Shown piece by piece: positions 1 to 64,000 of a DNA stretch of 64,000 bases. Position numbers and translations under genes: made by a program. Positions within the stretch are counted from its first letter, which is position 1. Every line of letters begins with the position of its first letter. The DNA lies in the NCBI RefSeq assembly GCF_004135205.1, contig NZ_CP035490.1, positions 5,065,644-5,129,643 on the forward strand. Reading direction: 5' to 3'. The stretch is from Hahella sp. KA22. Its GTDB lineage: Bacteria > Pseudomonadota > Gammaproteobacteria > Pseudomonadales > Oleiphilaceae. Below the pieces are notes generated by a model. It worked only from the letters and a program-made list of their open reading frames with translations. It made no database searches and was not told the DNA's origin.

Positions 1-404
1 ACACGCTTGAGCGCCTCGTCTTCAGTCTCCGACGCAGCTGTTTTCAATGCGGTTTCCGCACCAGCAAAATCCTTTTTCTCTACCGCTTGCTGCGCTTCAA
101 ACAACTTTGCATAAAGCGCATAAGTTGTGCCTGGAAACTTGGTCTGAAGCTCAGTCGCCAGGAACGTAATGTTAGCCTGAGACTTTTCGTCAGCAGAGAC
201 TTGCGCCGCGCCAGCCGCCTGCACCAGTTCCTGGTACATCTGCGACGCCTCTTCTTTCTTTTGCAGTTCGTTCTGCTGATAAGCTTTCCAGCCGAAAATC
301 GCAGCCAGAGCCAACCCGATGCCAATCAAGAGCGCATTGCCGTTTTCCTTCCACCAACTCTTAATGGCGGCGATTTGTTCTTCTTCTGTGCGCAATGAAT
401 CCAC
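1..404 (-). CDS. yfgM: YfgM-like membrane-anchored TPR protein (partial, runs off left edge)
   Basis: The visible N-terminal 134 residues begin MDSLRTEEEQIAAIKSWW, followed by one hydrophobic helix (about residues 22-40, ALLIGIGLALAAIFGW) and then a helical, Gln/Ala-rich region. This is the layout of YfgM: a short cytoplasmic head, one membrane anchor and a periplasmic tetratricopeptide domain. YfgM is an ancillary partner of SecYEG and the chaperone PpiD, and usually lies between hisS and bamB; here it directly follows hisS, which supports the call. I place the start at a GTG because the reading frame has no upstream ATG and a GAGGAG ribosome site (412-417, minus strand) sits 7 bases before it. 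The C-terminus is outside the window. Confidence 0.8.
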   Translation of the reverse strand, partial: MDSLRTEEEQIAAIKSWWKENGNALLIGIGLALAAIFGWKAYQQNELQKKEEASQMYQELVQAAGAAQVSADEKSQANITFLATELQTKFPGTTYALYAKLFEAQQAVEKKDFAGAETALKTAASETEDEALKR

Positions 405-441
405 TTGTCTTCTCCTCAACAATAAGCATCAATAACTGTGA

Positions 442-1716
442 TTAAATCATTTGTGGCGCGCGCTGGATAAACTCTTCCAGCGACAGCGTTTTTTGTTCCT
501 GATCAGTGCGAAGAGGCTTAATCGTTACTTCACGCTGATTAACTTCGTTCTCACCCAGCAAAAGCGCATAAGCCGCCGTGCTCTTGTCTGCTTTTTTCAT
601 CTGGGCCTTAAAGCTGCCGCCTCCGCAGTTCATAACGACGCGGACATTCTGCTGCAGGTCTCTCAACTGTTCAGCGACGTCGAAAGCGTACGCCTCCGCT
701 CCTTCGCCAAGCGCTGCTATAAAGAAATCCGCACGATCCTGCAAACTGGCGGGGGTCAGGCTTAAGGTTTCCAGCATCAGCACCAAGCGCTCAACACCCA
801 TGGCGAAACCAACTCCAGGCGTACCTTTGCCACCCAACTGCGCAACCAGGCCATCATAGCGGCCGCCGGCGCAAACAGTGCCTTGCGCTCCAAGCGAATC
901 GGTGATCCATTCAAAAACGGTCTTACCGTAATAATCCAGTCCGCGAACCAGTTTCGGGTTTACGGTATAGCTCAAACCAGCCCTGTCCAGAAACGCCCTA
1001 AGTCCAGCAAAATGCTGGGCGGACTCTGCATCCAAAAAGTCGTTGAACAGTGGCGCATTCTTGAGAATTTCCTGAGTCTTGGCGTCTTTGCTATCCAATA
1101 TACGCAGAGGATTAGTGGACAGCCTGCGCCGACTATCCTCGTCAAGCTGCTCCTCATACTGGCTCAGATATGCAACCAAAGCCTGCCGATATTCCGCTCG
1201 CGCTTCCGCGCTACCAATGGAGTTGATGTGCAGCTGGACATGTTCGGAAAGTCCAAGCTTCTTCCATAATCGGGCGGTCATGATGATCAGCTCGGCGTCG
1301 ATATCTGGACCGTTGAAGCCGAAACACTCCACGCCAATTTGATGAAACTGACGATAACGGCCTTTTTGAGGCCGCTCATGACGGAACATGGGGCCGCTAT
1401 ACCAGAGGCGGCGAGTTTGATTAAACAACAACCCATGCTCTTCCCCTGCGCGCACGCATCCAGCCGTTCCCTCTGGACGCAAGGTCAGGCTGTCTCCGTT
1501 GCGATCTTCAAAGGTGTACATTTCCTTTTCGACGATATCCGTCACTTCGCCAATTGAGCGCTTGAACAGATCCGTCTGCTCGACAATCGGCATTCTGATT
1601 TCTTCAATGCCATATTGTTCAAACAGGCAACGTGCTGTTTCTTCCAGATAACGCCAGACTGGCGTTTGCTCTGGCAGCACATCGTTCATGCCCCGAATAG
1701 CCTGAATACGCGCCAA
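442..1716 (-). CDS. hisS: Histidyl-tRNA synthetase
   Basis: Class II aminoacyl-tRNA synthetase that charges tRNA-His with histidine in the cytoplasm. The frame shows the HisRS landmarks: the N-terminal [12 protein letters not shown], motif 2 around [19 protein letters not shown], the histidine-binding [15 protein letters not shown] block and motif 3 ([11 protein letters not shown]). A C-terminal anticodon-binding domain follows. The frame stays open further upstream, but I choose the TTG at 1714-1716. An AGAGG ribosome site precedes it, and the product (424 residues, starting with the family-typical [12 protein letters not shown]) then has the usual family length. It lies between ispG and yfgM in a minus-strand string, as in many Gammaproteobacteria. 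Confidence 0.95.
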
Positions 1717-1837
1717 AATATTACCTCTAACTAAAAGTTTTCTGATTGTCGGATGTTGAAGCACCAACAATGTTCAAATTTGTGCTACTGGCTTAAAGGT
1801 TCGCCCCTTGAGCAAGTGGAGCCGCGGGGGAAGATAT

Positions 1838-2950
1838 TTACCCTTTTGCGATCAACGCGTCCAGCTCTTCTTGCTTAGCTGCGGCTTTGCTGCGGATCAA
1901 CGATTCAAAACGCTCAACCAACTCATCATTATTCAGTTTGTGGTCTGGCTTACCGCCCACGTAAATCAAATTGGAAGGTGAACCGCCGGTCAAACCTACG
2001 TCCGCCTCTTTCGCTTCCCCTGGTCCATTCACGACACAGCCAATGACCGCCACGTCAAGCGGCGTGTTGATATCCTCAAGACGACGCTCAAGCTCGTTCA
2101 TTGTCTTGATCACGTCGAAATTCTGCCTGGAGCAACTGGGGCAGGCGATAAAATTAATCCCCTTGGTGCGCAGTTTTAGACTTTTGAGAATATCGTAACC
2201 AACCCGAATCTCTTCGACAGGGTCCGCCGCTAGAGAAACACGAATCGTATCGCCAATACCGTCCATCAGAAGCATTCCCAACCCAATGGCGGATTTGACA
2301 GCGCCAGAACGGAATCCCCCCGCCTCGGTAATACCAAGATGGAGTGGTTGCTCAATCTGGCCTGCAATCTGGCGATAAGCTGCTACGGTCATGAAAACAT
2401 CTGACGCTTTCAAACTCACCTTAAAGTTCTGAAAGTCATGACGATCAAGAATATCAATATGGCGCATCGCGGATTCCACCAGGGCTTCCGGCGTAGGTTC
2501 GCCATATTTCTTCTGCAAGTCTTTCTCTAACGACCCGGCGTTAACCCCAATACGTATGGGAATGCCGTTATCTTTGGCAGCGCTGATAACGGCTTGCACG
2601 CGGTCTTCCCGGCCAATATTGCCCGGATTAATACGGAGACAGTCCACACCGACTTCCGCAACCCGCAACGCAATCTTGTAGTCGAAGTGGATATCCGCCA
2701 CCAAAGGTAAAGTAACTCTTTGTTTGATAGCAGCAAAGGCTTCCGCCGCATCCATAGTTGGAACCGATACTCGGACAATATCCGCCCCGGCTTGCTGCAG
2801 TTTTTCGATCTGCGCTACAGTCGCATCAACATCGCAGGTCTCAGTGTTCGTCATAGACTGTACAGCGATAGGCGCATCTCCACCAACCGGCACAGCGCCG
2901 ACCATAATCTGGCGCGAACGTCGCCTCTTAATCGGTGACTCAAAATGCAT
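1838..2950 (-). CDS. ispG: 4-hydroxy-3-methylbut-2-enyl diphosphate synthase
   Basis: IspG (GcpE) carries out the penultimate step of the MEP isoprenoid pathway, reductively opening methylerythritol cyclodiphosphate to HMBPP with a [4Fe-4S] cluster. The protein is 370 residues, the normal length of the short bacterial form. The cluster ligands are visible as Cys270 and Cys273 (CPSC), Cys305 (GCVVNGPGE) and Glu312. The N-terminal two thirds form a TIM-barrel-like domain rich in VADIHFD and [10 protein letters not shown] type motifs. It follows rodZ by 12 bases, so the two are probably cotranscribed. As an Fe-S enzyme it depends on cluster assembly, which is notable because the nearby isc locus is incomplete. 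Confidence 0.97.
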
Positions 2951-2962
2951 AAAAACAGAACC

Positions 2963-3958
2963 TCAACGTTCCAAGGTCATTTCAACACGGTTATTGCGTA
3001 CTCGGTATTGCCCGAAATCCAGAGGATTGCCATTCACCTCCAGCTTCACAGCGTCCACCGCGCCGATAATAAAGCGCAAAGGGTACTCCCCTTGAAAGTC
3101 AACCACATCGCCTTGGCGGTATAAACCCACAACGCGGTTGTTGCTCTTATCTCTCAAATCAAACCAGCAATCCCCAACAAATGTCGCCCGAACAGCAACT
3201 TTACCTATTGCAGGTTGAGGCGCTGAGGACTCAGACGCTGCAGAAGGCGCCGACTCAATGGAAGCAGGGATCTCAGCCGCCGCCGGAGCATGCTCATTTG
3301 TAGAGGCCTCAGAAGCGCCGACATCTTCTGGCTGTAGAAAATCTTCAGGGGACGGTTCCTGATCATCTTCCTCGCGACTTGAACTGTCCAGCAGTATTGG
3401 CTCAACCTCAGTGTCGGAGGCATCTTGCTCAACAGCTGGGACTAGCGGTTCAACTACATCGCCACTGTCACTGCCAGGCACAGCCTCATTTTCGCTTGAA
3501 GCGTCAGTCTCCTGCACCGTAGACTCAGAGTTCCCTGAGGGTACTAACTCTCGCCCTGAGAGAAAAAAGTAAATGAGTCCCGCCGCAACCGCCAACGCCA
3601 GTATTATCAGCCACAACCCTCCGCCACTCTTAGGCTTCTCCTCATAGGATGGCGTAGGAGCTGATCTTTCTTCTGTAAACCCGCCGTCTTCCAGGGATAA
3701 TTCCTGCTCCAGAGCTTCAATCACCCGGTCCTCGGAGAGATTGACCAACCGGGCGTATGCTCTAACATACCCTTTCAAGAACACCAAGCCAGGCAACTGA
3801 CTGTGTTCGCCATCCTCAATGGCTTTCACATAACGTGGAATAACATGCAGTCGCTCGGCTGTTTCCGGAATGCTCCAGCCCAAATTCTCCCGAGCCTGGC
3901 GCAATCGGCTGCCCGGTCGATCATTGGCGGCGGGGTTGGATGCGGCCTCGGACGACAT
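2963..3958 (-). CDS. rodZ: Cytoskeleton protein RodZ
   Basis: RodZ links the actin homologue MreB to the cell-wall elongation machinery and helps keep rod shape. The 331-residue protein has the expected order: a cytoplasmic helix-turn-helix of the HTH_25 type (about residues 18-85, LRQARENLGWSIPETAERLH), one membrane helix (about 114-135, LWLIILALAVAAGLIYFFL), a long acidic Ser/Glu-rich periplasmic linker (about 140-250), and a beta-rich C-terminal DUF4115 domain (about 255-331). It begins 2 bases after the stop of the pilF/pilW-like gene and precedes ispG, a widespread gammaproteobacterial gene order. No missing segments are seen. Confidence 0.93.
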   Translation of the reverse strand: MSSEAASNPAANDRPGSRLRQARENLGWSIPETAERLHVIPRYVKAIEDGEHSQLPGLVFLKGYVRAYARLVNLSEDRVIEALEQELSLEDGGFTEERSAPTPSYEEKPKSGGGLWLIILALAVAAGLIYFFLSGRELVPSGNSESTVQETDASSENEAVPGSDSGDVVEPLVPAVEQDASDTEVEPILLDSSSREEDDQEPSPEDFLQPEDVGASEASTNEHAPAAAEIPASIESAPSAASESSAPQPAIGKVAVRATFVGDCWFDLRDKSNNRVVGLYRQGDVVDFQGEYPLRFIIGAVDAVKLEVNGNPLDFGQYRVRNNRVEMTLER

Positions 3959-3960
3959 AG

Positions 3961-4749
3961 TTAACTACTTCCTTTCATCGTTTTATATTCGGCGGAGTTG
4001 GGAAACATATTCTTCAGCAATAACATCAAAGATGCTTCCTCATTCAAATCCTTCTTCTCCCTGGCGATTTTAATTCCCAACGCCAAGCTAGCGGGCGTGT
4101 GTGAAGCCCCGCCTCTGCGCACGGTTTCCCAGTGCACAGCGTACATTCTATTCGCCTTTGATAGCTCACCTTTTCCAAAATATAAGGATGCCAGAGCCAG
4201 AACAACATTAGGCTGCCCCCGCTTCAAAGTCAGAGACTTCTCGTATGCCTTAATCGCCTGCTCTGTTTCACCTAGTCGTAAACGTATTAACCCAATATTG
4301 CTGAATACCTGGGCCCTACTCTCATAGTTCACATCCTCAGATGCTTTATCAAGTTGCTCCGCAGCCTCTTTATAACGTCCTTGATCATATAAATACGCTG
4401 CATAATAAGTGCGTCCACGCGTAAACCCAGGATCAGAACGAAGCGCAGATTTAAATTGTTTTTCAGCTAATAAAGGTTCCTTCTGTCTCTGATATACTAG
4501 ACCCAGAGCAGCCTGAGCTTCGGCATTATCCGGCTTTATCTCCAACGCGCGCTGCAATTTCTGCAGAGCGCTATCCAAGTCACCTTGCTGATAGTAGGCC
4601 AACCCTAACTGAACATATTGCTGAACCGCCTTATCTTCAGAAGCTTTATTCGTGTAGGGCCCTGTAACAGTCGTAACGCACCCAGCAAGTACGCCCCCCA
4701 ATACAACCGCCAATACTACAGTTTTAATAGTGCGTTTGACGTTTTCCAT
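3961..4749 (-). CDS. pilF: Type IV pilus biogenesis lipoprotein PilF/PilW (TPR pilotin)
   Basis: TPR lipoprotein of the PilF/PilW family, which pilots the secretin PilQ to the outer membrane and stabilises type IV pili. The N-terminus has a lipoprotein signal with the lipobox LAGC. About six tandem TPR-like helical pairs follow (for example QLGLAYYQQGDLDSALQKLQ and ALGLVYQRQKEPLLAEKQF). I choose the ATG giving MENVKRTIK, which yields a standard lipoprotein signal and 262 residues; an upstream in-frame TTG would add 13 residues before the signal. The gene lies between rlmN and rodZ, its conserved location in Pseudomonas and relatives, and is closely coupled to rodZ. Confidence 0.88.
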   Translation of the reverse strand: MENVKRTIKTVVLAVVLGGVLAGCVTTVTGPYTNKASEDKAVQQYVQLGLAYYQQGDLDSALQKLQRALEIKPDNAEAQAALGLVYQRQKEPLLAEKQFKSALRSDPGFTRGRTYYAAYLYDQGRYKEAAEQLDKASEDVNYESRAQVFSNIGLIRLRLGETEQAIKAYEKSLTLKRGQPNVVLALASLYFGKGELSKANRMYAVHWETVRRGGASHTPASLALGIKIAREKKDLNEEASLMLLLKNMFPNSAEYKTMKGSS

Positions 4750-4848
4750 TTTTCTCAACTTAGTTATCAATTCCTGTTTTACTTTCAATGTAATAAACCA
4801 CCTTGCTTTTTCAGGAAGCTGAAGACTACGTTCAACTATTCTGCTTTA

Positions 4849-5985
4849 TTAAGCAGAAGCTCTGCCGTCAGGGGAAACGTTAATGTTTTGCAGAGGGATA
4901 TATTTCTGACTTCTCCGCGTCCGATCCTCAACGCGCCCCACTAACTGGCCGCAAGCTGCGTCAATATCATCGCCGCGCGTAGTACGAACTGTGGCGACAT
5001 AGCCCGCATCGCTCAGTACTTTTTGGAATCTTAATGTCGCGTTTCGGGAGGGGCGCTCATAACCGCTGTTAGGAAACGGATTGAATGGAATCAGGTTAAT
5101 CTTGCATGGCAGGTCGCGCAATAAGTCGCGCAACTCACTGGCATGCGTCTCGCTGTCGTTTACACCTGCAATCAGGGTGTATTCCACTGTAATACGACGC
5201 TTGTCGGACAGTTTGCTCAAATAACGATGGCAGGCCGCCAACAGTTCTTCTATCGGGTACTTTTTATTGACCGGGACCAGAACATCTCGCAACGGATTAT
5301 TCGGCGCATGCAGGGAAATGGCGAGGGAGACATCGGTAACATCGCCCAACTTATCAAGGGCGGGAACGAGTCCAGAAGTGCTGACGGTCAGTCGGCGCTT
5401 GGAAATACCGAAGCCAAAGTCATCCATCATGACATCGCAGGCGCGCACGACGTTGTCGAAATTCAATAAGGGCTCGCCCATTCCCATAAAGACAATGTTG
5501 GTGACGTAGCGCTCTTTGGAAAGATCATAATCGCCGAAAGATCTCGCTGCTATCCACAACTGACCGATTATTTCAGCGGAGCTCAAATTACGGTTGAAGC
5601 CCTGCTTTCCAGTTGAACAGAAACTGCAATCGAGGGAGCATCCTATCTGCGAAGAAACACACAATGTACCCCGGCCATTATCCGGAATATAAACGGTTTC
5701 AATACTGTTGCCGCCGGCCAATCGCATAACCCACTTACGGGTGCCGTCAGCAGAAATATCTTCATAAATAACTTCAGGCACGGACACTTCAGCTACTTCT
5801 TTCAGCTTTTCCCGTAGCGCCTTACTCATATTCGTCATGAGGTCAAAGTCAGATACGCCAAGGTGATACATCCACTTCATCAACTGAGTGGCGCGGAATT
5901 TTTTCTCTCCCAACGACTCGAAAAAAGACTCGAGATCGGAACGATTCATTCCCAGTAAGTTAATTTTAGCGTTGGGGCCTGACAT
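4849..5985 (-). CDS. rlmN: 23S rRNA/tRNA adenine-C2 methyltransferase RlmN
   Basis: Radical SAM enzyme that methylates C2 of A2503 in 23S rRNA and A37 in some tRNAs. The CxxxCxxC cluster motif is present as Cys116, Cys120 and Cys123 ([12 protein letters not shown]). The C-terminal catalytic cysteine lies in the AACGQL segment near residue 350. At 378 residues it is a normal length for the family. The start follows the TTTTT tract of the ndk terminator by about a dozen bases, so rlmN is likely expressed partly by readthrough from ndk and partly from a promoter I cannot identify. Confidence 0.96.
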
Positions 5986-5997
5986 GCTTTACCTCTT

Positions 5998-6026
5998 AAA
6001 AAGAGTGCAGCGATAGTGCTGCACTC
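5998..6026 (-). terminator. Rho-independent terminator after ndk
   Basis: Read on the minus strand, a 9-bp stem (GAGTGCAGC/GCTGCACTC, arms 6018-6026 and 6003-6011, 6-base loop) is followed directly by TTTTT. It sits between the stop of ndk and the start of rlmN, so it probably ends or attenuates the ndk transcript. Confidence 0.75.
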
Positions 6027-6055
6027 GATTAATTGCCTTGACTGATAAGTTTATA

Positions 6056-6484
6056 TCAGCTGCGTGGGCAGATTTCGTTCTCGCTGAAGAAATAAGCCAC
6101 TTCCCGCTCAGCAGACGCTGCAGAGTCAGAACCATGCACCGCGTTTGCGTCAATAGAGGAAGCGAAGTCTGCGCGAATTGTGCCTGGCTCTGCTTCTTTC
6201 GGGTTGGTTGCGCCCATCAGTTGACGGTTCAGAGCGATGGCGTTTTCACCTTCCAGCGCTTGAACAACAACAGGACCGGAAGTCATGAAAGCAACCAGGT
6301 CTGGGAAAAATCCACGCTCTTTGTGTTCAGCATAAAAGCCTTCAGCCTGCTCTTGCGACAAGTGCAGCATCTTTGCAGCCACAACGCGCAGACCGGCTTT
6401 CTCAAAACGCGAATAGATTTCGCCGATTACATTTTTAGCCACTGCGTCGGGCTTGATGATTGACAGCGTACGTTCTACGGCCAT
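6056..6484 (-). CDS. ndk: Nucleoside diphosphate kinase
   Basis: Transfers the gamma phosphate of ATP to nucleoside diphosphates through a phosphohistidine, balancing NTP and dNTP pools. The protein is 142 residues, the standard bacterial length. It begins [14 protein letters not shown] and carries the active-site His117 in NAVHGSDS. The ATG at 6482-6484 is chosen because GGAGAG precedes it at good spacing and homologues begin here; an upstream in-frame codon would add 34 unrelated residues. In Pseudomonas-like genomes ndk follows the isc operon; here it comes directly after iscS. Confidence 0.97.
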
Positions 6485-6542
6485 CGATATGCTCTCCAAA
6501 ATCAGGGTTATAACAACTTTAGGTTTATATTCTGAACAGGCG

Positions 6543-6548
6543 ATTATA
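6543..6548 (-). promoter_or_regulatory. Possible -10 element of an ndk promoter
   Basis: A perfect TATAAT is read on the minus strand about 60 bases before the ndk start codon. No convincing -35 hexamer lies at the right distance, so this is only a candidate. The iscS terminator just upstream makes a separate ndk promoter likely. Confidence 0.35.
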
Positions 6549-6637
6549 CGCATGTTCCAGGGAAAGTTACACTCCGCTCCTAACACGAAAAAGACGTCCT
6601 CGACACAAGTATCAAACGAGCGGCAATTACGACAGCG

Positions 6638-6675
6638 GGCGCCTGATGCATTCAGCTTAAAATTGAATCAGGCGC
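6638..6675. repeat. Inverted repeat between iscS and ndk
   Basis: Arms GCGCCTGA (6638-6645) and TCAGGCGC (6668-6675) are perfect inverted repeats, with a further TTCA/TGAA pair inside. No T tract follows on either strand. It lies where the iscU-fdx block is normally found and may be a leftover regulatory or processing element. Confidence 0.5.
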
Positions 6676-6700
6676 GGATTTAAATTTTGTTAACAAGAAT

Positions 6701-6723
6701 AAAAAAGCGTCCTCGACCAGGAC
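6701..6723 (-). terminator. Rho-independent terminator after iscS
   Basis: On the minus strand, the hairpin GTCCT-GGTCG-AGGAC is followed by GC and a run of six T. It begins 10 bases after the iscS stop codon, indicating that the iscRS transcript ends here and that no further isc genes are cotranscribed. Confidence 0.75.
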
Positions 6724-6732
6724 CTTGCAGCA

Positions 6733-7914
6733 CTAACTGCCCAGCTTCGCCTTCCACGCAGGCGACAACTCGCGCAACTTATTCACTGCAGTGATAATGA
6801 CATCCGCGGCGACATCAACGTCTTCTTCCTGAGTAAAACGTCCCATAGAAATACGCAGGGAGCTGAGCGCCAACTCATCCGGTACGCCTATCCCTCTCAA
6901 CACATAGGAGGGCTCCAGCGAAGCAGAAGTACATGCCGAACCGGTTGAAACCGCAAGGTCTCTCATCGCCATCAGCAGCGACTCGCCATCGACACATCCG
7001 AAACTAATATTCAATGTCCCCGGTAGCCTATTGGATTCAGAACCGTTTAAATGGATTTCTGGCAATACGGACAACGCCCGCCACAATCTGTCGCGCAACC
7101 CTGTCAGTCGCCCAGCTTCTTCCATCAGGCTTTGTCCAGCCAGCTCGAAAGCCACTCCCATACCAACAATTTGGTGGGTTGGCAGCGTACCGGAACGCAT
7201 ACCCCGCTCATGGCCGCCACCATGGATCTGCGCATCCACGCCGACAAATGGATTCCTTCGAACGTAGAGCGCACCGATACCTTTAGGCCCGTATATTTTA
7301 TGCGCGCAACAGGACAACAAATCGACAGGCATGGTTTTCATATCGACAACCAACTTGCCCACGGACTGCGCCGCATCTACATGAAAAAACGCTTGATGCC
7401 CACGCAACAGCTCACCAATGGCCTGAATATCGTTAACGCTACCCAGTTCATTATTGGCGTGCATCAGGGAAACGAGAACTGTATCGTCGCGCAATGCGCC
7501 TCTGACTGACTCCAGGCTGATGACCCCATCCTTATCTGGTTTCAGATAAGTCACTTCATAACCCTGTTTTTCCAGGTAAGCACAGGGATCCAGCACAGCT
7601 TTGTGCTCGATCGCACTGGTAATGATATGGCGACCTTTTTCAACATAACGACTCGCCACGCCTTTGATGGCGAGATTATCCGCCTCTGTGGCGCCGGAAG
7701 TCCAAACAATCTCCCGAGGATCAGCGCCAATCAAATCCGCTACTTGGCGACGCCCTTTCTCCACCATCTCCTCTGCGCGCCAGCCGTAAATATGCGAGCG
7801 GGACGCCGGGTTCGCGAAGACGCCATCCAACGTCAAACAATTGCTCATCGCCTCAGCGACCCTGGGGTCCACCGGGGTGGTGGCGGCATAGTCGAGATAT
7901 ATAGGTTTCTTCAT
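6733..7914 (-). CDS. iscS: Cysteine desulfurase IscS, lacking the C-terminal tail
   Basis: PLP enzyme that removes sulfur from cysteine as an enzyme-bound persulfide for Fe-S clusters and tRNA thiolation. Residues align with E. coli IscS by number: the PLP lysine is Lys206 (AHKIYGPKG) and the persulfide cysteine is Cys328 ([14 protein letters not shown]). The protein ends at residue 393 (AWKAKLGS), about 11 residues short of the 404-residue E. coli enzyme, so the tail that helps dock the scaffold IscU is absent. It follows iscR by 74 bases. Downstream comes a terminator and then ndk, with no iscU, iscA, hscB, hscA or fdx. The catalytic core is intact, so I infer an active desulfurase that hands sulfur to other acceptors or to a scaffold encoded elsewhere. 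Confidence 0.95.
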
Positions 7915-7988
7915 TATTTCAATTATCCATATCCAAGTACTTCAGCGCTCCCCGCGCCTGCTTTAACAATGACACGAGAGAAATCAGG

Positions 7989-8468
7989 TTAACCAATATC
8001 GACTAAAGAGATGCCTGTCTCGCCCGCTCGCTTTCTTTCACTCTGCCTCTCGGCGATTTCCTGCACTGCTCGACTGGAGACAAGCTCTTCCAGACTGATA
8101 CTACTGAGATAATCATGAATACGTTCGCTGAGATCCTGCCACAAATGGTGGGTCAGACAAATTTCGCCACCCTGACAGTCCCCTTTTTGTCCACACCTTG
8201 TCGCATCTATTGATTCGTTAACCGCCTCTATAATTTCAGCTACCGCGGTCTCGCCGAGCGGGCGCGCCAACTTATAACCACCACCAGGCCCTCTGACGCT
8301 TGACACCAGACGATTACGCCTCAATTTGGCGAACAATTGCTCAAGATATGAAAGTGAGATGCCCTGACGCGCCGAGATATCCGCCAGACTGACAGGGCCG
8401 CCATCGCCGTGCAGCGCCAAATCCAGCATGGCGGTCACCGCATAGCGGCCTTTGGTGGTCAAGCGCAT
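7989..8468 (-). CDS. iscR: Fe-S cluster regulator IscR
   Basis: Rrf2-family transcription factor whose [2Fe-2S] cluster senses iron-sulfur status and, when loaded, represses the isc operon. The winged helix-turn-helix begins [18 protein letters not shown]. The cluster ligands Cys92, Cys98, Cys104 and His107 are all present ([20 protein letters not shown]) with the same numbering as in E. coli. The ATG at 8466-8468 is chosen, with AGGGG 7 bases upstream; a TTG two codons earlier is possible. The C-terminus is Arg/Glu-rich. It is cotranscribed with iscS and probably controls itself and iscS. Confidence 0.95.
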
Positions 8469-8494
8469 GATCAAACCCCTAAATAATTTAGGGC

Positions 8495-8523
8495 ATTATG
8501 AAATGACCCTGCAGACTGATCAA
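8495..8523 (-). promoter_or_regulatory. iscR promoter, with a partial IscR-site match
   Basis: On the minus strand, a -35 TTGATC (8518-8523) and -10 CATAAT (8495-8500) are separated by exactly 17 bases, about 25 bases before iscR. Overlapping the -35 is ATACTTGAT, matching 8 of 9 positions of the left half of the type 1 IscR site (ATASYYGAC), but the right half matches poorly. Autoregulation is therefore plausible, not demonstrated. Confidence 0.6.
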
Positions 8524-8546
8524 GTATTACGGATTATGTTGGCAGG

Positions 8547-9308
8547 CTACTTGTCTTCGCGAACACATTCAAAATCCTCACTCTTCAGAGGGGGGAGCTC
8601 ACCATTTCGATATTCCACGTCCAACTTATGCAGGCACTTGCACATTGACTCCAAACGATCATCCACCGCCTGCATATGATCCAACATTGCTCGTATGGAG
8701 CGCGCCACTGGATCAGGCATCTCTTCGCTCAGTCCATATGCGTCAAAGCCCATTTTCTCTTCCATGGCTTTACGGCGATCAGCCTCCGGCTCCGTCTTCT
8801 TGACGATCACTCGCCCCGGAATGCCCACCACAGTGGCATTAGACGGCACTTCTTTGGTGACCACAGCATTGGAACCCACTTTCGAGTTATCACCTACGGT
8901 GAATGGCCCCAAGATCTTGGCTCCAGCGCCGACGACTACGCCATTTCCCAGCGTAGGATGACGTTTACCTGCATTCCAGCTGGTTCCTCCTAGAGTAACC
9001 CCCTGATACAGAGTCACATCGTCACCGATTTCCGCAGTCTCCCCGATCACCACCCCCATGCCGTGATCGATGAAAAAGCGTTGACCAATTTTCGCACCCG
9101 GGTGTATTTCAATCCCTGTCATCCAGCGACTGAATGTGGAGAGAAAGCGCGCCAACCACTTCAATCCCTTTTTCCACAACCAGTGACTAATGCGATGCGC
9201 CAGCAACGCATGCAGGCCGGGGTAGCAAGTCAGCACCTCAAAGGCGTTTCTGGCCGCCGGGTCCCGGTGAAAGACACTTCTTATGTCCTCTTTTAACTGT
9301 GCTAACAT
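8547..9308 (-). CDS. cysE: Serine O-acetyltransferase
   Basis: Acetylates L-serine with acetyl-CoA to O-acetylserine, the first step of cysteine synthesis. The 253-residue protein has an N-terminal helical region (about 1-65) and then a left-handed beta-helix built from hexapeptide repeats (about 66-175). That helix contains [10 protein letters not shown], the catalytic [15 protein letters not shown] segment and the [12 protein letters not shown] loop. The C-terminus is longer and more charged than in the shortest homologues. It is placed trmJ-cysE-iscR-iscS, a conserved arrangement that links cysteine supply to the desulfurase using it. Confidence 0.95.
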
Positions 9309-9320
9309 GATTCGCCCCGA

Positions 9321-10094
9321 TTATTTCTTTTGCCAAGTTCCCGCCATTTTCTGCGTGGACCTTAGAATGCCTCGCAGAATGTTTATTTCCATCTTATCCA
9401 AACGCGCTCGCTGATACAGCCGCCGCAATCGCGACATCAATTGCCTGGGATTTTCCGGATCATGGAAGTCAATATCGACTAGCGTTTGCTCAAGGTGGGC
9501 AAGATAGCGTTCAACTTCGTCCGCTGTCGCCGCCTCAACATCCCACCCAGCATCCCCGGGACCGTCCAGCCTTTGGATATATGATTGATTCTCTTCGTTT
9601 TCAAGCAGCCACCGCATGTGGAGCTCGTAACAAATCACTTGCGCCGCCATCGCAACGTTTAAAGATGAATAGTCAGGGTTTGATGGAATATGGACATGCA
9701 AATGACAGCGTTGCAGCTCTTCGTTGGTAAGCCCCCGCTCTTCACGCCCAAACAGAATCGCCACCTCACCCTGGGTCGTTGCAACATGTTCATAGACATC
9801 ATCCGCCAAATCCCGGGGATTTCTCACTGGCCAAGGAATACTCCGGCCTCTTGCACTGGTTCCCACTACCAATACACAACCAGCGACAGCCTCATCCAAA
9901 CTTGCAACCACCTGGGCGCCATCCAAAACATCTAAAGCTCCGGATGCACGACTTACTGCATCATCGTCTGGAAATCGATCTGGCTCCACCAGCACTAATC
10001 GAGACAGCCGCATGTTTTTCATCACGCGCGCCGTAGCGCCGATATTACCGGGATGAGAGGTGTTGACCAGCACAATACGGATGTTTTCCAGCAT
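9321..10094 (-). CDS. trmJ: tRNA (cytidine/uridine-2'-O-)-methyltransferase TrmJ
   Basis: SPOUT-class methyltransferase that 2'-O-methylates position 32 of the tRNA anticodon loop using SAM. The N-terminal SPOUT domain (about 1-165) shows IRIVLVNTSHPGNIGATARV, the LFGREERGLTNEEL block and the trefoil-knot segment IPSNPDYSSLNVAMAAQ. A helical C-terminal extension (about 170-257) is typical of TrmJ. The length of 257 residues matches the family. It starts the minus-strand string with cysE and lies divergent from the suhB-like gene. Confidence 0.93.
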   Translation of the reverse strand: MLENIRIVLVNTSHPGNIGATARVMKNMRLSRLVLVEPDRFPDDDAVSRASGALDVLDGAQVVASLDEAVAGCVLVVGTSARGRSIPWPVRNPRDLADDVYEHVATTQGEVAILFGREERGLTNEELQRCHLHVHIPSNPDYSSLNVAMAAQVICYELHMRWLLENEENQSYIQRLDGPGDAGWDVEAATADEVERYLAHLEQTLVDIDFHDPENPRQLMSRLRRLYQRARLDKMEINILRGILRSTQKMAGTWQKK

Positions 10095-10209
10095 TTTTAC
10101 ACCTTTTTAAAAGTGCGCAATGGTAGCAGAATTGTATGCAAATGCCTCCCCCCACCGAGGTTGAAACATCGCCCTAACTCCGCTTTCTGGCGCGCGCCGC
10201 GACCTTTTC

Positions 10210-10215
10210 TATAAT
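10210..10215 (+). promoter_or_regulatory. Possible -10 element upstream of the suhB-like gene
   Basis: A perfect TATAAT lies about 100 bases before the suhB start. The -35 region is weak. Between the two, GTGTTTACAC (10241-10250) forms a short palindrome that could be an operator. Candidate only. Confidence 0.35.
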
Positions 10216-10312
10216 TTAACCCGTAAGTAGATTTCTGGGTGTGTTTACACGACGGAGTTGCTATCATTAGCGCCCTTTTTAAAACCGTTCTTTACAAAGT
10301 AGTGATCAAACC

Positions 10313-11110
10313 ATGCAGCCAATGATTAATATTGCCTTGCGCGCAATTCGCTCGTCCAATGAGCAAATCAACATGATTCTTGAACGTGAAGAGTTGTCTT
10401 TTACCGATCCGGAAAAGCTAAAGAGAGTCATTGCACGCGTTGACGCCGCTTTCTACGATAACTTGTCCCGCGCCCTGCAACGGGCCTACCCGACCCACCA
10501 AATCAACAAAAAAGGCGATTTGAAAGGCGCCCCAAAAAGCGTCAGCTGGCATATCATGCCCGTACACAACACTGCCAGCCTCGTACGCGGCCTGTCCGAC
10601 TGGTGTTTTTCACTGGTTTGCAAAAAAAATGATCAGACCGAACATGCCATCATTATTTTTCCTGTAACCGGCGACGAATACACAGCAAGCCGAGGCGGCG
10701 GAGCCTCTTTGAATGGCAAGCGCATCCGCGTTTCCGGTACAAAAGAGCTGGAGCTGTCCGTACTGTCCACTAACATCTTAGAAGGCGTTGGCAAAAGAGA
10801 AGAGCCTGCAACCTTGTTGGAAGCTTATGCGGAACTGGATAAGAGCTGCTTTGGAGTAAGAAGCGCGCACTGCATTCCACAGGAACTAGCCTATCTGGCT
10901 TCCGGAAAAATCGACGTTGCGATTCTGAACAATATCAATCCGCTTGAAACGGTAGCTGGTTTACTTATCGCCAAAGAAGCCGGAGCACTGCACAGCGATG
11001 TCCGCGGCAATCCGCTAAATGAAAGAAGTCGCTCTCTTATTTGCTGCAACCCTAAAATGCTTAAACCCGTCTCCCAAAAGGCCCATAAACTGGCGGAGCT
11101 GTTGAAATAA
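10313..11110 (+). CDS. suhB: SuhB-family protein with degenerate inositol monophosphatase active site
   Basis: The 265-residue protein aligns end to end with SuhB: the start MQPMINIALRAIRS, ASRGGGASLNGKRIRVSG in the middle and AGLLIAKEAGA near the end. It sits between trmJ and secF, the usual suhB position in Pseudomonas-like genomes. The metal-binding residues of the phosphatase are nearly all replaced. The GEE motif region reads K66-K67-G68, the signature DPLDGT reads M82-P-V-H-N-T87, and the second signature's WD reads L211-E212. Family knowledge: E. coli SuhB also acts with Nus factors in rRNA antitermination, a role not requiring catalysis. I infer that this copy cannot hydrolyse inositol phosphate and keeps a structural or RNA-polymerase role. 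The reading frame is intact, so it is not a decayed pseudogene. Confidence 0.85.
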   Translation: MQPMINIALRAIRSSNEQINMILEREELSFTDPEKLKRVIARVDAAFYDNLSRALQRAYPTHQINKKGDLKGAPKSVSWHIMPVHNTASLVRGLSDWCFSLVCKKNDQTEHAIIIFPVTGDEYTASRGGGASLNGKRIRVSGTKELELSVLSTNILEGVGKREEPATLLEAYAELDKSCFGVRSAHCIPQELAYLASGKIDVAILNNINPLETVAGLLIAKEAGALHSDVRGNPLNERSRSLICCNPKMLKPVSQKAHKLAELLK

Positions 11111-11148
11111 CAGCAGCCTCAAAGCCCCTTTACATTGTCAGGGCCCAC

Positions 11149-11178
11149 AAAAAAGCCGGTCATATGACCGGCTTTTTT
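11149..11178. terminator. Bidirectional terminator between suhB and secF
   Basis: A perfect 30-base palindrome: six A, a GC-rich arm (GCCGGTCAT), its complement (ATGACCGGC) and six T. It serves the convergent suhB and secF genes equally well on both strands. Confidence 0.9.
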
Positions 11179-11179
11179 A

Positions 11180-11202
11180 TTAGGCTATTTTTGATAGCCT
11201 AA
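11180..11202. repeat. Second hairpin next to the suhB/secF terminator
   Basis: Arms TTAGGCTAT and ATAGCCTAA (9 bp, perfect) flank a 5-base loop. There is no T tract on either side. It may protect the 3' end of the secDF message or be an accessory terminator stem. Confidence 0.55.
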
Positions 11203-11220
11203 ACCAAGAAGAGAATCGCC

Positions 11221-12138
11221 TTAAGGACGCTCATCTAACTCAGCGCCCTCTTTCACAGGAATCATCAGATCTTCTTTGCTGATATTCATAATCAGCAACA
11301 GGTTACTCGCGACATATATTGAGGAGTAGGTACCGACAACAATCCCCACTATCAACGCCGTCGAAAACCCTTTAAGCGCAGGACCACCAAACAAGAACAA
11401 CGCCACCAGAACCAGCAAAGTAGTCAGGCCAGTAACAATTGTACGGGACAGGGTTTGCGTCAAAGAAATATTAATGATGCTTACCGGCGTTTCCTCACGC
11501 AGGCGACGGAAGTTCTCACGCACGCGGTCGCTCACAACGATGGTATCGTTCAATGAATAACCGATTACCGCCAACACCGCCGCCAACACGTTCAAATCGA
11601 AGTCCCACTGAAACAGCGAGAACATCCCTACCGTGATAATGACGTCATGCACCAACGCCAATACAGCGCCAACAGAGAACTTGAACTGAAAGCGAAAAGC
11701 GATGTAGAGCATGATGACGCCAAGCGCCAGCAGCAGGCCCAATCCACCCTGTTCGCGCAACTCTTCGCCGACCTGAGATCCAACGAACTCAGAACGACTC
11801 AGACTCACTTGCGCCCCATCCGCAGACAGCGCATTCACCACTTCCGTTCCGATGGACTCGCTGTGCTCTTGCTGCAAACGAACCAAGATGCTGGTGTCAG
11901 AACCAAACTTCTGCACAACGAAGTTTTCATATTTATGAGCCTCAAGCTGATGCCGCACATCATTGATTTGCGGCGCTTTGGCGTACTCCACCTCTACCAG
12001 CGTACCGCCGGTAAAATCCAACCCGAAAGACAAGCCGCGAGTAGCGATGGACACGATAGATACAATGATCATTATCACAGACAAAGCCAGCGCAGGCTTC
12101 GCTATGCCCATAAAGTTATAAACTTTTTCATCAGACAT
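11221..12138 (-). CDS. secF: Protein translocase subunit SecF
   Basis: Inner-membrane partner of SecD that uses the proton gradient to help pull proteins through SecYEG. The 305-residue protein has the expected six membrane segments and the RND-type motifs: FGLDFTGGTLVEVEYA near residue 38 and, in the later helices, YSLNDTIVVSDRVRENFR. A periplasmic domain occupies about residues 50-125. It starts 12 bases after secD and ends at a bidirectional terminator, so it closes the queA-tgt-yajC-secD-secF group. Confidence 0.97.
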   Translation of the reverse strand: MSDEKVYNFMGIAKPALALSVIMIIVSIVSIATRGLSFGLDFTGGTLVEVEYAKAPQINDVRHQLEAHKYENFVVQKFGSDTSILVRLQQEHSESIGTEVVNALSADGAQVSLSRSEFVGSQVGEELREQGGLGLLLALGVIMLYIAFRFQFKFSVGAVLALVHDVIITVGMFSLFQWDFDLNVLAAVLAVIGYSLNDTIVVSDRVRENFRRLREETPVSIINISLTQTLSRTIVTGLTTLLVLVALFLFGGPALKGFSTALIVGIVVGTYSSIYVASNLLLIMNISKEDLMIPVKEGAELDERP

Positions 12139-12150
12139 AGTTATGCCTCC

Positions 12151-14013
12151 TTAACCTTGCTTGACGCCGCCAATGGACAAACTGCCAATATTGCGGCCGC
12201 CGTAAATCATATTGACTACTGCGCGAGTTACGGTAATCGCAGTAAACATGGAGGTCAGAATCCCGATAGACAGCGTAACAGCGAAACCTTTGACCGGGCC
12301 TGTGCCGATTGCGAACAAGATCAACGCCGCAATCAAAGTGGTCACGTTGGCGTCAAAAATAGACACGAATGCGCGATCATAACCAGCATGAATCGCCGAC
12401 TGAGGCGGCAGCCCGTTACGCAACTCTTCACGAATTCGTTCGTAGATCAACACGTTGGCGTCGACCGCCATCCCCACCGTCAATACGATACCCGCAATGC
12501 CCGGCAGAGTCAGCGTCGCCGACAGCAAGGACATGACCGCTATCAAAATAAAGACGTTGGCCGCCAAAGCGATATTGGCCACGATACCGAATACACGGTA
12601 GTAAACGATCATAAACAGCATGACCAGCACAAAGCCGATCGCAACGGAAGTGGCGCCGTCTTTAATGTTCTCTAGCCCCAAGCTGGGACCGACAGTACGC
12701 TCTTCAACAAAATAGATTGGAGCCGCCAATGCGCCGGAACGCAGCAGCAAAGCCAGTTCTTTGGCTTCAAATACAGAGTCCAGCCCCGTTATACGGAAGC
12801 TGTTTCCTAACGGCGACTGTATGGTGGCGAGACTGATGATTTTCTTTTCTACGTAGCGGCGCTTCTTGGGCTGCCCAGTTGTGGACTTGGTATCCACATC
12901 TTCTTTGTACTCAACAAAGAGCACGCCCATATTGCGCTGCACGGCATCCTTAGTGACGTGGAACATCTTGTTGCCGCCCAAGGAGTCCAACTTAATGTTA
13001 ACTTCGGGACGACCATTCTGGTCAAAAGACTGCTGTGCATTGGCGACGCTGCCGCCAGTGATAATGATATCGCGCTCCAGGCTTGCAGTACGCGGCTCTG
13101 AGCGGAATTCAAACTTTTCAATCGAACCTGCCGAAGCATCTGGACGCGCCTCAAGGCGGAACTCCAAGTTAGCAGTGGACCCCAGAATACGCTTAGCTTC
13201 CGCCGTGTCTTGCACGCCCGGCAATTCAACAACGATGCGTCCACGCCCTTGACGCTGAACCAAAGGCTCGGCGACGCCCAGCTCGTTTACCCGATTACGC
13301 AAGGTGCTCAGGTTCTGGGAAATGGCGTAGTCTTCAATTTCTTTCGCCCGGCTTTCCAGCAGGGTCAGCTTCACCATAAACAGGCCGTTTTCTTCTGCGC
13401 TTTCCGCCAAAAAGTCGCTAAACTCACGACGCGCCAGAGACAACGCGTTATCGCGATCATCTTCGTCGCGGAAGCCCACAGAGATCTGCTTTGGCGGCAG
13501 AATATCCACCGACTTATAGCGCAGCCCTTCTTCTCTCAGTTTGGTTTTAATGTCGCCCTGGGTAATTTCCATTGTCGTGGCGACTGCTTTCGCCAAGTCC
13601 ACCTCCATAAGGAAGTGCACCCCGCCCCGCAAGTCCAGACCCAGCTTCATGGGCGCAGCGCCCAGACTGGACAACCATGCTGGCGTTGTCGGAGCCAGGT
13701 TCAGCGCCACAACGTAATCATTGCCCAGAGCGCTTTTGACGTGAGGCTGAGCGTCCAACTGCGTGTCGTTGTCCGCAAAGCGAATAATGATGTTCTTCTC
13801 GCCGACTTTCGCTTCGCCGTATGCAATTCCCGCCTCGTCCAGGGCGTCGGTGGCTTTTTTCAGCACGCTCTCGTCAACCCCGATGGAGCCGCGAGATCCG
13901 CTTATCTGCAAAGCGTAGTCATCAGGATACAAATTCGGTAAGGCGTAAATAAAGCCCATCATCAGCACTATGACAACGAGCAGATTTTTCCAAAGTGGGT
14001 ATTTATTGAGCAT
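12151..14013 (-). CDS. secD: Protein translocase subunit SecD
   Basis: Larger half of the SecDF complex. The 620-residue protein begins with a membrane helix (about 10-28, LLVVIVLMMGFIYALPNLYP) and then has large periplasmic domains P1 and P4, with the conserved LGLDLRGGVHFLMEVD and GRIVVELPGVQD. A C-terminal block of five helices contains DGATSVAIGF, VGMAVDANVLIYERIREEL and FDANVTTLIAALILFAIG. Length and motifs are standard. It lies between yajC and secF, as in most Gammaproteobacteria. Confidence 0.97.
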   Translation of the reverse strand: MLNKYPLWKNLLVVIVLMMGFIYALPNLYPDDYALQISGSRGSIGVDESVLKKATDALDEAGIAYGEAKVGEKNIIIRFADNDTQLDAQPHVKSALGNDYVVALNLAPTTPAWLSSLGAAPMKLGLDLRGGVHFLMEVDLAKAVATTMEITQGDIKTKLREEGLRYKSVDILPPKQISVGFRDEDDRDNALSLARREFSDFLAESAEENGLFMVKLTLLESRAKEIEDYAISQNLSTLRNRVNELGVAEPLVQRQGRGRIVVELPGVQDTAEAKRILGSTANLEFRLEARPDASAGSIEKFEFRSEPRTASLERDIIITGGSVANAQQSFDQNGRPEVNIKLDSLGGNKMFHVTKDAVQRNMGVLFVEYKEDVDTKSTTGQPKKRRYVEKKIISLATIQSPLGNSFRITGLDSVFEAKELALLLRSGALAAPIYFVEERTVGPSLGLENIKDGATSVAIGFVLVMLFMIVYYRVFGIVANIALAANVFILIAVMSLLSATLTLPGIAGIVLTVGMAVDANVLIYERIREELRNGLPPQSAIHAGYDRAFVSIFDANVTTLIAALILFAIGTGPVKGFAVTLSIGILTSMFTAITVTRAVVNMIYGGRNIGSLSIGGVKQG

Positions 14014-14067
14014 GCCGTAAAAGGCTCCCTATTGTTTATCTCTATGCCGGGGAATAGGCGCGCCATG

Positions 14068-14094
14068 CAGGCGTTCGCAGAAACTGAACGCCTG
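14068..14094. repeat. Hairpin between yajC and secD
   Basis: Perfect 9-bp arms CAGGCGTTC and GAACGCCTG separated by 9 bases. No T tract follows, so it looks more like an intercistronic stability or processing element than a terminator. Confidence 0.5.
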
Positions 14095-14124
14095 ACGCAG
14101 GCCCGGCGCGCATGCGCGGCCGTC

Positions 14125-14493
14125 TTAGATATCTTTCAAAGTGCCTTTGGGCAACGCTGCGGTCACCGCCATTTTCTGCACTTTGATTTCCACTTTGTCA
14201 GCAATCTCAACTACCAGGAAGTCGTCCTTCACACGCACGATTTTTCCGGCAATGCCGCCGTTGACCAACACTTCGTCGTTCTTGTTCAAACCGCCCAGAA
14301 GCTCTCTGTGCTCTTTGGCCCGCTTGCTCTGGGGACGCCATACCAGAAAGTAAAAAATCAGCACGAAACCGCCGAGGAACAGGATCTGCATCACCGCACT
14401 CGGTCCTTGTGGACCCGGAGCCGGCTCAGCCGCAGCAATAGCAGGCATCAGCAGGGCGAACAGCGTGCCTAACAGCACATGTAGCTTACGCAT
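14125..14493 (-). CDS. yajC: Sec translocon accessory protein YajC
   Basis: Small inner-membrane protein that associates with SecDF. The 122-residue product has an N-terminal signal-like helix (MRKLHVLLGTLFALLMPAIA), an Ala/Pro-rich spacer, and one strong membrane helix (about 37-58, LFLGGFVLIFYFLVWRPQSK). That helix ends in the YajC signature WRPQSKR, followed by KNDEVLVNGGIAGKIVRV. I choose the ATG with GGAG 8 bases upstream; a TTG five codons earlier lacks that support. The mature protein starts after a possible AIAAA cleavage site, slightly more signal-like than usual. Confidence 0.93.
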   Translation of the reverse strand: MRKLHVLLGTLFALLMPAIAAAEPAPGPQGPSAVMQILFLGGFVLIFYFLVWRPQSKRAKEHRELLGGLNKNDEVLVNGGIAGKIVRVKDDFLVVEIADKVEIKVQKMAVTAALPKGTLKDI

Positions 14494-14529
14494 AAGAAAT
14501 AACTCCAAAATATGCTTATAACACTTTGA

Positions 14530-15690
<1,161 letters not shown>

Positions 15691-16746
15691 TTAACTTGTT
15701 AAGGCGTCTGCGCGCCCAGACTGACGACGATGCAGAAACATGGCGTCGCCATAGCTGAAAAAGCGATAGCGTTGCTCGATCGCCTCTTGGTAGGCGGCCA
15801 GGATATGCTCTCTACCGGCGAAGGCCGACACCAGCATCAATAGTGTGGACTTGGGCAAGTGAAAATTGGTCACCAATGCGTCAATGGTGACAAAATCATA
15901 TCCAGGATAGATGAATATACTGGTGTCGCCCGCATAAGGTTCAATAGCCCCGGATCGACTCGCCGTTTCCAGCGCCCTGACGGCGGTGGTGCCCACTGCG
16001 ATGACGCGCCCACCTGCGGCCTTCACCTTGCGAACCTGTTCGCACACATCCGCGGAGACCTCCAGATACTCTGAATGCATCTGATGATCCTGCACCACAT
16101 CCACCCGCACAGGTTGAAACGTGCCCGCGCCGACATGCAAGGTGACAAATGCAGTTTCGACGCCCTTTTGCGCCAGCGCCTGCAAAAGCGACTCGTCAAA
16201 ATGCAAGCCGGCGGTGGGGGCCGCCACCGCACCCGGCTGGCGACTATATACAGTTTGATAACGCTCACGATCGCTCAAGTCATCTTCACGATCTATATAA
16301 GGAGGCAACGGCATGTGCCCGCAAGCTTCTAATAATTCGCTGACGCTCCCGCCTTCGCTTACCCGCAGACGAAACAGATCGCCTTCCCGCTCCACCATGG
16401 TCAGTACATAATTATCGTCTATAAGGATATCGACGCCAGGCTTGGGTGCTTTACTGGCTCTGACGTGAGCGAGTATTTCTGTCATGGACACGACTCGTTC
16501 AACCATCACTTCGACTTTGCCGCCGCTGCGTTTTTGACCAAATAAACGAGCCGGGATAACGCGGGTATCGTTGAAAACCAACAAATCCCCAGGATTGATC
16601 ATACCCAGCAGATCCTTGAAGCCGCGATGGTTTATTTCTCCGGTATCCGCATCCAGACACAATAAACGGCTGGAGGAGCGCTCAGCCAGCGGGCGCCGGG
16701 CGATTAACTCCGGCGGCAGATCAAAATCAAAATCGTCAACGCGCAT
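15691..16746 (-). CDS. queA: S-adenosylmethionine:tRNA ribosyltransferase-isomerase
   Basis: Transfers and isomerises the ribosyl group of SAM onto preQ1-tRNA to form epoxyqueuosine. The start [19 protein letters not shown] is the family-typical N-terminus; an in-frame ATG 24 codons upstream would add residues not expected in the family. The 351-residue product includes [14 protein letters not shown], the [11 protein letters not shown] motif, [11 protein letters not shown] and [19 protein letters not shown]. It heads the queA-tgt-yajC-secD-secF string and diverges from the tRNA-Leu gene, so its promoter must lie within 16747-16930. Confidence 0.97.
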
Positions 16747-16868
16747 CAAGGAATTCTGCTTCAGTTTTGGGGGCGCATAGGTTAGCGGAAATGCCCGCCA
16801 CTCGCCAGCTTCGAGCATTTTTATAGCGCTGAATCAGAACAATGTAAAAAAGTAGTTAACAAAAACTG

Positions 16869-16896
16869 TTGACGGGCAAACAAAAGTCCGTATAAT
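16869..16896 (+). promoter_or_regulatory. Sigma-70 promoter of tRNA-Leu
   Basis: TTGACG (16869-16874), 16 bases, then a perfect TATAAT (16891-16896). The -10 lies about 38 bases before the mature tRNA, leaving a short 5' leader for RNase P removal. A GC-rich stretch follows the -10, as in stringently controlled tRNA promoters. Confidence 0.8.
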
Positions 16897-16933
16897 CGCC
16901 GCCCAAGTTAGCCGCTCACGGGCTGACGTGGTT

Positions 16934-17018
16934 GCCGGGATGGCGGAACTGGTAGACGCGCACGACTCAAACTCGTGTTCCTTCGGGAGTGAGAGTTCGA
17001 TTCTCTCTCCCGGCACCA
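16934..17018 (+). tRNA. tRNA-Leu (anticodon CAA)
   Basis: An 85-base class II tRNA. The acceptor arm GCCGGGA pairs with TCCCGGC and is followed by A and an encoded CCA. The anticodon stem CACGA/TCGTG encloses the loop CTCAAAC, giving anticodon CAA, which reads UUG. A long variable arm (GTTCCTTCGGGAGT region) and the T loop GTTCGATTC are present. It faces away from queA. Confidence 0.96.
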
Positions 17019-17096
17019 ACTTTCTTCTCTTATCTAATTCCTTTCTACTTTATCCTTATTAAATTTTCTTCACGCCAAGCGTTTTCAGCACCTTTT

Positions 17097-17423
17097 CTAC
17101 TGATTTTCTCCACATGTCTGTATCGCGCTGATGATCACTTCTGTATGCGAGCTATTGGGCCTGCCCTGCTCTGCAAAGTAACGAATATCGTCCAAGGTCA
17201 GATCCTTGTCGACCCGCTCAACAACGCAAGAGCAATAATTCGCCACGGCTTCCGTCCCTTCGCCTTGACCGCTGTGCGCACTGAGACAGCCATTGGACAT
17301 ATTGGAAATATAGTTCTTTTTCATTTCCTGCCATGGCGGCGCTGCGCCATCTATGGCGATAGCGGATGCGGCGCCGCTGCAAAGAAATACACTACATAAC
17401 GCCAATGAAGAAATTATTCTCAT
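17097..17423 (-). CDS. Small secreted hypothetical protein
   Basis: I do not recognise this 108-residue protein. It begins with a clear Sec signal peptide (MRIISSLALCSVFLCSGAAS, likely cleavage after ASAIA). The mature part has four cysteines (GCLSAH, YCSC and QTCGE), which suggests one or two disulfides in the periplasm. The segment YCSCVVERVDKDLTLDDIRY resembles a short helical motif seen in many small proteobacterial periplasmic proteins. AAGAGG precedes the ATG at 7 bases, supporting expression. It stands alone between the tRNA gene and the end of the flagellar operon. Confidence 0.6.
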   Translation of the reverse strand: MRIISSLALCSVFLCSGAASAIAIDGAAPPWQEMKKNYISNMSNGCLSAHSGQGEGTEAVANYCSCVVERVDKDLTLDDIRYFAEQGRPNSSHTEVIISAIQTCGENQ

Positions 17424-17479
17424 AGTGAAGCCTCTTTAACTGCGATCAACCCTGACTATAAGAATAGACGTGTTTGCGG

Positions 17480-17514
17480 AGCGTGGCGGCGATTCATTGG
17501 ATCGCCGCCACGCT
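17480..17514 (-). terminator. Long hairpin at the end of flgL
   Basis: A perfect 14-bp stem (AGCGTGGCGGCGAT and its complement) with a 7-base loop starts at the last base of the flgL stop codon. No T tract follows, so it may stop transcription weakly or protect the 3' end of the operon message. Confidence 0.55.
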
Positions 17515-18752
17515 TAGAGCAGATCGAACAGCGACAGGCTGGTGACCCGGGAATAGGATTGTTGGGCGGCCTGCAGGACAAAGTTTTGCAAGGTGAGATT
17601 GCTCACCGCTTCCGCGTAATCCAGATCCTGCAGCTCGGATAACACTTCTTTGGTCAACACCTCAACATCTTCCTGCAGTTGCTTGGTGTCATCAATAGTG
17701 TTCAAGCGGGCGCCAAGTCGCGACCGCGTCTCCAGTAATTTGGTTTCCGCATTGGTGAAATTCGCCAGGGTGGAATCCAGCAGATCGGTCAATGTCTGGC
17801 GGCCCGCGGGGGTATCCTGATAATCCTCCAGTCCCGCCGCCAGGCGCTCCACCGTAGTCAGAAGGCCCTGCTTCTCTGACGACTGCACAAAGAAGGTGTC
17901 GCCAGGTTGAGGCGAGCCGATAATTTCAAACTGCACACCTTGTACTTGAATAGGTTGTCCCGTAGCGAAACGTTGATTATTCAAAATGGGCTTACCGTCA
18001 GAGCGCTGCACGATAGAATAGTTCGGCGCAGGCGGAACCACATCTGCCTCGTTATTAAACACAACAACCATATCTTCAGGATAAAAAGCGTCATAGAGCT
18101 CTTGATCGATCATCTGCCCCTGGGTAATGATCGCTGGCGGTTCCGCCGTATTACGAGGGCTCGCCTGAGTATAAAAAGTGTTGTTAGCGCTTTTGATATT
18201 GACGAACACCTCTTTGCCGTTGTCTCCCGCCGCCACGGAGACATTCGCGTCGATTTGCATGAACCGACGCCCTTCATCGCCTACATACTTATATGAACCC
18301 GCAGCATTCAGCTGAAATGGCTCCTGCTTACCTTGAAACCCCGCAAAGATATACTCCCCGCTGGGATCTTTAGTATTCAGCATACCAACCAACTGGCTGA
18401 GCCGTTGCCGCACTTCCGCTGCAATAAATGTTTTATCATCGGCATTCTGAGAGCCGTCACCCGCCTGCACTGTCAATTCACGCAAACGTTGTATCACTTC
18501 ACTGACGCCACCCAGGAGACCGTCTTCCAGGCTCAGACGATTTTCCGCCAGATTGATGTTGCTCTTGTATTGATCGATCAACGACAGCTGTTGGTTTATC
18601 TGCAGGATGCGCGTGGACGCCACCGGATCATCCGCTGGCGTCAGTACGCGACGCCCGCTGGAGATCTGCAGCTGGGTTTTCTGCAACTGGCCGGTCACAT
18701 CAAGGATGTTGTCCAGACCGCGATTAAACAGTTGTTGGGTTGAAATACGCAT
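17514..18752 (-). CDS. flgL: Flagellar hook-associated protein 3 (hook-filament junction)
   Basis: FlgL forms the second junction ring between hook and filament. The 412-residue protein has the flagellin-like helical ends: an N-terminal MRISTQQLFNRGLDNIL and QISSGRRVLTPADDPVASTR, and a C-terminal ETRSRLGARLNTID, the region expected to build the coiled core. The middle is beta-rich and variable. The ATG is chosen with GAGG 8 bases before it; a GTG two codons upstream is possible. It is the last gene of the flg string and starts 22 bases after flgK. Confidence 0.93.
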   Translation of the reverse strand: MRISTQQLFNRGLDNILDVTGQLQKTQLQISSGRRVLTPADDPVASTRILQINQQLSLIDQYKSNINLAENRLSLEDGLLGGVSEVIQRLRELTVQAGDGSQNADDKTFIAAEVRQRLSQLVGMLNTKDPSGEYIFAGFQGKQEPFQLNAAGSYKYVGDEGRRFMQIDANVSVAAGDNGKEVFVNIKSANNTFYTQASPRNTAEPPAIITQGQMIDQELYDAFYPEDMVVVFNNEADVVPPAPNYSIVQRSDGKPILNNQRFATGQPIQVQGVQFEIIGSPQPGDTFFVQSSEKQGLLTTVERLAAGLEDYQDTPAGRQTLTDLLDSTLANFTNAETKLLETRSRLGARLNTIDDTKQLQEDVEVLTKEVLSELQDLDYAEAVSNLTLQNFVLQAAQQSYSRVTSLSLFDLL

Positions 18753-18774
18753 GGTCACATCCTCGGGTTATCCA

Positions 18775-21453
18775 TCAGGCGAAAGTGTTCAACAACGTGT
18801 CAAACAACTGTCGGGCGATGGACACCACTTGCGCAGACGCATTGTAGGCCGCCTGATACTGAATCAGACGACCCGCCTCTTCATCCAGACTGACGCCGGA
18901 AACTTCCTGCCAGCGATTTTCCGACTGCCGCAGCAGTGACTGAGCCGACTCCGTGTCCAGTTGCGCCTGACTGGCGGTGGAGCCGACCACTTCGACTAAC
19001 TGGGAATAAGCCTCATTGTAAGTGCTGACATTGCCGCCAATGGTTCCCACCGTTTCCAGCCCCGCCATTTTTAATGCATTACGGTTATCGGAAACGCCAT
19101 TTTCGTTGTACTCAATAGTGAAAGTATCCCCTTGGCTGGGCGTACCAGTAATATTGGCCTGGTAGCCCCGGAACGAACTCTGCGCCACTGGCGCAGGCAA
19201 GAATATGTTGTTGTTATCCGCGTTCAAGCGCACACCGTCATCCAGCTGCACATCCACGAATCCGCCAACGCTGACGCCACTGCCGCCGGCAATGGTGGTG
19301 GCGACAGTGTCATTGGCGGTGGCGATGTCCACAGAATCTGTCGCATCGCCTGTCACCTCAACGGTAATGTCCTTGCCGGTGAGTGCGCGAACGGTCAAGG
19401 TGCCGCCGTCGCTCCAGGCGACGATACCGGCATCTTGAAGGTTGGAATTGTTGTTGATTAGATCCACGTAATCATCCGGTGTAAATGAGCCTCCGCTTGG
19501 CAACGTCAACACCTCACCGTTAATGGTCAATCCCGGCGCCACACCGCCGCCGTCATCCACAAAATTGGAAAGCTCCACTTCTGTATAGGCGAGAGCGGAC
19601 ACGCCGTTGCGACTGTTCAAGGCCGAGGCGATTTCCTCTGCGCTGGCGTTGGCGGCGATATTAAGCGGCGCCTGCGTCGTGACAATGCCTGTCTCCGGAT
19701 CGCGATTTTTAAGCGTCACTGTCTGCGCTCCATAGCCGTTCGCGTAGGGTCCAGGCGACGCCACTGGCGCCGGAACCTGGGCGACGGTTACGCCCTCGGC
19801 GCTGACCGCGGTTTGTCCTTCGTCTGCAGTAAAAATAGCGTTGGACACGCCCGTGATATATTTCTGATTATTCAATGGCGGATCGAGAGGAACCGGATTA
19901 CCCGGATCGCTATTATCCAAAACCTCATAATAGGTGTCGGTGATAAAACGGATCAGTATCGGCGGCGTCAGTTCGCCAGGAACCGCAAACGTTGGCAAGA
20001 TAGCATCGTTAGAGCTGCGCTTGACCGCCAGCAGTTCGCCAGGACTGATCACCGCATTCCCCACGTTGCCCAAGTCCGCTTCAGTGCGAATTGGCGACGC
20101 CAGTGCGATCTCCTCTACTCGGCTCACCGACATATCAATGTCTCTGGCGCCGTAACGAGTAGGCGTCACCAAAAAGCTGTCGCCGGTTTGAAAGCTGCCT
20201 GATTCAAAGTTAATCCTCAACCCGTCGAACTCAAAGGTGGCTGGAAACAGGCCAGGCAACCGCCCGCGAGTAACCGTCGCTCCACTCAACGCATCCACCA
20301 CCAGAATGTCGTTATCGGAAGGTCCGGTGAACTGTATTTGATAATCTTTAGTGGTCAATACGGATGTGTCGATAATTTCCACGCTGATGTCGCGATCATT
20401 GGGCAGCGCATTGCCTTCATTCGCTGTGACCCGCTGGCGTGCGTTGTTTTCGGAATTGATGTCTTCAAAGAATGTGCCGCCGAGCCGGTTTTCAAGGTCC
20501 ATGCCCAGCTGATGCTGTTCATTGATCGTATCCGCCATCACCACCGCAATTCGGCCCATTGCGTTAAATGAGGGTTGTAGAATCTGATCGCGAAACAGCA
20601 GTATGCCGCCTAGCTCACCGCCGGTTATCTCTGAAGTAATAATATTGGTTCCAGTGCCGCCGCTTTCCGTCAGCGCCACTTCCTGATGGGTTGGATCGGT
20701 TTCGCTGACCTGCAATCCCAACGAGTTGGCGTGAGAGCCGATCACCAGAGACTGGCCTTTGCCCACCAGAACATTGAGCTGGCCATCGGTCTGCTCCACA
20801 ACAGTCACCGACACAATTTCCGACAACTCGCGAATCAACTGATCACGCTTATCCAGCAAGTCGTTGACGTCTTTACCCTGCGCCGAACCGCGAGCGGACA
20901 CTATGGCCTGGTTCACCTGGGCGATGCCGCTGGCCAGACTGTTGGCCTCCGTAATCAAAGCGCGCATATCCTGGTCTATATTGCTTTGCTGCGACGCCAG
21001 GCGGTTATAAAGCACATTAAAGCGATTGATCAGACCTTCCGCCTGAGTCAGCACCAGCTGCCGTTCAGGTATGGATGCAGGATCATCCGCAGCGCCCTGC
21101 AACGCCTGAAAGAAAGCGCTCATACCGGGAGACAGTCCAGTGGTGGGGTCCGCCAGCAGGCTGTCGATCTGGCTCACATTAGCGCGGATCTTATCTATTT
21201 CACTGAACATGGAAGTATCTGAACGCAACTGGGAGACCAGAAACTGGTTCGTCATGCGGGAAATATCCGCAACCCCGACCCCCGTGCCCAAATATCCCGC
21301 CCCGATATACTGGGACGGCGTCGCCTCGAATTCCACCCGCTGACGACTATAGCCCTCGGTGTTGGCGTTGGAGACGTTGTTGCCGGTAGTGGCCAGCGCG
21401 GTCTGGCTGGCTTTGAGTCCGGTGAGTCCTATGTTGATGACGTTAGTGCTCAT
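18775..21453 (-). CDS. flgK: Flagellar hook-associated protein 1, enlarged
   Basis: FlgK forms the first hook-filament junction ring. Core regions are typical: the N-terminal MSTNVINIGLTGLKASQTAL with GNNVSNANTEGYSRQRVEF, and a C-terminal GVSLDEEAGRLIQYQAAYNASAQV. At 892 residues it is far longer than the roughly 550-residue enteric protein. The extra mass is in the variable exposed region and includes an approximately 200-residue stretch (nt 19139-19743), running from ANGYGAQTVT to ITGTPSQGD, that resembles an insert in this operon's FlgE. That stretch contains a DLINNNSNLQ segment like the Flagellin_IN motif. It is rich in Gly, Asp, Thr and Val, as expected for surface-exposed axial protein domains. 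Confidence 0.94.
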   Translation of the reverse strand: MSTNVINIGLTGLKASQTALATTGNNVSNANTEGYSRQRVEFEATPSQYIGAGYLGTGVGVADISRMTNQFLVSQLRSDTSMFSEIDKIRANVSQIDSLLADPTTGLSPGMSAFFQALQGAADDPASIPERQLVLTQAEGLINRFNVLYNRLASQQSNIDQDMRALITEANSLASGIAQVNQAIVSARGSAQGKDVNDLLDKRDQLIRELSEIVSVTVVEQTDGQLNVLVGKGQSLVIGSHANSLGLQVSETDPTHQEVALTESGGTGTNIITSEITGGELGGILLFRDQILQPSFNAMGRIAVVMADTINEQHQLGMDLENRLGGTFFEDINSENNARQRVTANEGNALPNDRDISVEIIDTSVLTTKDYQIQFTGPSDNDILVVDALSGATVTRGRLPGLFPATFEFDGLRINFESGSFQTGDSFLVTPTRYGARDIDMSVSRVEEIALASPIRTEADLGNVGNAVISPGELLAVKRSSNDAILPTFAVPGELTPPILIRFITDTYYEVLDNSDPGNPVPLDPPLNNQKYITGVSNAIFTADEGQTAVSAEGVTVAQVPAPVASPGPYANGYGAQTVTLKNRDPETGIVTTQAPLNIAANASAEEIASALNSRNGVSALAYTEVELSNFVDDGGGVAPGLTINGEVLTLPSGGSFTPDDYVDLINNNSNLQDAGIVAWSDGGTLTVRALTGKDITVEVTGDATDSVDIATANDTVATTIAGGSGVSVGGFVDVQLDDGVRLNADNNNIFLPAPVAQSSFRGYQANITGTPSQGDTFTIEYNENGVSDNRNALKMAGLETVGTIGGNVSTYNEAYSQLVEVVGSTASQAQLDTESAQSLLRQSENRWQEVSGVSLDEEAGRLIQYQAAYNASAQVVSIARQLFDTLLNTFA

Positions 21454-21464
21454 GACAGGAGTCC

Positions 21465-22553
21465 TCAGCCTTGATCATCCGAGCGGACGCTTTGTAGATA
21501 CGCCCCGTTCATGATGCGCTGAATCTTCGACGCATAATTGGGATCGGTGGCGTACCCGGCTTTTTGCAGTTCCCGCAGGTACTCTTCCGGCTCCGCCACC
21601 TGCTTCAACGCCTGTTGATAGCGGGGCTGCTCCTGCAAGAAGTTGAGATAATCCGTAAAGCTTTCTTCATAGGAGCCATAAACGCGGAACGGCGCCCGCT
21701 CTTTCACCATGCTCCCTTCCCGGTATTCAGTGGTCGTTATCCAGGCGACAGGCCCTTTCCAGCGCTGGTCCGCTTTAATGCCGAACAGGTTGTAACTGGG
21801 TTCGCCCTCCTCGGTAAGAATCATGCGCCGCCCCCACCCGGTTTCCAGGGCGGATTGCGCCAGCAGAACGCCCGGCTCAACACCCAATCCAGCGGAAGCC
21901 TTACGCGCCGACGCCAGCAGGCTGTTAACGAAATGTTGAGGACTCTCAAAGGCAGCAGGCGCAGCCTCTTTCTGGAGATCTCCCTCTTCACCGAGGGTTA
22001 CTTGCGATGCCTGCGCCGCCGCAATGGCGTCCTTCACCTCGGAATCCACAAACGCGGAGCGCGACATTTGCTCTGAGTAATAAGCCACCTGCTCCAGGGC
22101 CTGAGTCTCCTCTTCCGTCAGCTCCGGCGCCTGCGCGAGATTTTCTTCCGCCTGCGCATAGTTCAGCGGCGTCGCCTCCAACGAGCGCGGGTATTCGTTA
22201 ATGTCTTTGTAGCCGCCTTTTTTCGGCTCGCTGCTTTCTCTGGCCAATAGTTGTTTGGTCAGCGCATCCGCCAATCCAAAACTCTTATGTTTGGACAAGG
22301 TCAGACTCAACTGATGATCGAACATATCCTGATAAATACCGGAGGCGGAATCGTGAAATGGATTGCCTTGTTCAAATACCGCGTTGACCTGACGCATGGA
22401 TTTCAGCATCAGGTTGACCATGATGGACTCAAACTGCTTCGACACCGCACTGATCGCCTCCGACTTGTCCATGCTGGGCGATTTCAGTCGCTGCAGCGCG
22501 TTCAGGTCGGTATAGACATGAGCCTGGTCGAGGGCGCGATTGTTGATGGTCAT
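21465..22553 (-). CDS. flgJ: Flagellar rod-capping protein with peptidoglycan hydrolase domain
   Basis: FlgJ caps the growing rod and opens the cell wall. The N-terminal rod-cap domain (about 1-105) has VSKQFESIMVNLMLKSMRQV. A Glu/Ala-rich linker follows, then a C-terminal glucosaminidase-type domain (about 205-350) with GVLLAQSALETGWGRRM, whose glutamate is the expected catalytic acid, and YNLFGIKADQRWKG. At 362 residues it is the two-domain gammaproteobacterial form. It lies between flgI and flgK as usual. Confidence 0.95.
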   Translation of the reverse strand: MTINNRALDQAHVYTDLNALQRLKSPSMDKSEAISAVSKQFESIMVNLMLKSMRQVNAVFEQGNPFHDSASGIYQDMFDHQLSLTLSKHKSFGLADALTKQLLARESSEPKKGGYKDINEYPRSLEATPLNYAQAEENLAQAPELTEEETQALEQVAYYSEQMSRSAFVDSEVKDAIAAAQASQVTLGEEGDLQKEAAPAAFESPQHFVNSLLASARKASAGLGVEPGVLLAQSALETGWGRRMILTEEGEPSYNLFGIKADQRWKGPVAWITTTEYREGSMVKERAPFRVYGSYEESFTDYLNFLQEQPRYQQALKQVAEPEEYLRELQKAGYATDPNYASKIQRIMNGAYLQSVRSDDQG

Positions 22554-22581
22554 ACGCTTGCCTTAAAACACTATTGCCGTG

Positions 22582-23718
22582 TTAGATCACGATCAGTTCC
22601 GCTTTCAGCGCGCCGGCCTGCTTCAGGGCCTCCAGCACCGCCATCACATCCCCTGGCGCCGCCCCGACCTGATTCACCGCACGCACAATTTCATTCAGCG
22701 TCGCCGCAGGCCCGAACTTAAACATATGGCTGGGCTGCTGCTCTACATTCACATCTGTCTGGGGCACAACGACCGTATCTCCTCCCGCCAGCGCATTAGG
22801 TTGACTGACGCCGAAGTCCTCGGTGATGGTGACAGTCAGATTGCCGTGGGTCACCGCCGCCGGCAGCACCTTCACATTCTGCCCTACCACAATGGTGCCG
22901 GTGCGGGAATTGATCACCACCTTGGCGGCCTCTTGCCCGGGCTCTACCTCCAGATTTTCCAAAATAGACAGGAACCCAACCCGCTGCGACGCCTCCCGTG
23001 GCGCCATCACTCGAATGCTGGCGGCGTCCATTGCCTGCGCCAACCCGGGGCCCAGCAGGTCATTGATGCGATCCTGCACGCGCTTGGCGGTAGTGAAGTC
23101 CGGCGAGCTCAAATTCAGCGTTAAAGTATCGCCGTGGCCGAAACCGCTGGGCACAGCGCGCTCGACCGTGGCGCCGTTAGGAATACGCCCTACACTGGGG
23201 ACATTCACCGTGATGCTGGAGCCATCCGCGCCGCCGGCGCCAAACCCGCCCACCACCAGATTGCCCTGGGCGACTGCATAGGTTTTACCATCAGCGCCTT
23301 TCAGGCTGGTCATCAGCAAACTGCCGCCACGCAGGCTCTTCGCGTTGCCGACGGAAGAAACGGTGATATCGATTTTCTGACCTGGTTTAGAAAAAGCCGG
23401 CAGATCCGCATGCACGGACACCGCCGCCACGTTTTTCAGTTTCGGATCAGTCCCCGTCGGAATCGAGATGCCGAAACGATTCATCATGTTGCGAAACGTC
23501 TGATCCGTAAATGGAGCCTTATCGCCGGTGCCATCCAGCCCCACCACCAGACCGTACCCCACGATCTGGTTGCTGCGCACGCCTTCCACGCTAGCAATGT
23601 CTTTTATCCTTTCCGCGCCAGCCATAGTTGCGAAACATAACAGGCCAAACGCAAACAGCGCCCGCCATGCCGGCGACAGAGAACGGATCGCTTTGGTTTT
23701 GTCGGATACTTCATGCAT
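22582..23718 (-). CDS. flgI: Flagellar P-ring protein
   Basis: FlgI polymerises in the periplasm as the P ring around the rod. The 378-residue precursor has a positively charged start and signal helix (about 19-36, [18 protein letters not shown]). It then enters the conserved [31 protein letters not shown] and the C-terminal [16 protein letters not shown]. The N-terminal extension before the signal helix is somewhat long, so a start further in cannot be excluded; no strong ribosome site distinguishes them. It lies between flgH and flgJ. Confidence 0.95.
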
Positions 23719-23768
23719 AGTCAGATACCGCTAGTTAAGGACGGAGGACTTCGTTTCGAAATCAGGCG

Positions 23769-24452
23769 TTATAAAGGAAACCATTCGCTATTGAAGAAAC
23801 GCTGCAGCCAGCCGGCGCGATTCACATCGCCAAAGGCGCCTGTGCCGCTATAGGCGAAACGGGCGTCGGCAATTTTGCTCGACAAGATCGTGTTATCCAC
23901 GCTGATGTCCTGAGGACGCACCAGCCCGCTAAGCCGAATGTATTCGTCACCCTCCGTCAGCGTCAGCCATTTTTCACCGCGAATCCGCAAGACACCGTTG
24001 GGCAGTACATCCGAAATAGTGACGCTGATATTACCGGTCAGACTGTTGCTTTGATCCGCATCCGCCGATCCGGAGAAGTCCCGGGTAAAGCTAGGGTCGG
24101 TCAACAAACTGAGGTTATGCGCGGACACCGCAGTGCCCAGAATCGTCGCCTCGTTAAAGGAGTTTTCAGAGTCTTTCTTTAGAGACGAGCCCGTACTCTT
24201 TGAAGACTGTGTGCTTTCCTGCAGCACCACCGTCAATACATCGCCCACCTGATGGGCCGTGCGATCGCCGTACAGAGAGAAGCTTTGCGCACTGGAATAG
24301 ATGGAACCATCTACCGGCGCCGGCTGCATCAGCGTCTGCGGAGGCACTGGCGCAAAAGCGGGGTCACCCGGACGCACCTGTTCACGGCTGATCGGACTGC
24401 AACCACTCAGCAAGGTAAACATGATTAGTGAGATCAGCGTTAGAGTTTTCAC
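23769..24452 (-). CDS. flgH: Flagellar L-ring lipoprotein
   Basis: FlgH forms the outer-membrane L ring. The 227-residue product begins at a GTG preceded by GGGGAGG 7 bases upstream, giving [18 protein letters not shown] with a clear lipobox (LSGC). Conserved blocks include [38 protein letters not shown] and [14 protein letters not shown]. An in-frame ATG 11 codons earlier would add a charged stretch that disturbs the lipoprotein signal, so the GTG is preferred. Confidence 0.95.
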
Positions 24453-24488
24453 GCCTGGCCCTCCCCGATTAACTCGACAACTCATTAA

Positions 24489-25274
24489 TTAAAGATTCTG
24501 GGTGATGTACTGCAGCATCTGGTCCGCAGTGGTCACCACTTTTGCGTTCATTTCGTAGGCGCGCTGAGTGGTGATCATGTTCACCATTTCCTCAACGATC
24601 TCTACGTTGGAAGTTTCCACCATGCCCTGCTCCACGGTGCCCAAGCCCGCCAATCCGGGCGTGCCTTCCTGAGGATCGCCACTGGCGGCGGTCTCCCTGA
24701 ACAGGTTGTTGCCGATCGCCTCCAGCCCGGCCGGGTTGATGAAGTCCACCGTATTGATGTTGCCAATCTGAGTCGGCGTAGCGGTGCCCGCCACAGTGAC
24801 GCTGACCACGCCATCGGTGCTGATGGTCAGGTGCAAAGCGCCGTCCGGCACGGTGATGCCAGGTTCAAGAGGGAAGCCATTGGCGGTCACCACGTCGCCG
24901 TCGGAGTTCAAGTGAAACTGGCCGTCCCGGGTATAAGAGATCGTGCCGTCCGGCATCAGAATCTGAAAGAAGCCCCGGCCATTAATGGCGATATCCAGCG
25001 GCTGTTCAGTGACTTCCAGATTGCCTTCGCTAAAGACTTTCTGAGTGCCGACCACGCGCACCCCTGTCCCCAGTTGCAGCCCGGAAGGCAACTGCGTGTC
25101 TTGGGAGCTCTGGCCGCCCGGCTGCCGCTTGATCTGATACAGCAGATCCTGGAATACGGCGCGATCACGCTTGAAGCCGGTCGTATTAACGTTCGCCAGG
25201 TTATTGGAAATGGTTTTTAGAGCAGTATCCTGGGCCGCGAGCCCGGTTTTACTCACCCACAACGCACCATGCAT
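24489..25274 (-). CDS. flgG: Flagellar distal rod protein
   Basis: FlgG forms the distal rod. The 261-residue length and motifs match the family: the N-terminal LWVSKTGLAAQDTAL and NNLANVNTTGFKRDRAVFQ, then DIAINGRGFFQI in the middle, and the C-terminal VETSNVEIVEEMVNMITTQ with RAYEMNAKVV. AGGAG lies 8 bases before the chosen ATG (MHGALWVSK); an upstream in-frame start would add 11 residues with three cysteines and no family support. Confidence 0.96.
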   Translation of the reverse strand: MHGALWVSKTGLAAQDTALKTISNNLANVNTTGFKRDRAVFQDLLYQIKRQPGGQSSQDTQLPSGLQLGTGVRVVGTQKVFSEGNLEVTEQPLDIAINGRGFFQILMPDGTISYTRDGQFHLNSDGDVVTANGFPLEPGITVPDGALHLTISTDGVVSVTVAGTATPTQIGNINTVDFINPAGLEAIGNNLFRETAASGDPQEGTPGLAGLGTVEQGMVETSNVEIVEEMVNMITTQRAYEMNAKVVTTADQMLQYITQNL

Positions 25275-25379
25275 GACAAATTCTCCTATGCAGGTCGGAC
25301 AACACAATAAATGGGTTTCAACCTATACCCGGATAAACTCCGGGCCGCATGGCGGGAAATTGCCGCTCATGCGGGATTA

Positions 25380-26126
25380 CTAGGAAATTTGCAATAAGCG
25401 TGCCGCAGCTTCGGAATTATCATCCGCAGCGCGCATTACTTTGACTTGAAGTTCGAATTGGCGGGATAGAGAGAGGATTTCCGTCATTTCTTCGACGGCA
25501 TTGACATTAGAAGACTCAAGGTAGCCAGACTCCAGGCGCACGAGACCGTCTGGAAGCGCCGGACCGGGAGCGTCCGGTTTCAGGTGAATCAGGCCATCGA
25601 CGCCTTTTTCAAGATTTTCAGCGGGAGGATTAACCAGGCGAATACGGTCCACTTCCTGTATTTCATCTGGATTGCCGCCCAGGGGCACGATAGAAATCGT
25701 GCCGTCCCCGCCAATATTAAGCTTGGCCGCGGGCGGCACGGCGATAGGTCCGCCGTTGCCGAGCACCGGCAATCCCGAGCCGGTGCGCAGCATGCCATTC
25801 ACATCCAGCAGCAACTCCCCTTCCCGGGTATAAGCTTCGCCGCCGTCCGGCGCCTGCACCGCAATCCAGCCCTTACCAGCGACGGCGACATCCAGGTCGC
25901 GCCCGGTCTGCATCATAGATCCCATTTCGAAGTCCGTCGCCGGTCTCTCCGTCATGGCGTAGGCGCGGCTGGGGTAATGTTCGCCGAATACCGGCATGCT
26001 GCGCGCCTGCATGAAATCAGACTTGAAGCCAGTGGTATTGGCGTTAGCCAGATTGTTGGCGTGGCCGCGCTGAGACAACATGTTCTGCTTGGCCCCGCTC
26101 ATGGCGATGTATAAGGCTTTATCCAT
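25380..26126 (-). CDS. flgF: Flagellar proximal rod protein FlgF
   Basis: FlgF is one of the proximal rod subunits. The 248-residue protein begins MDKALYIAMSGAKQNMLSQR, then NNLANANTTGFKSDFMQA, and ends with YLESSNVNAVEEMTEILSLS followed by RQFELQVKVM. The shared N- and C-terminal helices are those of the flagellar rod/hook superfamily. It lies between flgE and flgG, with about 105 bases before flgG that contain no recognisable gene. Confidence 0.95.
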   Translation of the reverse strand: MDKALYIAMSGAKQNMLSQRGHANNLANANTTGFKSDFMQARSMPVFGEHYPSRAYAMTERPATDFEMGSMMQTGRDLDVAVAGKGWIAVQAPDGGEAYTREGELLLDVNGMLRTGSGLPVLGNGGPIAVPPAAKLNIGGDGTISIVPLGGNPDEIQEVDRIRLVNPPAENLEKGVDGLIHLKPDAPGPALPDGLVRLESGYLESSNVNAVEEMTEILSLSRQFELQVKVMRAADDNSEAAARLLQIS

Positions 26127-26187
26127 GACTACCTCTCGAATTCCACCTGATCGCGTTGTAGGTCTTTCTCACTCTTTCACCCATCCA

Positions 26188-28143
26188 TTAACGCAGGTTG
26201 ATGATGGTCTGAGTGATGGCGTTAGCAGTTTCTATGGTTTTCGCATTGGCCTGATAGTTACGCTGGGCGATGATCAATCCCACCAACTGCTCGGACAAAT
26301 CCACGTTGGAATCTTCCAAAGAGCTGGAGCGAATAGCCCCCAGAGACGCTGTGCCAGGAGCTCCAATCACAGGGTTGCCGGAGTTGAAGGTCTCCACCCA
26401 GGTGGTTTCTCCAACCGGCGCCAACCCTTGAATATCGTTGAAGTTCGCCAATGCGACCTGCCCCAGCACCTTGGACTCACCGTTGGTGTAACGGGCGAAA
26501 ACCACTCCCCCATCATCCACGTCTAAGCCAATCAGACGCCCAGTGGTGAATCCATTTTGCTGCAAATCGTTGACCGCAAACGCGCTGCCATACTGAGTCG
26601 TCGTGCCAAGATCTATAAAGAAGTTGGAGCTGGTGGGGGGATCAGGAACCGGCAAGGTTCCGCCATCCGCCACATTCAGCGGCCCTTCCGCGCCGTTTGG
26701 CGTACCATCCGGCGCCAGCGGCGTCCAGTTGGAAATCAGCACATCGTCAGACAGCACTTCATTGAGCGAACCATCCTGATCGAACACCAGACTGTAGGAA
26801 GCGCGAGTAGGCGTACCACCGGTCACCAGCGGGTCGCCTATGTCCTGCCCATCGATCAACGCATACATGGTCCACAGGTTATCTGGCGTGGTCGCCGTTT
26901 GCGGCTCTTTCACGAAAAACGTAGTCAGTACGTGGGAGTTGCCCAAGCTGTCGTAAATCGTTGTGGATGTCGCATGGTTGTAGGTGTTTTCATCCGCCGG
27001 GTCGAACACGTTATTGACGAAAGGCGTGCCGGTAAAGGTGGCGAACAGATCGGTTGCGCCACTGGCCACGGAAACGCCGTCCTGAATGGTCAGGTTGACG
27101 CTGCCGCCTACGACCACGTCCGTCAAAGCCGTGCTCAGGGTTTGTGATGTGGCCGCCGCATCGTTGCCCTGCACCTCAAACTGGTCGCCAGCGGCGCCAT
27201 TAAAACTGAAGCTGAGGTCATTGCCGCGGTTATCGATAACCACCAGATCCGTACCGTCCAACACCGCGCGCACGCCAATCAAGGAGGAGGATGAATTGAT
27301 GGCGTCGCCAAGGTCAGTCAAGTTGGTGTAGCCATCGAACAGCACACCGTTGATAAACACCTGCATAGTGCCTGAGGCGTTATTGAAACCCGCCGCCGTA
27401 ATCGTAGCGCGAGTGCTGGCGGCGGCGTCTATGTTGTCCACATTATTGAACAAAGCCGCTATTTCATTTGCGGAACTATTCGCTGGAATAGTTACCGTTG
27501 ACGTTGAACCGTCAGCCTGAGTCACAGTAATCGTTTGAGCAGCGTAGCCATTAGCGCCATTAGTGCCAGTGGCGGTAGCGTCCACCGCCCGCCCTATCAG
27601 CAGGCCGTCTGAAGACAGTGAGTCGCCGCGCTCAAGCAATATTGGCTGAGACGCGTCCAGGTTCAGATTAGCGTCCACTCGTGTAGTTCTGTCCGGCGCC
27701 AGACTGGTGTCGTCTATTATCAGATCTCCCAGCACCCCGCTGACGACGCCACTGTCATTGGCGACAAACCCCTGCAGGTGCATACCGGAGCTGTTCACCA
27801 CATAGCCTTCTTTGTCGATACCGAAAGCGCCGGCGCGACTGTAGCGACGATCGCCGCTGGTAGTATCGAGAATAAAGAAACCTTCGCCGTTAATGGCGAG
27901 GTCCAGTCCATTCTCAGTAAAGGAGAGATTGCCCTGCGCAAATTCCTGCCGCACCTTTTGCACCCTCACGCCATCCCCCACCGGGTTGGAGCCCAGGCTC
28001 AAAAAGCTGTTGGCGTAAAGATCGCCAAATTCCGCACGGGACCGCTTAAAGCCGGTGGTGCTGGCGTTGGCGATATTGTTGCCGGTCACCTCCAGGTCGA
28101 CCGACGCTGCTCTGATTCCTGTTAACGCGATATTAAACGGCAT
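26188..28143 (-). CDS. flgE: Flagellar hook protein, enlarged
   Basis: FlgE polymerises into the hook, the universal joint. N-terminal core: MPFNIALTGIRAASVDLEVT, NNIANASTTGFKRSRAEFGD. C-terminal core: SNVDLSEQLVGLIIAQRNYQ, ANAKTIETANAITQTIINLR. The 651 residues compare with about 400 in enteric bacteria. The extra part lies in the outer domains and includes a block (nt about 27022-27555, ANGYAAQTIT to FTGTP) that resembles the insert in FlgK of the same operon, with a DLGDAINSSS segment like the Flagellin_IN motif. An outer-domain enlargement could alter hook surface or stiffness; that is inference. Confidence 0.95.
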   Translation of the reverse strand: MPFNIALTGIRAASVDLEVTGNNIANASTTGFKRSRAEFGDLYANSFLSLGSNPVGDGVRVQKVRQEFAQGNLSFTENGLDLAINGEGFFILDTTSGDRRYSRAGAFGIDKEGYVVNSSGMHLQGFVANDSGVVSGVLGDLIIDDTSLAPDRTTRVDANLNLDASQPILLERGDSLSSDGLLIGRAVDATATGTNGANGYAAQTITVTQADGSTSTVTIPANSSANEIAALFNNVDNIDAAASTRATITAAGFNNASGTMQVFINGVLFDGYTNLTDLGDAINSSSSLIGVRAVLDGTDLVVIDNRGNDLSFSFNGAAGDQFEVQGNDAAATSQTLSTALTDVVVGGSVNLTIQDGVSVASGATDLFATFTGTPFVNNVFDPADENTYNHATSTTIYDSLGNSHVLTTFFVKEPQTATTPDNLWTMYALIDGQDIGDPLVTGGTPTRASYSLVFDQDGSLNEVLSDDVLISNWTPLAPDGTPNGAEGPLNVADGGTLPVPDPPTSSNFFIDLGTTTQYGSAFAVNDLQQNGFTTGRLIGLDVDDGGVVFARYTNGESKVLGQVALANFNDIQGLAPVGETTWVETFNSGNPVIGAPGTASLGAIRSSSLEDSNVDLSEQLVGLIIAQRNYQANAKTIETANAITQTIINLR

Positions 28144-28160
28144 ACCACACCTCGCACATG

Positions 28161-28838
28161 CTAACTGATCTGTTTGATATCGCTTAATCCGACCGAGCCC
28201 AGCCCGTTCAGATTTAATGTGACGCTGCCGTCACGCGCGATTGATACACTATCCACATTGGCCGCCAGATAAGAGCTGACTTGCATCTGCTCTCCACTGT
28301 AGCGGGCCCTTGCGACCACTTCATACCGCCCCGCCGGCAAAGTTTCGCCGTTGCTGTTTTTGCCGTCCCAGCTGAACTTGACGTCGCCGCCGGGCTGGTA
28401 TCCTTTATCAATTGTCGTGATGAGCTCGCCGGCCTCGTTATAGACGCTAATGGCCAGTTGCGAGGTGCCCGCAGGCAGTTCCACCACCCCATTAATAGAT
28501 CCATCCGCACTCTTGATGGCGCTTTCCATCGGCGCCAGCACATCACGACCCACCATCGCCGACGCCTGCAAGGCCTGCGCGCTGCGAAACTGTGAGGCCA
28601 TGGTGTCCACGGTCGAATTCAATGATTGAATGCCTTCCACCGAGCTGAATTGCGCCAACTGTGCGACAAACGCCGTGTTGTCCTGGGGATCGAGCGGACT
28701 CTGGTTATTTAACTGGGCGATCATCAGATCCATGAATTCGTTTTTACCCAGTTCGTTTTTCCTGTTGGCGGAATTCTGCTGAAGCGCGTACTGACTCAGC
28801 GCATCGCTAGTCTTATTGGTCGTATTGATATCGCTCAT
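28161..28838 (-). CDS. flgD: Flagellar hook-capping (assembly) protein
   Basis: FlgD scaffolds hook assembly and is removed afterwards. The N-terminal part has the family block GKNEFMDLMIAQLNNQSPLD and AFVAQLAQFSSVEGIQ. The C-terminal half has a FlgD Ig-like fold (INGVVELPAGTSQLAISVYN, then SWDGKNSNGETLPAGRYEV) and a Tudor-like end. Length is 225 residues from the ATG chosen, with GAGG 8 bases before it; a GTG one codon earlier is possible. It lies between flgC and flgE. Confidence 0.95.
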   Translation of the reverse strand: MSDINTTNKTSDALSQYALQQNSANRKNELGKNEFMDLMIAQLNNQSPLDPQDNTAFVAQLAQFSSVEGIQSLNSTVDTMASQFRSAQALQASAMVGRDVLAPMESAIKSADGSINGVVELPAGTSQLAISVYNEAGELITTIDKGYQPGGDVKFSWDGKNSNGETLPAGRYEVVARARYSGEQMQVSSYLAANVDSVSIARDGSVTLNLNGLGSVGLSDIKQIS

Positions 28839-28862
28839 CACGCTGTCCTCACGAAAAGTTCA

Positions 28863-29300
28863 TCACTGACCAATAGTCAGCAGGCGCTGCATCATGGTTT
28901 TCGCTGAATTCAGCACTTCCACGTTGGTCTGGAAGCTGCGGGAAGCGGACATCATATCCGCCATTTCCTCCACCACATTCACGTTGGGATAAAACACATA
29001 ACCGTCCGCATCCGCCATGGGGTGGTCCGGCTGGTAACGACGCTCCAGAGATGCATCGCTTTCCACAATGGCTCGCACTTCCACGCCTCGGGAGGCGTCA
29101 TCGTGGACCGAAGGAGGAATCGCCGCGTTAAGCGCATCCTGATGCACCGCCGCAAAAATCGGCTTGCGCGCGCGATAAGTCTGATCGATGCTGGAGCTGG
29201 CGGTGTCCGCGTTGGCCAGGTTGCTGGCGGTGGTGTTCAGTCGCACTGATTGCGCGGTCATACCGGAGCCGGCAATGTCGAAAATGCTATTGATCCCCAT
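28863..29300 (-). CDS. flgC: Flagellar proximal rod protein FlgC
   Basis: FlgC is a proximal rod subunit. The 145-residue protein shows SIFDIAGSGMTAQSVRLNTT, ASNLANADT, and the C-terminal YPNVNVVEEMADMMSASRSF followed by QTNVEVLNSAKTMMQ. This is a typical length and pattern. It starts 2 bases after flgB, indicating tight translational coupling. Confidence 0.95.
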   Translation of the reverse strand: MGINSIFDIAGSGMTAQSVRLNTTASNLANADTASSSIDQTYRARKPIFAAVHQDALNAAIPPSVHDDASRGVEVRAIVESDASLERRYQPDHPMADADGYVFYPNVNVVEEMADMMSASRSFQTNVEVLNSAKTMMQRLLTIGQ

Positions 29301-29302
29301 GG

Positions 29303-29698
29303 TTATTCTCCTTTAATCGCGCTGACAATGCCTTTCAGGCGGCTATTAAGGAATTCAAAGCTGGCCTGAAAATCCAGCGCATTCTTAGAGTACTGCACGA
29401 TTTCCGTCTGCGTATCCACCGTGTTGCCGTCAATCGAAGGCTGCAGCGGCTGGCGGTAAAGCAGAGCCCCTTCCGCCGGTGTTTCTATCGCCATGTGGGC
29501 ATCGTGAGTAGTGACCACTTCCAGTGAGTCCTCCATACTTTTGGCTTGTTTGAGCACGGCTTTAAAATCGATATCCCGGGCGCGGAACCCAGGGGTGTCC
29601 GCATTGGCTATGTTGTTCGCCAGCACTTCCGCCCGTCTGGCGCGGACGTTCAGCGCTTGCTCATGGATACCCAGCGCTTTGTCGAATGATATGGCCAT
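29303..29698 (-). CDS. flgB: Flagellar proximal rod protein FlgB
   Basis: FlgB is the rod subunit nearest the basal body and the first gene of this operon. The 131-residue product has the expected ALNVRARRAEVLANNIANAD followed by TPGFRARDIDFKAVL, and a C-terminal YSKNALDFQASFEFLNSRLK. AGAGG precedes the ATG at 6 bases. A sigma-54 promoter lies about 50 bases upstream. No flgA, flgM or flgN is adjacent; upstream is an unrelated nitroreductase gene. Confidence 0.95.
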   Translation of the reverse strand: MAISFDKALGIHEQALNVRARRAEVLANNIANADTPGFRARDIDFKAVLKQAKSMEDSLEVVTTHDAHMAIETPAEGALLYRQPLQPSIDGNTVDTQTEIVQYSKNALDFQASFEFLNSRLKGIVSAIKGE

Positions 29699-29750
29699 CT
29701 AACACCTCTGCAGTTGCCTGACTGCGACAATCATCATTTGCGTCAATGTC

Positions 29751-29766
29751 AGCAAGTCCCGCGCCA
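29751..29766 (-). promoter_or_regulatory. Sigma-54 promoter of the flgB-L operon
   Basis: On the minus strand the sequence TGGCGCGGGACTTGCT matches every fixed position of the sigma-54 consensus TGGCRYGN4TTGCW, with GG and GC correctly spaced. It ends about 50 bases before the flgB ATG. Flagellar middle genes in Vibrio and Pseudomonas are driven this way by RpoN with FlrC/FleR-type activators; that this applies here is inference. Confidence 0.85.
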
Positions 29767-29974
29767 GTTATTTTTTTGTTTTATTTTTCAGTTAGATAGT
29801 ATTTTCAGGCAGGCGGAAGGCGGCAAAGGGATACCGCCCAGAAGGAAAGCGCGTCCACACCAAGCGGCAAGAGGAAAACCATCGCCACCGGAAAGGTCGA
29901 ACAGGACGATAGATATGCAGAAGAGATTTGGGGAAAAGCGACGTCGATAAAGACAGGCAACGTCGCAGGAAATA

Positions 29975-30541
29975 TCAGCTCGCTTCGCCAGTGAAGAAAC
30001 TAACGCGCTCTTCAAAAGCAGGCGGTTCGGGAACTTTCTTCTCTTTGCTGGCCGGCGTCCCTACATACAGATAACCCACCACATGTTCGTTGGAGGCCAA
30101 ACCAAGACGCTGTTTGACGCGCTCATCGTAGGCCACCCATCCGGTGCGCCACATGGCGCCATAGCCCAGTTCCTCCAGCCCCAGCATTAACGCATAGGCG
30201 CTGCAGCCGGCGGAAATCAACTGTTCCGACTCCGGCGCCTTGGGATGCTCCTGGACAGTAGCGACCACGACAATCACCATCGGCGCGCGACTGGGCGCTT
30301 TGGCCAGCTTTTGCCTGGCCGCATCGTCCTGACCATCCTGCTCCGCAGTTTCGCAGTATATGCGTCCCAAAGCGTCGAGCCCTTCCCCTTCCACAATAAT
30401 CAGACGGCATGGCCGTAAGCGGGCATGGTCCGGCGCGCGCATGATAACCGGATACAGTTGTCGCAATTGTGCATGGCTCGGCGCCGGCGCCTGCAACAAA
30501 GGGGTGGAGGTTCGATTTGCAAGAATGTCTAATACCGCCAT
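29975..30541 (-). CDS. ydjA: YdjA-type nitroreductase family protein
   Basis: FMN-dependent oxidoreductase of the small YdjA branch of nitroreductases. The 188-residue protein starts MAVLDILANRTSTPLLQAPA. It has the RAPDHARLRPCRLIIVEG segment that holds part of the flavin site, and a later GLEELGYGAMWRTGW and VVGYLYVGTPA. The physiological substrate of YdjA proteins is not established. It stands alone, upstream of the flagellar operon on the same strand, and I see no link to flagella beyond proximity. Confidence 0.88.
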   Translation of the reverse strand: MAVLDILANRTSTPLLQAPAPSHAQLRQLYPVIMRAPDHARLRPCRLIIVEGEGLDALGRIYCETAEQDGQDDAARQKLAKAPSRAPMVIVVVATVQEHPKAPESEQLISAGCSAYALMLGLEELGYGAMWRTGWVAYDERVKQRLGLASNEHVVGYLYVGTPASKEKKVPEPPAFEERVSFFTGEAS

Positions 30542-31111
30542 GGCGTTATACGTGGCTCCTGTTGTTTATTCGCGTGACCGCCGGTCAGGCCAATAAGAGA
30601 CCAGCGACTGATTCGGTTCAGATTATAAATAGGAATGATTCTTAAATATATGCAATTGGCCGTCGAAAAATACTTGTCCTATCGCGCCACATTGCCTGCC
30701 TTTTACGCCAACTCAAAAGGTTAAAGATTGTCTAACGACAGACAAAACCGTCCCACAGATTGTCCGACAACCCCATTACTGCTAACCTTAACGCGATCGT
30801 AGCGCTGGTGGACTATACTACCAGAAGAGGGCGGCAGTTATGGCGGATGGTTTACGCCGGTCCAACGGCTTTTTGCATGGCAATCCCGCATTCACCCAAT
30901 GCGTCGCGCTACGCCTGTTGAACAGGCGCCTCCCGCTTTCCACCCGGAAAACCTTCTATTCCTGTCCTTTTTAGGGTATATCCGTGCGAGGACAGGACGT
31001 TTTTATTGATAACAGCAAACCGGCGAGCCGCATTGCCATTCCCATGAGCTCGCAGGGACTTTTGGTTAGGTTGAAAAATATGCTGACGGGACAATACCGG
31101 TATTCGCGGTT
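30542..31111. other. 570-base intergenic region with paired inverted repeats
   Basis: No supported gene lies here. The only structured element I see is a pair of TTGTC inverted repeats at 30728-30770, listed separately. TATACT at 30814-30819 could be a -10 on the plus strand, but no -35 fits. The region must hold promoters for both the divergent nitroreductase and the nucleotide cyclase. Confidence 0.5.
30728..30770. promoter_or_regulatory. Tandem operator-like inverted repeats
   Basis: First element: TTGTCT-N6-AGACAA (30728-30745), perfect. Second: TTGTC-C-GACAA (30760-30770), perfect. They share the half-site TTGTC, and their centres are about 28 bases apart, close to three helical turns. 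This suggests binding sites for one dimeric regulator; which one is unknown. Confidence 0.4.
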
Positions 31112-32515
31112 ATGACACAAATGATGCCGATACCTCCACATCTCGCCAATACGCCGCACTCCCCGACTCAGGTGACCATCCCGCCCATGCCGGACTATAA
31201 CGCCCGGGTGCTCGGCTATCTGGTATGCGCCGCCATCATCGTCGCCGGCATTCTGGAGGGGCATTTCGACGAATACCTTATCTGGATCATTCCCGGCGCC
31301 ATGCTATGGCCGCATATTCTGTATTTCGCTCTGCGCTTCTTCGATAAACAGAAGAACACCAAGGTCCGCCAGGGCATGATGGTGGTGGATGGTTTTCTAT
31401 GCGGCGTGATTCTGGTGCTCATCAAATTCAGCGTCACACCCACTCTGTTTTTCCTGCTGATGCTGAACTTCAGCTTTATTATCGTTGGCGGCATGAAAAG
31501 CTGGCTCTACGGCAACATCGCCTTTCTCGCCGGCTTTACCGTAGCGTCCATTTATTTTGGTTTAAGTTTTGCGCCAGCCACCCCTATGGTGGTCAGCATT
31601 ATCGGCGGCGTCACCTGTTCGCTGTATGTCGGCGTTACCGCGTATTACACGCACCAACAGGCCCGCGCCCTGGTGCAGGCGAAGTCACAGATCCAGTTTC
31701 AGCGTGAGCAATCCATCGCCCTGTCTCATAAGCTGGCCAAATACCTGTCGCCGCAGGTATGGCAATCCATCTTCACCGGCGAGCGCGACGTTCGTCTGGA
31801 AACCCAGCGTAAGCGGCTGGCGGTGTTTTTCTCCGACATCAAAGGATTCACCGAACTGGCGGAGGAGATGGAGCCGGAAAGCCTGACTGAGCTGCTCAAC
31901 ACCTACTTTAACGAGATGTCTCAGATCGCCCTTAAATACGGTGGCACCATCGACAAATTCGTCGGCGACAGCATCATGATTTTCTTCGGCGATCCCAGTA
32001 GCCGCGGCGCCAAGGAAGACACCTGCGCCTGCGTCATGATGGCGATCGAAATGCGCAAACACATGAAAATTCTGCGGCAGAAATGGCGTAGTCAGGGCGT
32101 GCGCACACCACTGGAAATTCGCATGGGCATTAGCACCGGTTACTGCACCGTGGGCAACTTCGGCGCGGAAAACCGTATGGATTACACCATCATAGGCAAA
32201 GAAGTGAACCTCGCCAGCCGTCTCGAATCCATGGCGGCGCCCGGAGAAATTCTGGTATCCTACGAAACCTTCGCGCTGATCAAAGACACCATCATGTGCC
32301 GGGATAAGGGCGAAATTACGGTGAAGGGCTTCGCCAAGCCAGTGCCGATTTACTCCGTCGTGGATTTACGCCGCGACATCGGCGGCAATCAGAGTTTTAT
32401 CGAACATGAAACCGAAGGATTCGCCATGTACCTGGACGCAGGCAAGGTCAGCGCCCAGGCCAAAGAGCGCATACTGAAATCCCTCGAAAGCGCTGCGGAA
32501 AAGTTGCGCAACTAA
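31112..32515 (+). CDS. Membrane class III adenylate/guanylate cyclase (CyaB-like)
   Basis: The 467-residue protein has an N-terminal membrane part of about five to six helices (residues 33-180) that resembles the MASE2 sensor of Pseudomonas CyaB. A helical linker follows (about 183-230), then a catalytic class III cyclase domain (about 232-425). Both metal-binding aspartates are present: Asp242 in FFSDIKGF and Asp286 in DKFVGDSIM. The MDYTIIGKEVNLASRLE segment supplies the transition-state Asn and Arg. cAMP is the likely product by family; guanylate activity cannot be excluded from sequence alone. The start has no strong ribosome site, so the first 30 residues are uncertain. It stands as a single gene. 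Confidence 0.9.
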   Translation: MTQMMPIPPHLANTPHSPTQVTIPPMPDYNARVLGYLVCAAIIVAGILEGHFDEYLIWIIPGAMLWPHILYFALRFFDKQKNTKVRQGMMVVDGFLCGVILVLIKFSVTPTLFFLLMLNFSFIIVGGMKSWLYGNIAFLAGFTVASIYFGLSFAPATPMVVSIIGGVTCSLYVGVTAYYTHQQARALVQAKSQIQFQREQSIALSHKLAKYLSPQVWQSIFTGERDVRLETQRKRLAVFFSDIKGFTELAEEMEPESLTELLNTYFNEMSQIALKYGGTIDKFVGDSIMIFFGDPSSRGAKEDTCACVMMAIEMRKHMKILRQKWRSQGVRTPLEIRMGISTGYCTVGNFGAENRMDYTIIGKEVNLASRLESMAAPGEILVSYETFALIKDTIMCRDKGEITVKGFAKPVPIYSVVDLRRDIGGNQSFIEHETEGFAMYLDAGKVSAQAKERILKSLESAAEKLRN

Positions 32516-32754
32516 CCACGCCCTTCAACCAAGTTACACAGTCGATTGCAGATAAGCATCGCGCATTTCATTGCGCCGGAAACGCTGGGATGTGCGACAT
32601 GGGAACATTTCAGTACACGGAGGTTGGCTTCGCCATGATCTAACCAAGTCGCGTCATCCCTCGACGCGCACCCCGCCCCAATTGCATTCACGCAGGCTCA
32701 ATATATGCCGACGCGATTGCGCGCAATTTTTCGCCTTTCAAAATCAGGTTCTAT

Positions 32755-34089
32755 ATGTCTCACAAGAAAACGCTACTCAGCGTCTCTCTGCTTATTTTTC
32801 TGGGCGCACTGGAGAAAACCATTGTCACCACGCCTCTTCCCGTTATCGGGACCGAACTCAACGCCATGAACGATATCGCCTGGGTCGTCACCGCCTACCT
32901 GCTGACAGCCACTAGCGTCATTCCAATCTGCGGCAAGTTGAGCGATCTGTTCGGTCGGCTCAAAGTGATCATCGTCAGTCTGGGGATCTTCTCCATTGGA
33001 TCGCTGCTATGCGCTCTCGCCAACGATATGCAGTCGCTCATACTCGTCCGCGCCCTGCAGGGCGTCGGTGGCGGCGCCCTGATTTCACTGGCGTTCGTGG
33101 TGATTTCAGACGTCATTCCAGCGCGGGAGATCGGCCGCTATCAGGGCTATATCTCCGCCATCTATGTGGTTTCCAATATCGCCGGACCGGTATTCGGCAG
33201 CCTGTTGACGGAACACTTGAGCTGGCGCTGGATCTTCGCGATCAATATCCCCCTGGCCTTATTGGCGGCTTTTATCGCCATAAGAAGCATCAAAGATAAA
33301 GTCGTCAAACGTGAGGACAGGTTCAATTGGGGCGGCTCGCTGCTATTGGTGTCCTCCACCACCTTGCTTATCTTGTTGCTCAGCGAAGACCTCAGCTTAC
33401 CGCACGCCTTTTCTCTCGTTGGGGCCTTATTTATCGCCGGAGCCTGGACGTATTTGCTCACGGACAAAAAGCGCTCTGTCGTCCCGCGCCATCTGTTCAA
33501 GCTTCCCAACTACGCCGCCTGCATCCTGACGATGGGCGTATGCCAGATCCTGATGACAGCGGCGTTAATTTACTTCCCGTTGCAAATGCAAGTACAGAAT
33601 GGCGTCAGCCTGACCCTCAGCGGCTACAGCATGCTGCTGTTCACTCTCGGGGTATGCGTCAGCGCCTATTTCTCAGGTAAACACATCGCGGCGACAGGGG
33701 TTTACAAGACGCACATCCTAGTGGGCTTCATACTGATCGCCGTCGCTTTCTTCCTGATGTTAATGAAGATAGCGTTCGTGTCGCTGTTTCCAATAATTGG
33801 ATTGGGAATCGGCTTCACCTTGCCAGGAGTGACCTGCGCAGTACAAAACGTGTTGCCCGCCGCGGACAGAGGCGTCGGCATTTCCTTCTTCGGATACGTG
33901 CGGGAGTTAAGCGGCGCCGCTGGCGTGGTGGTCTGCTCCAGCCTGTATCGCGACGGCGGCTCCTTACAAGCGGCCTACAGCGCTTTCGGCGTGATATATC
34001 TCGCCATGTGCTTATTCGCCAGTCTGGCGTTTATCATTGTGGCGGGGTTTATCACCGAGAAAGAGCTGATGACCCAAGTGGCGGAATAG
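32755..34089 (+). CDS. MFS drug/small-molecule exporter
   Basis: A 444-residue proton-coupled transporter of the drug:H+ antiporter type, with about 12-14 membrane helices. Motif A is seen as GKLSDLFGRLKVI after helix 2. A motif C-like segment, NIAGPVFGSLLTEHLSWRW, in the fifth helix marks antiporters. The start LLSVSLLIFLGALEKTIVTT, with an acidic residue in helix 1, is typical of DHA2-like exporters. Substrate unknown. It stands alone and ends near a hairpin with a T run. Confidence 0.88.
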   Translation: MSHKKTLLSVSLLIFLGALEKTIVTTPLPVIGTELNAMNDIAWVVTAYLLTATSVIPICGKLSDLFGRLKVIIVSLGIFSIGSLLCALANDMQSLILVRALQGVGGGALISLAFVVISDVIPAREIGRYQGYISAIYVVSNIAGPVFGSLLTEHLSWRWIFAINIPLALLAAFIAIRSIKDKVVKREDRFNWGGSLLLVSSTTLLILLLSEDLSLPHAFSLVGALFIAGAWTYLLTDKKRSVVPRHLFKLPNYAACILTMGVCQILMTAALIYFPLQMQVQNGVSLTLSGYSMLLFTLGVCVSAYFSGKHIAATGVYKTHILVGFILIAVAFFLMLMKIAFVSLFPIIGLGIGFTLPGVTCAVQNVLPAADRGVGISFFGYVRELSGAAGVVVCSSLYRDGGSLQAAYSAFGVIYLAMCLFASLAFIIVAGFITEKELMTQVAE

Positions 34090-34134
34090 CATCGCCGAAA
34101 AGCCAGTGACAATCAGTGGTAAATGGAATTGGCG

Positions 34135-34165
34135 GCCGCGCCAGACACACCTGAGCGCGGCTTTT
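34135..34165 (+). terminator. Terminator after the MFS gene
   Basis: Arms GCCGCGC (34135-34141) and GCGCGGC (34155-34161), perfect 7-bp pairing, with a 13-base loop, followed by TTTT. It lies between the convergent MFS and queF genes. Confidence 0.5.
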
Positions 34166-34193
34166 CAATGGAAAGGACGAGGCGAAGCCTGAG

Positions 34194-35018
34194 CTACTGT
34201 CGCGGCAACTTGAAATTATCCGCCGCCAACGGATAGTTGGAGCGCAATGGGTTGATGTCCAGGCCGCCGCGTCGGGTGTAACGCGCGTACACCGCCAGTT
34301 TTTCCGGCTGATATCGTTGCATCAGCGTCAGATAGACCGACTCCACACAATGCTCATGGAAATCCTGATGCGAACGCATGGAGACGATGTACTTCAATAG
34401 CGCCGCCTTATCCAAGGGCTTACCGCGATAGTGAATATACAGTGTCGCCCAATCCGGTTGCCCGGTGACCGGACAATTGCTCTTCAGCAAATCCGAACTC
34501 AGCGTCTCCTCCACGATGTCGTCGCCCACAGGATCAGGCAGTAGCGAGGCGTCGGGGGTATACACCTCCACCTCTATGTCCAGACCGTCCAGGTTTTCCG
34601 CCGCCTGCCAGAATGAGAGCTCATCACGCCAGTCGCTCGCCGACAGCAACGTCACCGACACCTCGCCTTCCGCCGCCGCAGACAGGTCTTTCTGCATCAG
34701 CGCCTGCACTTCTTCACGGGAAGCGAAGCGGCTTTGGTTGAACGAGTTCAGATACAGCTTGAAAGACTTGGATTCAATGATATTAAGGCTGTCACAGCGA
34801 ATGCGAAAAACGCCAAGCGCCACTTCCGGCTTGCCTTTGCTGTTGAGCCAGGACAGCTCATAGCCGTTCCATAAATCTTCGCCAACAAAATCCGGCGCTC
34901 CACTCAAACCCAAAGTCCCCCGGGACTTAGCGCGGGGAATCGGGGTCAACCAGGACGGAGAGTATTCCTCAGGGTATTCCGTCGCCTTCCCCAGATGCGT
35001 ATGTTTTTCCAGTTCCAC
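34194..35018 (-). CDS. queF: 7-cyano-7-deazaguanine reductase (type II)
   Basis: NADPH-dependent reduction of preQ0 to preQ1, the substrate of the Tgt enzyme also encoded in this window. The 274-residue bimodular form carries the QueF motif ESKSFKLYLNSFN (from Glu82) and the catalytic cysteine Cys182 in LKSNCPVTGQPDWA, with Asp189. I choose the GTG at 35016-35018, preceded by GGAG 8 bases upstream; an ATG 12 codons earlier overlaps the next gene's end and adds unsupported residues. Confidence 0.95.
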   Translation of the reverse strand: MELEKHTHLGKATEYPEEYSPSWLTPIPRAKSRGTLGLSGAPDFVGEDLWNGYELSWLNSKGKPEVALGVFRIRCDSLNIIESKSFKLYLNSFNQSRFASREEVQALMQKDLSAAAEGEVSVTLLSASDWRDELSFWQAAENLDGLDIEVEVYTPDASLLPDPVGDDIVEETLSSDLLKSNCPVTGQPDWATLYIHYRGKPLDKAALLKYIVSMRSHQDFHEHCVESVYLTLMQRYQPEKLAVYARYTRRGGLDINPLRSNYPLAADNFKLPRQ

Positions 35019-35037
35019 AATTACTTCTCCAAACCGG

Positions 35038-35808
35038 TTAGGTGCGTATGCCAACGCCTTTGTTCAACAAGCGCATGCTAAAGCTGAACAACGCAACGAT
35101 AAATAAGAGAATCATGCCGTAGGCCGCGCCCAGATTGATATCGCTAACGCCCAGCAGGCCATAACGAAAGGCGTTGATCATATACAGAATTGGGTTGATC
35201 AATGACACATTCTGCCAGAACTCCGGTAGTAACGTGATGGAGTAAAAGACGCCGCCCAAATAAGTCAGCGGCGTCAGAATAAAAGTCGGCACAATAGAGA
35301 TGTCGTCAAACTTGTTGGCGTAGACTGCATTAATAAAGCCGCCCAGTGAGAACAGCACCGCCGTCATGAACACCACGCTGACCACCACCGGCACGCTGTG
35401 TATCTGCAAGTCGGTAAAATACAGAGAAATCGCCGTCACAATGACGCCCACCGCCAGACCCCGAGCGACGCCGCCGCCGACGTACCCCAGCAGAATGACG
35501 TAATTCGGTACAGGAGCCACCAGCAGTTCTTCAATGCTGTGTTGAAACTTCATGCCGAAAAATGAAGACACCACGTTAGCGTAGGAGTTAGTGATGACCG
35601 ACATCATGATCAATCCGGGCACAATGAAATCCATGTAGGAATATCCGCCCATTTCTCCAATTCTCGGCCCGATAAGGTTGCCGAAAATCACGAAATACAG
35701 CGTCATGGTGATCGCCGGCGGCAGCAATGTCTGCGACCAAATACGGGTGAAGCGGCGCACTTCTTTAATCAGGATGGTGTTAAAGGCGATCATAATCGCG
35801 CTGTTCAT
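35038..35808 (-). CDS. yadH: ABC-2 type transporter permease YadH
   Basis: Inner-membrane permease of 256 residues with about six helices in the ABC-2 fold. It resembles E. coli YadH along its full length: QTLLPPAITMTLYFVIFGNL, IVPGLIMMSVITNSYANVVS, VAPVPNYVILLGYVGGGVAR and FILTPLTYLGGVFYSITLLP. Its start overlaps the yadG stop by four bases (ATGA), so the two subunits are translationally coupled. The exported substrate of YadGH is not known. Confidence 0.93.
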   Translation of the reverse strand: MNSAIMIAFNTILIKEVRRFTRIWSQTLLPPAITMTLYFVIFGNLIGPRIGEMGGYSYMDFIVPGLIMMSVITNSYANVVSSFFGMKFQHSIEELLVAPVPNYVILLGYVGGGVARGLAVGVIVTAISLYFTDLQIHSVPVVVSVVFMTAVLFSLGGFINAVYANKFDDISIVPTFILTPLTYLGGVFYSITLLPEFWQNVSLINPILYMINAFRYGLLGVSDINLGAAYGMILLFIVALFSFSMRLLNKGVGIRT

Positions 35809-36764
35809 GCCTGCGCCTCCTCTGCTTTCGCCGTACTGCCTGTCTCGTTCTTATCCTCGTTGACCATGCGGATAAACAGCTCTTCCAAACGGTTGGTTTT
35901 CGTACGCATGCTGCTCACCTTCACCCCTAACTGGTCCAGCTGCTGGAACACTTCGTTCAGGCTACGCTGTTTGTCCACGTCCACTTCCAACATACCGTCG
36001 GCGGTAAGACGAGTACCGTAGCCCTCCAGATGTGGGGCCTCTTGCAAACGACAAGTCAGATCAAGCACAAAGGTTTCCTGATTGAGCTTATTCAACAGGT
36101 CGCGCTTATTGGTGTTTTCCAGAATCCGGCCACGATCGATGATAGCGATGTTGCGGCACAACGCTTCCGCCTCTTCCAGATAATGAGTGGTCAGAATAAT
36201 CGTGCGACCTTCGTTGTTGACGTTGGTGAGAAAGGTCCACATGCTGCGTCGCAGCTCAATGTCCACGCCAGCGGTCGGTTCATCGAGAATAATCAGTCGC
36301 GGCTCATGCACCAGCGCACGTGCGATCATCAGACGCCGTTTCATACCGCCGGACAACATGCGCGCCTGTTGATCCTTCTTATCCCAAAGCCCCAGCTCAC
36401 GCAGATATTTTTCCGCATTGTCTTTGGATGCTTTGGCGGGGATACCGTAATACCCCGCCTGAGTGACGAGGATATCGAATACTTTTTCGAACTGATTAAA
36501 GTTGAATTCCTGAGGCACAACGCCCAGTTGCAGTTTCGCTTTGACCAGATCCTTATCAAGATCGTGACCAAAGATGGAGACAGAGCCGGATGTCTTGTTC
36601 ACCAGTGAAGATACGATGCCAAGAGTGGTGGACTTGCCGGCGCCGTTAGGGCCCAGCAGCGCAAAGAAGTCGCCCTCCTCCACATCCAAGTTGATGCCTT
36701 TCAAGGCCTCGAAACCGTTACCGTATATTTTTCTTAAATCGCGAATAGCCAGTGCGGTAGACAT
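35805..36764 (-). CDS. yadG: ABC transporter ATP-binding protein YadG
   Basis: ATPase subunit partnering YadH. Walker A is LLGPNGAGKSTT, the signature is MLSGGMKRRLMIARAL, Walker B with the catalytic Glu is LIILDEPTAGVD, and the H-loop is ILTTHYLEEAEAL. The 319 residues include a C-terminal regulatory extension ending in an acidic, Lys/Glu-rich tail (NEDKNETGSTAKAEEAQA) slightly longer than in E. coli YadG. It is first in a two-gene operon. Confidence 0.94.
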   Translation of the reverse strand: MSTALAIRDLRKIYGNGFEALKGINLDVEEGDFFALLGPNGAGKSTTLGIVSSLVNKTSGSVSIFGHDLDKDLVKAKLQLGVVPQEFNFNQFEKVFDILVTQAGYYGIPAKASKDNAEKYLRELGLWDKKDQQARMLSGGMKRRLMIARALVHEPRLIILDEPTAGVDIELRRSMWTFLTNVNNEGRTIILTTHYLEEAEALCRNIAIIDRGRILENTNKRDLLNKLNQETFVLDLTCRLQEAPHLEGYGTRLTADGMLEVDVDKQRSLNEVFQQLDQLGVKVSSMRTKTNRLEELFIRMVNEDKNETGSTAKAEEAQA

Positions 36765-37080
36765 AATTCTTTCTGATTCCTGCGGCCAGTGTGAGAGCGT
36801 CAGGCATAAGGGGCGCGCCAGCGGCCTGATTTACGGGAAGACTGTATAGATTGCGTCGCCGCCCGTTTTTTTCAATGAAAAAGACGGAATTAATCGTCCA
36901 TTTCCCTGAAAACTGCGATGGGCTTCCTTTTTAGCGCCCGCCCACTCTTTATAATCTGCGTCAATAAGCGCCTGGATTAAGGGCGCAGCAGCGACCACGC
37001 ACACAACCTGTTGTTTGCAGACACAATAAAGGGACGCTATTGATCTGCAGAATAAATAATAAACAAAAAGGAAAGTATCA
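36765..37080. other. Divergent intergenic region
   Basis: This 316-base spacer separates yadG (minus) from a lipoprotein gene (plus). A TATAAT at 36950-36955 on the plus strand is a candidate -10, without a clear -35. AAGGAAA just before 37081 is the ribosome site of the lipoprotein gene. Nothing else is recognised. Confidence 0.4.
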
Positions 37081-38097
37081 ATGATGAAACGGCCGTTAAG
37101 AGCCATGACCCTGACGTTCGCCGCCGTGTTGGCGGGTTGCGGCGGCGGAGGCGAATCCAGCGACGACAGAGCGACCGCCTACCTTGGCTCTCCCGGCGTG
37201 GCGGGCCTTAACTATCGCACCGCAAGCCAGTCCGGCGTTACCGGCGATCATGGCGAGTTCAGATACTACCCTGGTGAAACTGTCACCTTCTTCGTCGGCG
37301 ACGTAGTGCTGGCGCAGGACATTCCCATCAAGCGCTTCATGACTCCCATCGACTTTGACCCGACCTGGGAGCAGACCATCTATCCCGGCGCAGAGGTCGG
37401 CGGTCTCAGCACTCATAAAGAACAGGAAAAACAGGTTCTCAACGCGGAGTCCAATATCGCCGTCAATACAGCGCGCTTCCTGGTTTCCATCGACTTCGAT
37501 TCCGACACGGAAAACGGCATTCAGGTTCGCGACTCCACCCGCGCAACGATTGAAAGCTCAGTCAATGCAGCCGGTGTAGACTTTACTATCGATCCAGCTG
37601 ACTTCGGCAACCTGGACGACCTCCCCGAAAGCCCAGAAAACCTCCTTGTGGCGGAGCTGTGTCTGCGTGAAGTTTGCTCCGACCTGACGCCGCTGGAGAC
37701 AATCGCCGCCGCCTCAGTGGGCGTGAATTGGGTCAATACGCTAAGCACTAACATCTTTTTAAGGGAAGGCGGACATATCTTCCTGGAAAGCGAACACATT
37801 GAGGCCAACGCTGGCGACACGCGCACTTTCACCGTACAAATCCGGCTGATTGATATTTCCGTAGGACTGGCGGACCTGGAAGTAAAAACAGTAGATGAAC
37901 TGCCGGATTCTGACGGCGAAATTCCAGACCCGCCCCGTTCCGTCATCGCAATCGTTCCCGACCCCGCGCCGGAAAGCAGGGAGTTCAGTTTTATGATTAC
38001 GGGAGAATCGGGAGAGGAAACAGAAATTGTGGTGAATATGCGTCTGGATGGCGACTATCGCTGGTATCAGAAGGTGATGCGGGTAACGCTGCTGTAG
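37081..38097 (+). CDS. Hypothetical lipoprotein
   Basis: A 338-residue exported lipoprotein: basic start, hydrophobic helix, then lipobox LAGC followed by Gly-rich GGGGESSDD. Aspartate is not at position +2, so outer-membrane sorting is expected. Residues 38-78 (PGVAGLNYRTASQSGVTGDH, then EFRYYPGETVTFFVGDVVLA) form a short beta module seen in many marine gammaproteobacterial lipoproteins of unknown function. The rest is acidic, with a C-terminal beta-rich part (about 230-338). No enzymatic motif is visible. It is convergent with the HD-GYP-like gene. Confidence 0.7.
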   Translation: MMKRPLRAMTLTFAAVLAGCGGGGESSDDRATAYLGSPGVAGLNYRTASQSGVTGDHGEFRYYPGETVTFFVGDVVLAQDIPIKRFMTPIDFDPTWEQTIYPGAEVGGLSTHKEQEKQVLNAESNIAVNTARFLVSIDFDSDTENGIQVRDSTRATIESSVNAAGVDFTIDPADFGNLDDLPESPENLLVAELCLREVCSDLTPLETIAAASVGVNWVNTLSTNIFLREGGHIFLESEHIEANAGDTRTFTVQIRLIDISVGLADLEVKTVDELPDSDGEIPDPPRSVIAIVPDPAPESREFSFMITGESGEETEIVVNMRLDGDYRWYQKVMRVTLL

Positions 38098-38118
38098 CGT
38101 CAACCGCATCACGCTCAA

Positions 38119-39444
38119 TCATCCCATGAAGTGACGCAGGCTCCAGCGGCTGTTGGCGCCGGTCACCTGAAAGCGAGAGGCGTCGATGCCATAGGCTCCG
38201 CTGGGTAGACTGTGGGTGATGTGAAGATAGCTGTCTTCATTACCCTGTTTGATGTTAAACGCCATCAAATCCACCACCTTGGCGGTGCGCAGCGGCGCTT
38301 TGTCTTCGTCCAACAGCACCATCACGGTCGGCCATAATTTCCTTTCCATGTTGTGCTGAATGACCACGCCCACTTCGCGATTGCTCAATTCGACAGTGGC
38401 CCCGGTCGGATAGATGCCGACGCATTGAATGAATTTTTCCACCAGATCTTCCTGGAATTCAATATTGCGGGAATGGTAAAGCGCCGTCACCGCTTGCAGC
38501 GAGGTCATCGCTTCCGCCCCTGCGCGCGGCTCCAGCATTTCCTGATAATGGTCGACCAGTCCTGCTATCTTGGCCAGCAAAGGAATTTTGTCGCCAGTCA
38601 CCCCTTGCGGGAAGCCAGAACCGTTGTGGCGTTCGCGATGGTATTCCACCACGCTGACCACTCTTGGCGAAATAGTGGGGTCCGACTTGAGAATCGCCAC
38701 GCTCATATCCACATATCCTTTGTAGCGCTGATACTGGGCGGCGTCCAGAAACTTGGCGCTTTGCAGCAGCTCCTGCGGCATTTTCGCCTTACCTACCTGG
38801 CTCAACAACAGGCCAGTGGCTAAATCTTTGAGGTAACTTCTGGACAGTCCGAGCTGACGTCCAAACACCAATCCCCAAATGCTGGCGGCCACGGAATGTG
38901 AGTAAGCGTACTCATCCCGCCTTCTGACACGGGACAACCAAAGCATGGCGTCGGGGTTGCGAATAACGCTCTCCACCATCATGGCGGCGACTTCTTCAGT
39001 CTCGACAATATCCGGCGCCTGCCCTAAGCAAACATTGGCGAAAACGCGATCCAACGCCTGATTCACCCGATGCGTCAGCTTTTCCGCTTCTTTTACTTCA
39101 TGCTTCAGCGTACTTTGGCGCTCGTATTTGGCGGGGCGACGGATTTTAATAGGAGGAAGGGTTAGACGATGCTCTTCAACGGATTTACCGGAAGACAATG
39201 AGCCTAATCTGAACAGCAACTCTTCTTTGCCGCTGTTCTCCATTTTTTCATACTCGGTACGCGTCAACGGCCGGTCGATGTATACCGAACGACAAAAGGA
39301 CTGCAGTGCGCGAATATCATCCGCGCTGCGAATATAAAAACCCTGAATAGGAAACGGTGTTTGATGCCATGGACGATCTAAATCCGCAACAAACATCCCG
39401 ATTTGTAGTTCACTTACCGCTATTTGTGTCTTCTTGGCGGCCAT
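38119..39444 (-). CDS. HD-GYP-like protein with degenerate HD motif
   Basis: The 441-residue protein has an N-terminal DUF3391-like domain (ISELQIGMFVADLDRPWH type start, about 1-90), a helical linker, and a C-terminal HD-GYP domain (about 150-350). The GYP half is recognisable as YHRERHNGSGFPQG with GFP in place of GYP, followed by IPLLAKIAGLVDHY. In the HD half, the metal-binding His-Asp pair is replaced by Ser215-Gln216 (LLLSQVGKAKMP). By family, HD-GYP enzymes degrade cyclic di-GMP; this one probably does not and may instead bind ligand or partner proteins. GAGG lies 8 bases before the chosen ATG. Confidence 0.83.
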   Translation of the reverse strand: MAAKKTQIAVSELQIGMFVADLDRPWHQTPFPIQGFYIRSADDIRALQSFCRSVYIDRPLTRTEYEKMENSGKEELLFRLGSLSSGKSVEEHRLTLPPIKIRRPAKYERQSTLKHEVKEAEKLTHRVNQALDRVFANVCLGQAPDIVETEEVAAMMVESVIRNPDAMLWLSRVRRRDEYAYSHSVAASIWGLVFGRQLGLSRSYLKDLATGLLLSQVGKAKMPQELLQSAKFLDAAQYQRYKGYVDMSVAILKSDPTISPRVVSVVEYHRERHNGSGFPQGVTGDKIPLLAKIAGLVDHYQEMLEPRAGAEAMTSLQAVTALYHSRNIEFQEDLVEKFIQCVGIYPTGATVELSNREVGVVIQHNMERKLWPTVMVLLDEDKAPLRTAKVVDLMAFNIKQGNEDSYLHITHSLPSGAYGIDASRFQVTGANSRWSLRHFMG

Positions 39445-39645
39445 AGATACAACCTCATAGAGCATCTGCTCTAAGCTCCACTACGACATGATGACTATAT
39501 TTCCCGCAATGACGGAAAGAAGCCACTGCATTCGGTAGGCTTTCGGTTACAAAAAAATTAAGTTTTCTTACGCTTTGTACAAATATAGACAAGTTCTCAC
39601 GGATATTGCGGAGGTTGTCACACTTCTTCAGGCATCGCCGTGAAA

Positions 39646-40242
39646 TCAATCCGTTATGCAGACAGTTTCCGAAAGCGCTGGGGGCCTGTCTTCCGACCCG
39701 CCGGCTTCCGCCCGCTTGACCGACACTATATAAGGAACGGAAGAGGCTTTGATATAGTCCAGATTACCGGGACCATCATCCGTTTTCACTATTGTCCGCG
39801 CCGGCCAACAAGAAACCTGCAATTGCATAACGCGCCCCAGGTCGGCGATCTGGCTTGCTCCGCTTTCATCTGTGATCGCCCCGCATAAGGTCGTCGAGTC
39901 AACTAAAGCTTTCCCTTCTAACGACAGATCCTGTCCTGGCTCTCCACACCAAACCACGCCGGACTCTTGATGCGCGCGACAGGCGTCGCCGCCCTGCCCC
40001 GGCTCCATAAAGAGCAGCTCACGATCACTGCATTGGGTGCGGAGCGTAACGGGAGTTACAGCGGACACCTCTCCACTAACGCTTTCCGTCGTCCGCCAGG
40101 AAATTAAAAACTCCCGTTCCTCCCCTGCGGAATTCTCTGCGACGAAACGACCGTAATGGGAATATTCCGTGGCGCACCCGCCAAGCGCGCCTGATAAAAG
40201 AAGGAGCAACAGTATGCGCTCGATAGGGGGACGAATGGTCAT
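39646..40242 (-). CDS. Hypothetical lipoprotein
   Basis: A 198-residue protein with an N-terminal lipoprotein signal (ILLLLLLSGALGGC, lipobox LGGC). The mature part has six further cysteines (TQCSDR, DACRAH, VWCGE, TTLCGA, VSCWPA and SETVC), suggesting several disulfides in the periplasm. I recognise no domain. It lies upstream of and divergent from the iron-uptake gene, with about 430 bases between. Confidence 0.6.
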   Translation of the reverse strand: MTIRPPIERILLLLLLSGALGGCATEYSHYGRFVAENSAGEEREFLISWRTTESVSGEVSAVTPVTLRTQCSDRELLFMEPGQGGDACRAHQESGVVWCGEPGQDLSLEGKALVDSTTLCGAITDESGASQIADLGRVMQLQVSCWPARTIVKTDDGPGNLDYIKASSVPYIVSVKRAEAGGSEDRPPALSETVCITD

Positions 40243-40500
40243 GACTTTCTCCAGTGTGGTTCAGGCTGTTGTTATTATTCTGCTATTTATTCTTGCTTCT
40301 CTTACTTCTTCTGAGGAACCTCTGAACACTACCTGCGTCGCCCTTGCGGCCTCACCAATGTTTTTCAGTGGTTACCTAACTCTTCTTATTTGCCCTGCTT
40401 GCAGGTCTTCCACCAACCAGTCGAAAAGCTGATGGGGTGTTTTAGATCAAACCAACATTGATTTCATCAAGGCGTCTTGGCGACTGCTCGCTCCAAAAAA

Positions 40501-40520
40501 TAACGGCTCAGCCGCCGTTA
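40501..40520 (-). terminator. Hairpin followed by T run on the minus strand
   Basis: Arms TAACGGC and GCCGTTA (perfect, 6-base loop). On the minus strand six T follow directly. No supported minus-strand gene ends here, so it may block antisense transcription from the iron-uptake locus. Confidence 0.4.
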
Positions 40521-40602
40521 AGCGCTTGTTCTTGCACGCAAAGCAGTTCGATTTTCCACACCTGAGGGGAGATTTCAAATAGCGGGTCCGATTTATGCGG
40601 GC

Positions 40603-40643
40603 TTGACACTGTTACAAAATTACTGAGAATTATTTTCATTATA
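40603..40643 (+). promoter_or_regulatory. Promoter with overlapping Fur-box-like site
   Basis: A perfect -35 TTGACA (40603-40608) is followed 16 bases later by GAGAAT as a poor -10. The stretch 40625-40643 matches 14 of 19 positions of the Fur consensus GATAATGATAATCATTATC and covers that -10. Iron-replete Fur would therefore block transcription of the downstream importer. Confidence 0.65.
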
Positions 40644-40672
40644 TTTACTTTTATTTGTTGGGAACTCTTTTC

Positions 40673-41695
40673 ATGCAAAAAAAGACCGCCTCGGTTATCA
40701 AAGCCGCCCTCCTTTCCGCCTTCTGTTTGACGCCTCTGGCCGCACAGGCTGCGGAGGAAGTCAACGTTTACTCTTATCGCCAGGAATTTCTGATTCAGCC
40801 TTTGCTTGACACGTTCACCAACCAAACCAACATCAAGGTCAATGTCGTATTCGCCAAAGAAGGCGTGGCGGAGAGACTGAAGCGCGAAGGCGCCAACAGC
40901 CCCGCGGACCTGGTGTTAAGCACAGATATCGGACAATTGCAGGAACTGACTGACGCCAAAGTGCTGCAGCCAGTAAAATCCGACGTTTTGAACGCCAATA
41001 TTCCAGAGCAATATCAGGCGGTGGATGATACCTGGTTCGGCCTCACCGCCCGCGCCCGCGTTATTTACGCATCCAAAGAGCGCACCGACCTGAAAAGCAT
41101 TTCCTATGAAGACCTGGCCAAGCCAGAGTGGAAAGGCCGCATTTGCACGCGCTCAGGCAAGCACCCGTATAACATTGGCCTGATCGCTTCCATGATCGCC
41201 CACCACGGCGAAGCCAAAACAGAAGAGTGGCTGCGCAGCGTGAAAGAAAATCTGGCTCGCAAGCCCCAGGGTAACGACCGGGCGCAGGTCAAAGCGATTA
41301 AAGACGGCATTTGCGACGTTTCCCTGGGCAACAGCTACTACTACGGCTTGATGCTGACGGATGAGAATCAGATCGAATGGGCCCGCGCGGTGAATTTGAT
41401 TTTCCCCAACCAGGAGAATCGCGGCTCTCACGTGAATATCAGCGGTGTTGGTCTGACTAAAAGCTCCCCCAACAAAGCGAACGCCATCAAGCTGATGGAG
41501 TTTTTAACAGAGAAACTGGCTCAGAAAATGTACTCCGAGCAGAACTATGAATACCCGGTCAAACCCGGCGTGGAACCTTCTGGCCTGGTGCTTTCCTGGG
41601 GTGAGTTCAAACGTGATGAGCTACCTTTGTACAAAGTCGGCGAGCTGCGCGAGAAAGCCGTGAAGATGGTGGACAGAGTCGATTTCGACGGCTGA
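40673..41695 (+). CDS. fbpA: Ferric iron ABC transporter periplasmic binding protein (FbpA-like)
   Basis: Extracellular solute-binding protein of the FbpA/FutA transferrin-like family that carries Fe3+ in the periplasm. A signal peptide (MQKKTASVIKAALLSAFCLT, cleavage after AQA) precedes EEVNVYSYRQEFLIQPLL. The paired tyrosines expected to bind iron are in GNSYYYGLML. A 340-residue precursor is typical. The ATG at 40673 is chosen, with GGGA 9 bases before it; an upstream in-frame start would spoil the signal. It lies downstream of a Fur-like box and upstream of its permease. Confidence 0.93.
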   Translation: MQKKTASVIKAALLSAFCLTPLAAQAAEEVNVYSYRQEFLIQPLLDTFTNQTNIKVNVVFAKEGVAERLKREGANSPADLVLSTDIGQLQELTDAKVLQPVKSDVLNANIPEQYQAVDDTWFGLTARARVIYASKERTDLKSISYEDLAKPEWKGRICTRSGKHPYNIGLIASMIAHHGEAKTEEWLRSVKENLARKPQGNDRAQVKAIKDGICDVSLGNSYYYGLMLTDENQIEWARAVNLIFPNQENRGSHVNISGVGLTKSSPNKANAIKLMEFLTEKLAQKMYSEQNYEYPVKPGVEPSGLVLSWGEFKRDELPLYKVGELREKAVKMVDRVDFDG

Positions 41696-41720
41696 TCGCA
41701 CACAACGACCGCCCGATAAC

Positions 41721-41746
41721 AAGCCGAAGCCTGGGCGCTTCGGCTT
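41721..41746 (+). repeat. Intercistronic hairpin between fbpA and fbpB
   Basis: Perfect 10-bp arms AAGCCGAAGC and GCTTCGGCTT with a 6-base loop, 22 bases after the fbpA stop and with no T run. Such hairpins commonly raise binding-protein levels over permease levels by stabilising the upstream message or attenuating transcription. Confidence 0.6.
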
Positions 41747-41789
41747 TGGCGGTTATAAATTCGGGAACTGACGGTAAGGTCACCCATTA

Positions 41790-43475
41790 ATGGAAGCAGT
41801 ATCAGCCCCGGTTATACGGGAGCTTTCCAATCACGCGACGACGGGCTCTCCAGACGCCCGCCGCTGGCGTTATTTCAGCGCGATTGTCGCCTTGATCGCC
41901 GTCATACCTTTACTCGCCGTCATTTATGTGGCGTTTTTCCCTACAGAGAACATTTGGCCTCACCTCTGGAGCACAGTGCTGCCGCGCTATTTGGAAGCCA
42001 CGTTCTTCCTGATGCTCGGCGTGGGCTTGCTGGCCACTTTTTTTGGCGTGACCTCCGCCTGGCTGGTGGCGTTCTATCGTTTTCCCGGACGTAAACTGTT
42101 TTCCTGGGCGCTGCTACTTCCCTTTGCCGTGCCCGCCTATGTCATCGCCTATGTTTATACGGACCTGCTGGAATACTCCGGTCCGGTGCAGGCGCTGTTG
42201 CGGGAGTGGTTCGGCTGGCGCACGCCTCGGGATTACTGGTTCCCTCAGATTCGCAGTCTGGGCGGCGCTATCATTATGTTCTCTCTGGTGCTGTATCCCT
42301 ACGTCTATCTGACCTGTCGGGCCGCCTTGATGGAGCAGTCAGACAGTTTATTGATGGCCAGCCGTTCTCTGGGCGCTGGAGCCTTGCGCACCTTTTATCG
42401 CATCGTGCTGCCGATTATTCGCCCTGCACTCGCCGTGGGTCTGGCGCTGGTGCTGATGGAGACTCTCAACGACTTCGGCACCGTCAGCTTTTTCGCCGTC
42501 CAGACGTTAACAGCCGGGCTATACGATACTTGGCTGAACCTTGGCAATGTGGGCGGAGCGGCGCAAATCGCCGCGTTGATGGTGGGCATCGCCCTGGCCT
42601 TGCTCTATCTTGAGCGCGCCTCACGACACAAGTCTAAGAGTTATCAAAGCGGCGGTCGCACGCGCCCGCTGACGCCGACGCAACTTACCGGAAAGTCTGC
42701 GTATATCGCCTCCGCGTTCTGCTTTTTATTGGTATTTTTCGGCTTCCTGGTTCCGGCTTCCGTGCTCGGGTATTACTCCATCGAATATTTCGATGTTACC
42801 TGGAACTCGGAGTTCTTCCGTCTGGCGATGAACTCTTTGCAGCTGGCGACTATCGCCGCTGCGCTTTTAGTCGTTGTCGGCGCGTTGCTGGCTTACTCCC
42901 AGCGTATCGCTCCCAGCGCCCTCAATAAATCCATGGCGCGCTTGGCGTCGGTTGGCTACGCCATGCCCGGCGCAGTGCTGGCCATTGGCGTCATTGTGCC
43001 TTTGGGCGCATTGGATAATGGCATTGACGGCGTCGCCCGCGACTATTTCAACACCAGCACGGGCCTGATATTCAGCGGCACTATCGCCGCCATCATTTAC
43101 GCTTATTCCGCGCGCTTTCTGGCGATCTCCCTCGGTTCCGCCGAGAGCGGATTGGGCCGCATCACTCCCTCTATGGATCAAGCCGCCCGTACATTGGGGC
43201 ACAGTTCTTTATCTATTCTCACCAAGGTGCATTTGCCTCTGCTCAGTCGCAGCATGCTGACGGCGGCGATCATCGTGTTTGTGGATGTGCTGAAGGAGTT
43301 GCCGGCGACGCTGATCCTGCGCCCGTTCAACTTTGAGACCCTGGCGACGTATCTGTATCAATATGCGTCGGATGAACTGCTGGAACACAGCGCGCTGGCC
43401 GCCATGTTTATCGTGGCGACGGGAATCATTCCCGTCATTTTGCTGAACCGGGCCAGTACGGCGAAACAATATTAA
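41790..43475 (+). CDS. fbpB: Ferric iron ABC transporter permease (FbpB-like)
   Basis: A 561-residue membrane protein made of two fused BPD_transp_1 domains, about 12 helices in all, as in FbpB. Both cytoplasmic EAA loops, which contact the ATPase, are visible: SLLMASRSLGAGALRTFYRI near residue 190 and QAARTLGHSSLSILTKVHLP near residue 468. The start MEAVSAPVIRELSNHATTG is polar before the first helix. No fbpC ATPase gene follows; the next gene is convergent, so the ATPase must be supplied from elsewhere. Confidence 0.92.
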   Translation: MEAVSAPVIRELSNHATTGSPDARRWRYFSAIVALIAVIPLLAVIYVAFFPTENIWPHLWSTVLPRYLEATFFLMLGVGLLATFFGVTSAWLVAFYRFPGRKLFSWALLLPFAVPAYVIAYVYTDLLEYSGPVQALLREWFGWRTPRDYWFPQIRSLGGAIIMFSLVLYPYVYLTCRAALMEQSDSLLMASRSLGAGALRTFYRIVLPIIRPALAVGLALVLMETLNDFGTVSFFAVQTLTAGLYDTWLNLGNVGGAAQIAALMVGIALALLYLERASRHKSKSYQSGGRTRPLTPTQLTGKSAYIASAFCFLLVFFGFLVPASVLGYYSIEYFDVTWNSEFFRLAMNSLQLATIAAALLVVVGALLAYSQRIAPSALNKSMARLASVGYAMPGAVLAIGVIVPLGALDNGIDGVARDYFNTSTGLIFSGTIAAIIYAYSARFLAISLGSAESGLGRITPSMDQAARTLGHSSLSILTKVHLPLLSRSMLTAAIIVFVDVLKELPATLILRPFNFETLATYLYQYASDELLEHSALAAMFIVATGIIPVILLNRASTAKQY

Positions 43476-43482
43476 GCAAAGG

Positions 43483-43510
43483 CCACCAGGGAATTTGGCT
43501 TCCCTGGTGG
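43483..43510. terminator. Hairpin between fbpB and the acyl-CoA ligase gene
   Basis: Perfect 11-bp arms CCACCAGGGAA and TTCCCTGGTGG with a 6-base loop, between two convergent genes. The T tract is lacking, but position and stem strength fit a shared terminator. Confidence 0.6.
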
Positions 43511-43522
43511 ATCGCGAATCAG

Positions 43523-45196
43523 CTACTGCCAGATGACCGGGGCTTTGGCGCTATACCATTGCTCCAGATGCGGCTTGTAAGCCTCTTCAATGACGTTGCG
43601 CTTCAGTTTCATGGTGGGCGTCAGAAAATTATTTTCGATCGTCCACTGTTCAGACACCACCGCCAGGAACTGCAAGCGCTCATGGGGATCAACGCTGGCG
43701 TTGATGTCTTGCAGCAGGTTTTGCAAACTCTTCTCCAATGTCTGACGGAAATCCGGATTCGTACGCTTCGGGTAGGCGTCGTCAGACAGCATGACCAGAC
43801 AATGAGGCTGCGGATAGTCGGAGCCGGCCACGCAAACCATCTCTATCTGCGGATGACTGATGATGCGGTTTTCAATCGGCGCGGGCGCAACATACTTGCC
43901 CTTGCTGGTCTTAAACAGTTCCTTTTTACGCCCAGTCAACTTGAGACGGCCCAGCTCGTCCACCTCGCCGAGGTCGCCTGTGCGTAAAAAGCCGTCTTCG
44001 GTAAGCGCCTCCGTGGTTTTATCCGGCTCCTTGTAATACCCCATCATGGTGGCGGGACTTTTCACCAAAATTTCCCCGTCCGACCCCACACGCACATCCA
44101 CGCCAGGCAACGCCTCGCCGACAAAGCCCACTTTGGTTCGTCCCGGTTTGGTCATATGAGAGTAGGCGAAGTTTTCCGACATGCCGTAGCCTTCCAGCAA
44201 CTCCAGCCCCAACCGGCGATACCAGCTGAGAATGTCCTGCGACAAAGGCGCGGAACCGCTGCCGGCGAATCTGACATACTCCAGCCCCAGGCCTTTCAAC
44301 ACTTTCTTTCTGATCAGATGCGACACGCCGGGGATCTTCAACAGGAAATTCAGTTTTTCCTCTGGCATCTTGCTCAAAACGCCCGCCTGGAACTTGGTCC
44401 AGATGCGCGGCACCGCCAGGAATAAAGTGGGCCTGGCCGCTTTCAAGTCGCGCACGAAAGTGTCCAGGGATTCGGCGAAAAACACGTGAAAACCGGTGTA
44501 CAGCGCCCCCATTTCCACCACAAAACGTTCAAACACATGTGACAGCGGCAGATATGAGAGCATCCGCTCATGGGAACCGACATCCAGAAAGTTCACGACG
44601 CCATCCGCCGCAAACGCCAGATTATTAAACGACAGCATCACGCCCTTGGGCATGCCCGTAGAGCCGGAAGTATAGACAATGGTGGCCAGCTCTTCGTGTT
44701 TACGGGGCGGACTTTCCTCCAATGGATGCGTCTTGGCGACAATATCTTCCCAGGTAGGGAAATCGTTGGGAGGGCTCAACGGATAAGAAATACAGCGAAC
44801 ATCATCCGGCACGCCGGCTTTCATAGTGTCCCAGTCGTCCAGCTTGCCAACGAACAGCACCTTGGCCTCGCTGTGCTCCAGAATCTGCTGAACACTGTCC
44901 GCGCTCAATGTCGGATATAAAGGAACCGATACATAGCCCGCCATCCAGATGGCCAGATCGCTCATGATCCAGTGGGCGCAGTTTTTCGAGAGAATGGCCA
45001 CCTTGGCGTCTTCCGGCAACCCCAGGGAGCGCAGGTAGGCCGCCATGCGTCGCGCTTCCTGCGCAGTCCGTTGAAAGGTGTAATCGACGGAAAGGTTATC
45101 GCCCATCGGCTGAGTCATGAAAACATCGCCGGGGCGGCTTTTTTCCCAGTGGTAAAGACGTTGCAATGGGGTAGGAATATGCGTGTGCAGCTCCAT
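43523..45196 (-). CDS. AMP-forming long-chain acyl-CoA ligase
   Basis: Activates fatty acids to acyl-AMP and then acyl-CoA. The 557-residue protein carries the adenylate-forming motifs: TIVYTSGSTGMPKGVMLS (P-loop), LEGYGMSENFAYSHMT, DGFLRTGDLGEVDELGRLKL and the C-terminal GRKKELFKTSKGKYVAPAPI. The ending TPTMKLKRNVIEEAY is typical of long-chain ligases. AAGGA lies 6 bases before the ATG. Chain length preference cannot be read from sequence. It stands alone; a role in supplying acyl starters to the distant NRPS is possible but unsupported. Confidence 0.9.
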   Translation of the reverse strand: MELHTHIPTPLQRLYHWEKSRPGDVFMTQPMGDNLSVDYTFQRTAQEARRMAAYLRSLGLPEDAKVAILSKNCAHWIMSDLAIWMAGYVSVPLYPTLSADSVQQILEHSEAKVLFVGKLDDWDTMKAGVPDDVRCISYPLSPPNDFPTWEDIVAKTHPLEESPPRKHEELATIVYTSGSTGMPKGVMLSFNNLAFAADGVVNFLDVGSHERMLSYLPLSHVFERFVVEMGALYTGFHVFFAESLDTFVRDLKAARPTLFLAVPRIWTKFQAGVLSKMPEEKLNFLLKIPGVSHLIRKKVLKGLGLEYVRFAGSGSAPLSQDILSWYRRLGLELLEGYGMSENFAYSHMTKPGRTKVGFVGEALPGVDVRVGSDGEILVKSPATMMGYYKEPDKTTEALTEDGFLRTGDLGEVDELGRLKLTGRKKELFKTSKGKYVAPAPIENRIISHPQIEMVCVAGSDYPQPHCLVMLSDDAYPKRTNPDFRQTLEKSLQNLLQDINASVDPHERLQFLAVVSEQWTIENNFLTPTMKLKRNVIEEAYKPHLEQWYSAKAPVIWQ

Positions 45197-45773
45197 AGTG
45201 TGTCCTTGCCTTCTTTTATTAGTATTGTTGGTTATTTATAAATTATTGATTATTAGACTTATTCATTGTACGGACAACTATCTTCGCGAACAGAGTATTC
45301 GTTGCGGATAGCGTCTTGGCTCTTCCGGCCCTTAACTCGATCAACCGCAGTATGTAGCGGGTCCCTGAACCAAGTTAGTGTATCCCCTGCCTGCTTGTGA
45401 ATCCGGGCTTGATTCGCAAAATATCCTAGTCCGATTGACGCAGCAAGCGCTGACTTTGCCCTCTCCAACTTTTGAAAACTCTGTAAAACTTGTCCGCAAA
45501 CGCCGTGAATCGTGGACCTGCCCCGCCAAGCGGCTATAATAACCCGCCAATACTGCATATATTGACATGTGCTCGTCGGAAGCGTGCGAGGCTATTCCTA
45601 TCACACCGCCACAGCCCCGGGCCGTCAGTTCTTCGTCGCAATATGGACCGCAGACTGACCACCGGACGCCGCCAGTGAAAAGAAGGTTGAAGCGCACGTT
45701 TCCTGAGGAGAATCCATTAAGAAGATAGGTCGAAGGCGTCCATCGCCAGGATCTTTACAACAGGAAAATAATA
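45197..45773. other. 577-base intergenic region, no supported gene
   Basis: Open frames exist on the minus strand (up to about 118 codons) but lack ribosome sites and recognisable sequence, and overlap one another. A TATAAT at about 45536 on the plus strand and AT-rich sequence beside the acyl-CoA ligase start suggest only promoters. A degraded gene is possible. Confidence 0.4.
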
Positions 45774-46169
45774 ATGTCTTCTTACCGCTGCCGAAAATGC
45801 AAAAATGGAATTCTTATCGCCGCCGTGCAAGGGCACAACGAGACGGAACTTACGGAAACATACGAATGCGACGCCTGCGGACATGTCGCCGTAATACCGT
45901 CGCGAATGATTATCTGCAGTCAGATGGTGACAAGCTTCATCGGCGGCCTGATTACCGCCTACCTGTTCATAGAACAGCTGTCGATATTCGTCACCGTCGT
46001 GCAATTTAATATAGAACGGAATCTCACCCAGAATATTGTGTTGCTGGTCGTCTCCCTGCTGTTTCTGGCGGGCTTCGGCTATACCCTCTATACGGGCATG
46101 CAGGGACTGGCGAAAAGGAAGTTTTATCTCAAAGCGCCGCAGCGAGATAAACGGGTCCGCACGTCATAG
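45774..46169 (+). CDS. Zinc-ribbon membrane protein of unknown function
   Basis: A 131-residue protein. The N-terminus has two CxxC pairs (Cys6/Cys9 in CRKCKNG and Cys32/Cys35 in CDACGH), a likely zinc ribbon. Two membrane helices follow (about 52-75 and 86-106), and a basic tail ends the protein (LKAPQRDKRVRTS). The ribbon plus helical hairpin suggests a membrane-anchored nucleic-acid or protein-binding adaptor, but I recognise no named family. AGGA precedes the ATG by 8 bases. It lies 114 bases upstream of the ABC importer on the same strand. Confidence 0.65.
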   Translation: MSSYRCRKCKNGILIAAVQGHNETELTETYECDACGHVAVIPSRMIICSQMVTSFIGGLITAYLFIEQLSIFVTVVQFNIERNLTQNIVLLVVSLLFLAGFGYTLYTGMQGLAKRKFYLKAPQRDKRVRTS

Positions 46170-46283
46170 CGAGGGTTGACGCGGATTTCCGGTTTTAGAA
46201 AACTCCCCTGCCGACTATAATCCGGCTCCCGGCGCACAGGAGTCAGGCGGGCAAAAACCATAACTCATAAAGAGAGATCGTGT

Positions 46284-47249
46284 ATGTCGAAGAAATTGTT
46301 GGTGGGCTTGTTGTCCTTGTTACCCTTCATGAGTCCGGCGGCTCTGGCTGCTGACGAGAAATTCGTAGCTATCACCCAGATTGTCGAGCATCCCGCTTTG
46401 GACGCCTGCCGCAAGGGCGTACAGGATGAGCTCGCCGAGAGAGGTTTCAAAGTTGGCGAAAACCTGAAGTGGATGTACGAAAGCGCTCAGGGCAACCCAA
46501 CTACCGCCAACCAGATCGCCAAGAAATTCGCGGGTGAAGAACCTGACGTGATCGTCGCTATCGCCACGCCTTCCGCGATCACCGCCGCCGCCGCCGCGCG
46601 CAACACGCCAGTCGTTTTCTCCGCCGTCACCGATCCTCTTGGAGCGAAACTGGTCAAGACGCTGGAAAAGCCCGGCGGCAAAGTCACTGGCACCATGGAC
46701 ATGCTGCCCATCGACAAGCACCTGCAACTGGTTAAGCGCATCGTTCCTGATGTGAAAACCATTGGCACGATCTACAACCCGGGCGAAGCCAACTCCGTCT
46801 CGCTGGTGGAAAGACTGAAACAGGAAAGCGCAAGCGCTGGTCTGGTTCTGCGCGAAGCCGCCGTCACCAAGAGTTCAGAGATTCTGAACGCTGCGCGCTC
46901 ACTGGTTGGAAAAGTCGACGCTATCTACCTGCTGACTGACAACACCGTCATTTCCGGCGTAGAAGCGGTCATCAAAGTCGGCGAACAAAACAAACTGCCG
47001 GTCATTGCCGCCGACACAGACACCGTCACCCGCGGCGCCATTGCCGCTTACGGTTTTAACTACTATGACGTAGGCAGACAAACCGGCGGAATCGTAGCGG
47101 ATATTCTTGAAGGCAAAGCCCCTGGCGATATCGACGTACAAGGCGTTGAAAAGCTGGAGCTTTACCTGAACCCCGGCGCCGCTGAGCGCATGGGCGTCAA
47201 ACTGGATTCCAAATTGTCTGAAGAAGCCAAGGAAATCGTAGGCGGCTGA
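46284..47249 (+). CDS. ABC transporter substrate-binding protein (TrpX-like)
   Basis: A periplasmic binding protein of the ABC_sub_bind (PF04392) family. The signal peptide is MSKKLLVGLLSLLPFMSPAA with cleavage after ALA. The mature protein has FVAITQIVEHPALDACRKGV, DVIVAIATPSAITAAAAARN and TGTMDMLPIDKHLQLVKRIV, typical of this family. In Firmicutes close relatives carry tryptophan (TrpXYZ); in Gram-negatives the substrate is not established. A TATAAT at 46216-46221 is a candidate promoter element. First gene of a three-gene importer operon. Confidence 0.9.
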   Translation: MSKKLLVGLLSLLPFMSPAALAADEKFVAITQIVEHPALDACRKGVQDELAERGFKVGENLKWMYESAQGNPTTANQIAKKFAGEEPDVIVAIATPSAITAAAAARNTPVVFSAVTDPLGAKLVKTLEKPGGKVTGTMDMLPIDKHLQLVKRIVPDVKTIGTIYNPGEANSVSLVERLKQESASAGLVLREAAVTKSSEILNAARSLVGKVDAIYLLTDNTVISGVEAVIKVGEQNKLPVIAADTDTVTRGAIAAYGFNYYDVGRQTGGIVADILEGKAPGDIDVQGVEKLELYLNPGAAERMGVKLDSKLSEEAKEIVGG

Positions 47250-47265
47250 TTCCGCTCTCTCCAGG

Positions 47266-47282
47266 GCCTCAAGGAGAGGCCC
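47266..47282 (+). repeat. Intercistronic hairpin in the importer operon
   Basis: GGCCTC-AAGGA-GAGGCC, overlapping a 12-base palindrome GAGAGGCCTCTC (47275-47286). It lies between the binding protein and permease genes and would be expected to favour expression of the former. Confidence 0.45.
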
Positions 47283-47316
47283 TCTCCCATCATTGCAGTT
47301 GTTCCCGGAGGTACTT

Positions 47317-48210
47317 TTGTCCCAAATCGCTTTTCTTGGCGCTATTGAAGTCGGCCTTGTTTTCGCCCTCGTCGCCTTCGGCGTGTTTCTGTCTTTCCGC
47401 ATCCTGGACTTCCCCGACCTCACCGTCGACGGCAGCTTTCCTCTTGGCGGAGCGGTGTGCGCCACCCTGATTACGTTTGGCTGGAATCCCTGGCTGGCCA
47501 CGCTTGCGGCGATTTCTGCGGGCGCAATGGCGGGCGGCGTCACCGCCTGGTTGAACGTAAGGCTCAAGATACTGCATTTGCTGGCCTCCATACTGACCAT
47601 GATGGCGTTGTACTCCATTAATTTGCGCATCATGGGCAAACCCAATGTCGCGTTATTGGGCGAACCTACCGTGCTCAGCGTATTTGATACCCTGGGCGTT
47701 AAGTATTACTACGCCGCCCCTATTGGCTTTGCTGTCGTAGTCGTCGCCGTCGCCGGTTTTCTGCTGCTCTTCCTGAAGTCAGAACTGGGTCTGGCCATGC
47801 GCGCTGCAGGCGCTAATCCACATATGGCGAAGGCGCAAGGAATCAACACTGGTTTCATGATTATGGTGGGCATGGCGCTGTCCAACGGGTTGGTGGCGTT
47901 AGCGGGCGCCTTGTTCGCGCAATCCACCGGCAACGCGGACATTACCATGGGCGTCGGCGTTATTCTGGTCGGCTTGGCGTCGGTCATTGGCGGCGAAGCA
48001 CTGTTAACGCCTCGCACTATATTACTGGCGCTGCTGGGCTGCGTTCTTGGCTCCATACTTTATCGTCTGGCCGTAGCAGCCGCCCTTAACACTGATTTTC
48101 TGGGTCTGCAGGCGCAGGACCTCAACCTGATCACCGCCGCGCTGGTGGCCATGGCGATTGTTCTGCCTACCGCAAAACGCGCCGTATTCAAACCCACAGG
48201 GAGGCCTTAA
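47317..48210 (+). CDS. ABC transporter permease (TrpY-like)
   Basis: A 297-residue membrane protein of the branched-chain amino acid type permease superfamily, with about eight to ten helices. Conserved segments are FRILDFPDLTVDGSFPLGGA and LGLAMRAAGANPHMAKAQGI. The TTG start is chosen because a perfect GGAGG sits 5 bases before it, giving MSQIAFLGAIEVGLV; another TTG eight codons earlier has no such site. It partners the TrpX-like protein upstream and the ATPase gene 2 bases downstream. Confidence 0.9.
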   Translation: MSQIAFLGAIEVGLVFALVAFGVFLSFRILDFPDLTVDGSFPLGGAVCATLITFGWNPWLATLAAISAGAMAGGVTAWLNVRLKILHLLASILTMMALYSINLRIMGKPNVALLGEPTVLSVFDTLGVKYYYAAPIGFAVVVVAVAGFLLLFLKSELGLAMRAAGANPHMAKAQGINTGFMIMVGMALSNGLVALAGALFAQSTGNADITMGVGVILVGLASVIGGEALLTPRTILLALLGCVLGSILYRLAVAAALNTDFLGLQAQDLNLITAALVAMAIVLPTAKRAVFKPTGRP

Positions 48211-48212
48211 GC

Positions 48213-49007
48213 ATGATCCAGGTATCCGAACTTCACGTCTGCTTTGGCCGCGGTACGCCGCTGGAAGTATACGCTCTGCGGGGCGTCGACCTGACTATCC
48301 CGCAAGGGCAGTTCGTCACCGTTATCGGTAGCAACGGCGCAGGTAAGAGCACCCTGCTCAACGCCATCGCCGGAGAAATACAGCCTGAGTCCGGCAATAT
48401 CGTCATCGGCCATCAGGACGTCACCCAGGCGCCCACTCACAAACGCGCCAAAAATGTCGCCCGCGTATTCCAGGACCCCAAGCGAGGCACTTGTGAAACC
48501 CTCACCCTGGAAGAAAACCTGGCCCTGGCCCTGGCGCGGGGGAAACGTCGCGGTTTGCGGCGGGCGATCAAGTCCGTCGACAACAAGCGCTTCAAAGAGC
48601 TGGTCGCCCGCCTGGGTCTGGGTCTGGAGGAGCGTCTGGGTGATCAGATTGGCCTGCTGTCAGGCGGACAGCGCCAGGCGATGAGCCTGTTGATGGCCAC
48701 CCTGCAGCCCATAGAGATTCTATTGCTGGACGAACATACCGCCGCTCTCGATCCCAAGACCGCCGCCTTCGTTCTGGAGCTGACCGCGGAAATCGTCGAG
48801 CGGGAAAAATTGACGGTTCTGATGGTGACCCACAGCATGCAGCAGGCGCTGGACTACGGCGACCGCACGCTGATGCTGCACGAGGGCAAAATTATTTTTG
48901 ATATTGAAGGCGAACAGCGCAAGTCCACCACCATTCCGGACCTGTTGAAACTGTTCGAGACCAAAAGCGGGCAAGGGCTGGCCGACGATTCACTGCTTCT
49001 GGGCTAG
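48213..49007 (+). CDS. ABC transporter ATP-binding protein (TrpZ-like)
   Basis: The 264-residue ATPase of the importer. Walker A is IGSNGAGKSTLL, Q-loop region ARVFQDPKRGT, signature LLSGGQRQAMSLL, Walker B LLLDEHTAALDP and H-loop MVTHSMQQAL. The LDEH form of Walker B with His after the catalytic Glu is common in this subfamily. It starts 2 bases after the permease stop and is the last gene of the operon. Confidence 0.92.
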   Translation: MIQVSELHVCFGRGTPLEVYALRGVDLTIPQGQFVTVIGSNGAGKSTLLNAIAGEIQPESGNIVIGHQDVTQAPTHKRAKNVARVFQDPKRGTCETLTLEENLALALARGKRRGLRRAIKSVDNKRFKELVARLGLGLEERLGDQIGLLSGGQRQAMSLLMATLQPIEILLLDEHTAALDPKTAAFVLELTAEIVEREKLTVLMVTHSMQQALDYGDRTLMLHEGKIIFDIEGEQRKSTTIPDLLKLFETKSGQGLADDSLLLG

Positions 49008-49197
49008 CCTCCAGCGCACTCTTACCGGCCACCCTATTCAGACCGTTAATCCGACGCGGCGGGAAAAACTTTGTAAATTACATTGAGCAATCCTCGCCGC
49101 GTTATCTATAGTTAGGATATAAAGCATAAACACCTGTCAAAACAGGCAACGGGCGATCGATCATCATTTACGGGTCATTTGCGCGGTAGTCCTTTAA

Positions 49198-50040
49198 ATG
49201 CAAATTCAACAATTCATCCGGAAAAACGGTCAGTGGATGACGCCCCTCCCCGACCAACCGGATCATGACACGGTTTTGCTGCTTTGCTTCGGTCGACAGT
49301 CCCTCTTGTTTTCCAATGGCGTCGACTCCGCATTACGCGAAAGTTTCCCCCAGGCCCGATTAGTCGGTTGCTCCACTGCTGGAGAAATCATGGGAACCAA
49401 AGTGCTGGAGAACACCCTCACCGTTACAGCGCTCAGCTTCTCCCGGGCAACCATCGCCATCGTTTCCAGCCCGGTTCAGGACGACTCAGATAGCCGCTCT
49501 GTCGGCCGTCATGTTGCGCAACAATTGCCGCCTGAAGAGCTGCGCCATGTGCTATTGCTGTCGGACGGCTTGAAAGTCAACGGTTCCGAACTGGTGCAAG
49601 GCGCGCAGGATGCCCTGCCTCATAGAGTTAAAATTACAGGTGGACTCGCAGGCGATTACCAGGATTTCACTGATACTTCCGTCTGGGTTGACGCGCCAAT
49701 GCATGAGGGTCTGGTGGCGGCGATCGGCTTTTACGGCGACTCGTTGCGCATCGGTTACGGCTCCATGGGCGGCTGGGACGCCTTCGGTCCCGACTGGCGC
49801 ATCAGCAAATCTGAGCGCAACATACTGTTTGAATTGGATAAACATAGTGCGCTTTCTCTTTATAAAGATTATCTGGGCGATTACGCTAACGGGCTACCAG
49901 CTACCGCACTGCTGTTTCCCCTACTGGTCAAGCTCGCTGATAATCACTATGTTGTGAGAACGATTCTCGGCATCAATGAGTCGGAGCAATCCATGACCTT
50001 CGCTGGCGATATGCCCAAGGCGCCGCCGCCCGTTTTATGA
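49198..50040 (+). pseudogene. FIST sensor domain protein, N-terminal part (split by frameshift)
   Basis: The FIST N domain (about residues 28-220; LLLCFGRQSLLFSNGVDSAL, ARLVGCSTAGEIMG, HVLLLSDGLKVNGSELVQGA, KITGGLAGD) is followed by the first half of FIST C, ending at GDMPKAPPPVL and a stop. The family continues through this point into MKANFERLVEGA, which is encoded in another frame by the next reading frame. A missing G in the run near 50018-50020 would restore one continuous protein of about 376 residues (MPKGAAARFMKANF). By family, FIST domains are intracellular signal-input domains thought to bind small ligands such as amino acids. The start has only a weak ribosome site. Confidence 0.75.
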
Positions 50041-50327
50041 AGGCCAACTTCGAACGGCTCGTTGAGGGCGCCGCCTCAGCAGCGGAGCAAAGTCGCTTTT
50101 CCGGCGGACGGCAGCCGCAACTGGCGTTACTGGTCAGCTGCGTCGGCCGCAAAATGGTGCTGAAACAGCGTACGGAAGAAGAAGTGGAAAGCGTTCGCGA
50201 AGTGCTCGGCGCCGACACCGCCATATGCGGCTTTTATTCTTATGGCGAAATCAGTCCGGTCATCAATGGGGTTGGCTGCTCCCTGCATAACCAGACAATG
50301 ACGATTACAACAATCAGCGAAGACTAA
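50037..50327 (+). pseudogene. FIST sensor domain protein, C-terminal part
   Basis: This 96-residue frame carries the end of a FIST C domain: LALLVSCVGRKMVLKQRTEE, VREVLGADTAICGFYSYGEI and the typical terminus LHNQTMTITTISED. It overlaps the N-terminal part by ATGA (50037-50040), so it could be translated by coupled reinitiation rather than being dead. Either reading makes the two frames one ancestral gene. It is followed 33 bases later by the GGDEF-EAL gene, its likely signalling partner. Confidence 0.75.
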
Positions 50328-50360
50328 GCATGCAACATCAACCAAGCTTAATGACTCCCT

Positions 50361-52271
50361 ATGCATAGGCTGTTAGAGCGCCAGTTGAAAAAACTTTTAC
50401 CCGCCGATCTGCCACCGGAGCGGCTGCGCGCGCTTCTGGACGCAATTGACGCGGCGTACCTCCAGGCAGACGAAGAGCGCAGCATGCTCGAACGCGCCCT
50501 GGAACTGTCTTCGCAAGAACTTACCAAACGCAATCAGGAACTGAAGCAGCAATTGCAGGAGATCTCCACCACCAAACAGGAGTTGGAGAATTCGGTTTCC
50601 CTGCTTAACGCCACCCTCAACTCCACCTGTGACGGCATCATTGTGTTCGATCAGGACAATCGGGTAATCGCCTGCAATAACGTGTTTCTGAAAATGTTCG
50701 ACATGCAGCAGGAAGTGGCGGAAAACATCAACAAACACCACATCCGTCCCTATTTGCGAGAGAAAGTGAAGAACCTGGATGAGCTGACCCGTCTTTGGGA
50801 GTTCAATAAACGCTTCAATCAGCGCTCCAGCTATTGCTTGCTGGAAATGAAAGACGGCCGTTTCATCGACTGCTACACCAACCCGCGCATTCATGAGGGC
50901 AAAGTGCTCGGTCGGGTGTGGAGTCTGAGCGACATTACCGAACTCAAACGCAGCGAACAGCAGGCGCTGTTTCACTCCTATCACGACAGCCTGACCGGCC
51001 TGCCCAACCGAACCTTGTTTCATGAACGCCTCACTCACGCAATCGAGCGACGCGGCGGTCAACAGCGGGATCTGGCGGTCATGTTTCTGGATCTCGACGG
51101 CTTTAAGGACATCAACGACTCCACCGGACTGGAGACCGGCGACCAGTTACTGCAAATGGCCGCACAACGCATCAAAGAAACCCTGCCTCCAGAAACCACT
51201 GTCGCCCGGTATGGCGGCGACGAATTCATCGTCCTGCTGGAGAACATCAAGACATCCTTTGAGGCGACCCTGATTTCTGAACGCCTGCGTACCGCCATTG
51301 ATCGCCCCTTCACGGTCGGCGATCAGACTTTCCATCTGACTTGCTCGATTGGCATCGCCCTCTATCCGACCGACAGTCGCGACGCCGATGCTTTGATCCG
51401 TAAAGCGGACATGGCGATGAATCACGCCAAGAGCCGCGGCCGCAACAACTGCCAGTTCTTCGCTGACGAATTCGAAATACTCACCTCCCATCGCCTGAGG
51501 ATTCGCAATAACCTTAAGTCTGCGCTGGAAAAGAACGAATTCAACTTGATGTATCAGCCGAAAATCGCCCTGCACAGCAATATGATCATCGGCGTCGAAG
51601 CGCTGATACGCTGGCGTCGCCCCAGCGGCGAAGTAGTTTCTCCGGCGGAGTTTATTCCCGCGGCGGAGGAGAACGGCTTGATTATCGATATCGGCAACTG
51701 GGTCACCGAAGAAGCCTGCAAACAACTGCAGCGTTGGGGACGGGAAAATCACCATGACTTTTCCGTCGCCATAAATATCTCCCCGTTCCACTTTCAGCAC
51801 GCCGATATTCTGAGCACCATCACTCAGGCTTTGCGACGTTATTCCGTGCGCCCCGAACTGCTGGAAGTCGAGCTGACGGAAAGCGCGTTGATGGAGGACA
51901 TCGAACACACCATCGCGATACTGGGAGAGCTGCGCAAGCTGGGCATCAGTTGTTCTGTAGATGATTTCGGCGCCGGCTATTCTTCGTTGAATTACCTCAA
52001 ACGGCTGCCGGTGGACACCCTGAAAATCGACAAAATGTTCATTGACGACATCACCAAATCACAGCGCGATCTGGCGCTGGTCGACACCATGATCAACCTC
52101 GCTCACCATCTGGATATGCTGGTCGTGGCGGAAGGCGTAGAAACCGAAGAAACGGTCCACCTGCTCAAGGAAAAGCACTGCGATCTGGCTCAAGGCTACT
52201 ATTTCAGCCGCCCCGTCAGCGGCAAAATGATCAGTGAAATGCTGACCACCCGTTTGCAGGATCGCGCCTGA
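50361..52271 (+). CDS. PAS-GGDEF-EAL cyclic di-GMP enzyme
   Basis: A 636-residue cytoplasmic protein with an N-terminal coiled coil (about 33-78), a PAS domain (about 80-195), GGDEF (about 200-365) and EAL (about 380-630). The diguanylate cyclase motif is intact (RYGGDEF, Gly285-Phe289) and there is no obvious upstream RxxD inhibitory site. The phosphodiesterase motifs are intact too: EAL at Glu413-Leu415, DDFGAGYSS and AEGVETEE. Net activity cannot be decided from sequence. No membrane segment is seen. It lies directly after the split FIST gene, which is a common pairing of sensor and output. Confidence 0.93.
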   Translation: MHRLLERQLKKLLPADLPPERLRALLDAIDAAYLQADEERSMLERALELSSQELTKRNQELKQQLQEISTTKQELENSVSLLNATLNSTCDGIIVFDQDNRVIACNNVFLKMFDMQQEVAENINKHHIRPYLREKVKNLDELTRLWEFNKRFNQRSSYCLLEMKDGRFIDCYTNPRIHEGKVLGRVWSLSDITELKRSEQQALFHSYHDSLTGLPNRTLFHERLTHAIERRGGQQRDLAVMFLDLDGFKDINDSTGLETGDQLLQMAAQRIKETLPPETTVARYGGDEFIVLLENIKTSFEATLISERLRTAIDRPFTVGDQTFHLTCSIGIALYPTDSRDADALIRKADMAMNHAKSRGRNNCQFFADEFEILTSHRLRIRNNLKSALEKNEFNLMYQPKIALHSNMIIGVEALIRWRRPSGEVVSPAEFIPAAEENGLIIDIGNWVTEEACKQLQRWGRENHHDFSVAINISPFHFQHADILSTITQALRRYSVRPELLEVELTESALMEDIEHTIAILGELRKLGISCSVDDFGAGYSSLNYLKRLPVDTLKIDKMFIDDITKSQRDLALVDTMINLAHHLDMLVVAEGVETEETVHLLKEKHCDLAQGYYFSRPVSGKMISEMLTTRLQDRA

Positions 52272-52332
52272 GCGCCCTCACTCCTTTAAATGCCTCCGCT
52301 ACATTCCTATTCTTTGACAGGTCCGCTCTCTG

Positions 52333-53325
52333 TTAGAGTTCTTCAGGTCTGCCGCTGCGAAAAGCAGATAAAGTGTAGGCCTCTTCCAGTTCGTCCGCCG
52401 TCGCCGCGCCGCTGCTCATAAACAGCACAACGGTCTTGCTGCGAAGCTTTTGCCGGAGCAGGTAAGCCGCCATGATGGGCGCGCCGCCCGCCGCATCCAC
52501 CATTTGCCGGGTATGATGCGCCGCCAGCGCCACGCCCTCGTACAACCGGTGTTCCGGCAGTAAAACAAAATCCGCTAGCGCGTCCGCATACAGACTGAAT
52601 GGGATTTCAAAGGCTTTACTCATACCCAATTCCTGGGAAAACGTACGGGATTCCTGACGTTGCAGCGCGCCGGTTTTCCATGACAAATAAGCCGCCGGGG
52701 CCAACTCCGCCTGCACGCCAATCACCTTCAACTTGGGATTAAGGACGCTTGACGCCGCCAGGATGGAAGCAATGCATCCGCCCATGCCGACAGAACCGAT
52801 CGCCACATCCGCTTCAGGCAATTCTTCGATTACCTCCAGGGCGGCGGTGGCGCAACCATGAATAAACTGCATTTCGTTAGCGGGGTGCACGAAGTAGTAA
52901 TCGCCGTTTTCCTCCATGCGACGCGCAATGCGTAACGACTCAGGAAAATCAATTCCGTTGGCGCGGACTTCCGCCCCCTGATCCTGCAGAGATTGAATCA
53001 ATGACAGCGGACTTTTTTCCGGAACCACCACCAGCGCGCTCATGTTGAACATGCGGGCGGCGCACGCCAGCGCGCCCCCCGAAGCTCCGTTGGCGGCGGT
53101 GACGATGCGGGTGACGCCATTGCGCCGCAATTCCCACGCAAGATTGACCGCGCCACGTATTTTTTGGCTGGCGGTGGGGTTATGATTCTCGTGTTTGATG
53201 TAGATATCCGCGCCTACCAGCCTAGATAGGCTCTCATAGCGGAGCAATTGAGTTGCTTTGAGATTACGCGAAACCGTTTGACGGGCTTTGAATATGTCGC
53301 GAATATCAACGACTTGGTCCTTCAT
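52333..53325 (-). CDS. PLP-dependent threonine/serine dehydratase-like enzyme
   Basis: A 330-residue fold type II PLP enzyme of the tryptophan synthase beta superfamily. The PLP lysine lies in KHENHNPTASQKIRGAVN, where the usual SFK is SQK. The cofactor-binding loops are AANGASGGALA and GSVGMGGCIASI. No C-terminal regulatory ACT domain is present, as in catabolic ammonia-lyases and serine racemases. Whether it deaminates threonine or serine, or a modified amino acid, cannot be read from the sequence. It is a single gene, divergent from sseA. Confidence 0.85.
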   Translation of the reverse strand: MKDQVVDIRDIFKARQTVSRNLKATQLLRYESLSRLVGADIYIKHENHNPTASQKIRGAVNLAWELRRNGVTRIVTAANGASGGALACAARMFNMSALVVVPEKSPLSLIQSLQDQGAEVRANGIDFPESLRIARRMEENGDYYFVHPANEMQFIHGCATAALEVIEELPEADVAIGSVGMGGCIASILAASSVLNPKLKVIGVQAELAPAAYLSWKTGALQRQESRTFSQELGMSKAFEIPFSLYADALADFVLLPEHRLYEGVALAAHHTRQMVDAAGGAPIMAAYLLRQKLRSKTVVLFMSSGAATADELEEAYTLSAFRSGRPEEL

Positions 53326-53433
53326 AAGTCAGTCTCAGGCAATGTGGGCGACGGCTAGCATATACGCAGGCGCGTTCAGGCGCTGTGACTGCATTCAAAG
53401 TAAAGAAAGGTAACAAGGAGCAAAAGGACATCC

Positions 53434-54279
53434 ATGCTAATTTCTCCAGCATCCCTGCACTCGCATTTGGGCGACGCCAAATATCGCATTATCGACTGTC
53501 GCTTCGCGCTCAACGACCCGGAATACGGACGCCTCGCCTATCTGCAGGATCACATTCCAGGGGCCGTATACGCCGACCTGAACAAGGACTTATCAGCCCC
53601 GGTGATTCCAGGTAAAACAGGTCGCCATCCTTTGCCGGAGGTCCAAAAGTTTCTGGGCTGGCTACAGCAGGCGGGGATCACCTCGGAAGATATCGTCGTC
53701 GCCTATGATGATGGTCCCGGCGCCTACGCCTCTCGCTTGTGGTGGTTGTTAAAATGGCTCGGACACGCAGATGTCCGTATTCTGGACGGCGGTCTGAAAG
53801 CCTGGCGCGCCGCGGGTTATGAAATGTCTACTGAGCCAGCGACGCCCAAGCAGGTTGACGCTTACGAAGCGACGCCCGACGAGCGCCTGCTGGTGACGGC
53901 GGAGGAATTGCACAGCAAGCTGAACGACGCGTCGGTCAATATTCTGGACGCCCGCGCGGCGCCGCGATTCGCTGGAGAAATGGAGCCGATAGATCCAGTC
54001 GCCGGACACATCCCTAACGCAATCTGCGCGCCCTTTGAAGAAAACCTGACCCCCGAAGGCGCATTCAAACCGGAAGAAGAATTACGCCGCCGCTTCGCCA
54101 ACTATTACGCCCACGGCAAAGCCTGGGAAGTCATTTGCTACTGCGGCTCCGGCGTCACCGCCTGCCACAACATCTTCTCCGCCCACCTGGCGGGCTACCC
54201 CATGCCCAAACTCTACCCCGGCTCCTGGAGCGAGTGGATCACCGATCCCAACCACCCCATTGCCGTCGGCAACGAATAG
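53434..54279 (+). CDS. sseA: 3-mercaptopyruvate sulfurtransferase
   Basis: A two-rhodanese-domain enzyme that moves sulfane sulfur from 3-mercaptopyruvate to cyanide or thiols. The inactive N-terminal domain (about 1-130) has DCRFALNDPEYGRLAYLQDH. The catalytic C-terminal domain (about 150-281) has Cys237 in CGSGVTA, the loop typical of mercaptopyruvate rather than thiosulfate sulfurtransferases. The length of 281 residues is standard. With a complete cysteine desulfurase elsewhere in this window, it offers a second route for sulfur handling. Confidence 0.93.
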   Translation: MLISPASLHSHLGDAKYRIIDCRFALNDPEYGRLAYLQDHIPGAVYADLNKDLSAPVIPGKTGRHPLPEVQKFLGWLQQAGITSEDIVVAYDDGPGAYASRLWWLLKWLGHADVRILDGGLKAWRAAGYEMSTEPATPKQVDAYEATPDERLLVTAEELHSKLNDASVNILDARAAPRFAGEMEPIDPVAGHIPNAICAPFEENLTPEGAFKPEEELRRRFANYYAHGKAWEVICYCGSGVTACHNIFSAHLAGYPMPKLYPGSWSEWITDPNHPIAVGNE

Positions 54280-54846
54280 CCTTAGCGCAATATAAACATC
54301 CCAGCGGCGTCATTGCCTTACAATGGCGCCCTTGTCACGCTCACTTAATATTGATTTGGAATCAGTTATACCACTGCGCCCATCGATACATTCGCTCTCA
54401 TTTCTGCATGGTATTCTGAACTATTAATCCGACAAGCACATAGAAACCTTCTATTCTCCTCAAATAATATTGTCTTAACCTGTCAGGATCTAACTTTTAA
54501 AATTTACATCGTAAAATTAATCAATCTTCTTAATCCTGCTACATTACAAAATGTAACTGACAGCCCAAGAAAAATATTCAACCTGCCTCGCCCTCCCAAC
54601 AATTAACTCATATCTTTGAGAAAGATAGATATAAAATCCACGAAATTACCGACATTTTTCAGCTATCTCCAAGATCTACAGACTCATAAAAAGGCAACTT
54701 CCCTTAAGTACTTAATGCGGTTGATAAAGGAATTTAAAGAGCCGTAAATTACTTCTTTTTCGCACACCAAGTGATCGTTCACATATTTATTCTCGAAAAC
54801 AACACCAATCATTTTATAATCATTTACATCAGGGACAGGTACAAAA
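54280..54846. other. AT-rich intergenic region before the NRPS gene
   Basis: After about 54400 this 567-base spacer is visibly richer in A and T than the preceding genes and has no supported gene. Its right end carries a promoter candidate, listed separately. The AT-rich character continues without break into the first 1.3 kb of the NRPS gene. Confidence 0.5.
54793..54820 (+). promoter_or_regulatory. Candidate promoter of the NRPS gene
   Basis: TCGAAA (54793-54798, 4 of 6 matches to TTGACA), 16 bases, then a perfect TATAAT (54815-54820), 26 bases before the ATG. AGG in CAGGTACAAAA is the likely ribosome site, 7 bases from the start. Confidence 0.5.
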
Positions 54847-57800
54847 ATGTCAATTTCTAATCAAGACAAAGAAAAGTGGATTTCATTACATCCTTCCCAA
54901 GAGGAAGTTTATTTTGACCAATTAATGCATCCAGAAAGTGCTCACTACAATATTGGCGGATACTTCAAAATAAAAGGCGGCCTTAATATTGAAAAATTCA
55001 GAGAGGCGATAAAAAAATCAATCCATTCTATTGGCTTATTTGGAATAGAGTTTGATTTTTCTGGCGAAACTTTAAGGCAGAATTTTGATTCATATAATCG
55101 TAACGATGAAATATCATATTTTGACTTATCCAAAGAAGAAAACCCTTCACTGGCTGCCGAAAACTGGGTTAAAAATTATTTCTCAACCCCCTTTGATCTC
55201 AACCAGAAGTATTTATACGAAAACACATTACTCAAAATAAGCGATTCAAGCCATTGGTGGGTTAACAAGTCACACCACATATTAATAGATGGATTGGGGT
55301 ATATAAACTATGGAAAAATAGTTTCTGAGTCATATAGCAACCTAATCCATGATGAATCACTGGAATGGTTAAAAAGAACTCCCTCTTACCAAAAGTGCAT
55401 AAACAGTTCAAAAAGCTATTTTTTATCTGAAAAATATCAAAAAGACAGGCTCTACTGGATAGACCAGTTTAAGTCTTTCCCCTCTCCCTCCCTGACCCAA
55501 AAGTACGCATTAGGAAGCCATAAAAGCGAACACTACTCACTAGAACTACCTACAGATAACGCAGTTCATATAAAAAGACTGGAAAGGACATTTAACGCAT
55601 CCTTACTCAAGCTTACGGTTGCCGCCTTATCCATTTATTTTTCCAGGGTGAACTCTGTCGACACACTTACATTCGGATTACCCGTTCATAATCGCCGCAA
55701 TAAAGAAGAGCGACTTACAGTTGGAATGATGACAGGCGTCATTCCTTTTAAAGCGAGCATTTCTCCTGAGATGACCTTGTCTGAGCTTATAAAGGGAATA
55801 TCTCAAAAACTAAGAAAAAGCTATAGACATCAACGATACCCTATCAGCCATTTGAAGCGCGACTTAAAAAAAATAACCAGCAATACAGGCGAAATATTCG
55901 ATGTACTCATAAATCATGAGGCATTTAATTTGGATTTACATTTTGACGGCCTCAAAAGTTCATTTGAGCACCTATCAAGCGATGATGAGATGACGCCATT
56001 ACAAATCCGATGGTGCGATTACGGGGCCAATCAGCCTTTACAGCTCAAACTCAGCTATAGAACTGACTATTTTTCAAAAGATGAGGCCGCATTATTAGCG
56101 GACAGAATTGTCCATATGCTGCTCAGTTTTGAGCAATTTCATGATCAGTCTATCGACCTTATTCCTATCCTCACTCACCAGGAAACGCAACAGCTGCTCA
56201 TTGACTGGAACCAAACCGCCGCGCCCTATCCGGCCAACCAATGCATCCATGAGTTGTTTGAAGCCCAGGCTGTGAAGTCTCCACATGCGGTGGCGGTAGT
56301 GTTTGAAAACGACGCGTTGACCTATGGCGAACTCAACCTGCGCGCCAATCAGCTGGCTCATTACTTGATCGAACAAGGGGTGAAGCCCGACACGCTGACG
56401 GGACTCTGTGTGGAGCGCAGCCTAGAGATGATCATTGGGCTACTGGGTATCCTGAAAGCCGGCGGCGCTTATGTGCCGCTGGACCCCAGCTATCCCATGG
56501 AACGACTGGGTTACATGATCGAAGACAGCGGCGTTGAGCTGGTCGTGACTCAAACTGCGCTAAAGAGATCCATTCCTCCTCTGGCGAACATCTCCTCTAT
56601 TTGCCTGGATGCGGAAGACCATCAGCAACTACTCTCCCTGTGCTCCGATAGGAATATTGCCAAAAACCGCCTGCAACTGACTTCGCAGCACCTGGCGTAT
56701 GTGATTTACACCTCGGGTTCGACAGGAAAACCAAAGGGGGTATGCCTTGAACATCGAGGGCTGGTTAATTTGGCGCTGGCTCAGCAATCCTTGTTTGACG
56801 TCACCGCGTTCAGCCGGGTATTACAGTTTGCTTCGCTTAGTTTTGACGCCGCCACCTGGGAATGGTGCATGGCCCTGATAGCAGGCGCCTCTCTACATAT
56901 GCATAGACAGGAGACGATAGCTTCAGCTGAAGCACTTTCCGCAGTCGTGGAGCGTCAGCAATTAACACACGCGACTTTGCCGCCGGCAATGCTGGCTGTT
57001 TTAGATATTGATCAGTGGAAGAGTGTTAAGCACTTAATCGTCGCCGGAGATAGTTGTCCTTTATCACTTGCACGGCAATGGAAGGTTAACCGGAGTTTCT
57101 ATAATGCTTACGGCCCTTCGGAAGCAACCGTTTGTTGCTCGACTTATTCCTTGGCAGAACTCTCTACTGCTTTATCTATCGGCTCCCCAATTGCGAATAC
57201 ACAACTCTATGTGTTATCTCCGAACCAGTCCCTACAACCTATTGGCGTAACTGGCGAGCTCTATATTGGCGGAGCGGGACTCGCCCGCTGCTATTTAAAC
57301 CGTCCCGACCTCACCGCAGAGAAGTTCATCCCAAACCCTTTCAACGACGATCCCAATGACCGTTTGTACCGCACCGGGGATCTCGCTCGCTGGCTGCCGG
57401 ATGGAAACCTGGAGTTCCTGGGCCGGATTGATCATCAGGTCAAAATTCGCGGCTTTCGCATTGAGCTCGGGGAAATCGAGGCGGTTTTACTACAGCATGA
57501 GGCCATTAGGGAAGCCGTTGTGGTTGCTCGCGAAGACCGAGACGATAAACGTCTGGTGGCGTACGTCGTGGCAGTCGCCGATAAGACGGCTTCGAACTCC
57601 TTGATTGATGAGCTAAGGCAGATCATCAAACAACAATTGCCTGACTATATGACGCCCGCGGCGTTTGTAACCCTGGATTCACTGCCGTTAACCCCCAACG
57701 GCAAAGTCGATCGCAACGCCTTACCGGCCCCAGACTACGCCGCCTCTGCGGACGAGTTTGTGGCGCCAGCCACCCCCACGGAATGCAAACTGGCTGGCAT

Positions 57801-60800
57801 ATGGCGGTCGCTGCTAAAGATCGACCGCCCCATCAGCGCAAACGCCAACTTCTTTGAGTCAGGGGGTCACTCCTTGTTAGCCGTTCGCTTGGCCACACTC
57901 ATTCGGGAGACTTTTTCTGTCGAGGTCACGATCAAAGACCTGTTCAACACACCGCATCTGTCTGAGATCGCCGCATTAATTGAGCAAAGCGTCCCAACTG
58001 CACTTAAGGCTCCCGCCATTACGCCGAGAGATCCGCAGATCACGGAGATTCCGCTGTCCTATGCGCAACAGCGCTTATGGTTTATTGACCAGATGGAAGG
58101 CGGCAGCGCGCACTACAATATGCCCGGCGCGTTACTGCTGGAAGGTCGCTTGAATCTAACCGCATTAAACCACGCCTTATCCACGATCATTCAGCGACAC
58201 GAGAGTCTGCGCACCTGTTTCACCACGGTCGATGGCCATGCCCATCAGCACGTGCTGCCGCCCCCCGCCGACTGGGCTCTCAATGTGGTGGACCTACACG
58301 ACTTGGGAGGCGAAGCATTAGATCAAGCCATTCAACAACTTCAACTGGACGAAGCCTCCGCCCCCTTCGACTTAAGCCGAGACTATCTGCTGCGCGGACG
58401 ATTGCTACGGCTTGCCGATCAGCGCGCCTTGTTATTGCTGACCATGCACCATATCGCTTCCGATGGCTGGTCAATCGGCGTATTGGTCCGTGAGCTGAAC
58501 GCCTTGTATACGGCGTTCACTCAGGGCCAATCCAATCCCCTGCCCCCGTTAGTCGTCCAATATGCGGACTACGCCCTGTGGCAACGGAACTATTTGCAGG
58601 GCGAGCCGCTGGAGCAGCAGGTGGCGTACTGGCGAGACCAGCTGCAGGGGCTGCCGGAGGTGCATCAGTTACCCCTGGATCACCCGCGTCCGTCGGTGCA
58701 GACCTTTGACGGGGCCGCTTATCACTGTGTCATCGGCAAAGCCCTCAGTGACGCATTTAAGCGCTATTGCGTCAGCCGGGGCGCCACGTTGTTTATGGGG
58801 TTGCATGCAGCGTTTTCCGTGTTGTTGAGCCGCTATAGCGGCGAAACGGATATAGTGGTCGGTTCCCCCGTCGCCAATCGCGAGCAGGCGGAAGTCGCTT
58901 CGCTCATCGGCTTCTTTGTGAATACACTGGTTCTGCGTGCGGGTCTGTCTGAGAACCCGACCTTCGACGCATTGCTCCAGCAGTGCAGGCAAACGCCGTT
59001 GGAGGCCTACGCCCATCAACAGGTTCCCTTTGAGCAGCTGGTCGAAGCGCTACAGCCCGCTCGACATCTCAGCCATCACCCATTATTTCAGGTGATGCTC
59101 GCCCTGCAAAACAACCAGCAAGAGACCCTGTCCCTGCCCGAACTGACGCTATCGATGCAAACGCCTGAATTCACGATAGCCAAGTTTGACCTGACCTTGA
59201 ATGTAGCAGAAGACGCAGAAGGCCTGACACTGGATTGGGAATACAACAAACAGCTGTTCGAAACCGCGACCATTCAGCGTATGGCGGGTCATCTCAATCA
59301 ACTGCTCACGGAAATCGTCGCCAGACCGGATCAATCGATCAACGCCTACTCCTTGCTTACCCAGCAGGAGACTCAGCAACTGCTTGTGGACTGGAACCAA
59401 ACCGCCGCGCCCTACCCGGCCAACCAATGTATCCACGAGTTGTTTGAAGCCCAGACGGCGAAAACCCCGAATGCGGCGGCGGTCCTGTTTGAAGAGGACG
59501 CGTTGACCTATGGCGAACTCAATCGACGCGCTAATCAGCTGGCCCATTACTTAATCGAACAAGGGGTAAAACCCGACACACTGGTGGGGCTTTGCGTGGA
59601 GCGCAGCCTGGAGATGATTATAGGGCTACTGGGCATCTTGAAAGCCGGCGGCGCTTATGTGCCGCTGGACCCCAGCTATCCCATGGAACGACTGGACTAC
59701 ATGATCGAAGACAGCGGCATTGAACTAGTCGTGACTCAAACCACGCTGAACGGATCTATTCCTCCTCTGGCGAGCCTCTCCTCTATTTGCCTGGACGCCG
59801 AAAATCACCAGCAATTACTCTCCAGGCATTCTGATAAGAATATTGCTAAAGGCCGCCTGCAACTGACTTCGCAGCACTTGGCTTATGTGATTTACACCTC
59901 GGGTTCGACCGGCAGGCCGAAAGGGGTGCTTACCCCTCATCAAGGAGTAACACGTTTAGTCATCGGCAATAGCTATGCGCCATTAAGCAATAGAACCGTC
60001 ATGGGCCAGTGCGCGACGATTACATTTGATGCAGCTACGTTTGAGGTCTGGGGGGCTTTACTTAATGGCGGAAGACTGGTCCTCTATCCTCAGCCAGTCA
60101 TAGACATTCTGCAACTCCATGAGTTTATACACAACAACCATATCAACACTATATGGCTAACCTCTGGCTTATTTGATCAGTTCGCTACAGATACACCCAA
60201 GCTCAATTCCCTGAAATACATTCTAACGGGAGGAGATATAGTTTCGCCTCATACAGTTTCCAAGCTGTACTCCACGAACCCAGACTTAATAATTATTAAT
60301 GGCTATGGCCCAACTGAAAATACAACCTTTACTTGCTGCTTTACAACTTCCCCCAGCCTCGGTGTAAATAGGTCTGTTCCTATTGGTCGACCCATTAAAA
60401 ATTCAACCGTTTATGTATTATCACCGAATCAGTCACTACAACCCATTGGGGTAGCCGGTGAACTCTACATTGGCGGCGCGGGGCTCGCTCGCGGCTACTT
60501 GAACCGTCCCGACCTCACCGCAGAGAAGTTCATCCCAAACCCTTTCAACGACGATCCCAATGACCGTTTGTACCGCACCGGGGATCTGGTTCGCTGGCTG
60601 CCGGATGGAAACCTGGAGTTCCTGGGCCGGATTGATCATCAGGTCAAAATTCGCGGCTTTCGCATTGAGCTCGGGGAAATCGAGGCGGTTTTACTACAGC
60701 ATGAGGCCATTAGGGAAGCCGTTGTGGTTGCTCGCGAAGACCGAGACGATAAACGTCTGGTGGCGTACGTCGTGACAGCCGCAGATAAGACGACTTCGAA

Positions 60801-63800
60801 TGCCTTTGTCTTGATTGAGGATCTAAGGCAGACCATAAAACAGCAATTGCCGGACTATATGACGCCCTCAGCGTTTGTAACGTTGGACTCATTCCCGCTA
60901 ACCCCCAACGGCAAAGTCGATCGCAACGCCCTGCCAGCCCCGGACTATACGCCTCAAGTTGACTACATCGCACCGACGTCGCCCATTGAGACGCAGCTTG
61001 GCGCGATCTGGCGAGAAGTGCTGGGACTTGACCAAGTGAGCGTTGACGCAAACTTCTTTACCGTGGGCGGGGATTCCATAAAAGCCATGCAGGTGGCCTC
61101 CAGAGCACAACGAGCAGGCCTGGCGTTAACCACCCGTCAGCAGTTTACGCACCAGACCATTGCTGAACTCGCCTTGCAGGTGACGGCCAAAGTCGAAGCC
61201 GATGCGCCTCAGAAAGACAGCGAAGGAGCGCAGACCTTATTGCCCATACAGCAACACTTTCTCGCAACGCAGCCCATTGGCGCGCAACACTTTAACCAGG
61301 CCGTTCGCGTATCCTTACCCGCTGGCGTGACAGAAGAGTCCTTGCACCAAGCTCTGGCGGCGATAGTAGCGCGTCATGACGTATTGCGTCTGGCCTTCCA
61401 ACAACAGGCTCCACACTGGCGCGCCAGCTACCGGTCTATCGCTCCCGAAGCGATAGCCAAAACGATACAGCGTCTGAGCCTGCCTCCCATGGCGGAGGAC
61501 GCCCGGCGGCGGCAGATCATCGAGAAGGCGAACCCGTTACAAGCCAGTTTTGATCTGGCGCAACCGCCGCTAATCCGCTGGCTCTGGGTTTACGATGAGG
61601 CGACAGCCGCCAGCGAACTTATTTGGATCATGCATCACCTGATTGTGGACGGCGTGTCATGGCGGATTTTGCTCCAGGACTTGCAACAGGCGCTTGAGCA
61701 ATACGCCGCCTCCGCCACTATCACGTTGGCGCCCAAAACCAGCAGCTACCAAGCCTGGGCCGAACAACTGGAGGCGTACAGCGAGACATCCGCCTGCCAG
61801 CAAACCGCCAGTTATTGGCGACAGACGCTAAGTCAGCCCGCGCCGGACTTACCGGCCCGCCCCTTGTCGTCGACCGATAGCCTGGATTACCAGCAGACGG
61901 CTTATCACTCCCTGCAACTCAGCGAGACCTTGACTCAGCAACTGCTGCAGCAAAGCAACGCCTGTTATCACACCCAGATCAACGACCTGTTATTGACCGC
62001 TTTATTATTAGCCGTCACCGACTGGACCGGCGGCGACAGTTTACGCGTTGATCTGGAAGGACACGGGCGCGAGACGTTGTTTGAAGAGATTAACCTGAGT
62101 GAAACCGTCGGCTGGTTCACCTCTGTTTTCCCGGTGCATTTACGCAAGGCGACCAATGCATCCGCAGACTCTGCAGAGTTAGGCGAGCACATTAAGGCGG
62201 TGAAGGAACAGCTGCGACAGATACCGAACAAGGGCATTGATTATGGAGTGTTGCAACGCTTTCAATCGGACGCTTTGCCCGAGCATCAGCCCTCTGCCGT
62301 GGTCTTCAATTATTTAGGTCAGTTTGATCAAACCAACGCACTTCAGCTGTCCATGGCCGACACAGGGGAAAGCGCTGGTCCAAGACTGCAACGCGAACAC
62401 CTCCTGGGCTTCAATTGCCTGGTGGCTTCCGGGCAATGGCGACTCACTCTGGACTATCACTCCGGGCAATTCGCCGCTGAGCAAATCGCCCAACTGGCGG
62501 ACCGCTACCGCTTTTACTTAACCGAGATCATTCGCCATTGCGCCCACTCCGCGGGAAGCCATACGCCTTCAGACTTTCCTCTGGTTAAATTATCTCAACG
62601 CCAGCTCGACCGGTTACAGCAGGACTATCCCACATTAGAGGATCTCTACCCCAGCACGCCGATGCAGCAAGGGATGTTGTTCCACACCGAGCTAAGCGGG
62701 GACACGGGGGTGTATATGACCCGGCTGGGAATCATGCTGCGCCAGCTTGACCCGCTCCTGTTTCAACAGTGCTGGCGAAGCCTGATAGCGCGCCATGCCA
62801 TCCTGCGAACCGCCTTTGCCTCGGTAGAAGGACAAGAGCCGCTGCAGCTTGTTCAATCCCAGGCGGAAGCGCCCTGGCGGCGGCTGGACTGGCGTCCATT
62901 AAGTGAGACGGAGCAACAGGCGACCCTGCAGGCGCTACTGGAAGAGACGCCGCATTATGACCTGCGACGGGCGCCGCTCATGGATTTTACCCTGGCGCAA
63001 ACGGGCGACTCCGATTATTGGTTTGTCTGGCGTCACCATCATGCTTTGCTGGATGGCTGGTGTTTGCCGATCCTGTTTAAAGAACTGCTCACGCTCTATC
63101 AACACGGAGCGAATCAACAGTCCCTCCCGTTACCCGCTGTCGCGCCTTTCCGAGAGTATATCGCCTGGTTGCAACAGCAAAGCTCCACGCAGGCGGAAGA
63201 CTATTGGCGCGCCTATTTAGCCGGATTTAACGCGCCAACGGCGCTGCCCGGCGCCCGTCCGTCGATCGCCACCGCGGATGCACAGCCGCAACAGGAAGCA
63301 GGCCTGACTCTCTCAGCGACGCTCACCACGCAGCTTCAGCAATTGGCCCAGAGCCAGCAGGTGACGCTCAATAGCGTCGTGCAAGCCGCATGGGGACTGT
63401 TGCTCAGCCGCTATAGCGGCGAGCAGGATGTGGTGTTTGGCGGCACGCGCTCAGGACGCCCGGAGGCGCTGCCCGGCGCAGAGTTCATGGTGGGACTGTT
63501 TATCAACAGCGTCCCCATGCGGCTACAGCTGACAGGTAACCTCTCTATCGCCGATTGCCTGCAACAATTACATAAGGCCCAAGCCTCACACGACCATTAC
63601 AGCTACGCACCATTAGTGGATATTCAACACTGGAGCGAGATCGGCGGCGGCCGTCATTTATTCGAATCACTGCTTGTATTTGAAAACTACCCGCTGGACG
63701 CCTCATTAACGGAATCTACCTCTTCCTCCGATCGATTCGTCATAGCACAGGTTATCGCAAACGAGCAGACGAACTATCCTCTGAGCCTGTCTATAGTTCC

Positions 63801-64000
63801 CGATGACCGGCTGCACTTTAAATTGCTGTATCAACCACAGCGCTTCGCTGAGGACAGCATTCGTCGGCTGCTGACACATTTACAGCAACTTCTCATCGCT
63901 ATGACTCGGGCAGAAGCGTCATCCGCGATGAGCGGATTAAATATGCTGACCGAGCAGGAAACCCGACAACTGCTCATTGACTGGAACCAAACCGCCGCGC
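54847..64000 (+). CDS. Non-ribosomal peptide synthetase, modules C-A-T / C-A-T-E / C-(A...), runs off right edge
   Basis: One open frame of at least 3051 codons. Domains by residue: C1 about 13-435 (HHILIDG at 143-149); A1 about 445-955 (SGSTGKPKG from 623, Lys953 in NGKVDR); T1 with Ser1009 in GGHSL; C2 about 1065-1495 (HHIASDG from 1201); A2 about 1505-2025; T2 with Ser2077 in GGDSI, the form found before E domains; E about 2130-2570 (HHLIVDG from 2263, NYLGQF near 2488); C3 about 2600-3030 (STPMQQGMLFH, HHALLDG from 2731), as expected for a condensation domain that accepts a D-residue. A third A domain starts at the edge. Specificity pockets read by hand against GrsA are DAWTIAAVC(K) for A1, predicted Phe, and DAFWLGGTF(K) for A2, predicted Val, so the E domain should yield D-Val. 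A module 1 with its own C domain suggests an acyl starter or an upstream partner. A1 has ARCYL where the motif is ARGYL. Product unknown. Confidence 0.93.
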   Translation, partial: MSISNQDKEKWISLHPSQEEVYFDQLMHPESAHYNIGGYFKIKGGLNIEKFREAIKKSIHSIGLFGIEFDFSGETLRQNFDSYNRNDEISYFDLSKEENPSLAAENWVKNYFSTPFDLNQKYLYENTLLKISDSSHWWVNKSHHILIDGLGYINYGKIVSESYSNLIHDESLEWLKRTPSYQKCINSSKSYFLSEKYQKDRLYWIDQFKSFPSPSLTQKYALGSHKSEHYSLELPTDNAVHIKRLERTFNASLLKLTVAALSIYFSRVNSVDTLTFGLPVHNRRNKEERLTVGMMTGVIPFKASISPEMTLSELIKGISQKLRKSYRHQRYPISHLKRDLKKITSNTGEIFDVLINHEAFNLDLHFDGLKSSFEHLSSDDEMTPLQIRWCDYGANQPLQLKLSYRTDYFSKDEAALLADRIVHMLLSFEQFHDQSIDLIPILTHQETQQLLIDWNQTAAPYPANQCIHELFEAQAVKSPHAVAVVFENDALTYGELNLRANQLAHYLIEQGVKPDTLTGLCVERSLEMIIGLLGILKAGGAYVPLDPSYPMERLGYMIEDSGVELVVTQTALKRSIPPLANISSICLDAEDHQQLLSLCSDRNIAKNRLQLTSQHLAYVIYTSGSTGKPKGVCLEHRGLVNLALAQQSLFDVTAFSRVLQFASLSFDAATWEWCMALIAGASLHMHRQETIASAEALSAVVERQQLTHATLPPAMLAVLDIDQWKSVKHLIVAGDSCPLSLARQWKVNRSFYNAYGPSEATVCCSTYSLAELSTALSIGSPIANTQLYVLSPNQSLQPIGVTGELYIGGAGLARCYLNRPDLTAEKFIPNPFNDDPNDRLYRTGDLARWLPDGNLEFLGRIDHQVKIRGFRIELGEIEAVLLQHEAIREAVVVAREDRDDKRLVAYVVAVADKTASNSLIDELRQIIKQQLPDYMTPAAFVTLDSLPLTPNGKVDRNALPAPDYAASADEFVAPATPTECKLAGIWRSLLKIDRPISANANFFESGGHSLLAVRLATLIRETFSVEVTIKDLFNTPHLSEIAALIEQSVPTALKAPAITPRDPQITEIPLSYAQQRLWFIDQMEGGSAHYNMPGALLLEGRLNLTALNHALSTIIQRHESLRTCFTTVDGHAHQHVLPPPADWALNVVDLHDLGGEALDQAIQQLQLDEASAPFDLSRDYLLRGRLLRLADQRALLLLTMHHIASDGWSIGVLVRELNALYTAFTQGQSNPLPPLVVQYADYALWQRNYLQGEPLEQQVAYWRDQLQGLPEVHQLPLDHPRPSVQTFDGAAYHCVIGKALSDAFKRYCVSRGATLFMGLHAAFSVLLSRYSGETDIVVGSPVANREQAEVASLIGFFVNTLVLRAGLSENPTFDALLQQCRQTPLEAYAHQQVPFEQLVEALQPARHLSHHPLFQVMLALQNNQQETLSLPELTLSMQTPEFTIAKFDLTLNVAEDAEGLTLDWEYNKQLFETATIQRMAGHLNQLLTEIVARPDQSINAYSLLTQQETQQLLVDWNQTAAPYPANQCIHELFEAQTAKTPNAAAVLFEEDALTYGELNRRANQLAHYLIEQGVKPDTLVGLCVERSLEMIIGLLGILKAGGAYVPLDPSYPMERLDYMIEDSGIELVVTQTTLNGSIPPLASLSSICLDAENHQQLLSRHSDKNIAKGRLQLTSQHLAYVIYTSGSTGRPKGVLTPHQGVTRLVIGNSYAPLSNRTVMGQCATITFDAATFEVWGALLNGGRLVLYPQPVIDILQLHEFIHNNHINTIWLTSGLFDQFATDTPKLNSLKYILTGGDIVSPHTVSKLYSTNPDLIIINGYGPTENTTFTCCFTTSPSLGVNRSVPIGRPIKNSTVYVLSPNQSLQPIGVAGELYIGGAGLARGYLNRPDLTAEKFIPNPFNDDPNDRLYRTGDLVRWLPDGNLEFLGRIDHQVKIRGFRIELGEIEAVLLQHEAIREAVVVAREDRDDKRLVAYVVTAADKTTSNAFVLIEDLRQTIKQQLPDYMTPSAFVTLDSFPLTPNGKVDRNALPAPDYTPQVDYIAPTSPIETQLGAIWREVLGLDQVSVDANFFTVGGDSIKAMQVASRAQRAGLALTTRQQFTHQTIAELALQVTAKVEADAPQKDSEGAQTLLPIQQHFLATQPIGAQHFNQAVRVSLPAGVTEESLHQALAAIVARHDVLRLAFQQQAPHWRASYRSIAPEAIAKTIQRLSLPPMAEDARRRQIIEKANPLQASFDLAQPPLIRWLWVYDEATAASELIWIMHHLIVDGVSWRILLQDLQQALEQYAASATITLAPKTSSYQAWAEQLEAYSETSACQQTASYWRQTLSQPAPDLPARPLSSTDSLDYQQTAYHSLQLSETLTQQLLQQSNACYHTQINDLLLTALLLAVTDWTGGDSLRVDLEGHGRETLFEEINLSETVGWFTSVFPVHLRKATNASADSAELGEHIKAVKEQLRQIPNKGIDYGVLQRFQSDALPEHQPSAVVFNYLGQFDQTNALQLSMADTGESAGPRLQREHLLGFNCLVASGQWRLTLDYHSGQFAAEQIAQLADRYRFYLTEIIRHCAHSAGSHTPSDFPLVKLSQRQLDRLQQDYPTLEDLYPSTPMQQGMLFHTELSGDTGVYMTRLGIMLRQLDPLLFQQCWRSLIARHAILRTAFASVEGQEPLQLVQSQAEAPWRRLDWRPLSETEQQATLQALLEETPHYDLRRAPLMDFTLAQTGDSDYWFVWRHHHALLDGWCLPILFKELLTLYQHGANQQSLPLPAVAPFREYIAWLQQQSSTQAEDYWRAYLAGFNAPTALPGARPSIATADAQPQQEAGLTLSATLTTQLQQLAQSQQVTLNSVVQAAWGLLLSRYSGEQDVVFGGTRSGRPEALPGAEFMVGLFINSVPMRLQLTGNLSIADCLQQLHKAQASHDHYSYAPLVDIQHWSEIGGGRHLFESLLVFENYPLDASLTESTSSSDRFVIAQVIANEQTNYPLSLSIVPDDRLHFKLLYQPQRFAEDSIRRLLTHLQQLLIAMTRAEASSAMSGLNMLTEQETRQLLIDWNQTAA
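56194..56740 (+). repeat. Intermodule repeat, copy 1 (start of A1)
   Basis: Starts with CTGCTCATTGACTGGAACCA and runs to the A3 motif of A1. It is highly similar to 59380-59927 at the start of A2 (offset 3186 bases, then small differences). Its first 31 bases are identical to the last 31 bases of the window (63970-64000), where a third copy begins. Confidence 0.85.
57301..57570 (+). repeat. Near-identical A-domain block, copy 1 (A1 C-terminal subdomain)
   Basis: Starting CGTCCCGACCTCACC, this 270-base block recurs at 60505-60774 with only two mismatches seen by eye (CTCGCTC versus CTGGTTC near 57382). It covers the A6-A9 region from NRPDLTAEKF to VAYVV. Confidence 0.88.
59380..59927 (+). repeat. 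Intermodule repeat, copy 2 (start of A2)
   Basis: Counterpart of 56194-56740. It encodes the segment from LLVDWNQTAAPYPANQ through the phosphate-binding SGSTG of A2, with scattered synonymous and a few replacement differences. Confidence 0.85.
60505..60774 (+). repeat. Near-identical A-domain block, copy 2 (A2 C-terminal subdomain)
   Basis: Counterpart of 57301-57570, offset exactly 3204 bases. The substrate-binding cores between the repeat pairs (about 56745-57200 and 59930-60410) are not similar at the DNA level. Confidence 0.88.
63970..64000 (+). repeat. Intermodule repeat, copy 3 (start of A3, cut by window edge)
   Basis: All 31 visible bases are identical to 56194-56224, indicating that module 3 uses the same A-domain N-terminal sequence. 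Confidence 0.8.

Follow-up and report, generated by a model that had tools for sequence, protein, structure and literature searches.

In the tyrocidine and gramicidin S synthetases, an epimerization (E) domain is followed by a D-accepting condensation (C) domain and a Pro-type module. A second point of comparison is provided by RzmA and HolA, the synthetases of rhizomide and holrhizin, which are lipopeptide assembly lines opened by a starter C domain and, in the consulted part of PMC7804268, are described as lacking ACP and acyl ligase genes in their clusters. For the genus Hahella, the consulted part of PMC9030710 names prodiginines and chejuenolides as products and reports an antiSMASH survey of five genomes, which found 15 NRPS clusters and sorted them into eight groups, one of them with an E domain. 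That cluster, group VII, could be the gene described here, although the genome also contains other C-C tandems.

The window analysed here is a stretch of 64,000 nucleotides from the 6.96-Mb single-contig genome of Hahella sp. KA22. Its right end is occupied by part of a single NRPS gene (54847..64000, + strand), whose listed reading frame (54847..63999, 3051 aa) is open at the window edge. Read further along the same contig, the frame continues unbroken to a stop at window-coordinate 66681, which gives a synthetase of 3944 aa. This is a complete and intact bacterial three-module NRPS gene, belonging to a well-known enzyme class. Pfam matches, motifs and domain boundaries give the order C1-A1-T1-C2-A2-T2-E-C3-A3-T3-TE: the portion inside the window contains 4 Condensation, 2 AMP-binding, 2 AMP-binding_C and 2 PP-binding stretches, and the full 3944-aa protein 4, 3, 3 and 3 of these, respectively, together with one Thioesterase. 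The histidine motifs of the C family are intact (HHILIDG at residue 143, HHIASDG at 1201, HHLIVDG of the E domain at 2263 and HHALLDG at 2731), as are those of the A domains (YTSGSTG and NGKVD, three times each) and T domains (GGHS at 1006, GGDS at 2073 and GGHS at 3605), and a terminal release domain is present (PF00975 at aa 3674-3923, TE motif GHSFGG at 3743). With C, A and T domains in order and their catalytic motifs in place, the protein is a type I modular NRPS. The first-pass annotation of the window had read C-A-T-C-A-T-E-C with intact catalytic motifs and the beginning of a third A domain. Pfam and the motif positions bear out this order, and the third A domain does begin in the window, but only about 5 of its residues lie there (63985..64000, +; from residue 3047 of 3051, a boundary set in this analysis), and its substrate is unreadable from the window alone. 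The domain runs on to 65598 outside the window, followed on the same strand and contig by T3 (to 65778) and the TE (65821-66621). The possibility of a gene broken downstream, raised in the same annotation, is settled by the intact stop.

The nature of the first domain is central to any reading of the assembly line. C1 (aa 10-437; 54874..56157, +) is supported as a starter-type, putatively acyl-accepting condensation domain by its place in a tree, its sequence and its predicted fold, in agreement with the earlier suggestion that it may accept an acyl starter. It stands first in the line, with no upstream module and with a rhodanese gene preceding it, and it keeps the HHxxxDG motif. A tree of 42 C-family domains was built from the synthetase, nine relative proteins and the orthologue's C1; in it, C1 belongs to a clade of 10 domains that each come first in their line (support 0.992). 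The 11 sequences initially labelled as starters form no clade; the one left out, the first domain of a second frame in the G562 locus, fell among domains that follow a T domain. A C1-like domain opens the frame in all eight fetched relative proteins, which come from 5 of the 30 order genomes with matches and from 2 plasmid records. The best solved relatives of C1 by sequence are the starters of RzmA (2e-34) and CDA (1e-21), with bacitracin synthase 3 close behind (2e-20), and the 20 best PDB matches of its AlphaFold2 model (8 sequences, mean pLDDT 85.9) are without exception starter domains of RzmA or CDA. In RzmA, according to the consulted part of PMC7804268, chain length is set by the side chain at R148, with Q36 and Y138 also involved. 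In the alignment with RzmA, the R148 site corresponds to Tyr152 of C1, which by the logic of that paper would favour a short chain, whereas Gly38 and Ser142 at the sites of Q36 and Y138 would leave more room; because these residues point in opposite ways, we claim no acyl length. All three are identical in the orthologue of the sister strain, G001, and the site of RzmA M143 is occupied by Ile147 here and by Met in G001.

The remaining condensation-type domains can be placed by the same tree. C2 (aa 1067-1500; 58045..59346, +) groups with domains that follow a T domain and is presumably of the L-accepting type; its 14-member clade (support 0.998) includes one subunit start, and 2 of the 15 domains of this kind lie outside it, both from Mycetohabitans and branching beside the C-after-E group. 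The E domain (aa 2130-2569, with HHLIVDG; 61234..62553, +) falls in the E clade (8 members, support 1.0). It follows the Val module, whose T2 (aa 2042-2112; 60970..61182, +; placed by motif and boundaries) carries GGDSI, and its position and clade uphold the proposed epimerisation of Val as the probable role of this domain. C3 (aa 2599-3028; 62641..63930, +) groups with the 8 C-after-E domains in a clade with support of only 0.51. Its best solved enzymes are McyB, PvdL, BacC and TycB (3e-105 to 3e-80), with TycC at 2e-27; the C domains of McyB, BacC and TycB follow an E domain, and the title of the PvdL structure entry reads E2-C3-A3. The assignment of C3 as a D-accepting domain after E is thus supported, as a prediction from sequence.

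Alignment gives the pocket codes DAWTIAAVCK for A1 (aa 455-985; 56209..57801, +), which is followed by T1 (aa 973-1045; 57763..57981, +; placed by motif and boundaries), DAFWLGGTFK for A2 (aa 1517-2054; 59395..61008, +) and DVQFIAHVVK for A3. It reproduces the codes DAWTIAAVC and DAFWLGGTF previously read by hand, an agreement that verifies the reading and not the substrate. The A1 code is a Phe-type code. The ten-residue codes support the prediction of Phe for A1, Val for A2 and Pro for A3, and the Phe-like and Val-like character proposed earlier for A1 and A2 agrees with them. In the consulted part of PMC9113097, DAFWLGGTFK is given as Val, and DVQYVAHVVK, which is similar to the A3 code, as Pro. 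The strings DAWTIAAVC and DVQFIAHVV had no match in the literature searched. Codes do not prove substrates, and A2 of the G001 orthologue is one pocket residue off, so that the A domains might take substrates other than those coded, such as another aromatic residue at A1 or, in G001, another aliphatic residue at A2. We consider this improbable, since the three codes match or nearly match those for Phe, Val and Pro. The difference between DAFWLGCTFK in G001 and DAFWLGGTFK here also provides a naturally occurring one-residue variant with which A2 selectivity could be probed. The A3 code itself recurs in a Methylomagnum plasmid NRPS (L079:11923-17979), which opens with two domains, a C1-like one and an A domain with the Pro code (DVQFIAHVVK), and has genes for a free ACP and for a TauD/TfdA-type oxygenase nearby.

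What could be the product of such an assembly line? We consider it likely that N-acyl-Phe-D-Val-Pro is made by a single stand-alone gene and that the TE releases it. The model builds on the observed domain order, intact motifs and pocket codes, and on domain subtypes assigned by tree and sequence, to which the predicted fold is added for C1. C1 would take an acyl thioester from general metabolism, either acyl-CoA or acyl-ACP, and couple it to L-Phe loaded onto T1 by A1. C2 would then join the acyl-Phe to L-Val on T2, the E domain would convert Val to the D form, and the D-accepting C3 would attach acyl-Phe-D-Val to the L-Pro carried by T3. Release by the TE would most simply yield linear N-acyl-Phe-D-Val-Pro, or a lactone if the acyl group bears a hydroxyl. 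Substrates, acyl length, release mode, expression and any function are what we infer in this scheme. If the prediction is true, a whole small lipopeptide comes from one gene, which would be easy to move and test. Both orthologues are probably under selection to work, because they are full length and dN/dS is 0.17 overall. Against the model stands the lack of an ACP or tailoring gene among the neighbours scanned. This same lack of a dedicated acyl-supply gene, together with the position of the TE behind the Pro module, would suit an assembly line in which C1 is idle, Phe starts the chain and the TE dimerises it to cyclo(Phe-D-Val-Pro)2 in the fashion of gramicidin S; no solved protein is closely related to the TE (best match 6.5e-14), which leaves room for such a mode of release. 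We hold the dimer to be quite unlikely, however, because C1 retains HHxxxDG under purifying selection (dN/dS 0.15 over aa 1-280) and because the starters encoded by rzmA and holA acylate although their clusters, as described in the consulted part of PMC7804268, are just as devoid of ACP and acyl ligase genes.

The surroundings of the gene are consistent with the predicted acyl-tripeptide synthetase standing alone. Upstream lie an acyl-CoA-ligase-like gene (-), ABC-transporter genes, FIST and GGDEF/EAL genes, a gene for a PLP-type enzyme in the opposite orientation and the rhodanese-family gene; downstream are a silencer gene of the MvaT/MvaU family, two short genes that match no Pfam family, and a urea-type ABC transporter. 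The neighbours scanned include no obvious partner dedicated to tailoring or export. The acyl-CoA-ligase-like gene (AMP-binding; 43523-45196, -), 9.7 kb upstream of the synthetase, was rejected as a dedicated partner because 7 of 7 same-genus genomes contain it, whether or not they also carry the synthetase, though it could still supply acyl-CoA. An MbtH gene beside the synthetase was likewise rejected, the only copy found being at 3.55 Mb. The gene is preceded by an AT-rich intergenic stretch (54280..54846; GC 0.32-0.36 in three 150-column blocks wholly inside it), and 4 promoter-like sites were counted in 54200-54960 against 2.2 expected, from which no promoter is claimed. The sole RNA gene found in the window at the gathering threshold is a tRNA-Leu (CAA) at 16934-17018 (+). 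Of 32 C-family matches in the genome as a whole, 31 exceed the Pfam cut-off, and 11 of these lie in one 41-kb NRPS region (G000:C1:4470000-4519999) with a GC of 0.63 versus 0.54 in the window.

The synthetase has a narrow distribution. Among the 6 other same-genus genomes, an orthologue is present only in G001, where it is full length and has the same flanks, its C1 being 81% identical. Matches were found in 2 of 163 family genomes at E <= 1e-40, own included; in 30 of the 390 order genomes drawn at E <= 1e-35, none apart from the own genome exceeding 39%; and in 5 of the 369 class genomes drawn at E <= 1e-25, the best besides its own reaching 27%. The rhodanese and silencer genes are separated by about 400 bp in G002 and about 790 bp in G005, and the stretches fetched at this site contain no match to the synthetase; the other three same-genus genomes carry a more distantly related rhodanese gene (48-55%). 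Such sporadic occurrence, in 1 of 6 congeneric genomes, raises the possibility that the gene is silent, or is recently acquired cargo without a current product. The AT-rich C1 and upstream stretch lie near the gene for the MvaT/MvaU-family xenogeneic silencer (window-coordinate 66881-67240, L005:13525-13884, -), which is directly behind the synthetase and outside the window, and most clusters of a Hahella strain are still silent according to the consulted part of PMC9030710. The silencer need not have arrived with the synthetase, however, because its gene occupies the same place in G002 and G005, which lack the synthetase there, and the entire frame is retained in two strains at the dN/dS given above. 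We therefore regard silence or cargo status as unlikely, if somewhat less so than either the dimer or departures from the coded substrates.

The evolutionary history of the gene appears to be composite. A1 and A2 share 84% protein identity outside but only 27% inside a core block at aa 632-777 of A1 (56740..57177, +), with a maximum chi-square of 163 versus at most 20.2 in 100 permutations. The corresponding values are 90% and 34% for A1 and A3, which differ over a longer block (aa 548-810), and 84% and 31% for A2 and A3. The orthologues of the two strains show no dip of identity in the cores, which are therefore not merely fast-evolving; with cores unrelated between modules set in near-identical frames, the A domains are core recombinants. 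Third-position GC (GC3) is 0.38 in aa 1-440 (C1) and 0.47, 0.44 and 0.54 in the cores of A1, A2 and A3, the A2 segment (aa 1687-1857, borders chosen here; 59905..60417, +) contrasting with 0.63-0.64 in its flanks. Outside C1 and the cores it is 0.63-0.68 in 8 of 10 segments, falling to 0.55 in the A3 rear flank and 0.47 in the TE, so that low GC3 alone is no proof of import. The longest exact DNA tracts between modules are 184, 134 and 117 bp here, and none exceeds 42 bp in G001. This pattern fits replacement of A cores followed by copying of the frames. As a phenomenon, A-core recombination is already known: the consulted part of PMC9205934 describes it between motif A2 and A5/A6 and presents A-domain recombination as common. 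Other NRPS genes of the same genome are not supported as the source of the cores, the best paralogue reaching 42% for the A1 core and 37% for the A3 core. The nearest A1 cores besides the orthologue (52-57%, 7 genomes searched) are in the order genomes G562, G650 and G623, and the NRPS stretches fetched from same-order genomes with the nearest C1 and A1 core have a GC of 0.37-0.48.

C1 has a further layer of exchange. Relative to G001, dS is 1.13 over codons 1-280 but 0.074 over codons 281-420, the whole gene standing at 0.43, and the near-identical part of C1 (aa 294-410; 55726..56076, +) includes an exact tract of 287 nt, the next longest in the gene being 83 nt. Set against the pS of 0.23-0.37 between the strains in four neighbouring genes, these values indicate that the C1 alleles have recombined. 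Both alleles are about equally distant from six outgroups, and the exchange has no assignable direction. An altered acyl chain is not implied, because the break near codon 294 need not be a lobe border and the pocket residues hardly differ. We tentatively suggest, at somewhat less than even chance, that the gene is a natural chimera in which C1 and the A cores arrived as separate cassettes from a related AT-rich lineage, the frames are still being copied between modules, and the front of C1, where the acyl pocket is located, has been exchanged between the sister strains. The two orthologues, which have the same cores and differ in one A2 residue and in a mosaic starter, offer a natural guide to tolerated cut points in an NRPS.

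A known product to match this gene was not found in the open-licence literature searched; the first-pass annotation had recognised none. The closest starter C domains among the 390 order genomes drawn (36-39%) belong to NRPSs of G562, G650 and G623, and in the fetched proteins an A-T-E-C block of G562 matches A2, T2, E and C3 at 59, 75, 51 and 56%, respectively; their codes and module counts differ from those of the window enzyme, and no common product can be deduced. Among solved domains, the RzmA starter is closest to C1 in both sequence and fold, yet the two are only about 24% identical, and the window enzyme differs from RzmA and HolA in having three modules and its own predicted set of amino acids. 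Its second half resembles TycA/TycB and GrsA/GrsB, with an E domain followed by a putative D-accepting C domain and a Pro-type module, and C3-A3 is a strong sequence match to a C-A fragment of TycB. In contrast to the tyrocidine and gramicidin S systems, however, the present line is predicted to start with an acyl group, to comprise three modules and to place D-Val rather than D-Phe before Pro.
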